From assembly GCF_964355755.1 (NCBI RefSeq), contig NC_092676.1, positions 16,226,288-16,290,287 of the forward strand: a stretch of 64,000 nt of DNA, read 5' to 3'. This stretch comes from Antedon mediterranea. Lineage: Eukaryota; Echinodermata; Crinoidea; Comatulida; Antedonidae. This document shows, piece by piece, positions 1 to 64,000 of the stretch. Each line of letters opens with the position of its first letter. Positions within the stretch are counted from its first letter, which is position 1. The position numbers and the translations under genes were made by a program. The notes under the pieces are model-generated. The model saw only the letters and a list, made by a program, of their open reading frames with translations, was not told the origin of the DNA and did not search any database.

Positions 1-149
1 GAAAATAATACCGGTAATCTTTAAGAAAGGCACAAGAGTAAAATGTTTTGAATGTTAAAAAAAAATACTTAACCATTGTTATAAATGTGGGTGTATGCAT
101 TATGACGGGAATGTAACATTGGTATAAAGATATATTGTCTCCGAAAAAC

Positions 150-400
150 ATGAAAAATGAAAATTAATACATTTGAATAGGCCATTTTGTAGCTTTAAGC
201 ACTGTCGTAGCAAAACCGAAAATAAATAATAATGTTTTCACATATAAAATGACAATTTAAACGGTTAAATTCAATAAAAATTTTCCCTTTCAATTACAGA
301 TTTTTCAGCTCAGGTAAATAATTGTTTGTTTTCGATCCAATTTTTGATCAGTGAATACCGGTAGCTATTATGTGACATTCAAATGGCATATTCTACAAAA
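150..400 (+). repeat. Dispersed repeat family A, copy 1
   Basis: This block shares ordered motifs with 60880-61115 (same strand) and with 9205-9500 and 41685-41890 (opposite strand). Shared pieces include ccattttgtag, ataatgttttcac, ggttaaattcaa, and attatgtgacatt followed by aaatggcat. It is an old interspersed element of unknown class and has no ORF. Confidence 0.55.
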
Positions 401-660
401 ATATTTAAAAAATTATAAAAGTTTTTCAAATGTAAACTTTTTATGTATTGAATGGAAAAAATAAAACCATGAGAAAGGGAAGGCTCAATACTGTAATATT
501 AAAACATTTCAACTTTGAAAAGTGTAGATTAGGCATAAATAAAATACGGTAGATGTCCAGTCTGTTCAATAAATTTCTGCCTACAAATCAACTATACCAT
601 GTATTTTTTTTTTATAAATTCTGTTTTTTTTTTCGCTATTCATTATCTCGATTCGTTGTG

Positions 661-735
661 TTAATCTCTGTCTACACTATCAAGCTTTAGAAACAAAATG
701 CGAGGTGGCCATATATAGAAATGAATTCATAGCAC
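661..735. repeat. Fragment of TCTGTCTACACTATC MITE family
   Basis: One terminus only (ctctgtctacactatcaag) followed by degenerate internal sequence. Fuller copies lie at 5328-5464, 28894-29025, 47505-47627, 57788-57911 and 63031-63193. Confidence 0.45.
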
Positions 736-759
736 AACCATATTTTTTTCTTTAAGCTT

Positions 760-912
760 GGTTCCCACTAGAACGTAACGCACAAGGACGTAAACGCAAC
801 GCAAGCGTTTTAACCAATGACAAGCGAAGTTAAAAGACAGTTAGCAATCGCAAGCGAATAAGCCATCGCTTGTGATTGGTCAATTCACTTGCGTTGCGTT
901 ACGTCCTTGACC
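760..912. mobile_element. Truncated TIR element (GGTTCCCACTAG family)
   Basis: It begins gcttggttcccactagaacg and runs through a GCAACGCAAGCG-rich arm to an inverse arm, tgcgttacgtccttg, where it stops. It is homologous in reverse orientation to the full 185-bp copy at 7205-7389, and the outer end of its right arm is missing. Confidence 0.6.
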
Positions 913-1237
913 GACTCTTAAATTCTTGAACTTTGACTCTTGTTATATTGCACTGTGTATTGTGATATTTTGTATATTTTGTAAGATCATGTTAATCCAG
1001 ACCTTTTTATTTGAATTTCCCCATGTGGGATAATTAAATAATTTTGAATTGAATTGAATTGAATAGCTATAATAATTATTGTCAAATGTTCGTCTGGATT
1101 GTCCAGTGTATCTATTCCTATTCATATTCTATCTGTTCCTACAATCAGTGCATAATAAGTTCCTACATAATTTGTGCTACGATGTTTACTTTGATTTCTA
1201 TCTACCTTCTTCAACTCTTTCTTCCTTATTTTACTAG

Positions 1238-2475
<1,238 letters not shown>

Positions 2476-4319
2476 ATGTGCTATTTTATGTCCAACTTCT
2501 TCCATAAAGGTTTGGTACCATCAGCAATGGTATTGCTTGTTAGGGGTTCAATCATGACAAAAACAACAGTATGAACAGTAGTATTGTTTAGTTTAACAAA
2601 AACATTTTATATTGCGAGCCAAAGAATAATAATTTGTATTGGATTGTTAATCTATCTATTTGCAAAGTTTATGTTACAAAGCATGAGATGTAAAGAATAA
2701 GAAAGCGATTTATTGTAACTGTGTTAAATGTTATAGAGAAGATAAATAATACTGAGAAAGGCCTGCTACACACTAGAACGATAACGATAAAAGATAAACA
2801 TCCTCTTTTCTTAGATAAAACAAAAGAATTTAGAATAGTTTCGAACTATAATATAACAATTTATGCTGTCTTTGATATTAAATAAATTCAAAGTGCGATC
2901 GTATCGTCATGATATTAATGCTCTTACTAATAATTTTCATCAAAAGCTACATGAATGTTCATCCTAAAGTGAAAACTTTTTAGATTTTATCTATAGGAAA
3001 TATGCATATTTATCTATATAATAGTCGATCGCTATCATCCTAGTGTAAATGGGCCTTGACGATTAAAGAAAATGTCTTAATTTATACATGGAGGAAATAT
3101 CCTCCATGATTTATAGTACATTTGTCTTTTCGTCATGTCTTCCTTTCCATGTGTATGTAAAGTACTAGCATTAATCATTTTAAACCTCTTATTGCTGCTA
3201 CTTGATGTTTTAAATTTTAATATTTTTCGGGTAAGAGGATTGTGTAGGCCTTGGCTAGTTTGAAGGTTAGGGCCTGGAATAACATGGAAAGAGACATTAA
3301 TTAGGCCTATGTCTTCAAAACCAAAGCAGATTGTGTTTGCCAAGCATGTCTTCCCTTTACGGTAATAATGCAAATATTGAAGCTTATATAGAAGTAGTAC
3401 TGTAGGTAATAATGATCAATCAAGTATTGATGACAACCGGTTTACCTAATGTGTTGTTGTATATTGTATTGTATACTGTTATATTAACTTGATAAAGCAT
3501 TATATAGTCACTAATCAATCGAACAAAAACAGTATAGGCCATTATATCCTACCATGTTTAGCATTATGGGAATTTGTGCATTTACAAATTAATTAAACTT
3601 ATGCTGGATATTGGATATTGCAATATTATAGGCCTAATTTTAAGAAATGTCTAGTAAATGTGTAAAAAATATAAATGTTCAACTTTTAAATGTTTGTGAC
3701 GTTTTGAATAGAAAATCTGGATTAGCAGCGCCTTAAAAAGCTTTCTCAACTAGAAATAATAAATACATTGAGCATAATACTTGTATGGTTTTATATCAGT
3801 TGATTTTCAAGTGATGTCATAATATTCTGATGTTTCAAACCAGGGAATCATTTTGAATTTCCTAGATCCGCCAAATATTACCAGTATTAAGCATGTTATC
3901 ATCACGACTAAAACAACGCAAATTGTTTCTCTTTGACACGATTGACGATCACGGCGGTTGAAATTAGTATTAGTTAATTAATTATTATTAATTATTATGT
4001 TCATTATTAATTAGGCCTGGGATGTTTAATACGTTATTCTACAGACTAAGTGGGGTGTGTGACGTAAACAACCTCATGGTAACTTTTGACCAATAGCTAA
4101 GCAGTAGATTACACATGCGCATTACATTTAAAGACTCCCGGAGGAGAGAGAGAGATGATAGAGAGACTATGAGGGGCGCGGCTGCGGCGAGGCCGTGTGA
4201 CGTGTGTAAAAGTTAAGTGTTGTTTGTGGATCGTATCGGAGCAAGCGAGGTAGGCCTAGCAAGGATAAAAAAAAAAGAGAATTGAAAACATAGAAAGATC
4301 CATTGAAAACTAGAAAAAT
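2476..4319. other. Tubulin 3'UTR and intergenic region up to the PDE10A start
   Basis: This non-coding stretch contains the alpha-tubulin 3'UTR, a TIR element at 2758-3057, AT-rich spacer, and a GC-richer segment around 4050-4260 that probably holds the PDE10A promoter and 5'UTR. No canonical TATA box was assigned. A (ga) tract lies at 4141-4155. No convincing ORF was found. Confidence 0.5.
2758..3057. mobile_element. TIR element (MITE-like), about 300 bp
   Basis: The ends are inverted repeats: aaggcctgctacacactag on the left and, read in reverse complement, aaggcccatttacactagga on the right. Both lead into GATAACGAT-like sequence. It has no ORF and is non-autonomous. A related single end is seen near 23340-23380. 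Confidence 0.6.
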
Positions 4320-7300
4320 ATGTCCTGTCCTTGGAGGCAAGTTTCATGGAGGAGATTACCGGCCTTTCCAGGAAACTCATCAACAGTATCACTTCGTAGA
4401 AGTGCCGGTTGTCAAAGGAAAAGTCCTGCAAAATCAGTACAATGTTCAGTGCCAGAGTTGCGTGAAGGTACCGCCGTAGTAGTCTAGACCTAGGCTAGGG
4501 CCTAGGCCTAGGCCTTCTATCCAGGCTAGCTAGGCCTACCAAACAACAATAGCAAGTAGTAGGCCCTATTTACTATTACACCACATTTTTTCGAGCTTAA
4601 CCAATTTAAAAACATTCACTAAAAATATAAAAATAATACTTAGGCCTAGGCTAGGTCCTAGCCTCTAGGAGGCCTACCTAGGCCTAGTAGTAGTAGGGCC
4701 AGGCCTAGTAGAGCCTAGAGGCTAGGCCCTAGCTATCCTAGGCCTAGGCATAAATAGGTAACGTGGAGATCTGTTTCAAAGGGTGAGGGGGACAAATAAA
4801 AGATCAAGTACTTATAATTATTTTTTTTCTAGTGGCCAGAGGCCAGGAAAAGATCTTTCAATTCCAAGGAAGGATCTGCGCCGTTAGCCATTGGCATTGC
4901 CATTAGTTAGGCCTAGGCTAGGCCTAGCCTCGATAATAATAGTATGTGCCTAACCTAAGGGCTATAGCCTATAGTAATATTTTAAGTCACATTCTCTTTT
5001 TCTATGTTGCTATGTTTTCTAAGTGACAATTGAAGAAAATGTAACACCTCAAGCAATAAAGGAATACTTGTTACATCATCCTTGGCTGGTTAGAGAATTT
5101 GTTGAAGAGAAAGTTACCGCAGAAGAAGTACAACAATGGTTGATTAAGAAACAACCTAATAATTTAGAAGAGCCTTGTGAAGGTACAGTACATTTTAGAT
5201 TATAAAATGTGTTAGACATTTTCAATTTAAGTATAGCATCACTGTACAATCTTTACATTGTATGGATCATTATTTTGAAAAGTGATTTTTATTGCAAATA
5301 TAATCTTCTATTAGGTCTTAAGCTCTGTCAACACTATCTATCAACTAGTTTGACAAAACAGTGTGATGTGCCCAAATATGGTAGTGATATAACTTCATAA
5401 TGTCCATATATGGTCACATCACATTTTTTTTGTCACATAGTTTGATGGTGTAGACAGAGCCTAAATGAGACCCAAAGGAATATCATACAGTGTATACATT
5501 ATTATAACACACCTATTGTTGATATAAAGTTTGCGGTACACCAATATAATATACGTGGTATACCGCAAACTTTATATCAACATTTGATTTCGTCATGCAA
5601 ACCTTCAAACAACACCTGATTGTATTCTTGCAATTTGATTGGTTAATTACTGTTGTGTGCGTCGCCTATAACTGTTCTAGTCCATGTCTAAAGTTGGAGC
5701 ACTGCCTTTTTATTGGCCTACCGTAGGGTAGCTTCCTGATTCACAATGAATAAATTGAATAAAAGTAGGTGTGTTAATAATGTGATTTTAAGCACTTTGA
5801 TGTTTTTGTGTAACCAAGTTTTTTCGAAAATCTCAAAATGGTCTAAAACCTCTCCAAATACGATTTAACTGTTATAAAAAAAATGAATGTTTTGTATTTG
5901 TTGAATGGAGAGAATATTTCATTCGATGACAAATTTACTGCTCTGCTCTACTGCTCATTTTTCCAACTCATGAAATATCCTCACCATCAATAAACCCAAT
6001 AAATATTCATTTGTACTGTAGATTCATTTGTAAATGTAGATCATTAATATAATTGTTATTAATATTGTTATTGTTTGTAGGGAAATTGAAGAAAGTACCA
6101 TCTGACATGAATCTATTTACACTTGGTAGTTCAAAGTGTGGTTTACCTTCTACTATGCTAAGTATGGTAAAGGATATAGAAGATAATGTAGAAATTGCAG
6201 AGAAATTGAACAAAGTGGCCAAAGTGATTGCTAAAGGTAAGATCCACTCTCTGTGGCATATCCGGAGCATTAGAATTTCGGGTACACAGAAAAATTTCCT
6301 TGAGAAAGTAGTAAAATATTCTGTTCTGAAACGAAAGTAATTTTAAATTGCCAAATTGCTCACCGAGCCTGGTTGTTTAGCTTTCAAAATATGGCACTTC
6401 CCTCCCCTTCAAATTTCTTATATACAATACATTTTAAATAAAGAGATGAAAGAAATTAGAAAAAACAATGAAGTTGGCTTTTGCTAATGTTATGTGTAAA
6501 AATCAACTAAAATAATCAATCACTTATTCATTACTTTTCAGTATTGGCAGAATAAGGCTACCTGTAGGGTGATTTATGGTTTATTACAAGTGCATCAAAT
6601 CAGTTTAGAAAACAAACAATTTTGCCATGAATAATGTACAGAAGTAATCATGATGTTTTGCTTCATGTCAAAACTTAATCCATAAATAGAACATAGAAAT
6701 AGAATATTTTCTATTACTTTGACATTTTGTTATTGTGATTCTAGGATGTAATGCAGATGTGTATACTCTATACCTTGTGAATTCTATGGGAAACGTAAGT
6801 TATAATATTTATGTATTTTGCAGTCAGGCTTGCTCTATGTGTGTGTGTGTAAGACTGAGAAGGAAACACAAATATAGATGATATAATGGTTTAGATAACT
6901 ATTTATTCTGAAAAGTCCCGTGAGCACGGATCACGGCAAAATAGAAAATATACCCAATGCGGGATTAAGTGATTAAGTAGAAAATACTGGGATGCTACAA
7001 AAGTCAAAATAAAATAAAATAAAGTGGGAGGGTGGGTGGGAAAAGAATTAAACTTTAAGAACCTGAGCACAAGTGTGCGTTGCGGCTGGCAATGATTTAG
7101 AAAAGGTTGAAATGTTACTGGTATTATACAAATGTTTCATTACAAAGCATTATTCCTAGTATGCCTATAAAATCTCAATCTGAGTTTATTATACTTCTTT
7201 TACTTAAGCGTGGTTCCCACTAGCGACGCAACGCAGGGACGTAACGCAACGCAAGTGAATTGACCAATCACAAGCGATGGCTTATTCGCCGCTGTGATTG

Positions 7301-10300
7301 CTAACTGTCTATAACGTCGCTTGTCATTGGCTAAAACGCTTGCGTTGCGTTTACGTCCTTGCGTTACGTTCTAGTGGGAACCAAGCTTTAGAATTTTAAA
7401 TTGAGATGTTATACAGCCCATCAACCATTGCACTTCTGCCTTAATACCGCTCAGACACTTTTGGAAGTTACTTAAATCAACCTCAGTAATTCTAATATAT
7501 ATTTTCAATTATAGATTTGGTGGGACTGCATAATGAAAAAATAAATGCTTTTGCTAATGTTTGACAATTACTGTTTGATTTTAAAATGCATTATCTTTGA
7601 TTTTTTAGGACATTTTCTTTTGTAAAGAAAATAAAGAAGGAAAGTGAGTATGTCAAGGGAAATTAGTATTTCTTTTTAAATTATATATTATATTATTACT
7701 AATTAATTAAGATTTTGGTGGCTATTTGCTGGTTTTCTTATGGCAATTTAGTACAAAAACAAAAAAATGATCTGTATAATATACCTGTTTTCAATTAATA
7801 TTGAATTGAACATTTAAAATTTATATAGATATAAAGTGTATTTAATCATGTATATTATTATAGGCCTATGCTTTACAACAGATTTTGATATTAACTGCAT
7901 TCAACAGCAGCTCTTTTTGCAAATAATTTTAGCTTTAGCTCAGTACAGTGATATATTCTATTTGTGTTTTGTTTTATGACAGGATTGATCAGATTGTAAA
8001 TGGTCCAATAGCGTATGGGCAGACAATCTCATCATATGTCGCATATAGCAAAGAAATAGTTATGGAATCTGATATATTAGGGGTATGTTAATGTATAGTC
8101 AGTGATTCACATCTAGATACATTAGATATTGAATTTCTGGTGTGTGTGTGTTTGTGTGCATAATAGTTTAAACAAAATAATATGATTTAATTGATTGATT
8201 CACTGAATAATAGGATGGTACTTGCTTACTCATTTACCAGTAACATTATACTATAAGAGGTCTATAACATTTAATGAATTAAATAACATTTAGTATAGGC
8301 CGACCCAAATATGGTAGTCTTGGCAATAATAATGTAGACCTGTACTGCTTCTGCATAATTTGCATGGGCTCATAAAAACCATTTATTTTTGCTTTATTTA
8401 TGAACCATACAAGCATGCACATGATATCTTTGGGATAAAATTCATGTTTCTTCTATTCTAAACAGTAAAATGAAGAAACTAAAAATAATAAAATAATAAA
8501 CAGTATTTAAATAGCGCCTAATGGATCACTGACCCCTCTAGGTGCTTTACATAGGACCTTAACTAATGGTAATAAACTATCCCCCGCCGGACACCATTCC
8601 GGTATTTCTTAGTCGAGGTTTCACACTTATGATCTCTATCATATTCAGTGTCTGTCCACAATTTGTAACATTTTATGCTATATAATAATACAGTATACAG
8701 TATGTTTCTACTAAGAGGACAAAAACTGATTAAATAGTGTGAATTATTAAAACAGGACTATAACACATCGTCACGTAATCACAAACTGTCAAACGGAAGC
8801 TTGCGACAAACAAGGGTGCAGCCATTTATTTTATTTCTATTGAGCAGTTTTTAGGTCAGACAACACAAAGCACTTATATATAATGTTAATATATATATTG
8901 TGGCTAATGATGATGTAGTGACTTTCTGCAGATACCAGTTAATTATTTTGGGTTGGATTTGGTTGTAGAAGCACACCAAAAAATTTTAAATTTCATACGC
9001 ATCCAAAAGTGAGCACAAACTAGCCAATTACAGGATGGATAAACAATTTTATAATTTATGCTTATAAACTAAGTTTTATTTGAGGCTTAGGGAAAGAATC
9101 GTGAGTTTAACCCTGGCACTAGGTCAGGATTGAACCTTGGGTTTGAAAGGCAAGCACGTTATAACCACCAAGCTACAGCTCCACTACTCTACTACTTAAT
9201 ATTTTTTTTGGAATGCCATTTTAATGTCACATAATACTTAATAGTTATTCACCAAAATTGAATAAAAAAAAACCCCACAAATTATTTACATGAAAAAACT
9301 GTAAATTAAAGCAAAACAAAATAGTCAAATTGGCTGCCAGCCAATAGAAATACATAATAATAATAATAATAAAATAAATAACAAAATAAAATAAATTAAT
9401 AACAAATAAATAAATAACATAATAAAATAAATGGCTGCACCTTCAATTGGTTGAATTTAACTGTTTATTTTGTCATTTTATAAGTGAAAATATTATTTCG
9501 GTTTTTTAATATATCTCATTTATTCATGTAAACTTTCTCAAATATTGTGTAGGATGAACGCTTCCCAATGGGTACTGGTATGGATGAATGTCAAACCAAA
9601 TCATTTCTGGTCTTGCCTATCCTGCAGCCTGATGGAGAAATTATTGGTAAATATAATAGTCCTACTCATATTATTCTGAAGATCATACGAATGAGTGGAT
9701 TATAGTCGCTATACTAGAAAGAAAGAACTATTGTTTAAAATTTTATAAAGCAATTTCTTTGTAAAGAAGGGAAGTGAAGGGTTTCTGATCTAATCAAATT
9801 CGAATAGATATTTTTGGTGAGGTTTAGATGATAATTATGAGTATTACAGTGGCATAACACAGTGGGCAAAGGCCCTTAGTTTACCACTCCGCTGGGTAGT
9901 TGCATTGGACTGCACATGCTCTAGAGCCCTTAAGCTCTGGGATCTCTGAGTGATCGAGTGCTTTGTTTTTAAGGGCCTGCTCTCTAGCTTTATGCAGCAA
10001 ATCATAGTAAAACAAAACTAAACTTTTCTGTTTTGCTAGGAACCCTTTCACATAGAAAATGTAGTGACAAATTTTAACTGGTGTCTAGACTTACAATAGT
10101 GTAAGTGAGTGGCCGAGCGGTTAAGACAGTGGAACCGTAATCACGTAGCCATAACATCGGCAGGGGTTCGAGGCTCACTCACTCCATGGTTCTGGTGGTA
10201 GAACGAGTCTTCTCGGATAAGGACTATAAACCGTAGGTCCAGTGTGCACAACTTGCTCGTGTGCACTTTAAAGAACCTAGTACATCTTTCGAGATGAGTA

Positions 10301-13300
10301 GGGGGTTACCCCGGTGTATTAGTACATCACAGCCACTGATCACCAACTGGGCCCTCTGGGAGATCAGTCTTTGACTGAAGAGGTTACCCAGTATAAAGAT
10401 AAAACAAACAAACAAAACAAACAAACAAACAATACTTACCATAATTTCTGTGTGACAATGCCTATAAGAATTAATATTGAAACTAAAATGACACTGACAA
10501 CCAAGATTTGTTTTCACTATTCTAATTTCTATTAAATAATAATTTTAATTCACGCTCAACTAAACACCAAATACATTGCAAACAAAACAGTTTTTTTTTT
10601 ATCATAGTTGGCAATAATCAGAGGTTTTACCTAACATATTTTTCATCGTAAATGAAAAATCGTTATGCAACAAATATATATGTCACTGTGTTTGATGATT
10701 CAGATTTTTAAATTTATTTTTTCCTTCAGGAGTTTTAGAGCTTTCACGCAATCAGAACAGTAAGATGTTCAGTGAAGAAAATAAACAGGTCAATTAATAA
10801 TAAAGATCATTTAGTTGATGGAGAAAAAGTATTTTAAATTAATTTGTAGATTCCAAATAGTCTATAATAGCCGTTGATAGGTACTTTAGAATTTGGAGAT
10901 CGAGACAATTCAAATGAGTTAAGACAAACAGGTATGAGTAATTTGAGGAATGATTTATTGATAGATGGAAAGAAAAATTGACCAATAGCATCGCATGATT
11001 AGCATGACTAATGCAAGATACAGCGCCCTGTACATACGATATTATTGCATAGTTTATCATCTTCTGCATTTTTATAATGTATCTCTCACTATATCATATA
11101 TAATACTGTCACTGGGGTATAAAGCCACTAATAGAAATGTTAAACAAAAAATATTTAAACTGCTTTCCATTTAAAGCTGTTAGAAAACCTTGTCTACGAA
11201 AATGGGTGCAGTTGTACCAGAACCCCTAAATTGGTCCATCCCACCCTGACACTGTACACTTGCATAAAATATTTTAGTACAAATTTGGTTTCAATATAAT
11301 ATTATATATTAATAATATTCACAGTCAGTATGGCACTATTGTATAGTGTCAAAGTATGATATATCAACAATATGTTGCTGATGTGTTTAGTTAATAGTTA
11401 AATTTATTAACATTTATCAAACATAATTTCTTTTTTAAAAAATTTAGGTGGCGTGTATGTACCTTTCATGGGTCGGTATTGCTATACATAAAGTACAGGT
11501 AAGTTGACAAATCAGTGTCTCTTCATCATGGGTCGGTATTGCTATACATAAAGTACAGGTAAGTTGACAAATTAGTGTCTCTTCATCATGTCAAATTATT
11601 CTACTCCAGTTACTGCAGTAAATATTTTTTTTACTGCAGTAACATTATTTAATTTTGTTTGTATGTGCGGTAGAAATGTATGTGGTAGTCAAATGCAATA
11701 ACAGTGTGTATTAAGCTATAAAAGCTTGCTATATAATTGCATAAACATTTTAAAGATTAAGAAAATGTTGCTAGAAGAATAATTTTGACATGGTTCCAAC
11801 CACTGATAGAACATGTAAAATAAATTAAGATTTCTATTTTATCCCCAAATATATTCAGGTAATTCATTGTCAACTTTTAGATATAGCACAACCAATCAAA
11901 ATTATTATTTAATAGTTAGCTGTTATTTTGTATTCAATGGATTTAGTTTCTCTTAATTAAAACATCAGCTTTTCATTAATTCAAATCTAATTGCTTAGCA
12001 AATTATGCAGCAGCTCTTCAAACTTTTACACTAATTGCCATAGGCTAAGCATTCCAAGTCAGTTTGCTTGAAATAAACAAAAACTATTTGCAATTCGGTT
12101 CAAATTCACTTCAGTTCATGATTAATGAAGTCTTTCATAATCTCAACATTTTACTGAAAATTATTAAAAAAGGAAAAATAAAAATCACTCGTATTTGACT
12201 TGAATTGAACATAAAATAGACTCTTTCATCTCATCATATCATCTTCCTTCACTGTGTATAGAACTTCATTTGAGCAAGCACATGGGTTGGTCACATTATG
12301 CAGCTAATCCTAATTTCTTTATATATTTTGACTTCCACTTTATTTTAAAAATTTAATTATTTAATTAATTAATTAATAGTCAGATCAATTCTTGAATCCG
12401 CTGTTGGACTCCACAGACTCATGGAGTAGATGATCTTCCAAAGATGGTGTCTGAAAGTTTTTGATAGGAGCATTGTAAAGCTGTCTGTACTGTACTATTT
12501 AATATTAAATATATTATTGCATGACCTACATAATCAAAAACGTTTACATTGGTTATTTATGTTGTTGTGCATGGTTATGAACAATCTGAGAATTAGTTTG
12601 TAGATTGAATAATGTAGTCTTTATTTAATGTATAAATGATTGATTTTAGGTATGCAAAGGCTTAGTAAAACAGCGAGAGTTCAACGACTTCTTACTTGAG
12701 GTCTCCAGGTAATTTAGTTTTAACTCAACTTAAAAGTTACGAGTCAGTGTTTTTTTTTAATTAATAAATACGTTAAAAGTAATGATTAAAATAAACTTCC
12801 TTCTATGGTATCTTGACATACTTTTTTATAATTGAATATAAAACGATGGGGTGGACAGGTACAGTTAAGGACCTGAAATCCATTATTATGCAACAAATAT
12901 AAATGTATACATCAAAAATCTGAAATAATTATCATTTGTTTACAGGGTGATATTTGATGATATAGTTGCCACAGATAGTCTTACAGAACACATAATGGTA
13001 TTGCATTAGGTTATTTATGAATATACCTAATTCAAACAATTATAATTTACCCTATAATTAATAAAATTAATTTAAAAGGCAAATATATATTTTGTTATAT
13101 ATCGTTCCTTGTAAATTTACAGGGAAAATTTTTTAATGAAATGAAATATACTTCATAAATAATATTATGCCAAATTTTAACTATACATACTTAAATATTA
13201 TTATGCTACAATTTAACTTTGGTTATGTTAAACTTCCACACTTAAGGTGAATATATTAACTCAATAAAAAGACTGGATGTCTTAAATATTATTGTGCTCA

Positions 13301-16300
13301 ATTAAATTGTGGTTGTTATTATTATTATTATTATTTGGTTATAAAAAAAAAAGATTTGTGGCTGGTTGGTGAATACTTAAATACAGCCTTAATTTTGTTA
13401 AGCTAGAAATAATTGCTCATTTTATGCACAGATGTTTACTAAGAGCTTGGTTAGTGCTGATCGTTGTGCTTTATTTCTATTGGATGAAGACAATGATGAA
13501 CTTTATGTTGATCTCTTTGATGAAGGGTTGGAAATTGATGGGAAACCAGTCTTTGCAAGAAAGAACCAAATAAGGTAAAGCAACCATGCAAACCTTTTGA
13601 AAACGGTGAATAATATCATTTTAATACTGGCCAGAAAGAGATACTATAATTTAATTGTTAGTAATTTTATTGTAATAAAGTTTTATAAATATAAAGTTAT
13701 TACTCAGGTCACTGCAAAACAAGTGACTAAAGCTATATAGATATAACTATAATAACCATAATATATGCTTTTTGAAATCATAATTGTGACCATTTTTGGC
13801 ATCATGGCAGCGTCTGTTTTGGGTACTTTTCAGTGACAAATCCCAACACAGTTTTTAAAATTGGTCACAAAGATTAAAAGTCAAACTAAAAACAGTAAAT
13901 TACATGGTAATACTTCATATTTTGTATATTTAGATTTTCTATTGAAAAGGGTATAGCAGGACATGTAGCTAGGACAGGTGAAGTGGTCAATATACCTGAT
14001 GCTTACAGTGACTCAAGATTCAATAGGTCAGATGCCAATATCTTTGCCAGGATACTTTAACCATTATGAAAATAATATTTGAGTGTAGTGTACAAATAAT
14101 TTAAGGGAAAATAGAACACTTTTCACCAAATGGAATTATTTGTTCCATTGCATAAATATAAAACACTCATTATTTTAATGAGAGGCTAGGCCAATGCCTA
14201 AACTTTAAAATGTTGGAACGTACTAATATTATATACAGACATTGTTTTGTTCTACAGAGAAGTGGACTTAAAAACAGGGTACACAACCAAGAACATTCTG
14301 TGTATGCCAATCCTGAGCCAAGGAACTGTCATAGGAGTGGTTCAAATGTTAAACAAGAAAGGCGCAGAAATGGCATTTAGTAGCACAGGTAAAATACTGT
14401 ATGTCTACTACAAGAATCTTTCTCTAAACTCACACTAAAGTTGTAAATTCACTAGAACAAGTTCTGGTTGCCCAGTAAAGCTATTGCTTCACATAAAGTA
14501 CTTTGGCTTTCTCTTTTATAAAGTCTTGCATGTTCTGTGAGTGAACATACTGTGTATTTTTTTATGGTGAAATTATTCGTAAAAAACATGCATAATTTTA
14601 ACAAAAGCAGACAAAATCAAATAAAAGAGCAAATAACTTTTTTCTTTTTAGATGAATCCAATTTTCGTATGTTTGCAGTTTATTGTGCCTTAGCTTTGCA
14701 CTATTCTAAGGTTAGTAAAGCCTGTTTTACACTAGGCAAATTTATTTGCACAGGTTGAAAACATCAGCTTATGCACATGCATATTCAACATTCTGTGTGT
14801 CAAACTCCCTTCTGCAACAAATTCTACTTTCTTGAGTTTTTTGCTTTCTAGCAAACTTATAGTAGTTCAAACAGTTTTTACTTTTTACAGAGGAAAAAAT
14901 TGCAACCAATTTGCAGCTCATGAGGTGTCATATGTAAAGTATATGAATTGCTTATGGTTGTATTACTAGTACATTATACTAATTACAATTGCAGGTAAAT
15001 TATTTTGCCTTTGTTTAGATCTATAGTACAATCCAGCAGTCAGATTGTATGCTGGCTGTTACTACTGAACAAGTAGCCTACCACATCACTGCAAGTACCT
15101 CACAACACAGTAGACTAATGGCCAGGCCTCTTCCAAAGGTTATTCCACCAGATGTCGATGAGTAAGAACTTATATGTACTGTACCTTCACATCTGAACTT
15201 TTAAAAGTTCTTATAATTTTCGAAATCTTCTTGCGATAGAGCTACTGTACAATGGTGTCAAACTGCAAATTAACTTTTACAAAACTGTTTTTTAACATGT
15301 AGGTTTCACTTTGATATCCGTCCATATACCAACATATTTCCAGAACTGTTCATCTACATGACATTTGAACTATTTGGAGAGGAAACATTTGACTTGCCAA
15401 GTCTTGCTAGGTTCATCTTGACTGTGAGAAACAGTTACCGACTGGTACCCTACCACAACTTTGAACATGCCTTCACTGTCACGCATTGTATGTACTGTCT
15501 CTTACATGTCACTCAAGGATTATTCTCGGAAATAGAGGTACTCAATTTTCATTATATTATTGTTTGTAACATAAAAGCTGGATAAAATGCTTTAAAAAAT
15601 GCTCTAAAATCAAACAGAAAAACATTTATGTGAGTAGTGTTATGCTGTGGGGGTTGTCAATGGGTGCACTGACCTTTAAAAAATGAAGAAAATATTAAAA
15701 AAGCATGTGAAAATACAAAAAAGAAATTATCATTGTCATTAAAAACTACCTTTATATTTTAATACTTTTATTTTATTATTTAGACTATTTTAGGGGAAAC
15801 ATTTTGCTGTTTTTTCCCTCAATTATTATGTGTTTGAATGCTTTCATTTCAACCCATCATAGATTTCTCACTGTATGCCCCTGAATGTGTACGATTCTTG
15901 TTTATATACATTTTTACTTTGACAGATGCAATCACTATTCTTTGCCTGTATCTGTCATGATCTGGATCACAGAGGTTTCACCAACTCCTTCAACGTTAAG
16001 TTTGATACACCTCTGGCGAACTTGTATGCTACATCAACAATGGAGCAGCACCACTTCAATCAGACTGTATTCATTCTCCAGCTTGAAGGTCACAACATCT
16101 TTCAACATCTACCAAACAATGTCTACAAACAGGTACAACATCTAGAATTAGGAGACGATCTGCCACATTTGGCAAATGAGGAATGATTGCATTTGATTAC
16201 CACTAATGTAATTTATACGTACATTTGTAGTGTTATACTGGACATTTCTGTGCTGTTGGCTTACCAGACTAGCAGCATAAATATTCTTTGTATAGCGCCA

Positions 16301-19300
16301 TATTCGCAATAGCTGTTAACACAAAACTATTTTTGTATTCTTGTAATGCATTTTTAATTTTCATATTGTAATAGATGCTTGGTCATATAAGGCATAATAT
16401 CTTAGCAACAGATCTAGCCATTCACTTTGACAACCAGAAAGAGCTGGCCAAAATATGTTTAACAGACAACTTGTGTATAAGCAATCCTAAGCATAGGTAG
16501 GTGGTGTAGTAGAGATCTCTATTCAGTGAGGACACCAGACAACTTGTGTATAAGCAATCCTAAGCATAGGTAGGTGGTGTAGTAGAGATCTCCATTCAGT
16601 GAGGACACCAGACAACTTGTGTATAAGCAATCCTAAGCATAGGTAGGTGGTGTAGTAGAGATCTCAATTCAGTGAGGACACTTTGTTGGTTGCCAATGGT
16701 GTCCTCTTAATTTGTTGGTTGCCAATGGTGTCCCCTCAATTTGTTGGTTGCCAATGGTGTCCTCTTAATTTGTTGGTTGCCAATGGTGTCCCCTCAATTT
16801 GTTGGTTGCCAATGGTGTCCTCTTAATTTGTTGGTTGCCAATGGTGTCCTCTTAATTTGTTGGTTGCCAATGGTGTCCCCTCAATTTGTTGGTTGCCAAT
16901 GGTGTCCTCTTAATTTGTTGGTTGCCAATGGTTTCCCCTCAATTTGTTGGTTGCCAATGGTGTCCTCTTAATTTGTTGGTTGCCAGTGGTGTCCTCTTAA
17001 TTTGTTGGTTGCCAATGGTGTCCCCTCAATTTGTTGGTTGCCTGTGGTGTCCTCTTAATTTGTTGGTTGCCAATGGTGTCCTCTTAATTTGTTGGTTGCC
17101 AATGGTGTCCTCTTAATTTGTTGGTTGCCAATGGTGTCCTCTTAATTTGTTGGTTGCCAATGGTGTCCTCTTAATTTGTTGGTTGCCAATGGTGTCCCCT
17201 CAATTTGTTGGTTGCCAATGGTGTCCCCTCAATTTGTTGGTTGCCAATGGTGTCCTCTTAATTTGTTGGTTGCCAATGGTGTCCTCTTAATTTGTTGGTT
17301 GCCAATGGTGTCCTCTTAATTTGTTGGTTGCCAATGGTGTCCTCTTAATTTGTTGGTTGCCAATGGTGTCCTCTTAATTTGTTGGTTGCCAATGGTGTCC
17401 TCTTAATTTGTTGGTTGCCAATGGTGTCCTCTTAATTTGTTGGTTGCCAATGGTGTCCTCTTAATTTGTTGGTTGCCAATGGTGTCCTCTTAATTTGTTG
17501 GTTGCCAATGGTGTCCTCTTAATTTGTTGGTTGCCAATGGTGTCCCCTCAATTTGTTGGTTGCCAATGGTGTCCTCTCAATTTGTTGGTTGCCAATGGTG
17601 TCCTCTTAATTTGTTGGTTGCCAATGGTGTCCTCTTAATTTGTTGGTTGCCAATGGTGTCCTCTTAATTTGTTGGTTGCCAATGGTGTCCTCTTAATTTG
17701 TTGGTTGCCAATGGTGTCCTCTTAATTTGTTGGTTGCCAATGGTGTCCTCTTAATTTGTTGGTTGCCAATGGTGTCCTCTTAATTTGTTGGTTGCCAATG
17801 GTGTCCTCTTAATTTGTTGGTTGCCAATGGTGTCCTCTTAATTTGTTGGTTGCCAATGGTGTCCTCTTAATTTGTTGGTTGCCAATGGTGTCCTCTTAAT
17901 TTGTTGGTTGCCAATGGTGTCCTCTTAATTTGTTGGTTGCCAGTGGTGTCCTCTTAATTTGTTGGTTGCCAGTGGTGTCCTCTTAATTTGTTGGTTGCCA
18001 GTGGTGTCCCCTCAATTTGTTGGTTGCCAGTGGTGTCCCCTCAATTTGTTGGTTGCCAATGGTGTCCTCTTAATTTGTTGGTTGCCAATGGTGTCCTCTT
18101 AATTTGTTGGTTGCCAATGGTGTCCTCTTAATTTGTTGGTTGCCAATGGTGTCCTCTTAATTTGTTGGTTGCCAGTGGTGTCCTCTTAATTTGTTGGTTG
18201 CCAATGGTGTCCTCCTAATTTGTTGGTTGCCAATGGTGTCCTCTTAATTTGTTGGTTGCCAATGGTGTCCTCTTAATTTGTTGGTTGCCAATGGTGTCCT
18301 CTTAATTTGTTGGTTGCCAATGGTGTCCTCTTAATTTGTTGGTTGCCAATGGTGTCCCCTTAATTTGTTGGTTGCCAATGGTGTCCTCTTAATTTGTTGG
18401 TTGCCAATGGTGTCCTCTTAATTTGTTGGTTGCCAATGGTGTCCTCTTAATTTGTTGGTTGCCAATGGTGTCCTCTTAATTTGTTGGTTGCCAATGGTGT
18501 CCTCTTAATTTGTTGGTTGCCAGTGGTGTCCTCTTAATTTGTTGGTTGCCAGTGGTGTCCTCTTAATTTGTTGGTTGCCAGTGGTGTCCCCTCAATTTGT
18601 TGGTTGCCAGTGGTGTCCCCTCAATTTGTTGGTTGCCAATGGTGTCCTCTTAATTTGTTGGTTGCCAATGGTGTCCTCTTAATTTGTTGGTTGCCAATGG
18701 TGTCCTCTTAATTTGTTGGTTGCCAATGGTGTCCTCTTAATTTGTTGGTTGCCAGTGGTGTCCTCTTAATTTGTTGGTTGCCAGTGGTGTCCTCTTAATT
18801 TGTTGGTTGCCAATGGTGTCCTCCTAATTTGTTGGTTGCCAATGGTGTCCTCTTAATTTGTTGGTTGCCAATGGTGTCCTCTTAATTTGTTGGTTGCCAA
18901 TGGTGTCCTCTTAATTTGTTGGTTGCCAATGGTGTCCTCTTAATTTGTTGGTTGCCAATGGTGTCCTCTTAATTTGTTGGTTGCCAATGGTGTCCCCTTA
19001 ATTTGTTGGTTGCCAATGGTGTCCTCTTAATTTGTTGGTTGCCAATGGTGTCCTCTTAATTTGTTGGTTGCCAATGGTGTCCTCTTAATTTGTTGGTTGC
19101 CAATGGTGTCCTCTTAATTTGTTGGTTGCCAATGGTGTCCTCTTAATTTGTTGGTTGCCAGTGGTGTCCTCTTAATTTGTTGGTTGCCAATGGTGTCCTC
19201 TTAATTTGTTGGTTGCCAGTGGTGTCCTCTTAATTTGTTGGTTGCTAATGGTGTCCCCTCAATTTGTTGGTTGCCAATGGTGTCCTCTTAATTTGTTGGT

Positions 19301-20932
19301 TGCCAATGGTGTCCCCTTAATAGAGGTTCTACTGTATTGGCAACATGCATCTCCAATTTGTCTACCGATAATGCTAATGCTTGATAATGCTTGTTTTGTC
19401 TAATGTCGTCTATTGTTGTACTTGACATGCACATGTGTGACTGTCGATTCCATCTTAAAGTAGCAATAACGTAATTTTAATTTTAACTTTCAGAGCTAAT
19501 TTACATTCTTTGTTGATGACAGCCTCTGACTTGTCTCTATCTGCAAAATACTGGCCTGTCCAACGTGAAACAGTAGATTTTATCTATGAGGAATTCTATC
19601 AGCAGGTACAGTATACTGTACATTACAAAAAATTCAAATTTTTTATTGTTTCTGAAATTGGAAGATAAGAAATATGACTTAAAAAGAAAGTCTTAAAACT
19701 TAAAAATAGTCTAGGCATATGCACACTCTGGCCAATCTGATTGGCGTAATTTGGTTGAGTGCGCTAAGTCGTTGTGATGACAATCTTTTGTATTTTGATA
19801 GCATTTAATGTTGAGAAAAAAGTTTCAGTAATAAAATAACATTTTGTTTCAGGGAGATGTTGAAAGAGAGCATGGGTGTGAACCTCTGCCAATGATGAAC
19901 AGAGGGCTGAAAGATAAACTTGCCCAAGAACAGGCAAGTGGAAATCCATATTAATAGTATTCCCTATTTAATTTCTATTTAACTACTTAAAATGTAAGCC
20001 TTTAAAACTGTACAATAAAAATTCTACAAAAAAAGGTTATGTTGGCGTAACAGGCCCAAAAATATAGCATAGGTTGTTTTTTTTTAATTGAAAAAGATTA
20101 AAAGAACAAACTCAACCACCCTAATCATTTGCTTATATTGCGTATTTTTGTTAAATGGTCTTGATTTTTTTCTTTTTTAAAATAACTAAAAATGTCTAGG
20201 ATATGGCATATTTTTAGGGTCAGTCGGGTTACACCAACACAAGGTATTGGTTTGGCCTTATAATTCTAAAAATGGTTCAGACAGCATACCTTGGCCACCC
20301 ACTTGTGGATGGCAGAATCATACACATTGGTGTTCAAATACAGTTATTAATTTTCGAGCTATAGTTCTGCCGGTTTAACTAGATGAGTTACAACAAAAGA
20401 GATGAGTTGAAACTTGATAAACATGTATGTTAAATTTGTTTTACAGGTGAATTTCTACAAGTTTATTTGCATACCATGTTACACAACCTTACATCAAGTG
20501 CTTCCAATAACGCAGTCTCTACTTGAGAGCACCAAGTAAGTTTCATTATCAACTCAGTGTGTTTTCAATTTTATGTTATTAGTAGGTTAGCTGAAAGGGG
20601 TAGAATATATTGGACCACTCAATTTATGAAAATAAATTCAGTGATATACCATGCAGGCAGATTTCAGGTGATGCAGCAGTGTGTGACGCGCAACCAAGCA
20701 TACAATTTATAGCGCGGATACAAGATAACTTCTGCGGACCGTTGAACAGGCAACGCGAAATAGGCTCCCTATTTATTTATCATATTATTGTATTCCCAAC
20801 AATGTTGTGTACTTTCTAATCTATGTTGTATTCATATTTAGGGATAATTACCTACAGTGGGAGAGAGCTATGCTAGGCAAGAGTACACTGATGTGGAGTG
20901 TAGACAGCTCACGAACCAAGGAAAACCAATGA
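4320..20932 (+). CDS. PDE10A: PDE10A-type dual GAF cyclic-nucleotide phosphodiesterase
   Basis: This enzyme hydrolyses cAMP and/or cGMP. The 23 exons are 4320-4467, 5024-5182, 6081-6236, 6745-6794, 7609-7643, 7983-8082, 9553-9646, 10730-10788, 11448-11498, 12650-12708, 12946-12997, 13432-13574, 13934-14026, 14258-14388, 14652-14710, 15019-15161, 15303-15537, 15926-16132, 16375-16496, 19494-19605, 19853-19933, 20447-20535 and 20842-20932. All phases agree and give 822 aa. The ATG at 4320 is chosen because an in-frame TAG lies two codons upstream. The N-terminal [19 protein letters not shown] block is typical of PDE10A. GAF-A spans about residues 103-284 and GAF-B about 304-463 ([13 protein letters not shown]). 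The catalytic domain spans about 511-810, with His562 in YHNFEH, metal ligands in HDLDH (600-604) and Asp711. The purine-selective Gln780 lies in [10 protein letters not shown], a PDE10-like sequence that argues against PDE5 or PDE11. Intron 21 uses a GC donor. Two exon-donor junctions are tandemly duplicated in the following introns. Candidate AATAAA signals lie at 21179 and 21209. Confidence 0.93.
5328..5464. mobile_element. MITE, TCTGTCTACACTATC family, copy 1
   Basis: It lies in PDE10A intron 2. The left terminus reads ttaagctctgtcaacactat and the right end is its reverse complement (gatggtgtagacagagccta). Internal blocks tgtgatgtgcccaaatatgg and catatatggtcacatcac are also mutually inverted. 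It has no coding capacity. Confidence 0.65.
5496..5783. mobile_element. TIR element with an internal perfect hairpin
   Basis: Outer inverted repeats are acattattataacacacct at the left and ggtgtgttaataatgt at the right. Inside it, two 21-bp arms (5518-5538 and 5561-5581, beginning gttgatataaagtttgcgg) are perfect reverse complements separated by 22 bp. It lies in PDE10A intron 2. Confidence 0.5.
7205..7389. mobile_element. 185-bp TIR element (GGTTCCCACTAG family), full copy
   Basis: The ends are taagcgtggttcccactag and, at the right, ctagtgggaaccaagcttta, which are inverted repeats. The whole element is close to a single large fold-back rich in GCAACGCAAGYG. It sits in PDE10A intron 4. The truncated copy at 760-912 is in the opposite orientation. 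Confidence 0.65.
9205..9500 (-). repeat. Dispersed repeat family A, copy 2
   Basis: In reverse orientation it carries the shared blocks gccattttaatgtcacataa and ggctgccagccaat. The second block also occurs at 61003-61018 in the other orientation. A 24-bp segment at 9418-9442 (aaataaaataaatggctgca...) is inverted relative to 8814-8838, so part of intron 6 can fold back. Simple AATAA repeats at 9357-9430 lie inside it. Confidence 0.45.
10101..10430 (+). mobile_element. tRNA-derived SINE
   Basis: The head resembles a tRNA, with a pol III A box (tggccgagcggttaag) and a B box (ggttcgaggctc, about 10165-10176). The body has ggataaggactataaacc and gtgcactttaaagaacc, which resemble the conserved central domain of SINEs found widely in marine invertebrates. 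The tail is an (AAAC)n run ending at 10430. It is not a functional tRNA because the stem pairings continue into the SINE body. It lies in PDE10A intron 7. Confidence 0.8.
11467..11586 (+). repeat. 60-bp tandem duplication of exon 9 end plus its splice donor
   Basis: The unit begins catgggtcggtattgctata and covers the last 32 bases of PDE10A exon 9, the donor gtaagt, and 28 intronic bases. It occurs twice head to tail (11467-11526 and 11527-11586), with one visible difference (aaatcag versus aaattag). If the second donor (at 11559) were used, the retained sequence would read gta agt tga, an immediate in-frame stop. Confidence 0.9.
14085..14205. repeat. Dispersed repeat family B, short copy
   Basis: It shares gtacaaataattt, the block attatttgttccattgca, and gaggctaggcc with the longer copies at 49500-49895 and 61790-62235. 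It lies in PDE10A intron 13. Confidence 0.45.
16463..16681 (+). repeat. Three tandem 73-bp copies of exon 19 end, donor and a TE terminus
   Basis: The unit starts cagacaacttgtgtataagc, contains the last 34 bases of PDE10A exon 19 and its donor gtaggt, then gtagtagagatctctattc and gaggacac. Copies begin at 16463, 16536 and 16609. Only the first is attached to the exon. Use of donor 2 or 3 would read CAT AGG TAG, a stop right after the exon. The 29-bp minisatellite starts directly after the third copy. Confidence 0.9.
16682..19320 (+). repeat. 29-bp minisatellite, 91 copies, in PDE10A intron 19
   Basis: This is an uninterrupted direct tandem array with the core ttggttgccaatggtgtc. The period is exactly 29 bp: 2639 bp, 91 units. 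Units differ at a few positions: ctcttaa versus cctcaa, and ccaatgg versus ccagtgg. A patterned block of about 20-22 units recurs. The marker variant cctcctaat occurs at 18211 and 18820, 609 bp (21 units) apart, showing higher-order duplication. Short ORFs across it are frame artefacts of the repeat. There are no spacers, so it is not a CRISPR array. Confidence 0.97.
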
Positions 20933-21690
20933 GTCTTCCATTATTGCATTAAATATATTTAATTCTGTGCAATATCTTGTAATAGAATATAGAAAGGACT
21001 GTGCAATATGAAACTACAACAGTATGATGTATCAATATGTGATCTATGCAATTGTTCACTTAAATGTATTTATAGTATTGTTCTGAATTGTTATTAATTT
21101 ACCGTTCTAAAATTACAATGACTTTGTGAATACTGTATAAAATGTTAATTATTATTGAGTTGGATATATTTAAAACAAAATAAATTTAAAACCGCATACA
21201 AAATAATTAATAAATATATTTATTCAAAAGCAGCTTTTTAAATGTTATTAAACATTATATTTACTTTATTTACTATGAGTGCTATTTTATTTTTCAAGAT
21301 GATGCCATCCTTCTGCATCTTCACATTTCAACTATGAAGATGTGATTTGCCTTAATCAAAATTTTCCATAAATATGTCAATATTTTGGTGATAATATATG
21401 GCAACCACAATCATTATGACTCCAGGAGGTACTGTACCTCGCGTGAAGAACCCAAAAAATATAATATTCTAAAGTTTGTTAGACATAGGCATTTTATATA
21501 ACCTATGGATAAAGCAAGTAAAACAATTTAAAGCAACATCTTATGCGACTAAATGGATGGTTACCTAATACACTGTGGACCAACACTAGTCACCCTAACG
21601 TGGGCTGGATTTAGTCTGATTACCTGATGACTTTCCGACTTTGTATTTTAGAATGCCGAATTTATATTCTGTAACCATCAAAACATAGAT
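20933..21690. other. PDE10A 3'UTR and intergenic spacer
   Basis: AT-rich sequence with AATAAA hexamers at 21179-21184 and 21209-21214, about 250 bp after the PDE10A stop and suitable as polyadenylation signals. No further coding sequence is seen before the kinase pseudogene. Confidence 0.55.
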
Positions 21691-22760
21691 TTATTCATCA
21701 AAATCATGTCTTCTCGTTAATTGAAGACCGTACAGTAGTGCATCTAATGTCAGTCGAGCTGATGGATTTTTCACAGTGCAATAATTAGCGTATTGATTCG
21801 CTTATGTAGAGGGCCCAATGCATAGATCTCTGTTGCGACGGTAGGTGATGCTCCTGTTAGAAGCTCTGAAGAAGCAACTTCTTGGTCATATTAAAACCAT
21901 GTTTAATCGGTGTGTCTATTGCGCAAACAAATCCAAAATCTACTATTTTGATTTCCAATTCTCCGGCAATTGAATAGTAAAGTATGTTTCTTGAAGCCAA
22001 GTCATTGTGCAAAAGGCCGTGTTTATGCATGACTCTTTTGCAATCTTCTCTGCGAGTTTAACGCATTCAAGTGGAGACGCGGAGATGTCTTTATCCTCTG
22101 ATAAGAAACAAGTCGAGTAACGTCATAGTTTCTATACTGTGGTAGACGTTGATGAACTCCATCTCTAACTCCATGAACAAACTTGCTTTCGTGGATACTA
22201 TGAAAATTAGGAAAGTAGACAGATGATTGTAGGACCTTCATGGCTCTTGTTTCAAGGTGACTTGTTGGCGTTCCAATTCTGTTGCAACATGTACTATTTT
22301 CATAGCGTACATTTGCCTGCCTTTGATATTAGCAAGTGCAACTTGTCCATAAGACCCGCCTCCAAGGGGATACGGCTGCTTTGTATCTGGTTGAATAATG
22401 TTCATGTTCATCTAAGAGAATTCAAAGGATTCTGGCAACATTGCTGACAATCTTGCAAGACCAGGTTGGTTTTCCACTGCTACTTTGTCTTTGTCAGTGT
22501 AATCTGTTTCTGGTTGACTTGCTTCTCTTGATACCAAATTTGTGTTACCCCTGGTTGCTGGTTTCACTCCTGACGACGCCTTTTTAACCATGCCCATAGG
22601 TTCATCCTTGCCAAATTTGTCAACCGAGCGTTCCAGCTCGATGACTGGGCAACTTTATTTTTAGGCAAGAATATTGGTAAATATTTGCCAATAACGAACG
22701 CTGTTAATTTTAAGTGCGTCTGGCCCTTCTCCCAAAGCTTCATCGGCATATGATTTTACA
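21690..22760 (-). pseudogene. Decayed protein-kinase gene
   Basis: Read on the - strand this holds protein-kinase hallmarks scattered over different frames. These are a glycine-rich loop GGGSYGQVALA (about 22330-22375), the VAIK-like YAMKIV, a catalytic loop LLHNDLASRNIL (about 21985-22030), DFG as KIVDFGFV (about 21940), and a C-lobe piece TEIYALGPL. Stops and several frameshifts separate them, so no kinase can be made. An upstream segment (22412-22747) encodes a Lys/Asp/Ser-rich stretch and is preceded by a splice-acceptor-like TTTTTTTAG at 22770-22778, which suggests an unprocessed gene copy. The NDLASRN loop resembles a tyrosine-kinase-type loop with Arg replaced by Asn. The kinase family was not identified. 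Confidence 0.65.
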
Positions 22761-23690
22761 TCAATCCTAAAAAAATATTTGAATTATTATTATTACAGTA
22801 TTACGAGTATATAAGAATATACGACGAGTAGAAAATTATTCGCACAGTTTAGCTTAAAAACCAGATCTGCAACTAAAGTAATCAACAGCGCCAGGTAAGG
22901 CAGCGAATCAACAGAATCCCAAAACCCTCTCACTCTCCATAGCAGCTCAGAGCTATATAAATACCTACTCACCGATTGACTTTAACAAGGGTAATTCTCT
23001 TTTCAAAAGTAAGGTTACGCATCTGAAGTTTGCAAAACCGAGATCGGCGAGGCATATGTCAACCTAAAACAAGACCGGAGAAAGAAATATAATACTGTAT
23101 TAATAATGTAATCTGTTATTTTATTTTTGTTATCAAAATATTTCAAATTACTTTATATCAAAGTACAGTATTACAAAATATTTCTATACTCACTTTTTAA
23201 GTAAATTGCAAGATAAGCTGTGAAAAACTATGTTCCTGTCGATACAATTTGAATGTGTTCAGTTGATACGTTACTAGGTACCGTACGTGCCATGGAAAAC
23301 GGTTTACAAAGCTACGAATAACATAGATTTTATCTTTTTGTTTTTCGCTTATCGCTTGTCTGTGTAAATGGGTCTTTATTCGTTTTTATTTTAAAAAAAC
23401 ATTTAAAACTTACTAGTAGACTTTATAATAACCTCACTGGTAAATAATTCAAATATACATACATAAAATTCCCTATGCATCCGTACAAAGTTTAATTGAG
23501 GAGACAAACGCAGAAAGTAATGTAGTTCATGTTTTTAATATTTATTTTCCTTTATAAATAGTTCGATACATTTTCCACGTTTATACAAAATAAATTTTAC
23601 AATCTTGATCTTTTATAGTTCATTGCAGTGCATCTGTCTCAACATCGACTGGGCTGGTGGCCCAGTATTCTGCCAACTCTATTGCAAATT
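22761..23690. other. Non-coding spacer
   Basis: AT-rich sequence without a supported gene. A possible single end of the 2758-3057 TIR family lies at 23340-23380 (ttatcgcttgtctgtgtaaa). Confidence 0.45.
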
Positions 23691-23699
23691 TATTTTGCT

Positions 23700-23975
23700 G
23701 TATACTAACGTCACTTCTGAGATGTCAACATCTGGAGTAGAGTCAATGGCAGGATCATCATCATTTTTATTCCTATCATCAAGATTAGTCATCCACCATT
23801 TATCATGTTTATCTACATTGTTTATTCAAATCATCAAGATGTCATTGTCCATTTCCCATGTTGATATATTATACTGCCATTCGGTCTGAGATGAAAGTTA
23901 TCCCTTTCATCTGTATAATGAATTCTGGATGTCTCCAGTAGATGGAAGGACGTCATTGACAGGATCATCATCATT
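23700..23975 (-). pseudogene. Two degraded fragments of GPN2 exon 1
   Basis: Segment 23702-23760 contains ctgagatgtcaacatctgga followed by gta and ggcaggatc, matching GPN2 exon 1 (30950-30996). Segment 23873-23972 contains actgccattcggtc, then a block like gagattatcc, then agatggaagg and the block cattgacaggatc, matching 30890-30996. Both are on the same coding strand as GPN2, carry substitutions and indels, and are followed by atcatcatttt. They look like a duplicated partial copy, not an expressed gene. Confidence 0.65.
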
Positions 23976-24252
23976 TCCAATATTTTCATCCTCCATCTAT
24001 CATGTTCATCTTCATTTTATCTCTATCCTCAAGATGTGTCATTGTCTATCTTTCCATTTTCATCATCATTTTTATCTCTACCTTCACGATGCATCATCGT
24101 CCATCTTCCCATGTTCATCTTCAGTTTTCATATATTTCTCCTGTACAGATGCAGCTGTAAAACTTTTTGTTAAGGACAATTACACACAATCATGAAGCAA
24201 TAAAAACATTACTTTGGTTTGCACAACAAAATTATGGTAAACAAAGAAAGGC

Positions 24253-24889
24253 ATTAAAAGGAACCTTCCCTACGTTTTTTAGATCTATTTTAAGATCACA
24301 AACTATATTTAATGTAAAAATAATACTATATGGTCCTATTGCGATAACTTTTTTCGTCTTTAAATGGTTAAAAATGTGAAAAATAAGTCGATTCTAATAA
24401 TTATAGCGGCCCGCTATAAATCCGAAAATGCATTGCGCGCGGATTGATATTTCTGCTTTTCTTCTGTAATTAACCCACTTTTCGATCGATCGCGAGGCCA
24501 AAACAAATGGAAGACTCCTAACTTTTCAGCGAAAATACCGGGTTTTCCCCAATTTGTATCAACGGAGTCTGGCAAAAATAGAAAGACAATTAATGCAGTA
24601 ACTATACAACGTCAGGCTAGGTATATAGCTAGTGTACGATGTTCGTACGTTACCGATGTTTACCAGCTAGGCCTACTAAACTAAGCCTAGCTAGGCTACG
24701 CCTAAAGACCGTCCACGAGAGGTCAGTCGCCGTGAGTTACTTAGGTAGTCCATTGTTTCTCACTTTTTATCATAATTTACCATAAAACGTACATTTAAGA
24801 CAAGGAATGACCTGGTTTAATTTTTTAAAGTAATATATATGTATTATTTTTACAAAACGTCACAAATTGTAGGGAAGGTGTCTTTAAGT
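24253..24889. mobile_element. TIR element, about 637 bp
   Basis: The left arm reads attaaaaggaaccttccctac and continues to gtaaaaataatac. The reverse complement of the right arm reads cttaaagacaccttccctac and also continues to gtaaaaataatac. The arms are diverged, there is no ORF, and the exact ends are uncertain. Confidence 0.5.
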
Positions 24890-25224
24890 TTTAGTGGGAA
24901 GATTATCTAAACAAACGAATATGAATGTCTGAATATATGAATGAATATATATGAATACGTTTTTCAGTTATTTCCATATGTTAGCACAAAGAACTTAGCT
25001 AGTGCAAGATATAGCCTAGTGGAGACTAGCTGACTGGAAAAAATTCAAGCGCACTTTTGTACGGTACCTGAGCTGCAGCTTAATTTTGCTTAGAAAGAAT
25101 AACTGAGGAAATTACTGAAACAGCATTCGAGTCTCTGTTGATTTTATAACCACTTGTTGAGTTTGAGCATGGCTCTAGTTAAAAAAATATAACAAGCACA
25201 AACAGCCTACAACAGTACATGAGA

Positions 25225-25267
25225 GTTTAGTACTGTATATGTCTCTGAGACATATACAGTACTAAAC
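25225..25267. repeat. 43-bp near-perfect palindrome
   Basis: Two 21-bp arms (gtttagtactgtatatgtct + c) are exact reverse complements separated by one base (T at 25246). The single-base loop makes a microRNA hairpin unlikely. It may be a cruciform or the relic of a MITE. Confidence 0.85.
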
Positions 25268-25622
25268 ATTGCTATATTATAATACAACTAGCAGTTACCT
25301 GTCCATACGCAGGTACCATGTTATAATTATTTTAAGATTCAGGAATCAAAAAGATAGTACAGTAATATACATTAGGCCCTATACACAAATCTTTATATGG
25401 ATGTATAGAGCCGAAAAGTACATTATACAGCACTATACTGTATTCGTCTTTATATTTCAGTGTCTATTTTGATTTAATTCTAAAAGCAAGTCGAGTCATC
25501 GAGAATAATAATAATGCTCACTGTAAAATGAATGTTTGAAATTGCCACTATTCTATAACTGCAGCAGCTGCGCTGAACACATGTGCTGCTGTCTTAATGT
25601 CGCTAATGACCCGAGTGATCTA

Positions 25623-26465
25623 ATAGAGAGAAATGGCGAACCGACGACTAAAATCCGAGTGGGTATAAAATCATAACAAACCGTTGAGGGCGACACATTT
25701 CCTATGTTTATACACGTGAATCATGGCGTTGTCTAACCAATGTTGTTGCTGTAACGCTCATAATTCTTGTTGTATTTGTGTATTTACACAATAAAACAAT
25801 GAAATATGTATAAAAGTCATCCATCATTCACAATCATATTCCTAAAAATATCTCATATCTACATTAGACTTGGCCTATAGTATTATAGTAGAATGGTGTT
25901 ATCAAGTATCATTACTGGCGGTAGCCCCCCCTGCAGGAAGCATCACTAGCCACATAACAAAATGGCAGTTGTCAAGCTGAAACTAATGCTAGGCCTACAT
26001 CTACTAGAGAGGCTCTATTTAGTCTTACTACCTAGCTAGGAGACGCCTAGCAGCACCCTAGCTAAAGTAGTAGTAGTGAGTACAGTACGCAATAACGAAT
26101 TTCCAATATTATTATTATTATAATAACCGATAATCCGTGCTAGGCTCGAGGTACTACAGCATACATGCCAACTATCTAGGGCCTAGAGCTGGGTACAGTA
26201 TATAACAAAAACGCGTCTTAATTCAATCCAAATTAAAATAAAATATGTTAAGATTTGCCCATATAACATTAAAATTGTTAAGGGTGTTGCAAAAAAAAAA
26301 GATACTGCTATTATGTGTGTTTTAAACGTTCTTTTCTACCTTCCTTTTTAACTCAATCCATCGGAATTTCCCATACAAAAACATGTGGCGAAATGGTTTG
26401 TTTACAATCTATACCCACTCGGTGAAATTTGAGTGACGTCATCGCGGTTCGCCATTTCTCTCTAT
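25623..26465. mobile_element. TIR element, about 843 bp
   Basis: The left end begins atagagagaaatggcgaacc and continues to ccgagtgggtata. The right end is its inverse, with tatacccactcgg and ending in ggttcgccatttctctctat. Flanks gtgatcta (left) and gtgatgta (right) form an imperfect target-duplication candidate. It has no ORF of its own. Confidence 0.6.
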
Positions 26466-26728
26466 TGTGATGTAGGAAAATGGCTGAGAATTTACGAAAG
26501 CGGCTTTCGGCAGTTGCGCAGTTGCAAAGAAATTGGCCTAAAAAACACACTTTTCGTACAAATTTGCCGTTATGAATAGAGTGGAATTAAAAGGTGCTCA
26601 AGCTCGAACGGCTCTAGTATTGGACTTGCGGTTTTGGAGGAAATAAAGGACCAAATTTTGGCTTAGTGCTATTAAATTATAGAATTCCTATTAAGAGGAC
26701 ACTTTTTTAACCTTTTCCTGGTTGGCCA

Positions 26729-26736
26729 TACCTGAC
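26729..26736. repeat. Target-site duplication of foldback element 1
   Basis: TACCTGAC is repeated exactly at 28820-28827 and brackets the element. Confidence 0.85.
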
Positions 26737-28819
26737 GGGATCCAGTCAAGTCGCCCCATCGCAAAGTCGCCCCATACAAAGTCGCCCAATACAAAGTCGC
26801 CCCATCGCAAAGTCGCCCCGGCACAGTCGCCCCATTACAAAGTCGCCCCATCGCAAAGTCGCCCCAACGCAAAGTCGCCCCATCGCAAAGTCGCCCCAAC
26901 GCAAAGTCGCCCCATCGCAAAGTCGCCCACGGTTTTATTTCGGAAGTGCCGCCGCTAGTAGTACGCTGTTTTAATCATATAGCGGTTGCGTTTGATATCG
27001 ATTGCGTTGTTACTTTGGTCGCGCTAAATGTCGTATACATTATAATGTTTATCCTATTATATACATAATTTGTGTTTTAATTTTTATTTTACAGGTTATA
27101 ATGGAGTGATGTGCTTTTTAAAAATCATTAAAAAATAGTCCCTTGTTTGAAAGTTCTAAAAAGATTTCGAAAAGATTATCCCTGATTTATAGTTTCGAAA
27201 ATGTTAATTTAATATGATTTTAAAATTAGTTACCAGAGCCACAATTACGAATCTTTCTTCAACCTACGTGGATACCAGCTCATTTTTTAGGATAATATAA
27301 TAAGTGTATAAATAGTAGGCCTTCGTATATTTACAGTAGTTAAAACAATAACAGCGTTGTAAAACAATAAATGTTATATAGGCTACTTATTGATCATTTT
27401 GCATTTATTGACAAGTGTCTATAGTTATTTAATTTTAATTATGACTTTTCAAAATGAAGAAATAAAAAAAAGGGGATTTCTTCGCCGATATGATCGTTTT
27501 ACACATGCAGGTATTTTAGTAAAATTAAAACGCTACATTTTGACCATGGAAAACCCATCGTACAGATGATTATCGTGTGCGTGTTTTTTAAAAAGGGGAA
27601 TCCCCGACGGGCAGCAGAAAGACGTAGCAGCTGTGAGAAGGAAACAGATACCAGAAGGAGCAGCTCCGATTGGTTTCAGAGAATGTTTCAGATTGCGAGT
27701 CGCTTTTTATTCAACAGCAGTTTTCAACCCTTTTGGTTATAGAACATTCTAATTATCATGCCTAATAAATATCCTCATATCGGGTGTTTATTTAATTTTA
27801 ATAAACAAGACAGTGAAGAGGCACGGAATAATACGTACACGGACGTACGACGAATACACACATGCACGTCATCATTTACGACATAATATAGTGGCGATAT
27901 GATGCAATTTTATAATGGATATAATGATGGGATTGCATTTCCAGGCTTATAATCAATGTTCATTGTAATACTATGTATATAATAGTAAACTGAATGTTTA
28001 TAAACAAATTGTTTTACCTAATTTGTTGCATATAAAAATAAAAGACACAGACGTAGCCTATGTTCCCTATAAAATATTTCACATTTAAATTTATGTACTG
28101 TTAAATGACATTATGCTGAATAATAGGCTTACTATAATCTTAAACTATGTTTACAAATTGTCATTTTTAAGGCACACATCTTTCTCTCATCATAGACCTC
28201 AGTGTAAAATAAAAACAAAAATCAATTATTAATATAGGCCTAATAATAATAAATATTCATCGACCAAAGTAAAAATAATCTAGATCGTATAACATCATTT
28301 TATCGCGACCAAAATTAAACGCCACCGATTTCGAACGCGACTGATATCATCGTAAAACTCCGACGGGGTTTCCCCATCTTCAGATGGTGCGTTGTAGTGC
28401 GACAACGGCGGAGTAATTACGGGGGTTTCCCTCTGGTGAGAGCTAGCACGTTAGTGCGACCGCGGAGTGATTAGTTGGGGGCTTCCTCTCTGATGATTGG
28501 GGAGCGTGCCGATCGTGTGACCTGAGACTACATGGAGGGGCTTTCCCTTTTATGCCTACACGTTCCGTGTTATTTTGTGTATCATTGCGACATTTTACGC
28601 ACTTTTAAACTATTTTTTAACGTTTTGGGGCGACTTTGCGATGGGGCGACTTTGTGTTGGGGCGACTTTGCGTTGGGGCGACTTTGCGATGGGGCGACTT
28701 TGCAATGGGGCGACTGTGTCAGGGCGACTTTGTTTTGGGGCGACTTTGCGATGGGGCGACTGTGTATGGGGCGACTTTGTATGGGGCGACTTTGCAATGG
28801 GGCGACTTGACTAGCATCC
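26737..28819. mobile_element. TU-like foldback transposon, long copy (2083 bp)
   Basis: The ends are inverted: GGGATCCAGTCAAG at the left and CTTGACTAGCATCC at the right. Each end leads into a tandem array of a 15-16-bp unit (GTCGCCCCATCGCAAA and variants), running in opposite orientation at the two ends (26748-26930 and 28626-28808). The element is flanked by an exact 8-bp target duplication, TACCTGAC (26729-26736 and 28820-28827). The inner 1.7 kb carries no transposase-like ORF, so it is non-autonomous. ORFs across the tandem units are artefacts. Confidence 0.85.
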
Positions 28820-28893
28820 TACCTGACATACAAGATGCTAAACAATTGTTACAGTATATTAGAATACAGTAAAACTCATATTAAGGAAACACC

Positions 28894-29025
28894 TAAAACT
28901 CTTTCTACACTATCAACCTTAATGTGAAAAAAAAAGTAATGTGCACATGGCTACGATAACATAACACTACTATTATTTGAGCACATCACACTTGTTTTTG
29001 TTAAACTAGTGTAGACAGAGCTTAA
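28894..29025. mobile_element. MITE, TCTGTCTACACTATC family, copy 2
   Basis: The left end is taaaactctttctacactat and the right end is its inverse, gtgtagacagagcttaa. It lies just downstream of the GPN2 stop codon, so it may form part of the 3'UTR or cleavage region. It is more diverged than the other copies. Confidence 0.6.
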
Positions 29026-29076
29026 AAGTGTCCCTAGTTGGCATAGTGTTTGTTTCATCAGTGGAGGGATTCTACA

Positions 29077-31110
29077 TTATAATACTGTGCAAGGATATTT
29101 GAAGTACTCAAAGTCAGCTCCAACTGCACATGACATCAATGCTTGCATGTTGCGTTCTTCTAAATCCCCAAACACATAACCATTCGCTTTATCCACTAAC
29201 TTCATCACATTTAACATACTGTCTTTATTCTGTAACAATCAAGTAGAAACTAATACAAAAAAAATTGTATTTTGGAAATCAACAAACCCACAAACAAACA
29301 AACAAACAAACCCACATCAGAGTGCTGTTAATTCTTCTAGTTGATTAGAAACTGGTGTTTGGGAATCTGTCATGTCATAATTAAAACAGGTAAATGTATA
29401 CAGAAGAAGATTCAGGAACTTGGAAAAAAGGGGAGGTCCTCTTTTGACCATTTAAAGGAGGTGCTGGGTTTACAATTGAGAACTTTTAAAACCTATTTTA
29501 TTTGACTTTGTGAAATGTTACTCTAAAAATAGTGAATCATTGATTTAGTGTAAAGTGATTTCCTTGTAAACTACAGTACCTGAATGTTGAGCGTACAAAA
29601 TGACACAAGACTGTAATCTTGAATCAAACCAATCATTGCTTCATTTAGTTTCTTGAACTTCTTCACAAATGGCACATCTTCCAAATGATCCAAAAGATAG
29701 CTCAAATCAGACACTTCAGTGTAATAATCAAGGTTGAAAGCTGAAAGGAAAATAAAGCATAAAAGCATTTAGTGGAACCTAAAGAAACTACAAGAACTTC
29801 TTAAATACAGTAGGTATAGTGAAGTTGTTTCGCTTTATAATTTATTCAGAATAAAGGCTGTCACTACTGACAACACCCACCTTTAGTCACTCGCCTTGAC
29901 TATGAAAAAAATTGTATTATTTATTTACCTAATTTTCCATATGTTTCAACCAAATCAATTTTTGAGAGAACATTGATGTGTGGTAGCTCAAGTTGCAGCA
30001 TTGTAGAGAGAGATGTCAACAAAACAGAAATGAATTTGGATGGATCACTGCAATAATGTGAGTCTACTAAATGTACAGCCACAAGCTGCAAACGAGAGAG
30101 ACATTTTTAGTAATTTCATAATTACATTTTTGCTATTACGAAGATTAAACAAATGGGATGGTAATTAACATAGCGTTATTGTTATTTCGAGACACAAGCG
30201 ATGACGGTCATCCCCCTCCTAAACACAGTCTGCAGACCCTGTACATGCAGGTTTGGAGGTTTCTGTGTTAGCAAACTTCAAAAGGATGAACCAGGAACCC
30301 CTATAAAACCTTAAAAGGTGCTTACGAGTCTGATGTTTATCTTTTTTAATGAATCCAGAAGAATCAAAGTGAATTCACAGCCTACATATACTATAATATA
30401 CATAAAACTTAATATTTTTTTTAATTAAGTAAAAATGAAAAACTTGGGTATACCGTGTGCATTCAGTTCGCGTACTGAAAGTTTCAAAATGACGTCATTA
30501 ACTTTGCCATTTATCGCACCAAATGTTAAATCAACCAAAAACAGTCCTGATAAAATGGGAATGAAATATACTGGGATGCACAGATTTATAATATGCATGT
30601 AAAAATTTCATCTATAGTAATGTACTGTACAAAAAACTTGGTTGGCTTTCTCCTAAATACAGTTTTTGTGAAACTGTTTTAACCATTAATGATTCAGTTT
30701 CCTGAATAACTGGCCTTTACCTTAAAATTCAGTTTTAGTAATTTCTGCAGAATATTTTTAAATGAATTATGATGAGTGTAGAGTTCAACTTGTCCTGGGC
30801 AATCAAATAACAAGTAATAGTCCTTCAGATTCTCCAGTTTCTTCAACAACCAGTCCACATTCTTTTCTAAATATTCCATGCAATAGATCAGACTGCCATT
30901 CGGTCCAAGATGGAGATTATCCATTACATCTGCAACAGATATCAATTCTGAGATGTCAACATCTGGAGTAAATGGAAGAAGGTCATTGCCAGGATCTAGA
31001 TTAATGATGGCTACTTTCCGACCAATTCCTGTTAAGAAGTGTTTCATTCCATTGCAGTAAGTTGTCTTTCCAGCTCCTGGTGGTCCAATCAGTACTTGAG
31101 CAAATGCCAT
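29077..31110 (-). CDS. GPN2: GPN-loop GTPase 2
   Basis: GPN2 is a small GTPase of the GPN family, which acts in assembly and nuclear import of RNA polymerase II/III (family knowledge). Exons on the - strand are 31110-30721, 30085-29929, 29740-29580 and 29229-29077. Phases agree and the protein is 286 aa, slightly shorter than the vertebrate protein. The start is the ATG at 31110-31108, because [17 protein letters not shown] aligns with the family start. Visible motifs are the P-loop GPPGAGKTT (residues 9-17), the family-defining Gly-Pro-Asn loop in LHLGPNG (69-71), the G3 motif FDCPGQVEL (102-110), and the G4 NVLSKIDL in exon 2. Exon 3 carries [20 protein letters not shown], a block typical of GPN2 and not of GPN1 or GPN3. 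The last exon encodes [10 protein letters not shown] and ends PCTVL-stop. Fragments of exon 1 also occur near 23.7-24.0 kb. Confidence 0.95.
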
Positions 31111-32513
31111 CACTTTAGTTTAAAGCTCAACTGTAGGCTGTAATAAAGAAAAAAACTTACTTTTGAGGTAAGCAGCCCGAATGATTGAAGTGTGTGTGCT
31201 AAATGTTCTTGCAAAGTTAAGATTAGTAATTAGTTTGTTAGAATTAGAATCCCCCCACTTTCGTCTTCCACACTCAACTAGGCCTAGGCCCTGAAAGGTT
31301 AAAAAATGTTACCAGTTAAAATTATGTTAAACTTACTTTCCTTTGTTGTTGTTTTATGATAAAATTGTAATTGAAATTATATTATTATTTTATAAAACAC
31401 AATAAACCTAAAGACCATGAGCGCTTCATTTCCTACTACTTATATGTACTGTACTACTACATCATGCATGCAGTAGGCCTACTAGGCTACTGTATAAATA
31501 AATCACTATGCCCTAGCTAGGGCTAAAATATTAGGCCTAGGCCTCGCCTACATGAATTCGATCCAACTCGGCCCTAAACCATCTCGGCCAAAGTCAAGTC
31601 GGCCCCACGTCAAGTTGGCCCCGCGTCAACTCGGCCACAAGTCAACTCGTCCTCAAGTCAACTCGGCCTCACGTCAACTCGTCCAAAAACTAATCCGTCA
31701 ACTCGGCATTTAAAAACTATGGAACGCAAAAAGTGCTAATATAGTAGTTAATATTATAATGGCAGGATAAACATCACAGAGTACGGTTGGACTAGGGCCT
31801 ACATAATAGACGAAATAAAACGGAAAATTCAATGTAAATTATAACACACTGGGCCTAATCGTTTAATTGATAGGTAGTATTTATTTATATTGTTTGAAAT
31901 AAATAAATATTTCTTCACATTCTGTATACAGGAATAACTGTCGACAGACATTTAATAAATTAATAATATTTAAACCATAATTCGGTCTACTAATGTATAT
32001 ACATCAATATAAAAAGAATAAAATATTAACATTAAAATCATAACAAATAAAAAGGCAAGAATACAAATTGCATAAGCATTATGGGTATAGGTTCCATGCA
32101 CACACACCCAGACATGAATGTGCATTATTTTCAAATAGGCCTTACAGTTTTTTTTGTATGACATTTTTATTTTCATTTCGTTTCTACTTCATAATTATTC
32201 ATAATTAATACAGTACACCATGGGAAGAGAGAAATTTGCTTCCATAACAGTCCATAGGGATGTGATTGTGATTTTATTGTATTAAATTATGGATTCATGG
32301 AATTTGTCATGGTGTGTTGTTACTAATTTCTTCCTCACTATCATCCGATGACCATCCAGAAACAGCTACCATTTTAACTGTTGCCCGTTGTCACGGAATA
32401 CGTCTCAAAACAGGTGTGAATGTTTAAAATGTAACGATGAACGGACGCGCGTCACGTTGAAAAAAAACGGCGCCATCTTCCGTTACACGAAACGGAACAG
32501 GTACGGATGGTGG
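31111..32513. other. GPN2 upstream region
   Basis: This holds the GPN2 5'UTR and promoter on the - strand, a CTAGGCC-rich patch (31490-31550), the short tandem array at 31553-31690, and AT-rich spacer up to the retroelement. No other gene is supported. The last four bases (gtgg, 32510-32513) are the retroelement's target duplication. Confidence 0.5.
31553..31690. repeat. Tandem array of about 16 bp (GTCAACTCGGCC), possible solo foldback arm
   Basis: About seven diverged units of GTCAACTCGGCCCCAC occur in tandem after gatccaactcggccc. The GATCC-led start and unit length resemble the ends of the TU-like elements at 26737 and 39416, but the unit sequence differs. No matching inverted arm is found in the window. 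Confidence 0.55.
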
Positions 32514-33180
32514 TGTTGTAAAACGGCCGAGAGTGCGAAGCTACTACAATTATTACACAAGGCGTACTAGCTTACCTTTTAGGCGGGACTGGTCTCTTGC
32601 CCCCTGGTGGCCCAGATGAAGTGCGATACACAGAAGAGTACGAACAGTCCACTCCGATGTGTGGCTGCTGGTAGTGATAAACACACAGGCCAGCCTAGGA
32701 GGACTAAACGTACCTTAATTCTGTTACTGTGTATGTGTGTGGCTACCCAGTGAGCAATCCCTCAGTACTAGCTAGGCTAGTAGGGTCGAGCTTGACCCCT
32801 TGTGGCTCGTACCTCGTAATAGTAGCAATGAGGCTTAAACTATACTATATAGGCCTATAACCTATTCAATCACAGTGAATACCTGTTGTTCCACCAATAT
32901 TACCGTAGAACTGGCTTATATACCGCTCAGTCTAGGCTGGGAAGCTTACACAGGAAACCCTGCTGGCTATAGGCTAGTCGGCTAATGTATATCAAACACC
33001 AGGGAACGTGCGTAATGGCTGATACTGATACAGCATAGGCTTAGGCCTAGTCACGATTTACGTCCGTTCCGTCTAATGTCATGCGTTCAAAGAGGCCGCT
33101 CCGGCACCGGTCAGTAACGCATGTGACCTCGGGTCACACCTTGGGTCGACCCATTATTATATAAGGGGGTTTTCACTACA
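32514..33180 (-). repeat. 3' LTR (667 bp)
   Basis: It is a direct repeat of the right-hand LTR. On the coding strand it starts TGTAGTGAAAACCCCC and ends GTTTTACAACA. A TATATAA-type motif (plus 33157-33163) lies close to its coding-strand start. It differs from the 5' LTR at the sites ttaattctgtt/ttaattccgtt and acgcatgtg/acgcacgtg. Confidence 0.92.
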
Positions 33181-33190
33181 CTCCTCCCAA
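33181..33190 (-). other. Polypurine tract
   Basis: The coding strand reads TTGGGAGGAG immediately before the 3' LTR, the expected place for the plus-strand primer of an LTR retroelement. Confidence 0.7.
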
Positions 33191-33721
33191 TTTTATAAAG
33201 GCTGAGCCCAGTGTTCTGATGTGGTCCAGTGCCTGGTAGCAATCGAGACTGCTTAATTAGGAGGATTTGAGGTAAACTCAGAAAAGTCCATCCCAATTGA
33301 AAATCTGCAAAGATAACCATTCTACACATCTTCCACAGTGAACCAGATCCAGCTCAGGATAGCAATGTGGTAAACGGTCAGTTAACTACCCAGGGGCTGT
33401 CAGTCGCGAGGTTGGAGTTACTTCACCCTTCTTCTCAGCGAGACAAAGAACAGTCTTAGGCTAATCAATTTGATAACAGTACTGGTCCATAGGGGACACA
33501 GCTTCGTGGATTTGCCCTGTGGCTGGCTAAGGTATAGCACATAGCCCTTGTCGGGTGAGGACACGGAAATCGTTATCCCTTTCCATGCATCACTGCGTCT
33601 CCCCACAGGTAAATCCAATAACCTTTTTACCTTATACGAAATGAGAGTCCATCATCGGACGAATGTAGGGCGGCTTTATTCAACCAAAAGAATTCCAAAC
33701 TTGGGCTGGAAGAATTAGCTC

Positions 33722-35026
33722 CTAAAGTCGGTATCTCAGGCTGAACTGCCGTGACCATGCAACCTTCGTCCTGTGAATATACAAGTAATTTAATCCATTT
33801 GGGGCCCGGGTTTCTGTAATGGTCCTTAAACCTCCTGGGTCCCAAACAAAACCCTCACTCCCTATCTCGACACTTGTGTATCGAATCTGAGCAACTCCTT
33901 GAGTGACAATGCAGTGCTCGGATTCCTCCAAACAATACACTGCATTCAGGCTTAACCTTTTCTCCTGAGTGGCAAGAGAAGACAGTCCTGCATCCTTAAT
34001 GGAGGCGGGATGGGCACACAATGCACCGAGTATGTTGACCAGATGACGGGGTCCTGCCGAAACAGGCACATCATTGCTGGGTACTGAACACACGTCAGCA
34101 GCGTTAACCGCACCCACTTCCGTCGGCTCGGTCTCCGTGGCTGGGGCAATGTTCCTGCCCTTCTTCAATGTGATGTACTGATTAGAAGTGTTGACCACAC
34201 ACAGGTGCGACTTCCGCAATCCCTGGTGTGTGGTAACTGGAATTGCCAACGAAGACTTCATCTCTGGACCTATAATGTAATCTGGTAATGGTAAATTGTT
34301 CGGTACGAGTTGACATTGGACACGCATTACTGAGTGTGGTGGTATCACTCTACGTTTGGCAACAAGGACACGGGCGATTCCAGAGGATTCGGATTCCCGA
34401 TTTTTCCTCACAGACACCATGCTAGAGCCTATTGTTAGCAGCAACTGTCCGCAGTCTATCATGGCCTTATTTTTCACCATAAAATCCTGACCTAGTAACA
34501 TTTCATCATGAATCGGTGCTACATAGAAGAATTCAGTGTAGACATCCGATCCCAATCTCAAGTTAATAGGTCGTCCCACTCTGTAACCAGGCATTGATGT
34601 ACCTCTACCTGCTAGAGTAAAGTTAAGCTCGGCTACAATAGGTGGTTTAGACAATAAACGTGAGTATACATTATCTGAGAGTATTGTCCGTTCCGCAGCC
34701 GTGTCCACAACAGCTGCCACTTCGGTTTGATTTACGCAGGCAGTGGTGAATAAGGCACGGTTGGATTGTACTCTGTTGATAATAATGGTTTTTTCAGTCT
34801 CATCTGCTTTGGTCTCTACCTCCACGGTTTGAGCTTGGTTTGTTGCACTCAACCCCAACAGATCGTCGGTCGGAGTAGTGCCTACAAATGAACCTTTGCA
34901 ACCTGGGAGTAGTGCCAGCGTGTTCTCTGAAAAAATACTCATAGAAACACTATTATTATCATGGACATTATTATTATCATTGACATTATTCTTTTTATGT
35001 ATTTCAGCCTTTGAGTCAGAGCCCAT
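33722..35026 (-). CDS. Retroelement aspartic-protease ORF
   Basis: This 434-residue ORF is in the -1 frame relative to the preceding gag ORF, and its frame is open upstream of the ATG, overlapping the gag end (35071). That layout fits expression by frameshift. The likely protease active site is AAVVDTAAERTILSD, with Asp-Thr-Ala in place of the commoner Asp-Thr-Gly. It is followed by a flap-like region and by EMLLGQDFM, which matches the ILG-D motif of retropepsins. The C-terminal 200 residues are not recognised. No polymerase motif follows. The 33190-33720 stretch downstream has only short unrecognised ORFs. Confidence 0.7.
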   Translation of the reverse strand: MGSDSKAEIHKKNNVNDNNNVHDNNSVSMSIFSENTLALLPGCKGSFVGTTPTDDLLGLSATNQAQTVEVETKADETEKTIIINRVQSNRALFTTACVNQTEVAAVVDTAAERTILSDNVYSRLLSKPPIVAELNFTLAGRGTSMPGYRVGRPINLRLGSDVYTEFFYVAPIHDEMLLGQDFMVKNKAMIDCGQLLLTIGSSMVSVRKNRESESSGIARVLVAKRRVIPPHSVMRVQCQLVPNNLPLPDYIIGPEMKSSLAIPVTTHQGLRKSHLCVVNTSNQYITLKKGRNIAPATETEPTEVGAVNAADVCSVPSNDVPVSAGPRHLVNILGALCAHPASIKDAGLSSLATQEKRLSLNAVYCLEESEHCIVTQGVAQIRYTSVEIGSEGFVWDPGGLRTITETRAPNGLNYLYIHRTKVAWSRQFSLRYRL

Positions 35027-35070
35027 AGAAGATGACAGGTTGAGAAGCTGGGCTGCGTTCCCAACCTGCT

Positions 35071-38000
35071 CTAGTTTGACGTCTGCTTACCTTCTGACCC
35101 AAATTGACAAACCTGTTGACCGGGTTCCTGGCCCTCAACGCACACTCGGGGTGGCAATGCTGGGTCCTGTCTAACCGGTGTTGGTGTTGCCTTGGGTTGT
35201 CGTTGTAGTGTAGTTAGCAGAATATCAAATTTGGTTGTCAACTGGTTAATTTGGTTCGACAACTCACTTACTAGGCGAGTGCCCCTGTTATCCTGTTGAA
35301 CTATTTTAGACTCGACGGCTCCATCAGTGGGATCTGGGTTTGGCTGTGAAGGTAACCGGTGATCCTTGGGATCAGGCTTCTTCGTTAGCCTAGGAACGGT
35401 AGAGTTTCGCTGGCTCGCCGGGCGAGTCCGACCCTTGCTAGGTTTACTTACCTTCCGAACCTCTACCTCTGCCCCACCATCAAAAGATTCCCCTCTATAC
35501 CTGGATGAGGTTGGGTGTACCAGATGTTTAGGCATGGTGGTAAACCGGACATGCGGCTTCACTGGTTCCTGTTGTCTACTCCTCGTACGAAGGCAGAGTT
35601 CTCTCAGCCCAGTGTACTTCTCGTAAGCTGCCATTGCTTCAGTCAGGGTGGTACAGTTCTGGTGAAGCATATACTGCCCAGCGTCAGCGTCAAGACAACC
35701 CACACAGAATTTCACAACCGCCCTTTGACAGATCCAACCTTGCGGGAGATCGCTAAAGGCTTTTCTAGTCAGTGTGAGAACTCTGTCGCCCCAATCTTCT
35801 ATAGATTCTCCTTCATGCTGTACAGCAGCTTCGAATTTCACTTCCAAGACCTCGGGTAACTCTTCGGCCTTAAAGCGTTCGTCAAAAGCTTGTACGATGT
35901 GTCTGAAAGAGATATCTACATTCATGTCAGTTAAATTAATAAAATACTCAGCAGCTATGCCGGTAACGCACCAACTGAAAGCATTGCGCATTCCCCTATT
36001 GCTGAGGTCATGCTCGTCAGCGTAATTGAGGAAGCGTTCCTTAAAGAGAACCCAATTATCCTTGCCATTAAATACTAGACTTTTGGGAATATCCTTGGGC
36101 CTGAAATGCTTCTGCCGCCTAAGGGTTCTACATTCAGTATTCCTCAAGAATTCCCTGAAGTCAGCTAAATACGCATCATGCTCACTTTCACCATCAGAGT
36201 CATCCTCCCAGGCCGCGATTTTTTTTTTCGTACATAAGTTGGGGACCCCCTCATGAAACGTCACAAAATAAACATGAATAATTCATCAGTTAAATTTTCT
36301 TGTTCCGTGTGCACCCAAGCGTATAGCAACAAGAAGTGATTACACAAGTGCGGTACGATTCTAGGCCTATCTCCGCTGTTGAAGAATAGCGGCGTTTTGT
36401 GTGGATTGTCGAAATAATCGGCCTTTAGTTTATGGTGTTTTTAATAAAATTTATTACTAAAGAATTACGTGTTAAAATTATAGTTTCTATTAATACTATT
36501 AGGCCTAATTATTAGTCTCTAAACCCATGTCTATTCTAGTAGTTACGTAGCTGTGTGGATGTGTGTGACGTGTGTGTGTGTTAGGTATGACCAAAGATAG
36601 TTACACTATCTTTGGTAATAGTTACACTATCTTTGGTATGACACAATCCGAGTAATAAGTCAGCAAAATTAAACAATAAACATTACACAAAAATACATTT
36701 TTTATTCTCGTGGGTCAAATCTTCCCATCTCATGTGTTCATATACGCGCATTTTTAAAGTTCCTTTGAGTACATTGCATATTGTTTGATAATTAATAGCA
36801 GAATTTAAAAAATACAGTACACAAATTATACACATTCTTTATTCTTGTGGGTCTAAGCTTTCTTTGGGCTATGTCCAAGAACGCTTGGGTGCACACGGAA
36901 CAACAACTGCGATACGATTCTTTCTACAATAATAGGCCTAGGATTCTAGGTCAATTCACGTGATTGCCTTCGCGCACTCTTCTTCACACACACGTCCACT
37001 ATGCAAAATGTGTCGAGGCTAATCGACAGCTAGGCAAAACATTAAACTAAGTAGTAATTGGACATAGCCCAAAGACACAAGTCACACACACCCACACAGC
37101 TACTACTAGAATATACAGGGGTTTAGATTAGAGACTAGTAATTAGGCCTAATAGTATCAATAGAAACTATAATTTTAACACGTAATTCTTTAGTAATAAA
37201 CTATATTAAAAACACCATAAACTAAAGGCTGATTATTTCGACAATCCACACAAAACTCCGCTATTCTATTATGAAATCTCACGCGGCAACCACAGCGGAG
37301 ATAGGCCTAGAATCGTACCGCACTTGTGTAATCACTTCTTGTTGCTATACGCTTGGGTGCACACGGAACAAGAAAATTTAACTGATGAATTATTCATGTT
37401 TATTTTGTGACGTTTCATGATGGGGTCCCCAACTTATGTACGAAAAAAAAAATCGCTCCCAGGCCCAACCAACATGTCGTGTCGGAGGTTCACCTCTAGA
37501 GGCACGCCTTGTGGAGGGTTGAGATCTCCTATCCCTTAGTTCCCTATGATCATAACGAGGTTCATAAGAGACTGGAGTCTGTTGGGTGTTATAGGAGCTA
37601 TAAAAATCTTTTCTTTCCCTATCATACATTGTGGGCCTATCTTGTGGTGCTTGGTATGTTGATGTGGCTTGGGTCTGATAATAGACTGGCGTACCACTGG
37701 TCTTATAATTAAAATGCGTCCCACAATTATCCTGCCAGGTAGATGTTTCTTGGGTATCCTGTTGGGAAGGTGTTACCCGGGCACCATGGTAGTAGGATAT
37801 CGGAGTAGTGTCCTGACGTACAAGCGTTGTCCAGGTATCGTGATACGCAATTGGACTGTTGGCGCTTGATTTAGGAACCCTCCCAGAATTGCACGATAAA
37901 GTATCTACTGGTGAATCAGACAGTATATCAGAGACTCTTGTATCGTAATTCTGATTTGCCTCTGTTTTAGGATGTAGAGAAGAATATCTTGACTCTATTC

Positions 38001-38307
38001 CTAACCCAAAATGGTCGGGTGGATAAGCAACCTCAAGTGGTGTGCTGGTATCCCGGAGCTCACGGTAAATCGTTGAGTCTCCGCCTCTCCCTCCCCATCT
38101 CGGGTTTGGAGTGAAATCCAACCATTTCATAAACTTGCCTTTTCCTGAGCCTCTTATTATCTTCCCTATGTTATTCGGGGTGATGTTGCCGTACCCCTCC
38201 CTCCATTCTATAAGTTTTTGAGCACGTGAGGCACCTATGCCAGGCAAAAGGTTAAGATCTAACATGTCGCAAAAATTAATAGAAACGAATCGGGATTTTG
38301 GAGGCAT
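35071..38307 (-). pseudogene. Gag-like ORF interrupted by a transposon
   Basis: The N-terminal part (38307-37457, ATG at 38307) and the C-terminal part (36214-35071) are two halves of one frame separated by the 1242-bp TIR element at 36215-37456. Across the 9-bp duplication the frame is the same on both sides, so the ORF was continuous before insertion. Near the N-terminus is LLPGIGASRAQKLIEW, a helix-hairpin-helix motif, followed by a Tyr/Thr/Gln-rich linker. The second half has the layout of a Ty3-type capsid domain: hydrophobic and charged helices including WCVTGIAAEYFINL and EDWGDRVLTL, then a basic Pro/Lys-rich tail. No CCHC zinc knuckle is seen. The copy cannot express an intact Gag. 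Confidence 0.75.
36215..37456. mobile_element. 1242-bp TIR element inserted in the gag ORF
   Basis: The ends GCGATTTTTTTTTTCGTACA (left) and its reverse complement (right) open TIRs of roughly 360 bp that reach about 36578 and 37080. It is flanked by an exact 9-bp duplication TCCCAGGCC (36206-36214 and 37457-37465). The centre carries a repeated palindrome ACCAAAGATAGT at 36590-36636. No transposase ORF is present. A 9-bp duplication is typical of Mutator-like elements, but the ends do not allow firm assignment. Confidence 0.85.
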
Positions 38308-38950
38308 GCTAAATTATCAAATTACTACTAAATCGTATAGAATTGAAGTAGACCCAACAATGCTATACCAATACAATAAAAAATCGACTTGTGTATAACT
38401 GAGGATTGTACTTCTTATATACTACAACTATAAAAATATATATAATAGAAGTAAAAACAACTTTCTCTAAAAGGCAATATTAAAGAAAAACGAATTACAC
38501 CTGCTTAATAGAAATCACAGTTGCTTAACGTGATATGCAAATGAAGTCAAAGAAACGTGCGAAGTCCGCCCACAAGTGTCTTAGGAATTCAGAAGATCAC
38601 ACAATGGAGGATACGCTCCGTGATTCAACTTCAGCAATGCAAAAATACAATTGAAATAATTTTATAATAATGACAATAAATGAAGCTCTTATTGATATGT
38701 AATAAGTTTAACTTCTCAATGGGTACTACCTGATGAAGTTCCGTTACAAAAGCATTAACGTCTACCATCAATGGCGCCTATAGAGTCGATACAAAAATCC
38801 TTGCACTTTATTAAATATCAACTAATCGCGGTGAACCCACACCGTGCGGAATTGTTAAAAGTACAGCGGGAGATTTGATCCGTTATGTCGTCTCCGGACG
38901 AACTCTTCGCTAACAAACTAAGTAACTTGGCGTCCCGAATTCACGTTTTT

Positions 38951-38963
38951 GCTCGCAGCGCCA
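38951..38963 (-). other. tRNA primer-binding site of the retroelement
   Basis: On the coding strand TGGCGCTGCGAGC follows the 5' LTR after one spacer base (38964). TGG start and position are typical, since they pair with the CCA end of a tRNA. The tRNA identity was not determined. Confidence 0.6.
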
Positions 38964-38964
38964 A

Positions 38965-40364
38965 TGTTGTAAAACGGCCGAGAGTGCGAAGCTACTACAA
39001 TTATTACACAAGGCGTACTAGCTTACCTTTTAGGCGGGACTGGTCTCTTGCCCCCTGGTGGCCCAGATGAAGTGCGATACACAGAAGAGTACGAACAGTC
39101 CACTCCGATGTGTGGCTGCTGGTAGTGATAAACACACAGGCCAGCCTAGGAGGACTAAACGTACCTTAATTCCGTTACTGTGTATGTGTGTGGCTACCCA
39201 GTGAGCAATCCCTCAGTACTAGCTAGGCTAGTAGGGTCGAGCTTGACCCCTTGTGGCTCGTACCTCGTAATAGTAGCAATGAGGCTTAAACTATACTATA
39301 TAGGCCTATAACCTATTCAATCACAGTGAATACCTGTTGTTCCACCAATATTACCGTAGAACTGGCTTATATACCGCTCAGTCTAGGCTGGGAAGCTTAC
39401 ACAGGAAACCCTGCTGGGATCCAGTCAAGTCGCCCCATCGCAAAGTCGCCCCATACAAAGTCGCCCAATACAAAGTCGCCCCATCGCAAAGTCGCCCCAA
39501 AACAAAGTCGCCCCGGCACAGTCGCCCCATCGCAAAGTCGCCCCATTACAAAGTCGCCCCATCGCAAATTCGCCCCATCGCAAAGTCGCCCCAACGCAAA
39601 GTCGCCCCATCGCAAAGTCGCCCACGGTTTTAATCATATCGGTTGCGTTTGACATTGATCGCGTTGTTACTTTGGTCGCGCTAAATGTCGTATACATTAT
39701 AATGTTTATCCTATTATATACATAATTTGTGTTTTAATTTTTATTTTACAGGTTTTAATGGAGTGATGTGCTTTTTAAAAATCATTAAAAAAATAGTCCC
39801 TTGTTTGAAAGTTCCAAAAAGATTATCCCTGATTTATAGTTTCGAAAATGTTAATTTAATATGATTTTAAAATTAGTTACCAGAGCCACAATTACGAATC
39901 TTTCTTCAACCTACGCGTGGATACCAGCTCATAGGTATGAGCCGCGATAGGGCGTTTTGTGATGGGGCGACTTTGCGATGAGGCGACTTTGCGTTGGGGC
40001 GACTTTGCGATGGGGCGACTTTGCGATGGGGCGACTGTGTCGGGGCGACTTTGTTTTGGGGCGACTTTGCGATGGGGCGACTGTGTAAGGGGCGACTTTG
40101 TATGGGGCGACTTTGCGATGGGGCGACTTGACTAGCATCCACCCTGCTGGCTATAGGCTAGTCGGCTAATGTATATCAAACACCAGGGAACGTGCGTAAT
40201 GGCTGATACTGATACAGCATAGGCTTAGGCCTAGTCACGATTTACGTCCGTTCCGTCTAATGTCATGCGTTCAAAGAGGCCGCTCCGGCACCGGTCAGTA
40301 ACGCACGTGACCTCGGGTCACACCTTGGGTCGACCCATTATTATATAAGGGGGTTTTCACTACA
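38965..40364 (-). repeat. 5' LTR (667 bp) split by a foldback element
   Basis: It matches the LTR at 32514-33180 except for two observed substitutions and the 733-bp interruption (725-bp element plus 8-bp duplication). Confidence 0.92.
39416..40140. mobile_element. TU-like foldback transposon, short copy (725 bp)
   Basis: It has the same ends as the element at 26737 (GGGATCCAGTCAAG and CTTGACTAGCATCC) and the same 15-16-bp tandem units in opposite orientation at the two ends (39427-39625 and 39957-40133). The first part of its interior (39629-39930) matches 26970-27278 of the long copy, including the block gttactttggtcgcgctaaa. About 1.3 kb of the long copy's interior is missing. It is flanked by ACCCTGCT (39408-39415 and 40141-40148), which occurs once in the other LTR and so proves the insertion. 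Confidence 0.92.
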
Positions 40365-40368
40365 GTGG

Positions 40369-42412
40369 GAATGCCCCTTTAGGTGTTCAATTTTATTGAA
40401 CAATACAGGGCGCGGTGGGTGTTAAAAAACCTGGGCGTTTCATTCATAGAAATCAACATCAGCTCAACAACTTATCGGCGTTCCAACACAGGTCATATAT
40501 ATGTCGGTAGCTCTACCTATCTAGGCTACATATATCTACTATAGCTAGACTAGGCCTATGCCTACCTACTGTTTAGTGTTTACTGGGTAGCTATTAGCTG
40601 TACAGTATTGTATTGTATAGGGCTGCCTAGCTGCTACCTAGCTAGGCCTAGGCTAGCCTAGCCTCTAGGGCAGGCTAGCTAGAGAGAGCCAATTCAACTG
40701 GATGAATAGAAGTGTCAAACCACAACATTGACAAGCCGCAAGCTAGCGTAGCTGTATTTACATACAATTACCTTAGAGAGGATATAGGCCTGACGTATTA
40801 TCAGATGTCACTTGTAGTTAATTTAGAATTTGCATGGCAATGAAAACATGTGCACGACGCCAGGTGGGGGGTGGTGATGGGGGTTGCAAAAAATGTGATG
40901 TGATATTTTTTTCCGAAGTTGATTGATTCGCGCGGATTTTGAAATGCTGCCCTCAATTTGAATTGAAATAAAATGGTCCCCGCGCCGTTTAAAATCACAA
41001 CATTAAAAACCCCACATTTTTCTGATATTTGAACAATCGTTTTAGATTAATGAACCATTTATTTATTTAGCGTTTTGTTAAAAAGGTAACTACATGTTAG
41101 TTTTTGTTTACTTGATTTGTGATTCTAGCCAAAACTCACTTCTCCAAGCCATGCTTTTTTGAGAACTTGAGCAGTCAAGAGTCACGAGTAAAGAAGGAAA
41201 GTAGATTTGATTTGTCTCCATCGGCCGACCGACAACAGTAACTGATCCTTCTAACTAACGACTAGGCCTAGCCCTTTTAGGCGAGGTAGGCCTAGCCAAT
41301 TTTGTTTTTGCTCAGCACCTTCTTTATTGACCACGTACCAATCCCATCGTCTTTTCTCACCACTTTCCAAACCATTTTCCAAGAAAGGTTTTGAGGGCGG
41401 ACGGAGGGGTCTTATCGTCTCATCAGCAGAGAGAGGCGTTCATTTTGGTTGTTTGTAGGTAGCCACGGCACGGCGTATAAATTAATTCATATATTATTAA
41501 ATCATATCATTTATTATATTGATTGATATTATTTACTGAGTTTATACTTGTGTTAAATATTGTAATTTACATAGATTTATACTTTTGTAATCTCGGTACT
41601 GTATCTTTAGCCACGGCGAACCTTTAAAAAAAAGGTAAAATTGTATGGAAAAAATAATTTTTTCAATACAATTTTACCTTTTTAAAATAATAATTCCATT
41701 TTATTAATGTCACATTTGCTAATAGTTAAATTATTCACTTAACAAAAATGTGATCGCCAACAAAATTATTTTCATAAAAAACTGTAATTTAAAGCACAAA
41801 TAGTCGAATTGTCTGTGAGTAAATTTAAAAATTTAACTCACTGTTAATTTTGTCTATGTGAAAGTGAATAACTTCATGACATTTAAACTCCAAAATAGCC
41901 TAGGTTCAAAGACTGATTTTATAAATCTTTATTTTTCATGATTTAGGTGGGGAAAATGCATCTTTAAAACTATTTGCATTATGCCGGAAGATCGCCACAA
42001 ATAATTTTAATATAAAGTAATAAAATTAATTTGGGTCTCTCAAACTCTCAAATCATTAAAATTAGCATTCCATGGAAAACTAACAATTTTGGAAGAAGGG
42101 AACGAGACGAGGTATTCAAAATAAGAAATCCATCATAAAATATTAAACAGTGTGTAAAATTAATTTACAGTATCTATATATTATAATTTGTTGTAATGCA
42201 TACTTACTGTAAAATATTTCGCAGAAGTACTGTAGTGCAGTTTTAGGCAGGCCCGTCGTGTATGCTCTCTTTCCCTCGTTTTTTAATCTGCGTTTATGTT
42301 GGTTTTCAGAGTTAATATTAAAGTTGTTCTAGTTCACTAGTAAAGTATACATTGGTGAGTCAAAATACTGTACCATGCATGGAATATTGACTCACATATT
42401 TCTATTTCACAG
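40369..42412. other. Spacer and probable RMI1 5' region
   Basis: It contains CTAGGCC-rich sequence (40490-40690, 41265-41300), a hairpin at 41624-41687 (arms around ggtaaaattgtat), and dispersed repeat family A in reverse (41685-41890). RMI1 5'UTR exons may lie here but none could be identified. Confidence 0.5.
41685..41890 (-). repeat. Dispersed repeat family A, copy 3
   Basis: In reverse orientation it carries ccattttattaatgtcacat, a block like actgtaatttaaagca, and gtgaaagtgaataac, shared with copies at 150-400, 9205-9500 and 60880-61115. Confidence 0.4.
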
Positions 42413-45400
42413 ATGACACTTGCACAAGTGAAGGGCTGGTTAAAGGCCCAATATAACATACAAGTACATAGTGAGTGGGTAGAAGCTTGCTTGGACTGGA
42501 TTAAATCTGAACATCAGGTAAGACACACCTCCCAACCAGGGAGAGGTATACCGCCCTGTCCCAACCCTCCAGATAATCGTAAAAGTTTCTTGATATTTTG
42601 TGTTGTCTAACCGCTCTCCTGCAATTTCTAATTTTTTTGTGAAATAAGAATATATGTAAAAAATGTAAAATTATGCACTTGTCAATTGTATGACCCACCG
42701 CAGTATACAACCTCCAGGAGAGGTGCGTTATGGATGTGTCATTTTGTAAATAATTATTGACACAGGGGTGCTTCAAACAAAAAACCTAGATAGTATGTTA
42801 CATCAATGAACAATGTGTCAATGTCTGTCACCTTACCACCCACCATATTATGAACACAATGGTCACGATGCGTCAAAATGGTCGCCTAAAGGTAAGTCAT
42901 TTTTTGTAGGAGTGTGTCATGGTATTCATAAGGTATGATGCACATGGTGGGTCATACAATTGACAACTTTCTACTAAAACTAGGCTCTAGAACCATACTA
43001 ATAATAATATTGTTTGAAAGATAATTATAATTATCAGAATTTCATGCATTGTTGTGAATTAAATAAGTTGGTACCTCATTTTCCGACCTTTTGAATGCGG
43101 GATACCATTGTTTACTAATTATTGCCATATCTTTACATTTTTTTAATAGCACCCCTCTTAATTTACACATGACTTCATAAAACCACCTATATTTCATTTA
43201 TGGGAGGTCTGGTATTGAAAGTGTTTTTTTAGTATTTAATTATAATTAGTGACAAAAAATAATAAGTGGACCCATACAGTAGTTATAATAAACAATGGCC
43301 TACTGTACTGTATGGAACTCTCTGGCCACTACTATCGAATATGCCATATAGCATGTACAGTATCTTTGAGCCCAGTTCACCAATTACATGAAAGAAGTTC
43401 TGATTTTAATGGTAGCAAATGCATATTAGGCTGCCAGTGAAAATCAAAATCCTTCGAATGTGTGGGATGTTGGTCAACTTTTAACCAGTAATAACACAAT
43501 TTTAACATCCTAACTTTTATCAAAAGTTGCTTATACAGTTTAATTAAAAGAATACACAGATTGCACATTAAAATGAAAGTGGGTCATACACCCAGGCTTT
43601 TTCAAGTATTACAGTTGCCAAAAGTTGTCTGTTGATTGTTCATCATACATGTATTTCAAATTGCAGTAGCTGACAACAAAGTGTATGCATTTGTTTAATC
43701 CTAGTGCCTGATTCATAAATAGCATTAACCATTTAATTGCAGGGACAAGTTTTAAATGACAACAACCTGAATTATCTAGTGTATGAGCAATGGCTAGGTT
43801 CCGATCTCTCTGAAATAGCGCCCCCAGTGTTGCCAGATGGAATCAATAAGCAAGTGAAAACTGAGTTAAAGGGAAAATACTGCTTGCAGGTATAGAGTCA
43901 TTTATGTTCTTGTAACTTTTTTGAAAGCTGTATCAATCACATATGTTTAATTCTCTGCTATAAACTGTGAAGACTAATGCATTTCTCTGTAGGTCTTTAT
44001 AAGGAATATTAGACTTGGGCTAGAATTTAACTGTCGTAAAAATTGTGTATGCGAAAATATTGGCACATACTGTAATACTGCATAGCAAACTGCATTCATA
44101 TTATTATATATGTTTCACAATGTCTTTTTTTATTATCAGATGAATTCTATTGCGGATGTAAGTGAATCCGCCTACTCACAACTACAGCAAGCAAAAGGAA
44201 AAGTGAATGAAAATGTGCTAGTTACAGCTACTCAACCAACACAAACACAGGTAAGATTATGGACTGTAGTGTAACTAAATGATCACCTGACTACATCTGT
44301 AGAGGGCCTTATATTATATAAATGTCCTCTGTTTCATCTGTTTATGAGGACAAGTTGGGATTATGTCGACACGGTAACTCACCGCAACTCAACTATACTG
44401 AAAGGAACTAGGGTCGGAGCACTTATGTCGACTACACTAAAACTCACTGTAGTAACTAGTAATGGTTACAATATTTTTATTTTATTTTTATTTGTTCTTT
44501 CTTTAAACTGAAATACACTTTCAATACAAATGTACTGATTTCCAAAGTGGTTCAGTAAACATATTTACAACAAAAATAAAATATAAAAGAAAAACAAAAA
44601 GAAAGAAAACAGATATAAAACTATTTACAATTGTGAAGGAAAAAAGGTTAATACATATATGATTTCTATAGTGAAGGTTTAAAAGTTGCCAAATACATAT
44701 GGAGTTCTGATTTTATGTTATTTGGTAGAGAATTCCATAGTTTAGTTGATCTATAAACAAAAGTTCTTTTACCCTGAGAGTTATACTGCACATGCGACGT
44801 GATTCATAGTTATATTAGAACCAGTATGCGAGAGTGATCATTACATTCAGTCCCAGAAAAGATAGAACATGTTCAACTCAACGCGCTTATGTCAACATAT
44901 TTTGCATCTTGCGTTCAGTCACTAGAAGTGCTTATTTTATATCAACACAGTTCAGGCTTATGTCATTGTCAGCATTCCTGGTCGACATACAGTAAGTTAG
45001 ATGACAATTATTCAAATTTGAAAGAATGACTAAAGCTACTGCTGTTTATGGTGACCAACTACAGTAGCAGTCAAGTCAATAAAGGTCATCCTCAATGCAA
45101 TGTTAAATTTAGAAGCAATTAATATTTAACATTTTGTAATTCTTTTAGTTCAAAAATAGTAACAAGTCCAGTAGAATGCTAATGTTATATTTGACTGATG
45201 GACATCAAAATCTACAAGCTATGGAGTATAAACCAATACAATGTCTTAACACAAATCTACTACCAGGAACAAAGGTATAAAATTATAATTTATTTTCTGT
45301 CTACTTGATTAATTTGATGCAAGAAGTTCGCGATTTAAAGCTCAAATGTTTGTTCAGATAGTTTTTAAATCCTCTTTTGTCGTGTTTCATTAAAAAAAAA

Positions 45401-48400
45401 TTAATTGATTCACAACCTGCTAGGATATGACAATGTTTACTTCAACATAAATTAATATGACAATATTAATGTGCATCTCTAGGCTTGTATAGTATAGTGC
45501 ATATTCGACTGATCGCATACGAGATCCTCAAACTACGAGTTAATTTTTTTTTGTTCTTTGAAGGTTGTTATAGAGGGAAGTATAACATGTAGACTAGGTG
45601 TCTTAATGCTATCAGCTGAGCACATCAAAGTACTTGGTGGAGAAGTGGATTCACTTCTTGAATCTAACTCTCAGATCCAGTTGTTGACTAAAGCTCTGTA
45701 AGTGAATTTGATTAAGTAGTACATTACCATATATTAATAATATGACTCAGGGGTTTTGTAAATCTTCAACCAGCAGATATTATCCACCTGTAAATGGTCT
45801 TTCCCGCCTGCTCCGGACCGGCTCCGTTAAATAAAATTGAAATTCAATGTAAAGGGATATGGGAAATATTTAGTTGAAATTAAATATATTTTTGAAAGAG
45901 ATCCATCTAAGCTTACAGTAGTAACATTATGGCTGACCACATCATTATCTGGTATATCCTGAAATGTCAAAGGGTTGATTTAAATTTGTTTCTACTACGA
46001 CTTACTGTAGGTCAGATGAAGGCCGAACAAAAGTTCCTGAACACTTCAAAGATAGAATCACAAGAAGACCAGTTACTAATGAGCCGGACAAGCAACCATT
46101 GGTGAATAAAATGAACGGTGCCTCCACTGATGAGGACATTCTGATGGAAGATGACGATGACTTTAATGATGACATACTGCAAGAGTTGAAGGAAATTGAA
46201 CAACAGGAAAAACCACATATCCAGGTATTAATGGAAGCTAGGAAGTTTAAATATTAATAGCAGTATGAAATAGACAGGATAATAATAAAATTATTAACTT
46301 TTTAGTTAATAATTTTTACTCTCAATTGTTGAAAAATTGCATCAAGACTGCTAAACACTCCTTTCAAACTTCCAAAAGTACTAATCTGAGACTGTTGTGT
46401 AATGCTTTAAAAAATATAAAAAATTCCACTATAGCTCTGCAATGAAGTTGCACATTTCAAACAAATTAATTTATTATAAACTGATTATAGAATTATAGAC
46501 TGAACCAAAAGTGTCAAATTACCTTCACTACTTTCTGAGGCTGCACTAAATGATTATATCGAACTATCCTAAATGCCAATCTCTAGACTGGACCAAACGT
46601 TTTCCGTCAAATTACCTTTACCACTTTATAAGGCAGCACTACAAGGATTTTATAAAACTATCCTAACCCTCTAGACTGGACCAAACGTTTTCCGTCCAAT
46701 TACCTTTACCACTTTATAAGGCAGCACTACAAGGATTTTATAAAACTATCCTAACCCTCTAGACTGGACCAAACTTTTCTGTCAAAGTACCTTCACCACT
46801 TTTCTCAAACTGCACTAAATGTTATTCTTTCAAAATCAACTAAACAATCATATAACAGCAAAATGTCATTATTTTGTAGCATGAAGCTGATGTATGGCCT
46901 GAAGATGTTGATGAAGAATGGCCTGATGATGATGACCAGTGGCCAGATGATAGTCACATTTTAAATATTGCTGACAATGGCAAATCACAGGCTAATTCTG
47001 CTGGACATCAATTGCAGGATAATGGTGAAGAATGGCCAGATGATGATGAACAATGGCCGGATGATGGTGACCAGTGGCCAGATGCTGATGACCAGTGGCC
47101 AGACGATGATGACCACCTTCTAGAATCTATTCCAGATGATGCACTTCATCCAGGTAAGGAACATGAATAGTTTTAAAATTGTTTTATTTATATATATATT
47201 TAAATTATTAGAATGTTTGGCCAATAATATCAAATTTGTTTTGGCCTGAATGGTACAGGACTGAGACGAGAGCCCTTGACAGCCACCTCCCCCAGCCACG
47301 ACCTGCTTGCTACCTGTGACCTGCCTTGAATCAATCAAAAGTAGTGATGTCATTCTGCATAATAAATCATTTGTCCAGCCACGACCTGCTTGCTACCTGT
47401 GACCTGCCTTGAATCAATCAAAAGTAGTGATGTCATTCTGCATAATAAATCATTTGTCCTTTTAATTAATGCTAATTAGATAAAATAGGAGACATTGACC
47501 TTGTAACTTCTGTCTACACTATCTAACTTTATGTGACAAAAAAAAACCTGATGTGCCCATATATGGACATGATGATGTCTTATCACTTTTTTTGTCAAAC
47601 TAGTTCGATAGTGTAGACATAGCTTTACATCAATATTGATCAACATTTTTCTGTTATATATTTAAGGAGAGACAACAACAAAAGTAGTCGCTGAAAACAA
47701 TATACATTTACAAGACACAAAGCCTAAACATCGTTTAGTTTGTGAGACGAAACCTATGGTAACAGAAAGAAGTTGGAGCAGTAGTTCTTCCAACTCTACA
47801 TTTGGAAATTACACATTAAAATCAAAGCCAGTTGCACCTAAACAAGTACAGCAGGTGATACCAAATAGACAAAAAGTACAGCCCCAGTCTGTAGTTACAG
47901 ACCAATCAAGTCTGCCAAACATTGGACTAGACCATAATTTAAAGAGGGAGGTTAAAAAGGAAACTGTTGTTGAAGATGTTATAATAATTACAGATGATGA
48001 GGAAGAGGAAGAAGAAGACATGAACCAGTGTAAGTTAAATTGATTTTAAATAATACATAATAATAATAAAATAAATGATAAAATATGATCTATCATCATT
48101 GTGTTAACCAATCATTTTTGCCATACTGCGTTGAAACACCTGTTCACCCAGGTGTACATATGGATACCTGGTTAGGTCAAAGCACCAACTGCCCTGATTT
48201 ATTGACTGCAGTATGTTTCAATGGTTTGATCAACATAAGCTGGGTAATAATTTAAAAAGCGTCATTTGTACATACATGTTGCCCAGAATTTTTTTAGCTT
48301 CATCAATTTTATTTAGCTTTTTGCTTATTTTATTTTGTCTCTCTATTGATACATTTTTTCAGTAATTTGTCTTTGGATTCATATATAAATATAAATAAAT

Positions 48401-50499
48401 TTAGATCACCTGGATATATATGTATAGTATTTGCGCTATAAAATGAATGCATTTTGACATTATTATTTAAATTTAAATATGCATTTTCAAAGATTGACCT
48501 GATTAAAAACAATATGCAATTTATTACCACCATTTAAATAAAAACTCTTGATCTTGTTAAAGGCACTATAGAAATGATGTTTGTATTAAAACAAAACTGA
48601 ACTATACTGTACATCAACATGCCGTTAGCCCTCCTTTCTCTACCCTCTTCTAGCCCTCTTCCTAATGCTGAATTTTTGTTTTGTTGCAGGCACCTCAACA
48701 AAATCAGAAATTATTTCTCTACAAGAATCTCTACAACTTACTCAAGGAAACTTTAAAATTAAGGTATTAAACATACTCATTTATTTTTGTCATGATTTTT
48801 TATTACTCACATTTTCATTAATTTTGATTAAATCGGTTTGGTGTTTTTTACAGTCATTGACAAATAAGTGATAGAAATTAAAGAAACAATACTTTTTTTT
48901 TTTTTAGGGACATTTCACAACATTAATTACTGGTTTGAGTTACGACTCCTCTGGTTGGAAATTGTCAGCCACAGTAACTGATGATGATGGAAAAACAACA
49001 TTGGATGTTGACCTAGATGATAAGGTAGTCTTTTTCAATGATATGTTTGCTCAAGGCGCTGTGAACTCAGTACAAGTCATGTCACTGCAGCCAATTACAC
49101 TCTCTACACTATTACAATCGCACTCCTCTGTAGTAGGTCCTTTATATTAAAGGACACACAAATGTTTTGTGTACCCTGAGCCTACGGTTTGTAATAGTTT
49201 GTATCTGAGAAAACTGGAGAGAGTTTGCCAATATTAAGGCAATGGGTTAACCACGGTTCAATTATTCTTCATAGTTAATGTTTTTTACAGTATTGTCTGT
49301 TTATAAATTTTATTGTTATTCATTTTTGTAGGTACTTTCTCAACTTATTGGATTTACTGTTCTCGAAATGATGGTGAGTAGCATTTATATTGTTTCACTT
49401 TTTGAATTGAAAATGTCAAAATTGGAATCATGAGTAGGTGCATAGGTGGGGTTAAGTATTATGAAGATGACTTTGAACAGATATTAATTTTCATCTAGTA
49501 TGCAAATAATTAGTGCGATGGTACAAATAATTTCATAAGGTGCGATTATAACCAACTTTTCTTTCACCGAATGAAATTTGTTCCATTGCACGAATATAAA
49601 ACATTCATTGTGCTTTTAGCGAGAGCCATTCAGAATGCGACATTTTTGTACTCATAGTAGAACAATTATAAACAGTGCACACCACATGTTGATCGAACAT
49701 GACCAGTCAAAACAGCCTTTCGTGCCTATAATTGCTCACTGTGTAACAAAATGAACTTGAACTGAAATGAAATTGCAGTACTCATGCGCATAATGACATT
49801 GCACTCTTGATGACATCATTAAGAGTGCACTAGAACATTTATTTAATACCATGTGACCCACAATCCTCCAATCAAATGACAAGAATCTACTTATGACTGT
49901 GTTTTAATTATTTCTATCTAATTGTCATATTTTTAGTAATTTCAAATTCCTTTGACTTGTTGTTATTCATAGTTGATGAAGAAAGAAATGAAGAACAATA
50001 AGAAAGAGGTTGCAATACGGATTAAATCGGTGAGTAAACCAAAACAGTAAATAAGAGATATACTGTATATATCTAAAACCTTTTCACACTGCAAAAAGTA
50101 ACAACAAGTTGTAACCAGGGTTACATAGTGTGCAGACAATTTTGTGAAAAATTTCATAGAGTACCCTTGAGACGACTGTTTTTTTGTGTTCTGAAATGTC
50201 CTGAGTTGTTACTGCGCATGAGTAATTGCCCTGGTATTAAACTGACCAATTATGGTAATCAAATATACTTTCTAACAATTTTCTCAAGGTTTGAAAAACG
50301 TGTAATAAACCGGGAGCTAAAAATACAATTGTTAGATGTGAAAAGGGTATGACATAAAAATAATGTCTTAGTTTTTTTTCCTCAGGGATTATCGGAATGC
50401 CAGGAAGCGTTGAAGAAAATGCATTGTGTAATGGTGATAAAGAAGACCAATCTTACTGGCCATCCTTGTGTTATAGAAGTCGATTATCAAAAATCATAA
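42413..50499 (+). CDS. RMI1: RecQ-mediated genome instability protein 1
   Basis: RMI1 is the OB-fold scaffold of the BLM-TOP3A-RMI complex that dissolves double Holliday junctions in the nucleus. Exons: 42413-42517, 43743-43889, 44140-44250, 45149-45274, 45564-45697, 46011-46224, 46880-47153, 47667-48029, 48690-48763, 48908-49024, 49332-49373, 49973-50029 and 50386-50499. All phases agree and give 625 aa. The N-terminal three-helix part (VHSEWVEACLDWI, YEQWLGSDL) and OB1 (SRMLMLYLTDG, LPGTKVVIEGSI, RLGVLMLSAEHIKVLGGEV) align with RMI1. An acidic helix EDDDDFNDDILQELKEIE (254-271) resembles RPA-binding motifs. Exon 7 has seven Trp-Pro-[Asp/Glu]-[Asp/Ala] repeats. Exon 8 ends with DVIIITDDEEEEEED, a SUMO-interacting motif. 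The C-terminal OB2 (LDVDLDDK/VLSQLIGFTVLEMM) aligns with the RMI2-binding domain. The ATG sits directly at the exon acceptor, so a non-coding upstream exon is likely, or a short N-terminal extension. Confidence 0.93.
42679..42966. mobile_element. 288-bp MITE in RMI1 intron 1
   Basis: The terminal repeat ttgtcaattgtatgacccac (42679-42698) is the exact reverse complement of 42947-42966. There is no ORF. A related fragment gtgggtcatacac lies at 43580-43592. Confidence 0.75.
46495..46825 (+). repeat. 88-bp tandem repeat, about four copies, RMI1 intron 6
   Basis: Units start at about 46495, 46583, 46671 and 46759, each with ctagactggaccaaacgttt or a variant and the block ggcagcactacaaggatttt. The middle two are nearly identical and the outer ones are diverged. 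Confidence 0.8.
47292..47457 (+). repeat. 83-bp tandem duplication, RMI1 intron 7
   Basis: The block ccagccacgacctgcttgct to aatcatttgtc occurs twice with a period of 83 bp (start positions 47292 and 47375). Confidence 0.85.
47505..47627. mobile_element. MITE, TCTGTCTACACTATC family, copy 3
   Basis: The left end is cttctgtctacactatctaa and the right end is gatagtgtagacatagcttt. The internal tgatgtgcccatatatggac is shared with the other copies. It lies in RMI1 intron 7. Confidence 0.7.
49500..49895. repeat. Dispersed repeat family B, long copy 1
   Basis: In RMI1 intron 11. It shares with 61790-62235 the ordered blocks ggtacaaataatttcat, tgttccattg, gagccattc, the block gtagaacaattata, and taccatgtgacccac followed by aatctact. 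Confidence 0.6.
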
Positions 50500-51320
50500 T
50501 TATATACACTTATATAACAGTTATTATATTACAGTTTATATAGATTAATTACATTACTGATTCGGATTCTGTTTGAAGTACTGTATAAGGAAAATAGAAA
50601 AAGCAACCTCCGCCACCAGAGGGAAAAGAAAAAATGTATCAAGAATCGTGAATCGGGTCGTAATCCTATCAGAAATTTAAATGGAGCTACGTTTACATAC
50701 CCTTCGCAGTACATGTATATATATGTATATGTATGTTTATACATGTGAACATATGCAATGCTTAAAATGATGTAATGTAGAATTTAGGTTAAAGTCATCG
50801 CAAATGAAAGACCATCTATTAGCCAGGTGCTAGGAGATACGTCCCATTATGTCATAAACTCCAAAGACTCCCTATTAGCCAGGTGCTAGGAGATCCCACG
50901 TCCCATTATGTCATAAACTCCAAGCAAAATTAACAACATCATAGCGAACCATAGCTATTTTAATTCATGGTTTTTCTGAACAAGTATGTTTTATTTAAAT
51001 TCAAATTATGTATTGTACTGTATATAGAAATTAAATTATTGTATACATTGATAACATTTTTGAGTTTTTTTGTGCCTGTATCAACTTTAGTTTAATAATT
51101 TGATATTTGTCTTTCATATTTCTTTTATAACAAATATCAAACTTTGCACTTACGTAATATTCACTAGGCCTACTAGGTTTTTAAAAATAAGAAGAAAACT
51201 TTAATGAATAATGCTAAGTAAAGACTGCAGCTGCTGTTCTCCCCCCATGAAAAAGTTTATCTTTTTCAAAATGAATTTTGGTACAACGCCCTCTATACAA
51301 AAAAAGACAAAACGTTCAAG
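50500..51320. other. RMI1 3'UTR and spacer to DNAJC8
   Basis: This 820-bp gap contains a tandem duplication (50815-50923) of ctattagccaggtgctagga + gat...cataaactcc. The DNAJC8 promoter must lie at its right end, just upstream of 51321. No other gene is supported. Confidence 0.55.
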
Positions 51321-54300
51321 ATGGCGGCTTCCTCAAGAGAAACAACAAACGATACGGTTTTTTCTTCGTTTATGACAGAGGTAGCATATATTTTCTAAAT
51401 AACTAAATAATTTGTCCTACATAAGAAAAAGCTAAGGTACAAAACTGCATACCAATTTGTCATGATTGTGGAGTCCAGGCCTTCGCTGATAGAGTTAGGC
51501 CCAATAGCCAACATCCAAACAGCAGCATCACGGCGCATTTCATGGCCATGCTGTGTGTTGGCCTATGCTTTTTAATCCGGCCTAACAAGGCCTAGACTAA
51601 CCGACTAATCCCATCCGAAGCTATGGTCCAGGTATCTATCTATCTAGGCTCACTCTCTAGGCCTAGGGGCCTAGGCTATACTAGCCTAGATTAATCATAA
51701 ATCATAAATAAATGTTTTTGATTGATGCCAGCTTTATTGTGATGATTATCATTTAATGTTGTCTAGGCTAGGGCCTATCTATGTCTTATGATGCTATTTA
51801 ATTGACTAGAGGCCTAGCTAGGGCCTAGGCCCTATGATTTATAAAATAATAAATAACTATTTTCCAAAAAATGTGTTAGGCCTATATTGTACATCAATCA
51901 ATAATCCGCCACTTCACCTAATTGTCTGAAATTCATTTCTAGGCCTAGGCCTATAGATAGGCTATATAATAAATATATATTGGGAGAAAGGGTTACGTCA
52001 GAAATTATACATTTATTTACTGAAATTGAGAATGGAATCTCCAGCCACATGATCTTAAGAAGTGTTATGACAATGTGAAATAAACTAAAGTAGGCCTAGT
52101 CTTTAGATGAGTATTGAATGTAAATACAGTACATCTGTAGGCTACAACAATTGATTGATATTTTTTTATCAGGTAAAAGAAATAGAGAAGAAGGATTCGG
52201 TTTTAACAAGCAAACAGCAAATTGACCGTTTATTGCGTCCAGGAAGTACATACTTTAACCTTAATCCATTTGAGGTATTTATGCTAGTTATATTTTCATT
52301 AATTAACTGTTTTTCTCACAAATCTAACCCAATTTTACCTACCAGGCCATACTAAATCTCAACCACATTACTGTATAATGTAATCAAATATCTTATATGG
52401 AGACCAAACTTGTCAATGTTGGTCTTGAATTGATGCATGTGTAGTCTATATAATACATGATTTGATTTTAACATTAACTTCAAAGGGAATATTTTGGTAT
52501 AAATTCCTTCACTTACAAAAAAATATACAAGTATGAAATTTGCCTAGACAGCCGAGTCTAGTGTCAAGCGATAAAGGCTATAGCACTAGAAACTGTTGCC
52601 ATACCAGGGAAGAGTGTAATTTCACTTTTCTATAGCCATACAAGTGGTAGGTTAAATGCTCTTCTTGACCATGGTTCTTGTAGTAGAACAAGTCTAATAA
52701 TTATGTAATAATTTAATTAAATATACTGTAGTAACCATTCATTGTAAATTAAGAGATAACCACAACATAGGTTTGTCTTACAACAAACAATTGTTCTTGT
52801 AGGTTTTACAAGTAGATCCAGCTATGAAGGTTGAAACTATTAAAAAGCAATACAGAAAGGTAACATTACACATACTTTAAATACTTTTTTGCAGTATAAT
52901 ATTGTACTATATTTGATTTGACCATAATTAGGAAATATTCTATTTTTACATGTAGGAAATAGATTGATAATATAAGTAAGTCATTGTAATATATAGTGTG
53001 TGGATTGATGCTAACATTTAATTTGTCACTGACAAATTATAGGTGATCTTTTTGTGATTGTTGATTTAATGAGAAAGAATAAATTAATTTAAAAAAATTA
53101 ATAATGCAGTGTGTAAATAATTAATGTATCATGTTAATAAGACTATTTAATATTTAAAATCTTTGAAAAGTTCTTTTCTGTTACAGTACGTCATTATAAA
53201 ACCGATTACTCTCACTGCAGTGATGAAGGTTTAGTGTTAATCAAAAGCTAGTTCCTTTCTTGCTGTTTTACTTTATCGTTACGTTTTGATTTAGGTTTTA
53301 GCTGTATATTTACAGTATATCTCCATTGAGATAACCATCAAATTTTTAGTATTTTGCCTTTTAATTCATAATATTAAGTTGATATAAAATTTGTTGTTTT
53401 CAGTTATCAATATTAATTCATCCAGACAAGAATCCTGATAACAAGGAGCGTTCATTATCAGCCTTTGAAAGTAACAATTATTTTATCATTTACAGTTAAT
53501 AATATATAAATAGCAATGGTAGATATGGAATAACCCAATACAGATTTATACAAAAATGTTGTCATCTAGTTTAAAAATCCTTTGTGCACAAACAAAACCA
53601 TGCATTATTTGTAAATTGTATCAATTAGTAAATTAAAATATGTAATTTTTTTTATGAAATATCGATTTTTTGTCAATAAATTTTATCTTTGGGTAATTTA
53701 GTAAAAATTAAATTAGTCTACTAGAGGACAAGGCTATTTTCCAAAAATAATTCCTAACAATTTATTTACATTTTGTATATACACATTTTTTCTTATTTGA
53801 TATAACAGTCATAAATAAGGCAATGAAGCATATAGAAGATGAAACTCAAAGAAAACGTGTTTTAAATACTATTCAAGAGGCCAAAGAAAAAACAGAGTTT
53901 GATGTAAGTAAATGTGTACTCATTATTAAAACATACATTACAGTATATGGTATTGTAGAAATAATGAATGTTATGAGTTAAATGGGAATAATATTTTATG
54001 ATTTGACTGTTCTATTTGACAGAGCCAAGTTCAATAAAACAGTAAATTTCTCAGCTCTGGACTGGGCCTAACAATATATGCTACATTCTATATACTAGTT
54101 TGAGCGTCACATATAATTGTGCTAATTGCAAGGAAAACAAAATTGAAAAATATCTTAAACAATAATTTTAAAATGGATTAGCTCTGATGCAAATGTACTC
54201 AATACAGTTATGAGTACATTTTAAATACAGGAAAAGTTACTATTGGGTTGTATGCAATGAAACTCACACCCTCATTGAGTATAAATGACTAAGAAATGAT

Positions 54301-55949
54301 TAAAACTCTACTCGCATTATAAAACAGATCAAAGCCATACATTGACAATATTTAAACATACATTTTCAGCTTGAAGAAAAGAGGAAGAAACTTAAAAAGG
54401 AAGGAAAATCAACAGTTATAGAAGAAGATAATCCAGAAAGGGTAAGATAAAATCAATGAATTAATTTATAAATATTAAAGTCTTCTGCACTTAAAAATTA
54501 AAATAATATGAAATATGTAATATATGTTTTAAAACAATATAAACTCTAATGCATGTCTGTACAATTGAGGGACTAGTACTGTTCCGCTGTACCACGCCGA
54601 GAGTGTTAAAAGAGTCGCTATCCAATTGAATTTGAACAATACCATGATGGTCTAATGGTTAGGATGTCTGCATATCATTACCAAGTAGAAGGTTCCGGTT
54701 TCATATCTTGGTTGGGCCGACTTTTTCTCATTCTCACAGATATCCTTATCTGTATTGTTTCAAATTAAAATTAAATTTCAATATATCACTTGGTGGTTTA
54801 GAATATATTCTGTGCCTGTTAATTAATATAATAATACCATGAGGGTCCCAAATGATCAGCAAATGCTGAATGGATCACCATCAATAAATATGGTTAAAAT
54901 AATAATTAAAATAAAATAAATATAATTTAATGTAGCTTAATTGTCACCATTGTCTATTTGTGTTCAAGACATCTCAAAATGTCAAATCTTTATTATGATA
55001 TCTGTCCACATTATGACCCATATCCAAACTGATTAAGTCTAGTTGTACTTGAAACATACATACATAAATAAACGTACATGTAAATCATAAAATATTTTAT
55101 AACATCAAACTATTTAAACAACATACATATGAATATGTGATTTGCCATGCCGATCAGGTTGAGAGATTTGTCTCAGACATATTTGAACAGCATTTGAAAC
55201 ATGTTTTCTAGCATAAAGCTGCCCTCTACAAAACAACAGTAAAACTGTTCGCTGATTATGAGAGGCGGCGTAAGGAGTTAGAGGATAGAGAGCAACAGAT
55301 AAGGAAACGAGAACGTGAGGAAGAAATTGCAAATGAAGATAAGACAAAAAAGCAAAAAGAGTGGCAGAAAGAATGGGAGGTAAGTTCAAAGGTCATCACA
55401 CCTTAGCAAGGTGCATCTATATAATAGTTACGATTTTCAATCATTTTTTTTCCATTTCATTTACAGTATTTATTCAACTAAAGCAGTAGTTAAAAATATT
55501 AAAGCCTCGATTGTACTGGACTTAATTCGCCAGCTAAATTAACCAGAATAAGTTCAATCCGGACACTGGCTACAATTCCCTCCGTGTTAAAGTCCAATGG
55601 TTACTTTTACTGACCACTGCCTGCCCAGTAGAACTGACCATGGTCTTGTTAAAAATAATCACGCCGGCTGAAAAGTCCAATCCGAACGTGCAGTTAACTG
55701 CGTGAAATTATTCAAGTGGGAACAATGGTCAAATTTACAGATGGGCTTGGGTAAAGTTACCTTGGTAAAATTTATCATTTCAAGTCCAGTGCCAACAAGG
55801 CTTTATTTAAAATTCTTATTATTTTGTTTTAGGATGGGCGAACAAAACGAGTAGATAACTGGAGGACTTTCAACGATAAAAAGAAAAAGAAGAAAAGTAG
55901 TAATAAGGGACAGTTTCGACCACCAAAGCCTAAACTTGAGCAACGATGA
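51321..55949 (+). CDS. DNAJC8: DnaJ homolog subfamily C member 8
   Basis: This nuclear J-domain protein associates with the spliceosome (family knowledge). Exons are 51321-51380, 52173-52274, 52803-52859, 53404-53470, 53819-53903 by first count but correctly 53809-53903, 54370-54441, 55212-55379 and 55833-55949. Phases agree and give 245 aa, near the 253 aa of mammals. The ATG at 51321 starts MAASSRETT in the context caagATGgcg, a good initiation context. Exon 2 reads VKEIEKKDSVLTSKQQIDRL and is followed by RPGSTYFNLNPFE, a hallmark of DNAJC8. The J domain spans about residues 55-120, with the catalytic HPD in LIHPDKN, which should stimulate Hsp70 ATPase. The rest is a long charged helix rich in Glu, Lys and Arg, ending FRPPKPKLEQR. 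The SINE in intron 6 and MITE in intron 7 do not touch exons. Confidence 0.95.
52551..52695 (+). mobile_element. SINE remnant in DNAJC8 intron 2
   Basis: It starts gccgagtctagtgtcaagcg (A-box-like) and carries ccatggttcttgtagtagaa + caagtct, which matches the SINE body at 10185-10210. The B-box region is eroded. Confidence 0.5.
54641..54890 (+). mobile_element. tRNA-derived SINE in DNAJC8 intron 6
   Basis: The head has gatggtctaatggttaggat (A box) and ggttccggtttcatatc (degenerate B box). The body ends with a block atgctgaatggatcaccatc followed by an A/T-rich tail. The tRNA head is of the Glu/Asp type and is distinct from the SINE at 10101. Confidence 0.6.
55502..55803. mobile_element. 302-bp MITE in DNAJC8 intron 7
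   Basis: The ends are aagcctcgattgtactggac and, in reverse complement at the right, aagccttgttggcactggac. The inner copies of gtccaat are also inverted. It has no ORF. Confidence 0.65.
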
Positions 55950-56770
55950 TTGAAATATAAAGTAACAGCCCATATTGCCAAGTCTACTATTTTCAGGACT
56001 TTATAAGAAGTATTTTGATACTGAACTTGTTTTTGTAGTTTGGTATTGTAGGTTTGTACCAGAAGCAGCCATTAACGGCTGTATATTTTGAAGGTGTCAC
56101 TTGTGTACAATCCTACATATTTTCTGGATCACACTTCTGAGATGATCCATCTTTGACAATCTTTGGAAATGATCCCAGACCAGAATACAACTTTAGCCAA
56201 TATATTGGTCATTATTTTAGACCGTGGCCAAAAGTCTGTTTAATTTTAATGTTGTTTCTAACTGCTGAAGGAGCACAAACGACTATTAATAGTTATAGCT
56301 ACATTATAGTTGATGTTTGCATGAGTTGGAATGATGGTTAGAAGAGAAGAAAAGAAAAAATATAGATCTACTATGCCGTATTATAAAGACTATTTTTCAA
56401 AGACTTATGATACTGTATGAAGTACAACATTGTGATTTGAATACCATGTGATGCCTTTCTGTCACTGATATCTGTTTGGCTAGTAATCAAATACCTTTTG
56501 TTTTAAATACTGCTACTGCTATTACAGTCAGCTGTTAGTAGATCATGCTTTTGATCATTATGTTAGAAATCGCAGAGAGTTTAAATGATAGATGGTATTG
56601 CAGTTTTGCTTTTGCTTTAAACATGTATACAATAGGAATGCAGATCTCGTCTTATACTTTGGAAAAGGATTACGGCTATTGTACCTTGGAATGGAATTTG
56701 TTATGGTCATCTTGGCTGAAAAGAATTGTGATCATTAATACAGAAATAATGTTTGACAAACGATATTTTG

Positions 56771-57000
56771 ATTTTACTAGGGAGCCCCGTAAAATCCAGC
56801 TATAATACATGCAAACCTGTGTTTATATTTTACTAGGGAGCCCTGTAAAATCCAGCTATAATACATGCAAACCTGTGTTTATATTTTACTAGGGAGCCCT
56901 ATAAATCCACTATAGTTCATGCAAACCTATGTTTATATTTTACTAGGGAGCCCTGTAAAATCCAGCTAAAGTTCATGAAACTATGTTTATATTTTACTAG
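56771..57000 (+). repeat. Tandem repeat of 54-56 bp, four copies
   Basis: The unit begins attttactagggagccctgt and ends at a tgcaaacctgtgtttat block. Starts are at about 56775, 56831, 56887 and 56941. Confidence 0.85.
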
Positions 57001-57563
57001 GAAATCTTGTTTCATTCTAATGCATTCTAAGAATAGAAAAATTGGTTTCTCCTACTTACTACACATGCATAATATGTGTGGCATAAAGTGATTGTTGTAA
57101 ACAATTTTCACCATAAAATGTTTGCTTGTGTGACAGCCCATAATAATAATCTGTAAAAGAGTGTAGTTAAGCAGGGAGTTAAAAAATTAAGTAAACATTT
57201 TTTATTTTGAGAAAGTGAATGTTTGTATTTACTATATAACAATACAAAGATGTACTTTCCATTGGCTATTTTCATTTTGGCTTGTATTTCAATATTTTCT
57301 ATTGTTTTATTTAATATTTTAATGCATTACTAGCAAAATATTTATTTATTTAAATGCAGTCACTTAAAAGTGATTAATCAGCAACGTGTCTACATTCCTT
57401 CTTGATTTTGCTTGTGAACATTCTTAGCACATTTTTTTTAGAAAAGTACCATTGGTATTTCCAAAATTCCAAAAAACTCCTACCTATTAGTATTAAATTA
57501 CAAGTTTATTTATGTTTTGGCATCTAATAAACTATATTAAAATCAAGCAATAATTAGTTACTA

Positions 57564-57721
57564 AAGCGTTGTCCACACACACTAAAGAAGCATGCATGGG
57601 ATGAAGCGTTGTCCACACACACTAAAGAAGCATGCATGGGATGAAGCGTTGTCCACACACACGAAAGAAGCATGCATGGGATGAAGCGTTGTCCACACAC
57701 ACTAAAGAAGCATGCATGGGA
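57564..57721 (+). repeat. 40-bp tandem repeat, four copies
   Basis: The unit contains aagcgttgtccacacacact and agaagcatgcatggg, with an exact period of 40 bp and one substitution in copy 3. Confidence 0.92.
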
Positions 57722-57787
57722 CAAAGTCAAGATAATCAAAATTATATCCAAGTTACAACCAACACATGAGCTTATTTGAACAGTTAA

Positions 57788-57911
57788 CGCTTAAATTCAT
57801 GTGACAAAAAAATGTGATGTGCCCATATATGTACATGGTGACATCATATCACTACCATATTTGGGCACATCACACTCTTTTTGTGAAACTAGATTGATAG
57901 TGTAGACAGTA
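57788..57911. mobile_element. MITE, TCTGTCTACACTATC family, copy 4
   Basis: The right end is gattgatagtgtagacag. The left end has lost the ctctgtctacactatc part and starts cttaaattcatgtgac. The internal gtgatgtgcccatatatg is conserved. Confidence 0.65.
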
Positions 57912-58509
57912 TACATAGTGTAAACTGTATTTAACTACAATAGAGAAAAGATCATGTAAACATAGTTTATACAGGGAGTTGTAAAACTCTATGGTTTATA
58001 TTGAGTTGAGATAATGATTGTAATGTAATGATGATTGGCAATGGTTAAATGACGCATTCTTCCAACCCACTGGCCCTTTAAAAATCTGCAAAAAGTTCAA
58101 TTGGAAAAAACTAATATGTTTTTATTTGAATGTAATTAGTTTACTAGTATTTAAAAATCAATGTTATGAGGTAATACATTCTTTTATTGTAATGTGTTTT
58201 TTTTTAATTCTTGTCCTAACAATGTTAATACACCTTGAATTTCATCCAAGATTTTCTAAGTACAGGGCTACCTCTAATAGCAGATCTTCAGTATATTATC
58301 TAATTTTAATTGTTCAGTGTTATGGCAGGACTACTTCCAATTTAAAACAACATACAGGACCCGGGTTTAGTATATTAATCTGCAGATGTGTCATTTGGAC
58401 ACATTTCGTCCAGTTATAGTTGCATTTTTAACTGCTTAAATTTAACCCACATAAAGATCTGGGTTTAGTATACTTTGTATTTATTTCTATTGTGTAGGGC
58501 TATAGGAGT

Positions 58510-58715
58510 GGATCCAGGAGGTAGCGCTAGGGGTGCTCGCTCCCTCTTTTGCCAAAGAAGGAAAGACCCTTGGTTTTGTACACCAAGGGGTCCTCCAACA
58601 CTGGGTAGTTGCATTGAAACTTCTCATGCTGTGGGGCCTCAAAATCTCTGAGGCCCCTGAGTTTAGCCAGTGAGCACTCATAGCTGTTACCATTAAAAAA
58701 ATCCTGGATCCATCC
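58510..58715. mobile_element. TE remnant with inverted GGATCCAGGA ends
   Basis: The left part has agtggatccagga and the right part has tcctggatccatccctgg. The middle ctgggtagttgcattg is also found at 9891-9906, showing an interspersed family. No intact ORF. Confidence 0.45.
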
Positions 58716-60879
58716 CTGGTATTTAAAGTATGTTATATATTGGAAAGAAACATTTATGGTTATACATGGCTACCTCCAATTAAAAAACACAGAAGACTGG
58801 TCTATCAAATCTGTTAATACAAGAAAGTTTAATGTAATTGTGTCCAGCTATAGTTATGCTATAGATATACACTATACACTACGTGTATCATAATGATCGT
58901 ATTATAATGTATATTTTTTATAACAATGTACTGTGTATATTAAGATACAATGCAAGCTGTTACTCCACATCAGAATAAATTCAATAAAGAACATGGTTGA
59001 TTACTTTGAACTTTCCATATAGTAGGGCCTGTTTATGCTGCATATTGCCAAACTGTTTATTTAAAAAATATAATCTTTAAACTGACTAAATTTAAACTAA
59101 ATTTATGTTTGATTGTAAATAATATTACCGTAATAATAATTGTACCCAAAATTCAATGTAATCAAGTGTTCTAGATACTACAGCTGTCAATCAAATAACT
59201 GTTCTTTTGCATTTCAGTTAAAAGTTGCACAGTGATAACCAGTTAAATGGCATTCTAACCAGTTAAATGACTTCTAACCAGTTAAATGGCATTCTAACTC
59301 CTAATAGTTTTGTGTTTTAACCGGTATTTTTATGCTGCCATTTAATAGTATAGTATTGAAAATTTGTCTCGTTTCTGCTGCAAAGAAGTTAGGGGCAATT
59401 TATTCACACAGTTATTATTTGGTTATTTTTTTGCGGCAAAAACAGGCCCTAAAAACTATAGTTAGTTATAATGTGTAGAAAGGATGCTGTTGCAGAGAGG
59501 TACAGTGTTCAAGCTTGTTTCTCTGCAATGTAAATAATAATAAAATATGTGAACTTTTCATCTTTTTTTGTTGTTGACTATTATTGATTATAATTTTATG
59601 CTGTGCCTAAATTATACTGGATACCAGAGTATATTCTAAATATCTCTCTAATCTCAGTAGTATTTACGTGTACATTCACAAAGTCTGATGATGTCATTAC
59701 AGGGTGACTTCTTTGTGAATTATATAAATCTGATGTATACAAAAGTGTGAAGAAGTTATTTTAAATGTATGGTTCGACTTTCATTTTATTGTCAAAGTTA
59801 GAAAAGAAACTTATATTGTAGAACATTGATATTTAAAACCACAACATTCTATTATGTTATGACTTTGTTTAGGTACATCATTTGTGTTGTTTGTTCTGTA
59901 TGATTGCCTCCTATGGTATATATATAGGGACAATGATGATAACATTTGCTTTTGAAAATACTCGGCAATGCATCTAAATACAGTACATAATAATTATACC
60001 CTTGTATTGCATATAAACAGTTCAAAATATTTCGGGCCTGTTCAGGCTAGTTATTTACCCAGATAAGTTGGTTCCTACCCATCAGAGTTAATGCATCACC
60101 TCACTCACCACTAGTTTCCTGAGGTCTTAAAATAATTTTGCCTCTTCAATATACCTTAACATGTATGACACTTGATGATAGAACGAGCAAATGACAGTGC
60201 ATATGTTAACACTGTGTTTTAAATGTGGTACTACTGTATATCTCTGGTCTGATGTTTAGAATGGCGTTTTGCTTTTTGTGTGGAAGAGAATATAGTGGGT
60301 TGGGTTCATCCATATGGGTTGGGGTGTTTATTCAAAGCAGGATGTTATTCAAATAAATACAGTATTCACTATGCATACACATTTTTCTAGGTCCAGAACT
60401 GGATAACTCAAAATAAACAAGCACATTCTACAAATAAAATTTATTTATTTTAAATCAATAACTTGATTGCTGATAAATACTGTAAAACAGATATAGAAAA
60501 TTAGTCAATAGTATTTTTCATATAAAATATACCGACTACAGTACACTACTACAATTGTTCATAAACCACAATTGATTATTGAGTTTTTCACGTTATCATA
60601 GATTCCTCAATTGATTCATTTTAAAGTTCAAGTACAACGTGAAACTACAATATTTTACCTCATTTAACTGGATTTATTATCATGATTTTTGTAAAAACCA
60701 TAATATATAATTCTATTATAAATGTTGAACTTTTGAATAATAGTATATAATCTTAGACCAATTAAAATAAATATTGATAAATCTACATTTGTTTAGCACT
60801 ATTTTGATAAAATATCAGAATGCTTGTGGTTCTTTAAATAATGTATTGTACCCCACAAACATGATGATTAATATAATCA

Positions 60880-61115
60880 GACTTTAAATAGTCCATTTTG
60901 TAGTTTTAACAAAGTTAATCACATTAGTAGAGAAAAACCAACAAATATAATGTTTTCACTTATAAAACGACAAAATAAATGGTTAAATTCAACCAAAAAC
61001 CCATTGGCTGGCAGCCAATTAAACTATTTTTTTGCATAAATTACATTTTTCAGTTAAATAATTGTAATAATAAAAGTGAATAACTATTATGTGACATTAA
61101 AATGGCATTAAACAA
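60880..61115 (+). repeat. Dispersed repeat family A, copy 4
   Basis: It shares tccattttgtagttttaa, ataatgttttcac, ggctggcagccaat and attatgtgacattaaaatgg with the other copies. Confidence 0.5.
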
Positions 61116-61789
61116 AACAATTTAAAAAAATCTTTTTTGAAGGGAGACAATATCATATACAGACCACAATTTTCTTTCTAATTTACAGGTAAGTATTTAG
61201 CTAGTACAACCTATATGACTATAACATCAGAAAATGAATTGGCCATGAAACCATACCATTGAACCAGTTACATGTATAAACTGCTCGGCTATGGATAAAC
61301 CACTTGGCCAATGCAAAAGGCAGCCATGGATAAACCACTTGGCCAATGAATTACTTTTTATTGTGACTTATCATTTTTCGCTATAAAGAAAATTGAATAG
61401 ATGTACTTTCAATTGGTTCTTCTCTTCTCGTCAAGTATAAACAAATTATTTCAAAACCTTGCATTAATATTGGCCATTTAATATTAAAATGTATGAAACA
61501 TTAGCAACCTTTTTGTTCCAGTCTGCTATGAAACAATAAAACCTGACAGCATCTGTGGATGCTCATCTTCGAATATGGTATTGCTTTTACATTAGTGAAA
61601 TCACTAATTTTTACCCCATCAGATTACTAAAATATTCTCCTGGTCTCTGATGTTCCTGAAAACAAACTGTCATCTACATGTGTGGCTACTGTGTTATCAT
61701 AGTCCACCCCCCCCCCCCCCCCAAAAAAAGAGCTGTTGGTAAACAATTTTGGTTTCTGTCATGATCTATTATACAAATAATGAATGTTT

Positions 61790-62235
61790 ATAAGTGCAAT
61801 GGTACAAATAATTTCATGAGACTATAATAGAACATTTCATCTTTCACTGATGAAATTATTTGTTCCATTGTACGAAATAAATATTCATCATCAAATATTC
61901 ATTATTTGTTTTATACCACACCTACTTTAATGAGAGGTTAGGCCAAAAGGCAGCGCTCCAATTTTTGACGTGAGGTAGAACAATTATAGACGGCGCAGGT
62001 TAATTGAATGTGGTCAGTCAACAAGAGCCTTGGGTCACATGTATGGTTGCTGCTCCTTGTGTAACAAAAATGAACCCGCAAAATGAAATTGCACACTCGA
62101 TGTCATAAGGGTTCAATATTGCACTCTTTGTGATGTAAGAGTTCAATATTGCACTCTCGATGCCATAAGAGTTCAATAGAATATTTATTGGATATCATGT
62201 GACCCACCATCCCTCCAAAAGTCAAGAATCTACTC
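61790..62235. repeat. Dispersed repeat family B, long copy 2
   Basis: It matches 49500-49895 in block order. Inside it lies a short tandem run of about three 33-bp units (62095-62180) containing gttcaatattgcactct. Confidence 0.6.
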
Positions 62236-62345
62236 AGGTTTGTTATAAATCTTCGTACATTAGTAGACCGGCAGCATACTGAGAACAAAAGGTCCCTATC
62301 AATAATTACTATCCAGAGTTTAATAAAATACTATATTTCTATTGA

Positions 62346-63746
62346 TTACGGCCATGTAATTTTCTTAGGTTTCTTCTTTGGAGAACTATCACCATCCAAC
62401 TTCTAAAATATAATGAAATCAGATTTAGTGTTAATATTATTATATTTCCCCAAGACAAAATTCAATAATGCAAACTGAATAACATTAAATGAATGATAGT
62501 GATAATGATTATGATAATGATGGGGGTGACAATCTCTGGTTTCTCCTTTGAAGAACCATCACATTCCAACTTCTAAAATAGAATGAAATTATACTCAGTG
62601 TTAGTATGGAATTTTTCACACCAGATTTTGTTTCCCCATACCATAATTCAATAACTGCATAATGAATAACAAATGAATGTATAATATACCTGCCAAATCT
62701 TACACATGATTGTCCTCATTTTCACACAACACAATGTATCCACACATCATTCAATTTATTCACACATCATAGCACCAAAAACATGCTGGCATTGAATGGC
62801 ATTAAATAAATTTCTTTTAAATTTAATAATATTTCCAGTCTATTTTCATATTTGCTGTTGAATAGTTGACAACACTGTCAGTTTTCATTGTACATAATCA
62901 ACCCTCAAAAACTGATCAGTTCTTTAATGTGTCAGGGTCATAGCCAGACAACTTTTTGAGGTATGTACTGTATACAGTAAAAACAAAAATATGTATAAAT
63001 GACACCATTACCGATACAGTACAGTAGTAAATCTCTGTCTACACTATCAAACTAGTTTGACAAAATAAGTGTGATATGCCCAAATATGATATTGATATTC
63101 CCAAATATGGTAGTGATATGACATCATCATATCCATATATGGGCACATCACATTTTTTGTTGCATAAAGTTTGATAATGTAGACAGAGCTTAAGGGCATT
63201 TACTTTTCAGTATTGAATAATGTATTATAGGAGGTGTGGGAGGATGTTTTGGACATGGCATGAAAAGAGTTGGCAGGTATACGTACTGTATGATAGCGGT
63301 GATTGTGGTAGTGATGAAAATAATTAATACTGTACAGTAGTACTGTACACTTTTATTCTTTCAATTTAATGTAGGCTGGACAGTACTGTAATGTATTGTA
63401 CTGTACAAATGGCAATTTAAAATAGATACAGTTATTCTGAGAATCAGAAATTACCTGTTCTGTTTGTTGCGAAGGCCTTTTAAGATTTGTAATAGGACTA
63501 GTCGATGTTGGCAAGTTCATCGTGCGTTTCTTCGCAGGTGGCGATAATGACGACGTCGATGGTGGACTTTTTAACTTGATAACCTTTCCATTTTGTTTTT
63601 TATTGCCTTGTTTCTCTTCGCTGGGGTTTTTTAACTTTGCAATACGATTTTTCTTATTGAGGACAATAGGGGGTGGTTTTAACCTAAAACCAGGCTTTGA
63701 TGCAACATTTGTTGACATAACGAGACCACCTGCTGTAGGAGATGAG
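62346..63746 (-). CDS. Unidentified Lys/Ser/Pro-rich protein, C-terminal exons
   Basis: Two exons are supported on the - strand: 63746-63455 (preceded by TTTTGCAG, followed by GTAATT) and a terminal exon 62402-62346 (preceded by TTTTAG, ending TAA). Phase fits: the first exon ends on a codon boundary and the last starts with one. The visible protein is about 115 residues. It is basic and low in complexity (KNRIAKLKNPSEEK, SPPAKKRTMNLPTS), probably disordered and nuclear. It ends KKKPKKITWP-stop, where KITW fits the RVxF docking motif for protein phosphatase 1. A degenerate duplicate of the last exon lies at 62528-62572. The gene continues to the right of the window. I do not recognise the family. 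Confidence 0.6.
62528..62572 (-). pseudogene. Duplicated, decayed copy of the terminal exon
   Basis: Reads KLECDGSSKEKPE after TTTTAG, aligning with KLDGDSSPKKKPK of the terminal exon 170 bp away. Flanking intron sequence is duplicated too (ttctaaaata and aatgaat blocks). It lacks the KITWP end and has no good donor, so it is more likely a relic than an alternative exon. Confidence 0.5.
63031..63193. mobile_element. MITE, TCTGTCTACACTATC family, copy 5 (longest)
   Basis: The left end is atctctgtctacactatcaa and the right end is gataatgtagacagagctta. A block near ttgatattcccaaatatg is partly duplicated inside. It lies in an intron of the right-edge gene. Confidence 0.72.
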
Positions 63747-64000
63747 CTGCAAAATAATAACAATTAATAAAAGTGTGATTATTAGAGGAATTTATTTCAC
63801 CGTTTTTTGGGAATTATCATCAAAATATATACTGTTCTGTTTGAAACCAGTACCAGCATACATGACCAAGTATAATCCCATGTTCGAGTATAATCAAATT
63901 TAGGCTAAATTGGACACAAGACTTTGGTAAAATTCATTTTTAATGCAATCTGTGACAATCCAACACCTTATTTCCTAAAATTACTGTACTGTACATTTCT
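63747..64000. other. Intron of the right-edge gene
   Basis: AT-rich sequence upstream (on the - strand) of the acceptor at 63747. No further exon recognised before the window ends. Confidence 0.4.

What the first reader, a model, noticed from the sequence alone, without database searches (positions are those of the whole stretch)
26737..28819. TU-like foldback transposon with minisatellite-built inverted ends and an 8-bp target duplication
Both ends are arrays of a 15-16-bp unit (GTCGCCCCATCGCAAA) in opposite orientation, capped by GGGATCCAGTCAAG and its near inverse, with an exact 8-bp duplication TACCTGAC. Sea-urchin TU elements are known for long inverted repeats whose outer part is built of about 15-bp tandem units and for 8-bp duplications, so this looks like a relative. 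The left and right arrays differ in unit order, which suggests recombination or slippage after divergence. The 2.1-kb interior has no transposase, so the mobilising enzyme is unknown.
Basis: partly seen in the sequence, partly recalled or inferred. Interest (0 to 1): 0.75.

Follow-up and report, generated by a model that had tools for sequence, protein, structure and literature searches.

The report
Jumping DNA tipped with short repeats
This is one of about 200 recent copies of an animal jumping-DNA family whose two ends are mirror-image rows of a 16-letter repeat, and one copy elsewhere in the genome still carries part of a P-element-type enzyme gene, which suggests how a long-known but unexplained style of transposon is moved.

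Summary
Window 26737-28819 is a complete non-autonomous DNA transposon: 14-bp caps, inverted arrays of a 16-bp unit, exact 8-bp duplication TACCTGAC. The other LTR keeps the intact empty site, so insertion with 8-bp duplication is shown directly. The genome (354 Mb, host unidentified) holds about 210 left and 204 right caps. Of 26 checked pairs, 21 have matching 8-bp flanks (mispaired control 1/650). One 3,679-bp copy with the same caps and perfect 8-bp duplication carries a P-superfamily transposase gene: intact THAP domain, HTH, RNase-H N-half, C-terminal half deleted. It is the genome's best P-transposase match; no hAT or Mutator hit lies inside the 76 mapped pairs. Preferred target GTNNNNAC fits P-type elements. 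Best reading: a P-superfamily foldback element, Galileo-like in principle, with arrays acting as multiple transposase-binding sites. That link rests on one copy; no full-length autonomous copy was found, and binding is inferred. Kinship with sea-urchin TU elements is plausible but untested. Two sister array-capped families occur, one starting at 31554.

The parts
26729..26736 (.). left 8-bp target duplication TACCTGAC of copy E1
26737..26750 (+). left cap GGGATCCAGTCAAG
   Evidence: about 210 genomic occurrences
26748..26928 (+). left array, 11.6 units of about 16 bp (GTCGCCCCATCGCAAA)
   Evidence: unit code acdaGfababa
26929..28625 (.). non-coding interior; no trace of the family transposase
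   Evidence: tblastn with the transposase and the C-terminal pieces negative
28499..28624 (.). unique right subterminal region shared with the transposase-bearing copy L091 (94% over 324 bp together with array and cap)
28626..28808 (-). right array in inverse orientation, 11.7 units
28806..28819 (-). right cap CTTGACTAGCATCC
28820..28827 (.). right 8-bp target duplication TACCTGAC
39408..39415 (.). left 8-bp duplication ACCCTGCT of copy E2
39416..40140 (+). second copy E2 (725 bp) of the same family: same caps, arrays 39427-39623 and 39944-40129, shortened interior
40141..40148 (.). right 8-bp duplication ACCCTGCT of copy E2
32930..32996 (.). intact empty site for E2 in the partner LTR: the joined E2 flanks minus one 8-bp copy match here exactly
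32514..40364 (-). LTR retrotransposon that hosts E2: LTRs 32514-33180 and 38965-40364 (the latter interrupted by E2), 2 differences in the aligned 677 bp, TSD GTGG, gag and aspartyl protease reading frames
31554..31713 (+). left cap and array of a sister family (GAATTCGATCCAACTCGGCC, unit CAACTCGGCCCCACGT); no right end seen in the window

Best explanation
A recently active, high-copy, non-autonomous DNA transposon family moved by a P-superfamily (THAP/P-element-like) transposase. Shown: defined ends inserted with 8-bp duplication of GTNNNNAC-like targets; about 200 copies; one copy with the same ends holds the N-terminal half of a P-type transposase gene. Inferred: the transposase THAP domain binds the 16-bp units (invariant GTCGCCCCA...CAAA with a 3-nt variable spacer), the 12-unit arrays at both ends bring the ends together as multimer docking sites as proposed for Galileo, the enzyme cuts at the caps and inserts by cut-and-paste with an 8-bp stagger, and the usual 2.1-kb copies are passengers with an unrelated filler interior. 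The two arms come from an old inverted duplication, since unit order is shared between arms and across copies.
For: Copy L091 (C3:13620618-13624296, 3,679 bp): same caps, exact TSD GTTGGAGC, left 108 bp 95-99% and right 324 bp 94% identical to the window copies. Its interior encodes THAP (PF05485, E 2.8e-16 for exons 1+2, the intron having GT-AG borders), HTH (PF12017, E 6e-13) and RNase H N-half (PF21787, E 1e-40), and matches Drosophila P transposase 6p5a (E 3.6e-15), with the Asp residues of two aligned acidic motifs conserved. It is the best PF21787 hit in the whole genome. 59 hAT and 36 MULE hits: none inside the 76 mapped cap pairs. TSD 8 bp, the P size (PMC7776569). Target preference G1, T2, A7, C8, as in the GT...AC half-motifs of P, 1360 and Galileo (PMC4168063). 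Unit core conservation at least 0.93, mostly 0.97 or more, against 0.70-0.85 in the spacer, over 612 units. Galileo THAP binds several sites in its TIR tandem repeats (PMC3688188). L091's unique right subterminal region lies inside the family's diversity (0.8-6% from other copies).
Against: Only one copy ties the transposase to these ends, and it lacks the C-terminal half (GTP-binding insert, RNase H C). No full-length autonomous copy was found. A relic 92% identical over about 430 bp (L092/L093) and a 63% relative (L094) show no arrays on the 3' side that was read. The caps do not start with CA as the zebrafish P-like element Pdre2 does (PMC10983969). Capture of a P-gene fragment by a foldback element moved by something else is not excluded. 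Palindromy of single 8-mers did not exceed control.
Confidence: 0.78

Rival explanations
1. The family is moved by another 8-bp superfamily (hAT, Merlin or Mutator/Phantom type), and L091 is a foldback copy that captured a P-gene fragment, for example during gap repair.
For: 8-bp TSDs are not unique to P; the L091 insert ends inside the coding region; foldback ends arose in several superfamilies (PMC3169594); other P families are present in the genome as possible donors.
Against: No hAT or MULE hit in the mapped pairs; no donor for the P gene in the assembly beyond a relic 92% identical over about 430 bp; GT...AC targets; the P fragment starts upstream of the first exon and is joined to the shared right end, as expected of a simple internal deletion derivative. 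Merlin was not searched.
Confidence: 0.16
2. The arrays are ordinary minisatellite slippage products with no role in transposition.
For: Unit number varies between copies; tandem repeats expand and contract in Galileo F TIRs (PMC3573991).
Against: Unit order is fixed across copies and shared by both arms; core positions are near-invariant while the 3-nt spacer varies; two sister families keep a similar cap-plus-array design with other units.
Confidence: 0.2
3. Not a transposon but a dispersed repeat or segmental duplication.
For: None after testing.
Against: Exact empty site and TSD; 21/26 matching 8-bp flanks.
Confidence: 0.01

Closest known systems
Galileo (Drosophila, P superfamily, foldback-like)
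   Same: THAP-type P transposase; long internally repetitive TIRs; many two-TIR non-autonomous copies; palindromic GT...AC target (PMC3688188, PMC4168063, PMC3573991)
   Different: Galileo TIR repeats are about 140-210 bp and absent from some groups; TSD 7 bp; here 16-bp units, about 12 per arm, TSD 8 bp
P element (Drosophila) and Pdre2 (zebrafish)
   Same: 8-bp TSD; THAP, HTH and RNase H domains; internally deleted non-autonomous copies (PMC7776569, PMC10983969)
   Different: short TIRs (31 and 13 bp) with single subterminal sites instead of arrays; different terminal bases
TU elements (Strongylocentrotus purpuratus; Liebermann et al. 1983, cited in PMC4079207)
   Same: inverted ends whose outer part is built of about 15-bp tandem units, 8-bp duplications (from memory, not read here)
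   Different: no TU sequence or autonomous TU was available; sequence kinship untested
Tetris (D. virilis) and Tm1 (Meloidogyne)
   Same: foldback TIRs; tandem repeats and TSD of 8-10 bp in Tetris (PMC4079207, PMC3169594)
   Different: Tetris repeats about 220 bp with unknown transposase; Tm1 has a Mutator/Phantom transposase

Membership tests
P superfamily of DNA transposons | transposase with THAP, HTH and RNase H domains between the same ends | tested here: met
   L091; single copy, N-terminal half only
P superfamily of DNA transposons | GTP-binding insertion domain and C-terminal RNase H part | tested here: inconclusive
   deleted in L091; weak matches in the degenerate relative L092, which has no caps in the stretch read
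P superfamily of DNA transposons | 8-bp (7-8) target duplication with GT...AC preference | tested here: met
P superfamily of DNA transposons | THAP binding to subterminal sites | not testable with these tools
   only unit-core conservation measured
hAT superfamily | hAT transposase (PF05699) inside copies | tested here: not met
   59 genomic hits, none inside the 76 mapped pairs on C1-C6
Mutator/Phantom | MULE transposase (PF10551) inside copies | tested here: not met
   36 hits, none inside the 76 mapped pairs
Foldback-type elements (structural class) | long, internally tandem-repetitive inverted ends around a non-coding middle | tested here: met
TU elements of sea urchin | sequence similarity to TU inverted repeats | not testable with these tools
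   no TU sequence held; paper searches found only a citation

The most novel reading that the evidence does not exclude
Short-unit minisatellite-ended foldback elements of the TU kind, described in 1983, are P-superfamily transposons whose arrays are multimerised THAP-binding sites; the deleted copy L091 could also make a truncated transposase acting as a repressor, as some internally deleted P elements do (the latter from general knowledge).
Probability: 0.3. Interest if true: 0.7.

Novelty: new variant of a known kind. Interest (0 to 1): 0.52.

Why it matters
Foldback elements with repetitive ends have often lacked an identified mobilising enzyme (Tetris is one such case). A copy with the same ends and a P-type gene gives a concrete candidate and makes the array-as-binding-site idea testable with a single protein domain and a 16-bp repeat. 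Fixed unit order with invariant cores suggests that array structure is kept by selection or by common descent of a young family, not blurred by slippage. It would extend the Galileo type of design (P transposase plus multi-site ends) to a genome with much shorter repeat units.

Tried and rejected
hAT and Mutator as mobilisers: family searches gave hits but none inside mapped cap pairs. Long copies (4.2, 8.7, 16.9 kb) as autonomous candidates: the parts held look like standard copies with extra inserted DNA. 3' flanks of two other P genes for arrays: none. Sister-family caps near P-gene hits: none within 10 kb among those listed, by inspection. Host identification by COX1: no match in the assembly; literature searches for a matching 11-chromosome assembly were not decisive. 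Literature on TU elements: only a citation found.

Full report
WHAT IS THERE. Window 26737-28819 is a 2,083-bp element with caps GGGATCCAGTCAAG and CTTGACTAGCATCC, an inner left array (26748-26928) and an inverse right array (28626-28808) of a 16-bp unit, and the exact 8-bp duplication TACCTGAC. The arms are 90% complementary over 185 nt without gaps.

SECOND COPY AND EMPTY SITE. It lies in one LTR (38965-40364) of an LTR retrotransposon whose other LTR (32514-33180) differs at 2 positions in the aligned 677 bp; the retrotransposon has a GTGG duplication and minus-strand gag and aspartyl-protease frames. Joining the flanks of the copy and dropping one ACCCTGCT gives a string found exactly at 32930 in the other LTR. 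This shows directly an 8-bp duplicating insertion, later than the already young retrotransposon.

FAMILY. The genome (G000, 354 Mb, 18 contigs, 11 of them large) has about 210 left caps and 204 right caps, with zero for the reversed control patterns. Of the first 100 left caps listed (C1-C6), 76 pair with a right cap within 20 kb; most are 1.7-2.2 kb, some 346-763 bp, and some are longer, several of these apparently through other DNA inserted in them. In 26 pairs with both ends held, 19 have identical 8-bp flanks and 21 at least 7/8; mispaired controls give 1/650. Left arms of the 40 copies scored are mostly 88-100% identical to the window copy. The right subterminal region differs by 3.6% on average between copies, in a star-like tree. 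Flanking 8-mers prefer G1, T2, A7, C8.

ARRAYS. Coding each unit by its spacer shows left arrays following acdaeGfababa and right arrays ackaeGhabaoa: the same order, with three arm-specific unit types. In 612 sixteen-bp units GTCGCCCCA and CAAA are near-invariant (0.93-1.00) while the three bases between vary (0.70-0.85). This fits a bipartite protein-binding site, but common descent of a young family could also keep units alike; binding itself is inferred.

THE ENZYME. Whole-genome searches gave 59 hAT and 36 MULE hits, none inside the 76 mapped pairs (compared by inspection). The best hit to the P-element RNase H domain lies inside a cap pair on C3. That 3,679-bp copy (L091) has the same caps, the perfect duplication GTTGGAGC, and 108 bp (left, 95-99%) and 324 bp (right, 94%) of sequence shared with the window copies. 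Its interior holds, on the minus strand, a THAP exon pair with GT-AG intron borders (PF05485, E 2.8e-16), a P-type HTH and the N-half of RNase H (E 1e-40); it matches Drosophila P transposase 6p5a (E 3.6e-15). The C-terminal half is gone, the coding region running into the left array, so this copy is an internal deletion derivative and not autonomous. A relic on C7, 92% identical over about 430 bp, keeps weak C-terminal domains but no caps in the stretch read. A high-copy unrelated repeat sits in the first intron of L091.

HOW IT LIKELY WORKS. By analogy with P elements (8-bp stagger, THAP binding to subterminal sites, PMC7776569) and Galileo (several THAP sites in TIR repeats, PMC3688188), the transposase binds the units, pairs the ends, cuts at the caps and inserts at GTNNNNAC-like sites. 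Steps shown: the ends, the 8-bp insertion, target preference, and co-occurrence of these ends with a P-type gene in one copy. Steps inferred: binding, pairing, and that this enzyme lineage moves the whole family.

WHAT IT IS NOT SHOWN TO BE. Membership in TU is untested: no TU sequence was available, and foldback ends arise convergently (PMC3169594). Capture of a P fragment by an otherwise mobilised element remains possible (16%).

RELATED FAMILIES. A sister family starts at 31554 (cap GAATTCGATCCAACTCGGCC); the genome search with it gives matches of 80% identity and more, and the cap search shows a further variant cap GATTTCGATCCAAGTCGGCC. No P gene was seen within 10 kb of the listed caps.

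NOVELTY. A P-superfamily foldback family with 16-bp units is a new variant of a known kind; in the literature held here Galileo is the nearest precedent, with much longer repeats and 7-bp duplications (PMC4168063, PMC3573991).

Noticed in passing
window 16682-19321: 91 copies of a 29-bp tandem unit (97% matches) with strong AT skew, next to a 73-bp tandem array; a stretch TTAAGAGGACAC like part of this unit also appears just left of copy E1 (about 26692).
   Followed up: no
window 31554-31713; caps genome-wide: Two sister array-capped families with related caps and units (CAACTCGG and CAAGTCGG types); some copies have both arms, e.g. C7:15238078-15239647.
   Followed up: partly
C1:11590432, C1:17137067, C1:17675620, C2:23508217, C2:20034378: Normal-length copies whose 8-bp flanks do not match; could be products of ectopic recombination between copies, as reported for Galileo.
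   Followed up: no
C1:2823415, C3:37950354, C8:6208861; C3:12884054, C6:31442664: Other P-type families with identical scores in several places and long open frames (794 and 617 codons), suggesting recently active P elements of other lineages.
   Followed up: no
window 32514-40364: Young LTR retrotransposon with gag and protease frames; an extra frame at 37390-38313 has a weak helix-hairpin-helix match and no pol was seen in the ORF list.
   Followed up: partly
window 1486-2475 and 30694-31119: Alpha-tubulin-like exon and the start of a GPN-loop type GTPase gene near the elements.
   Followed up: no
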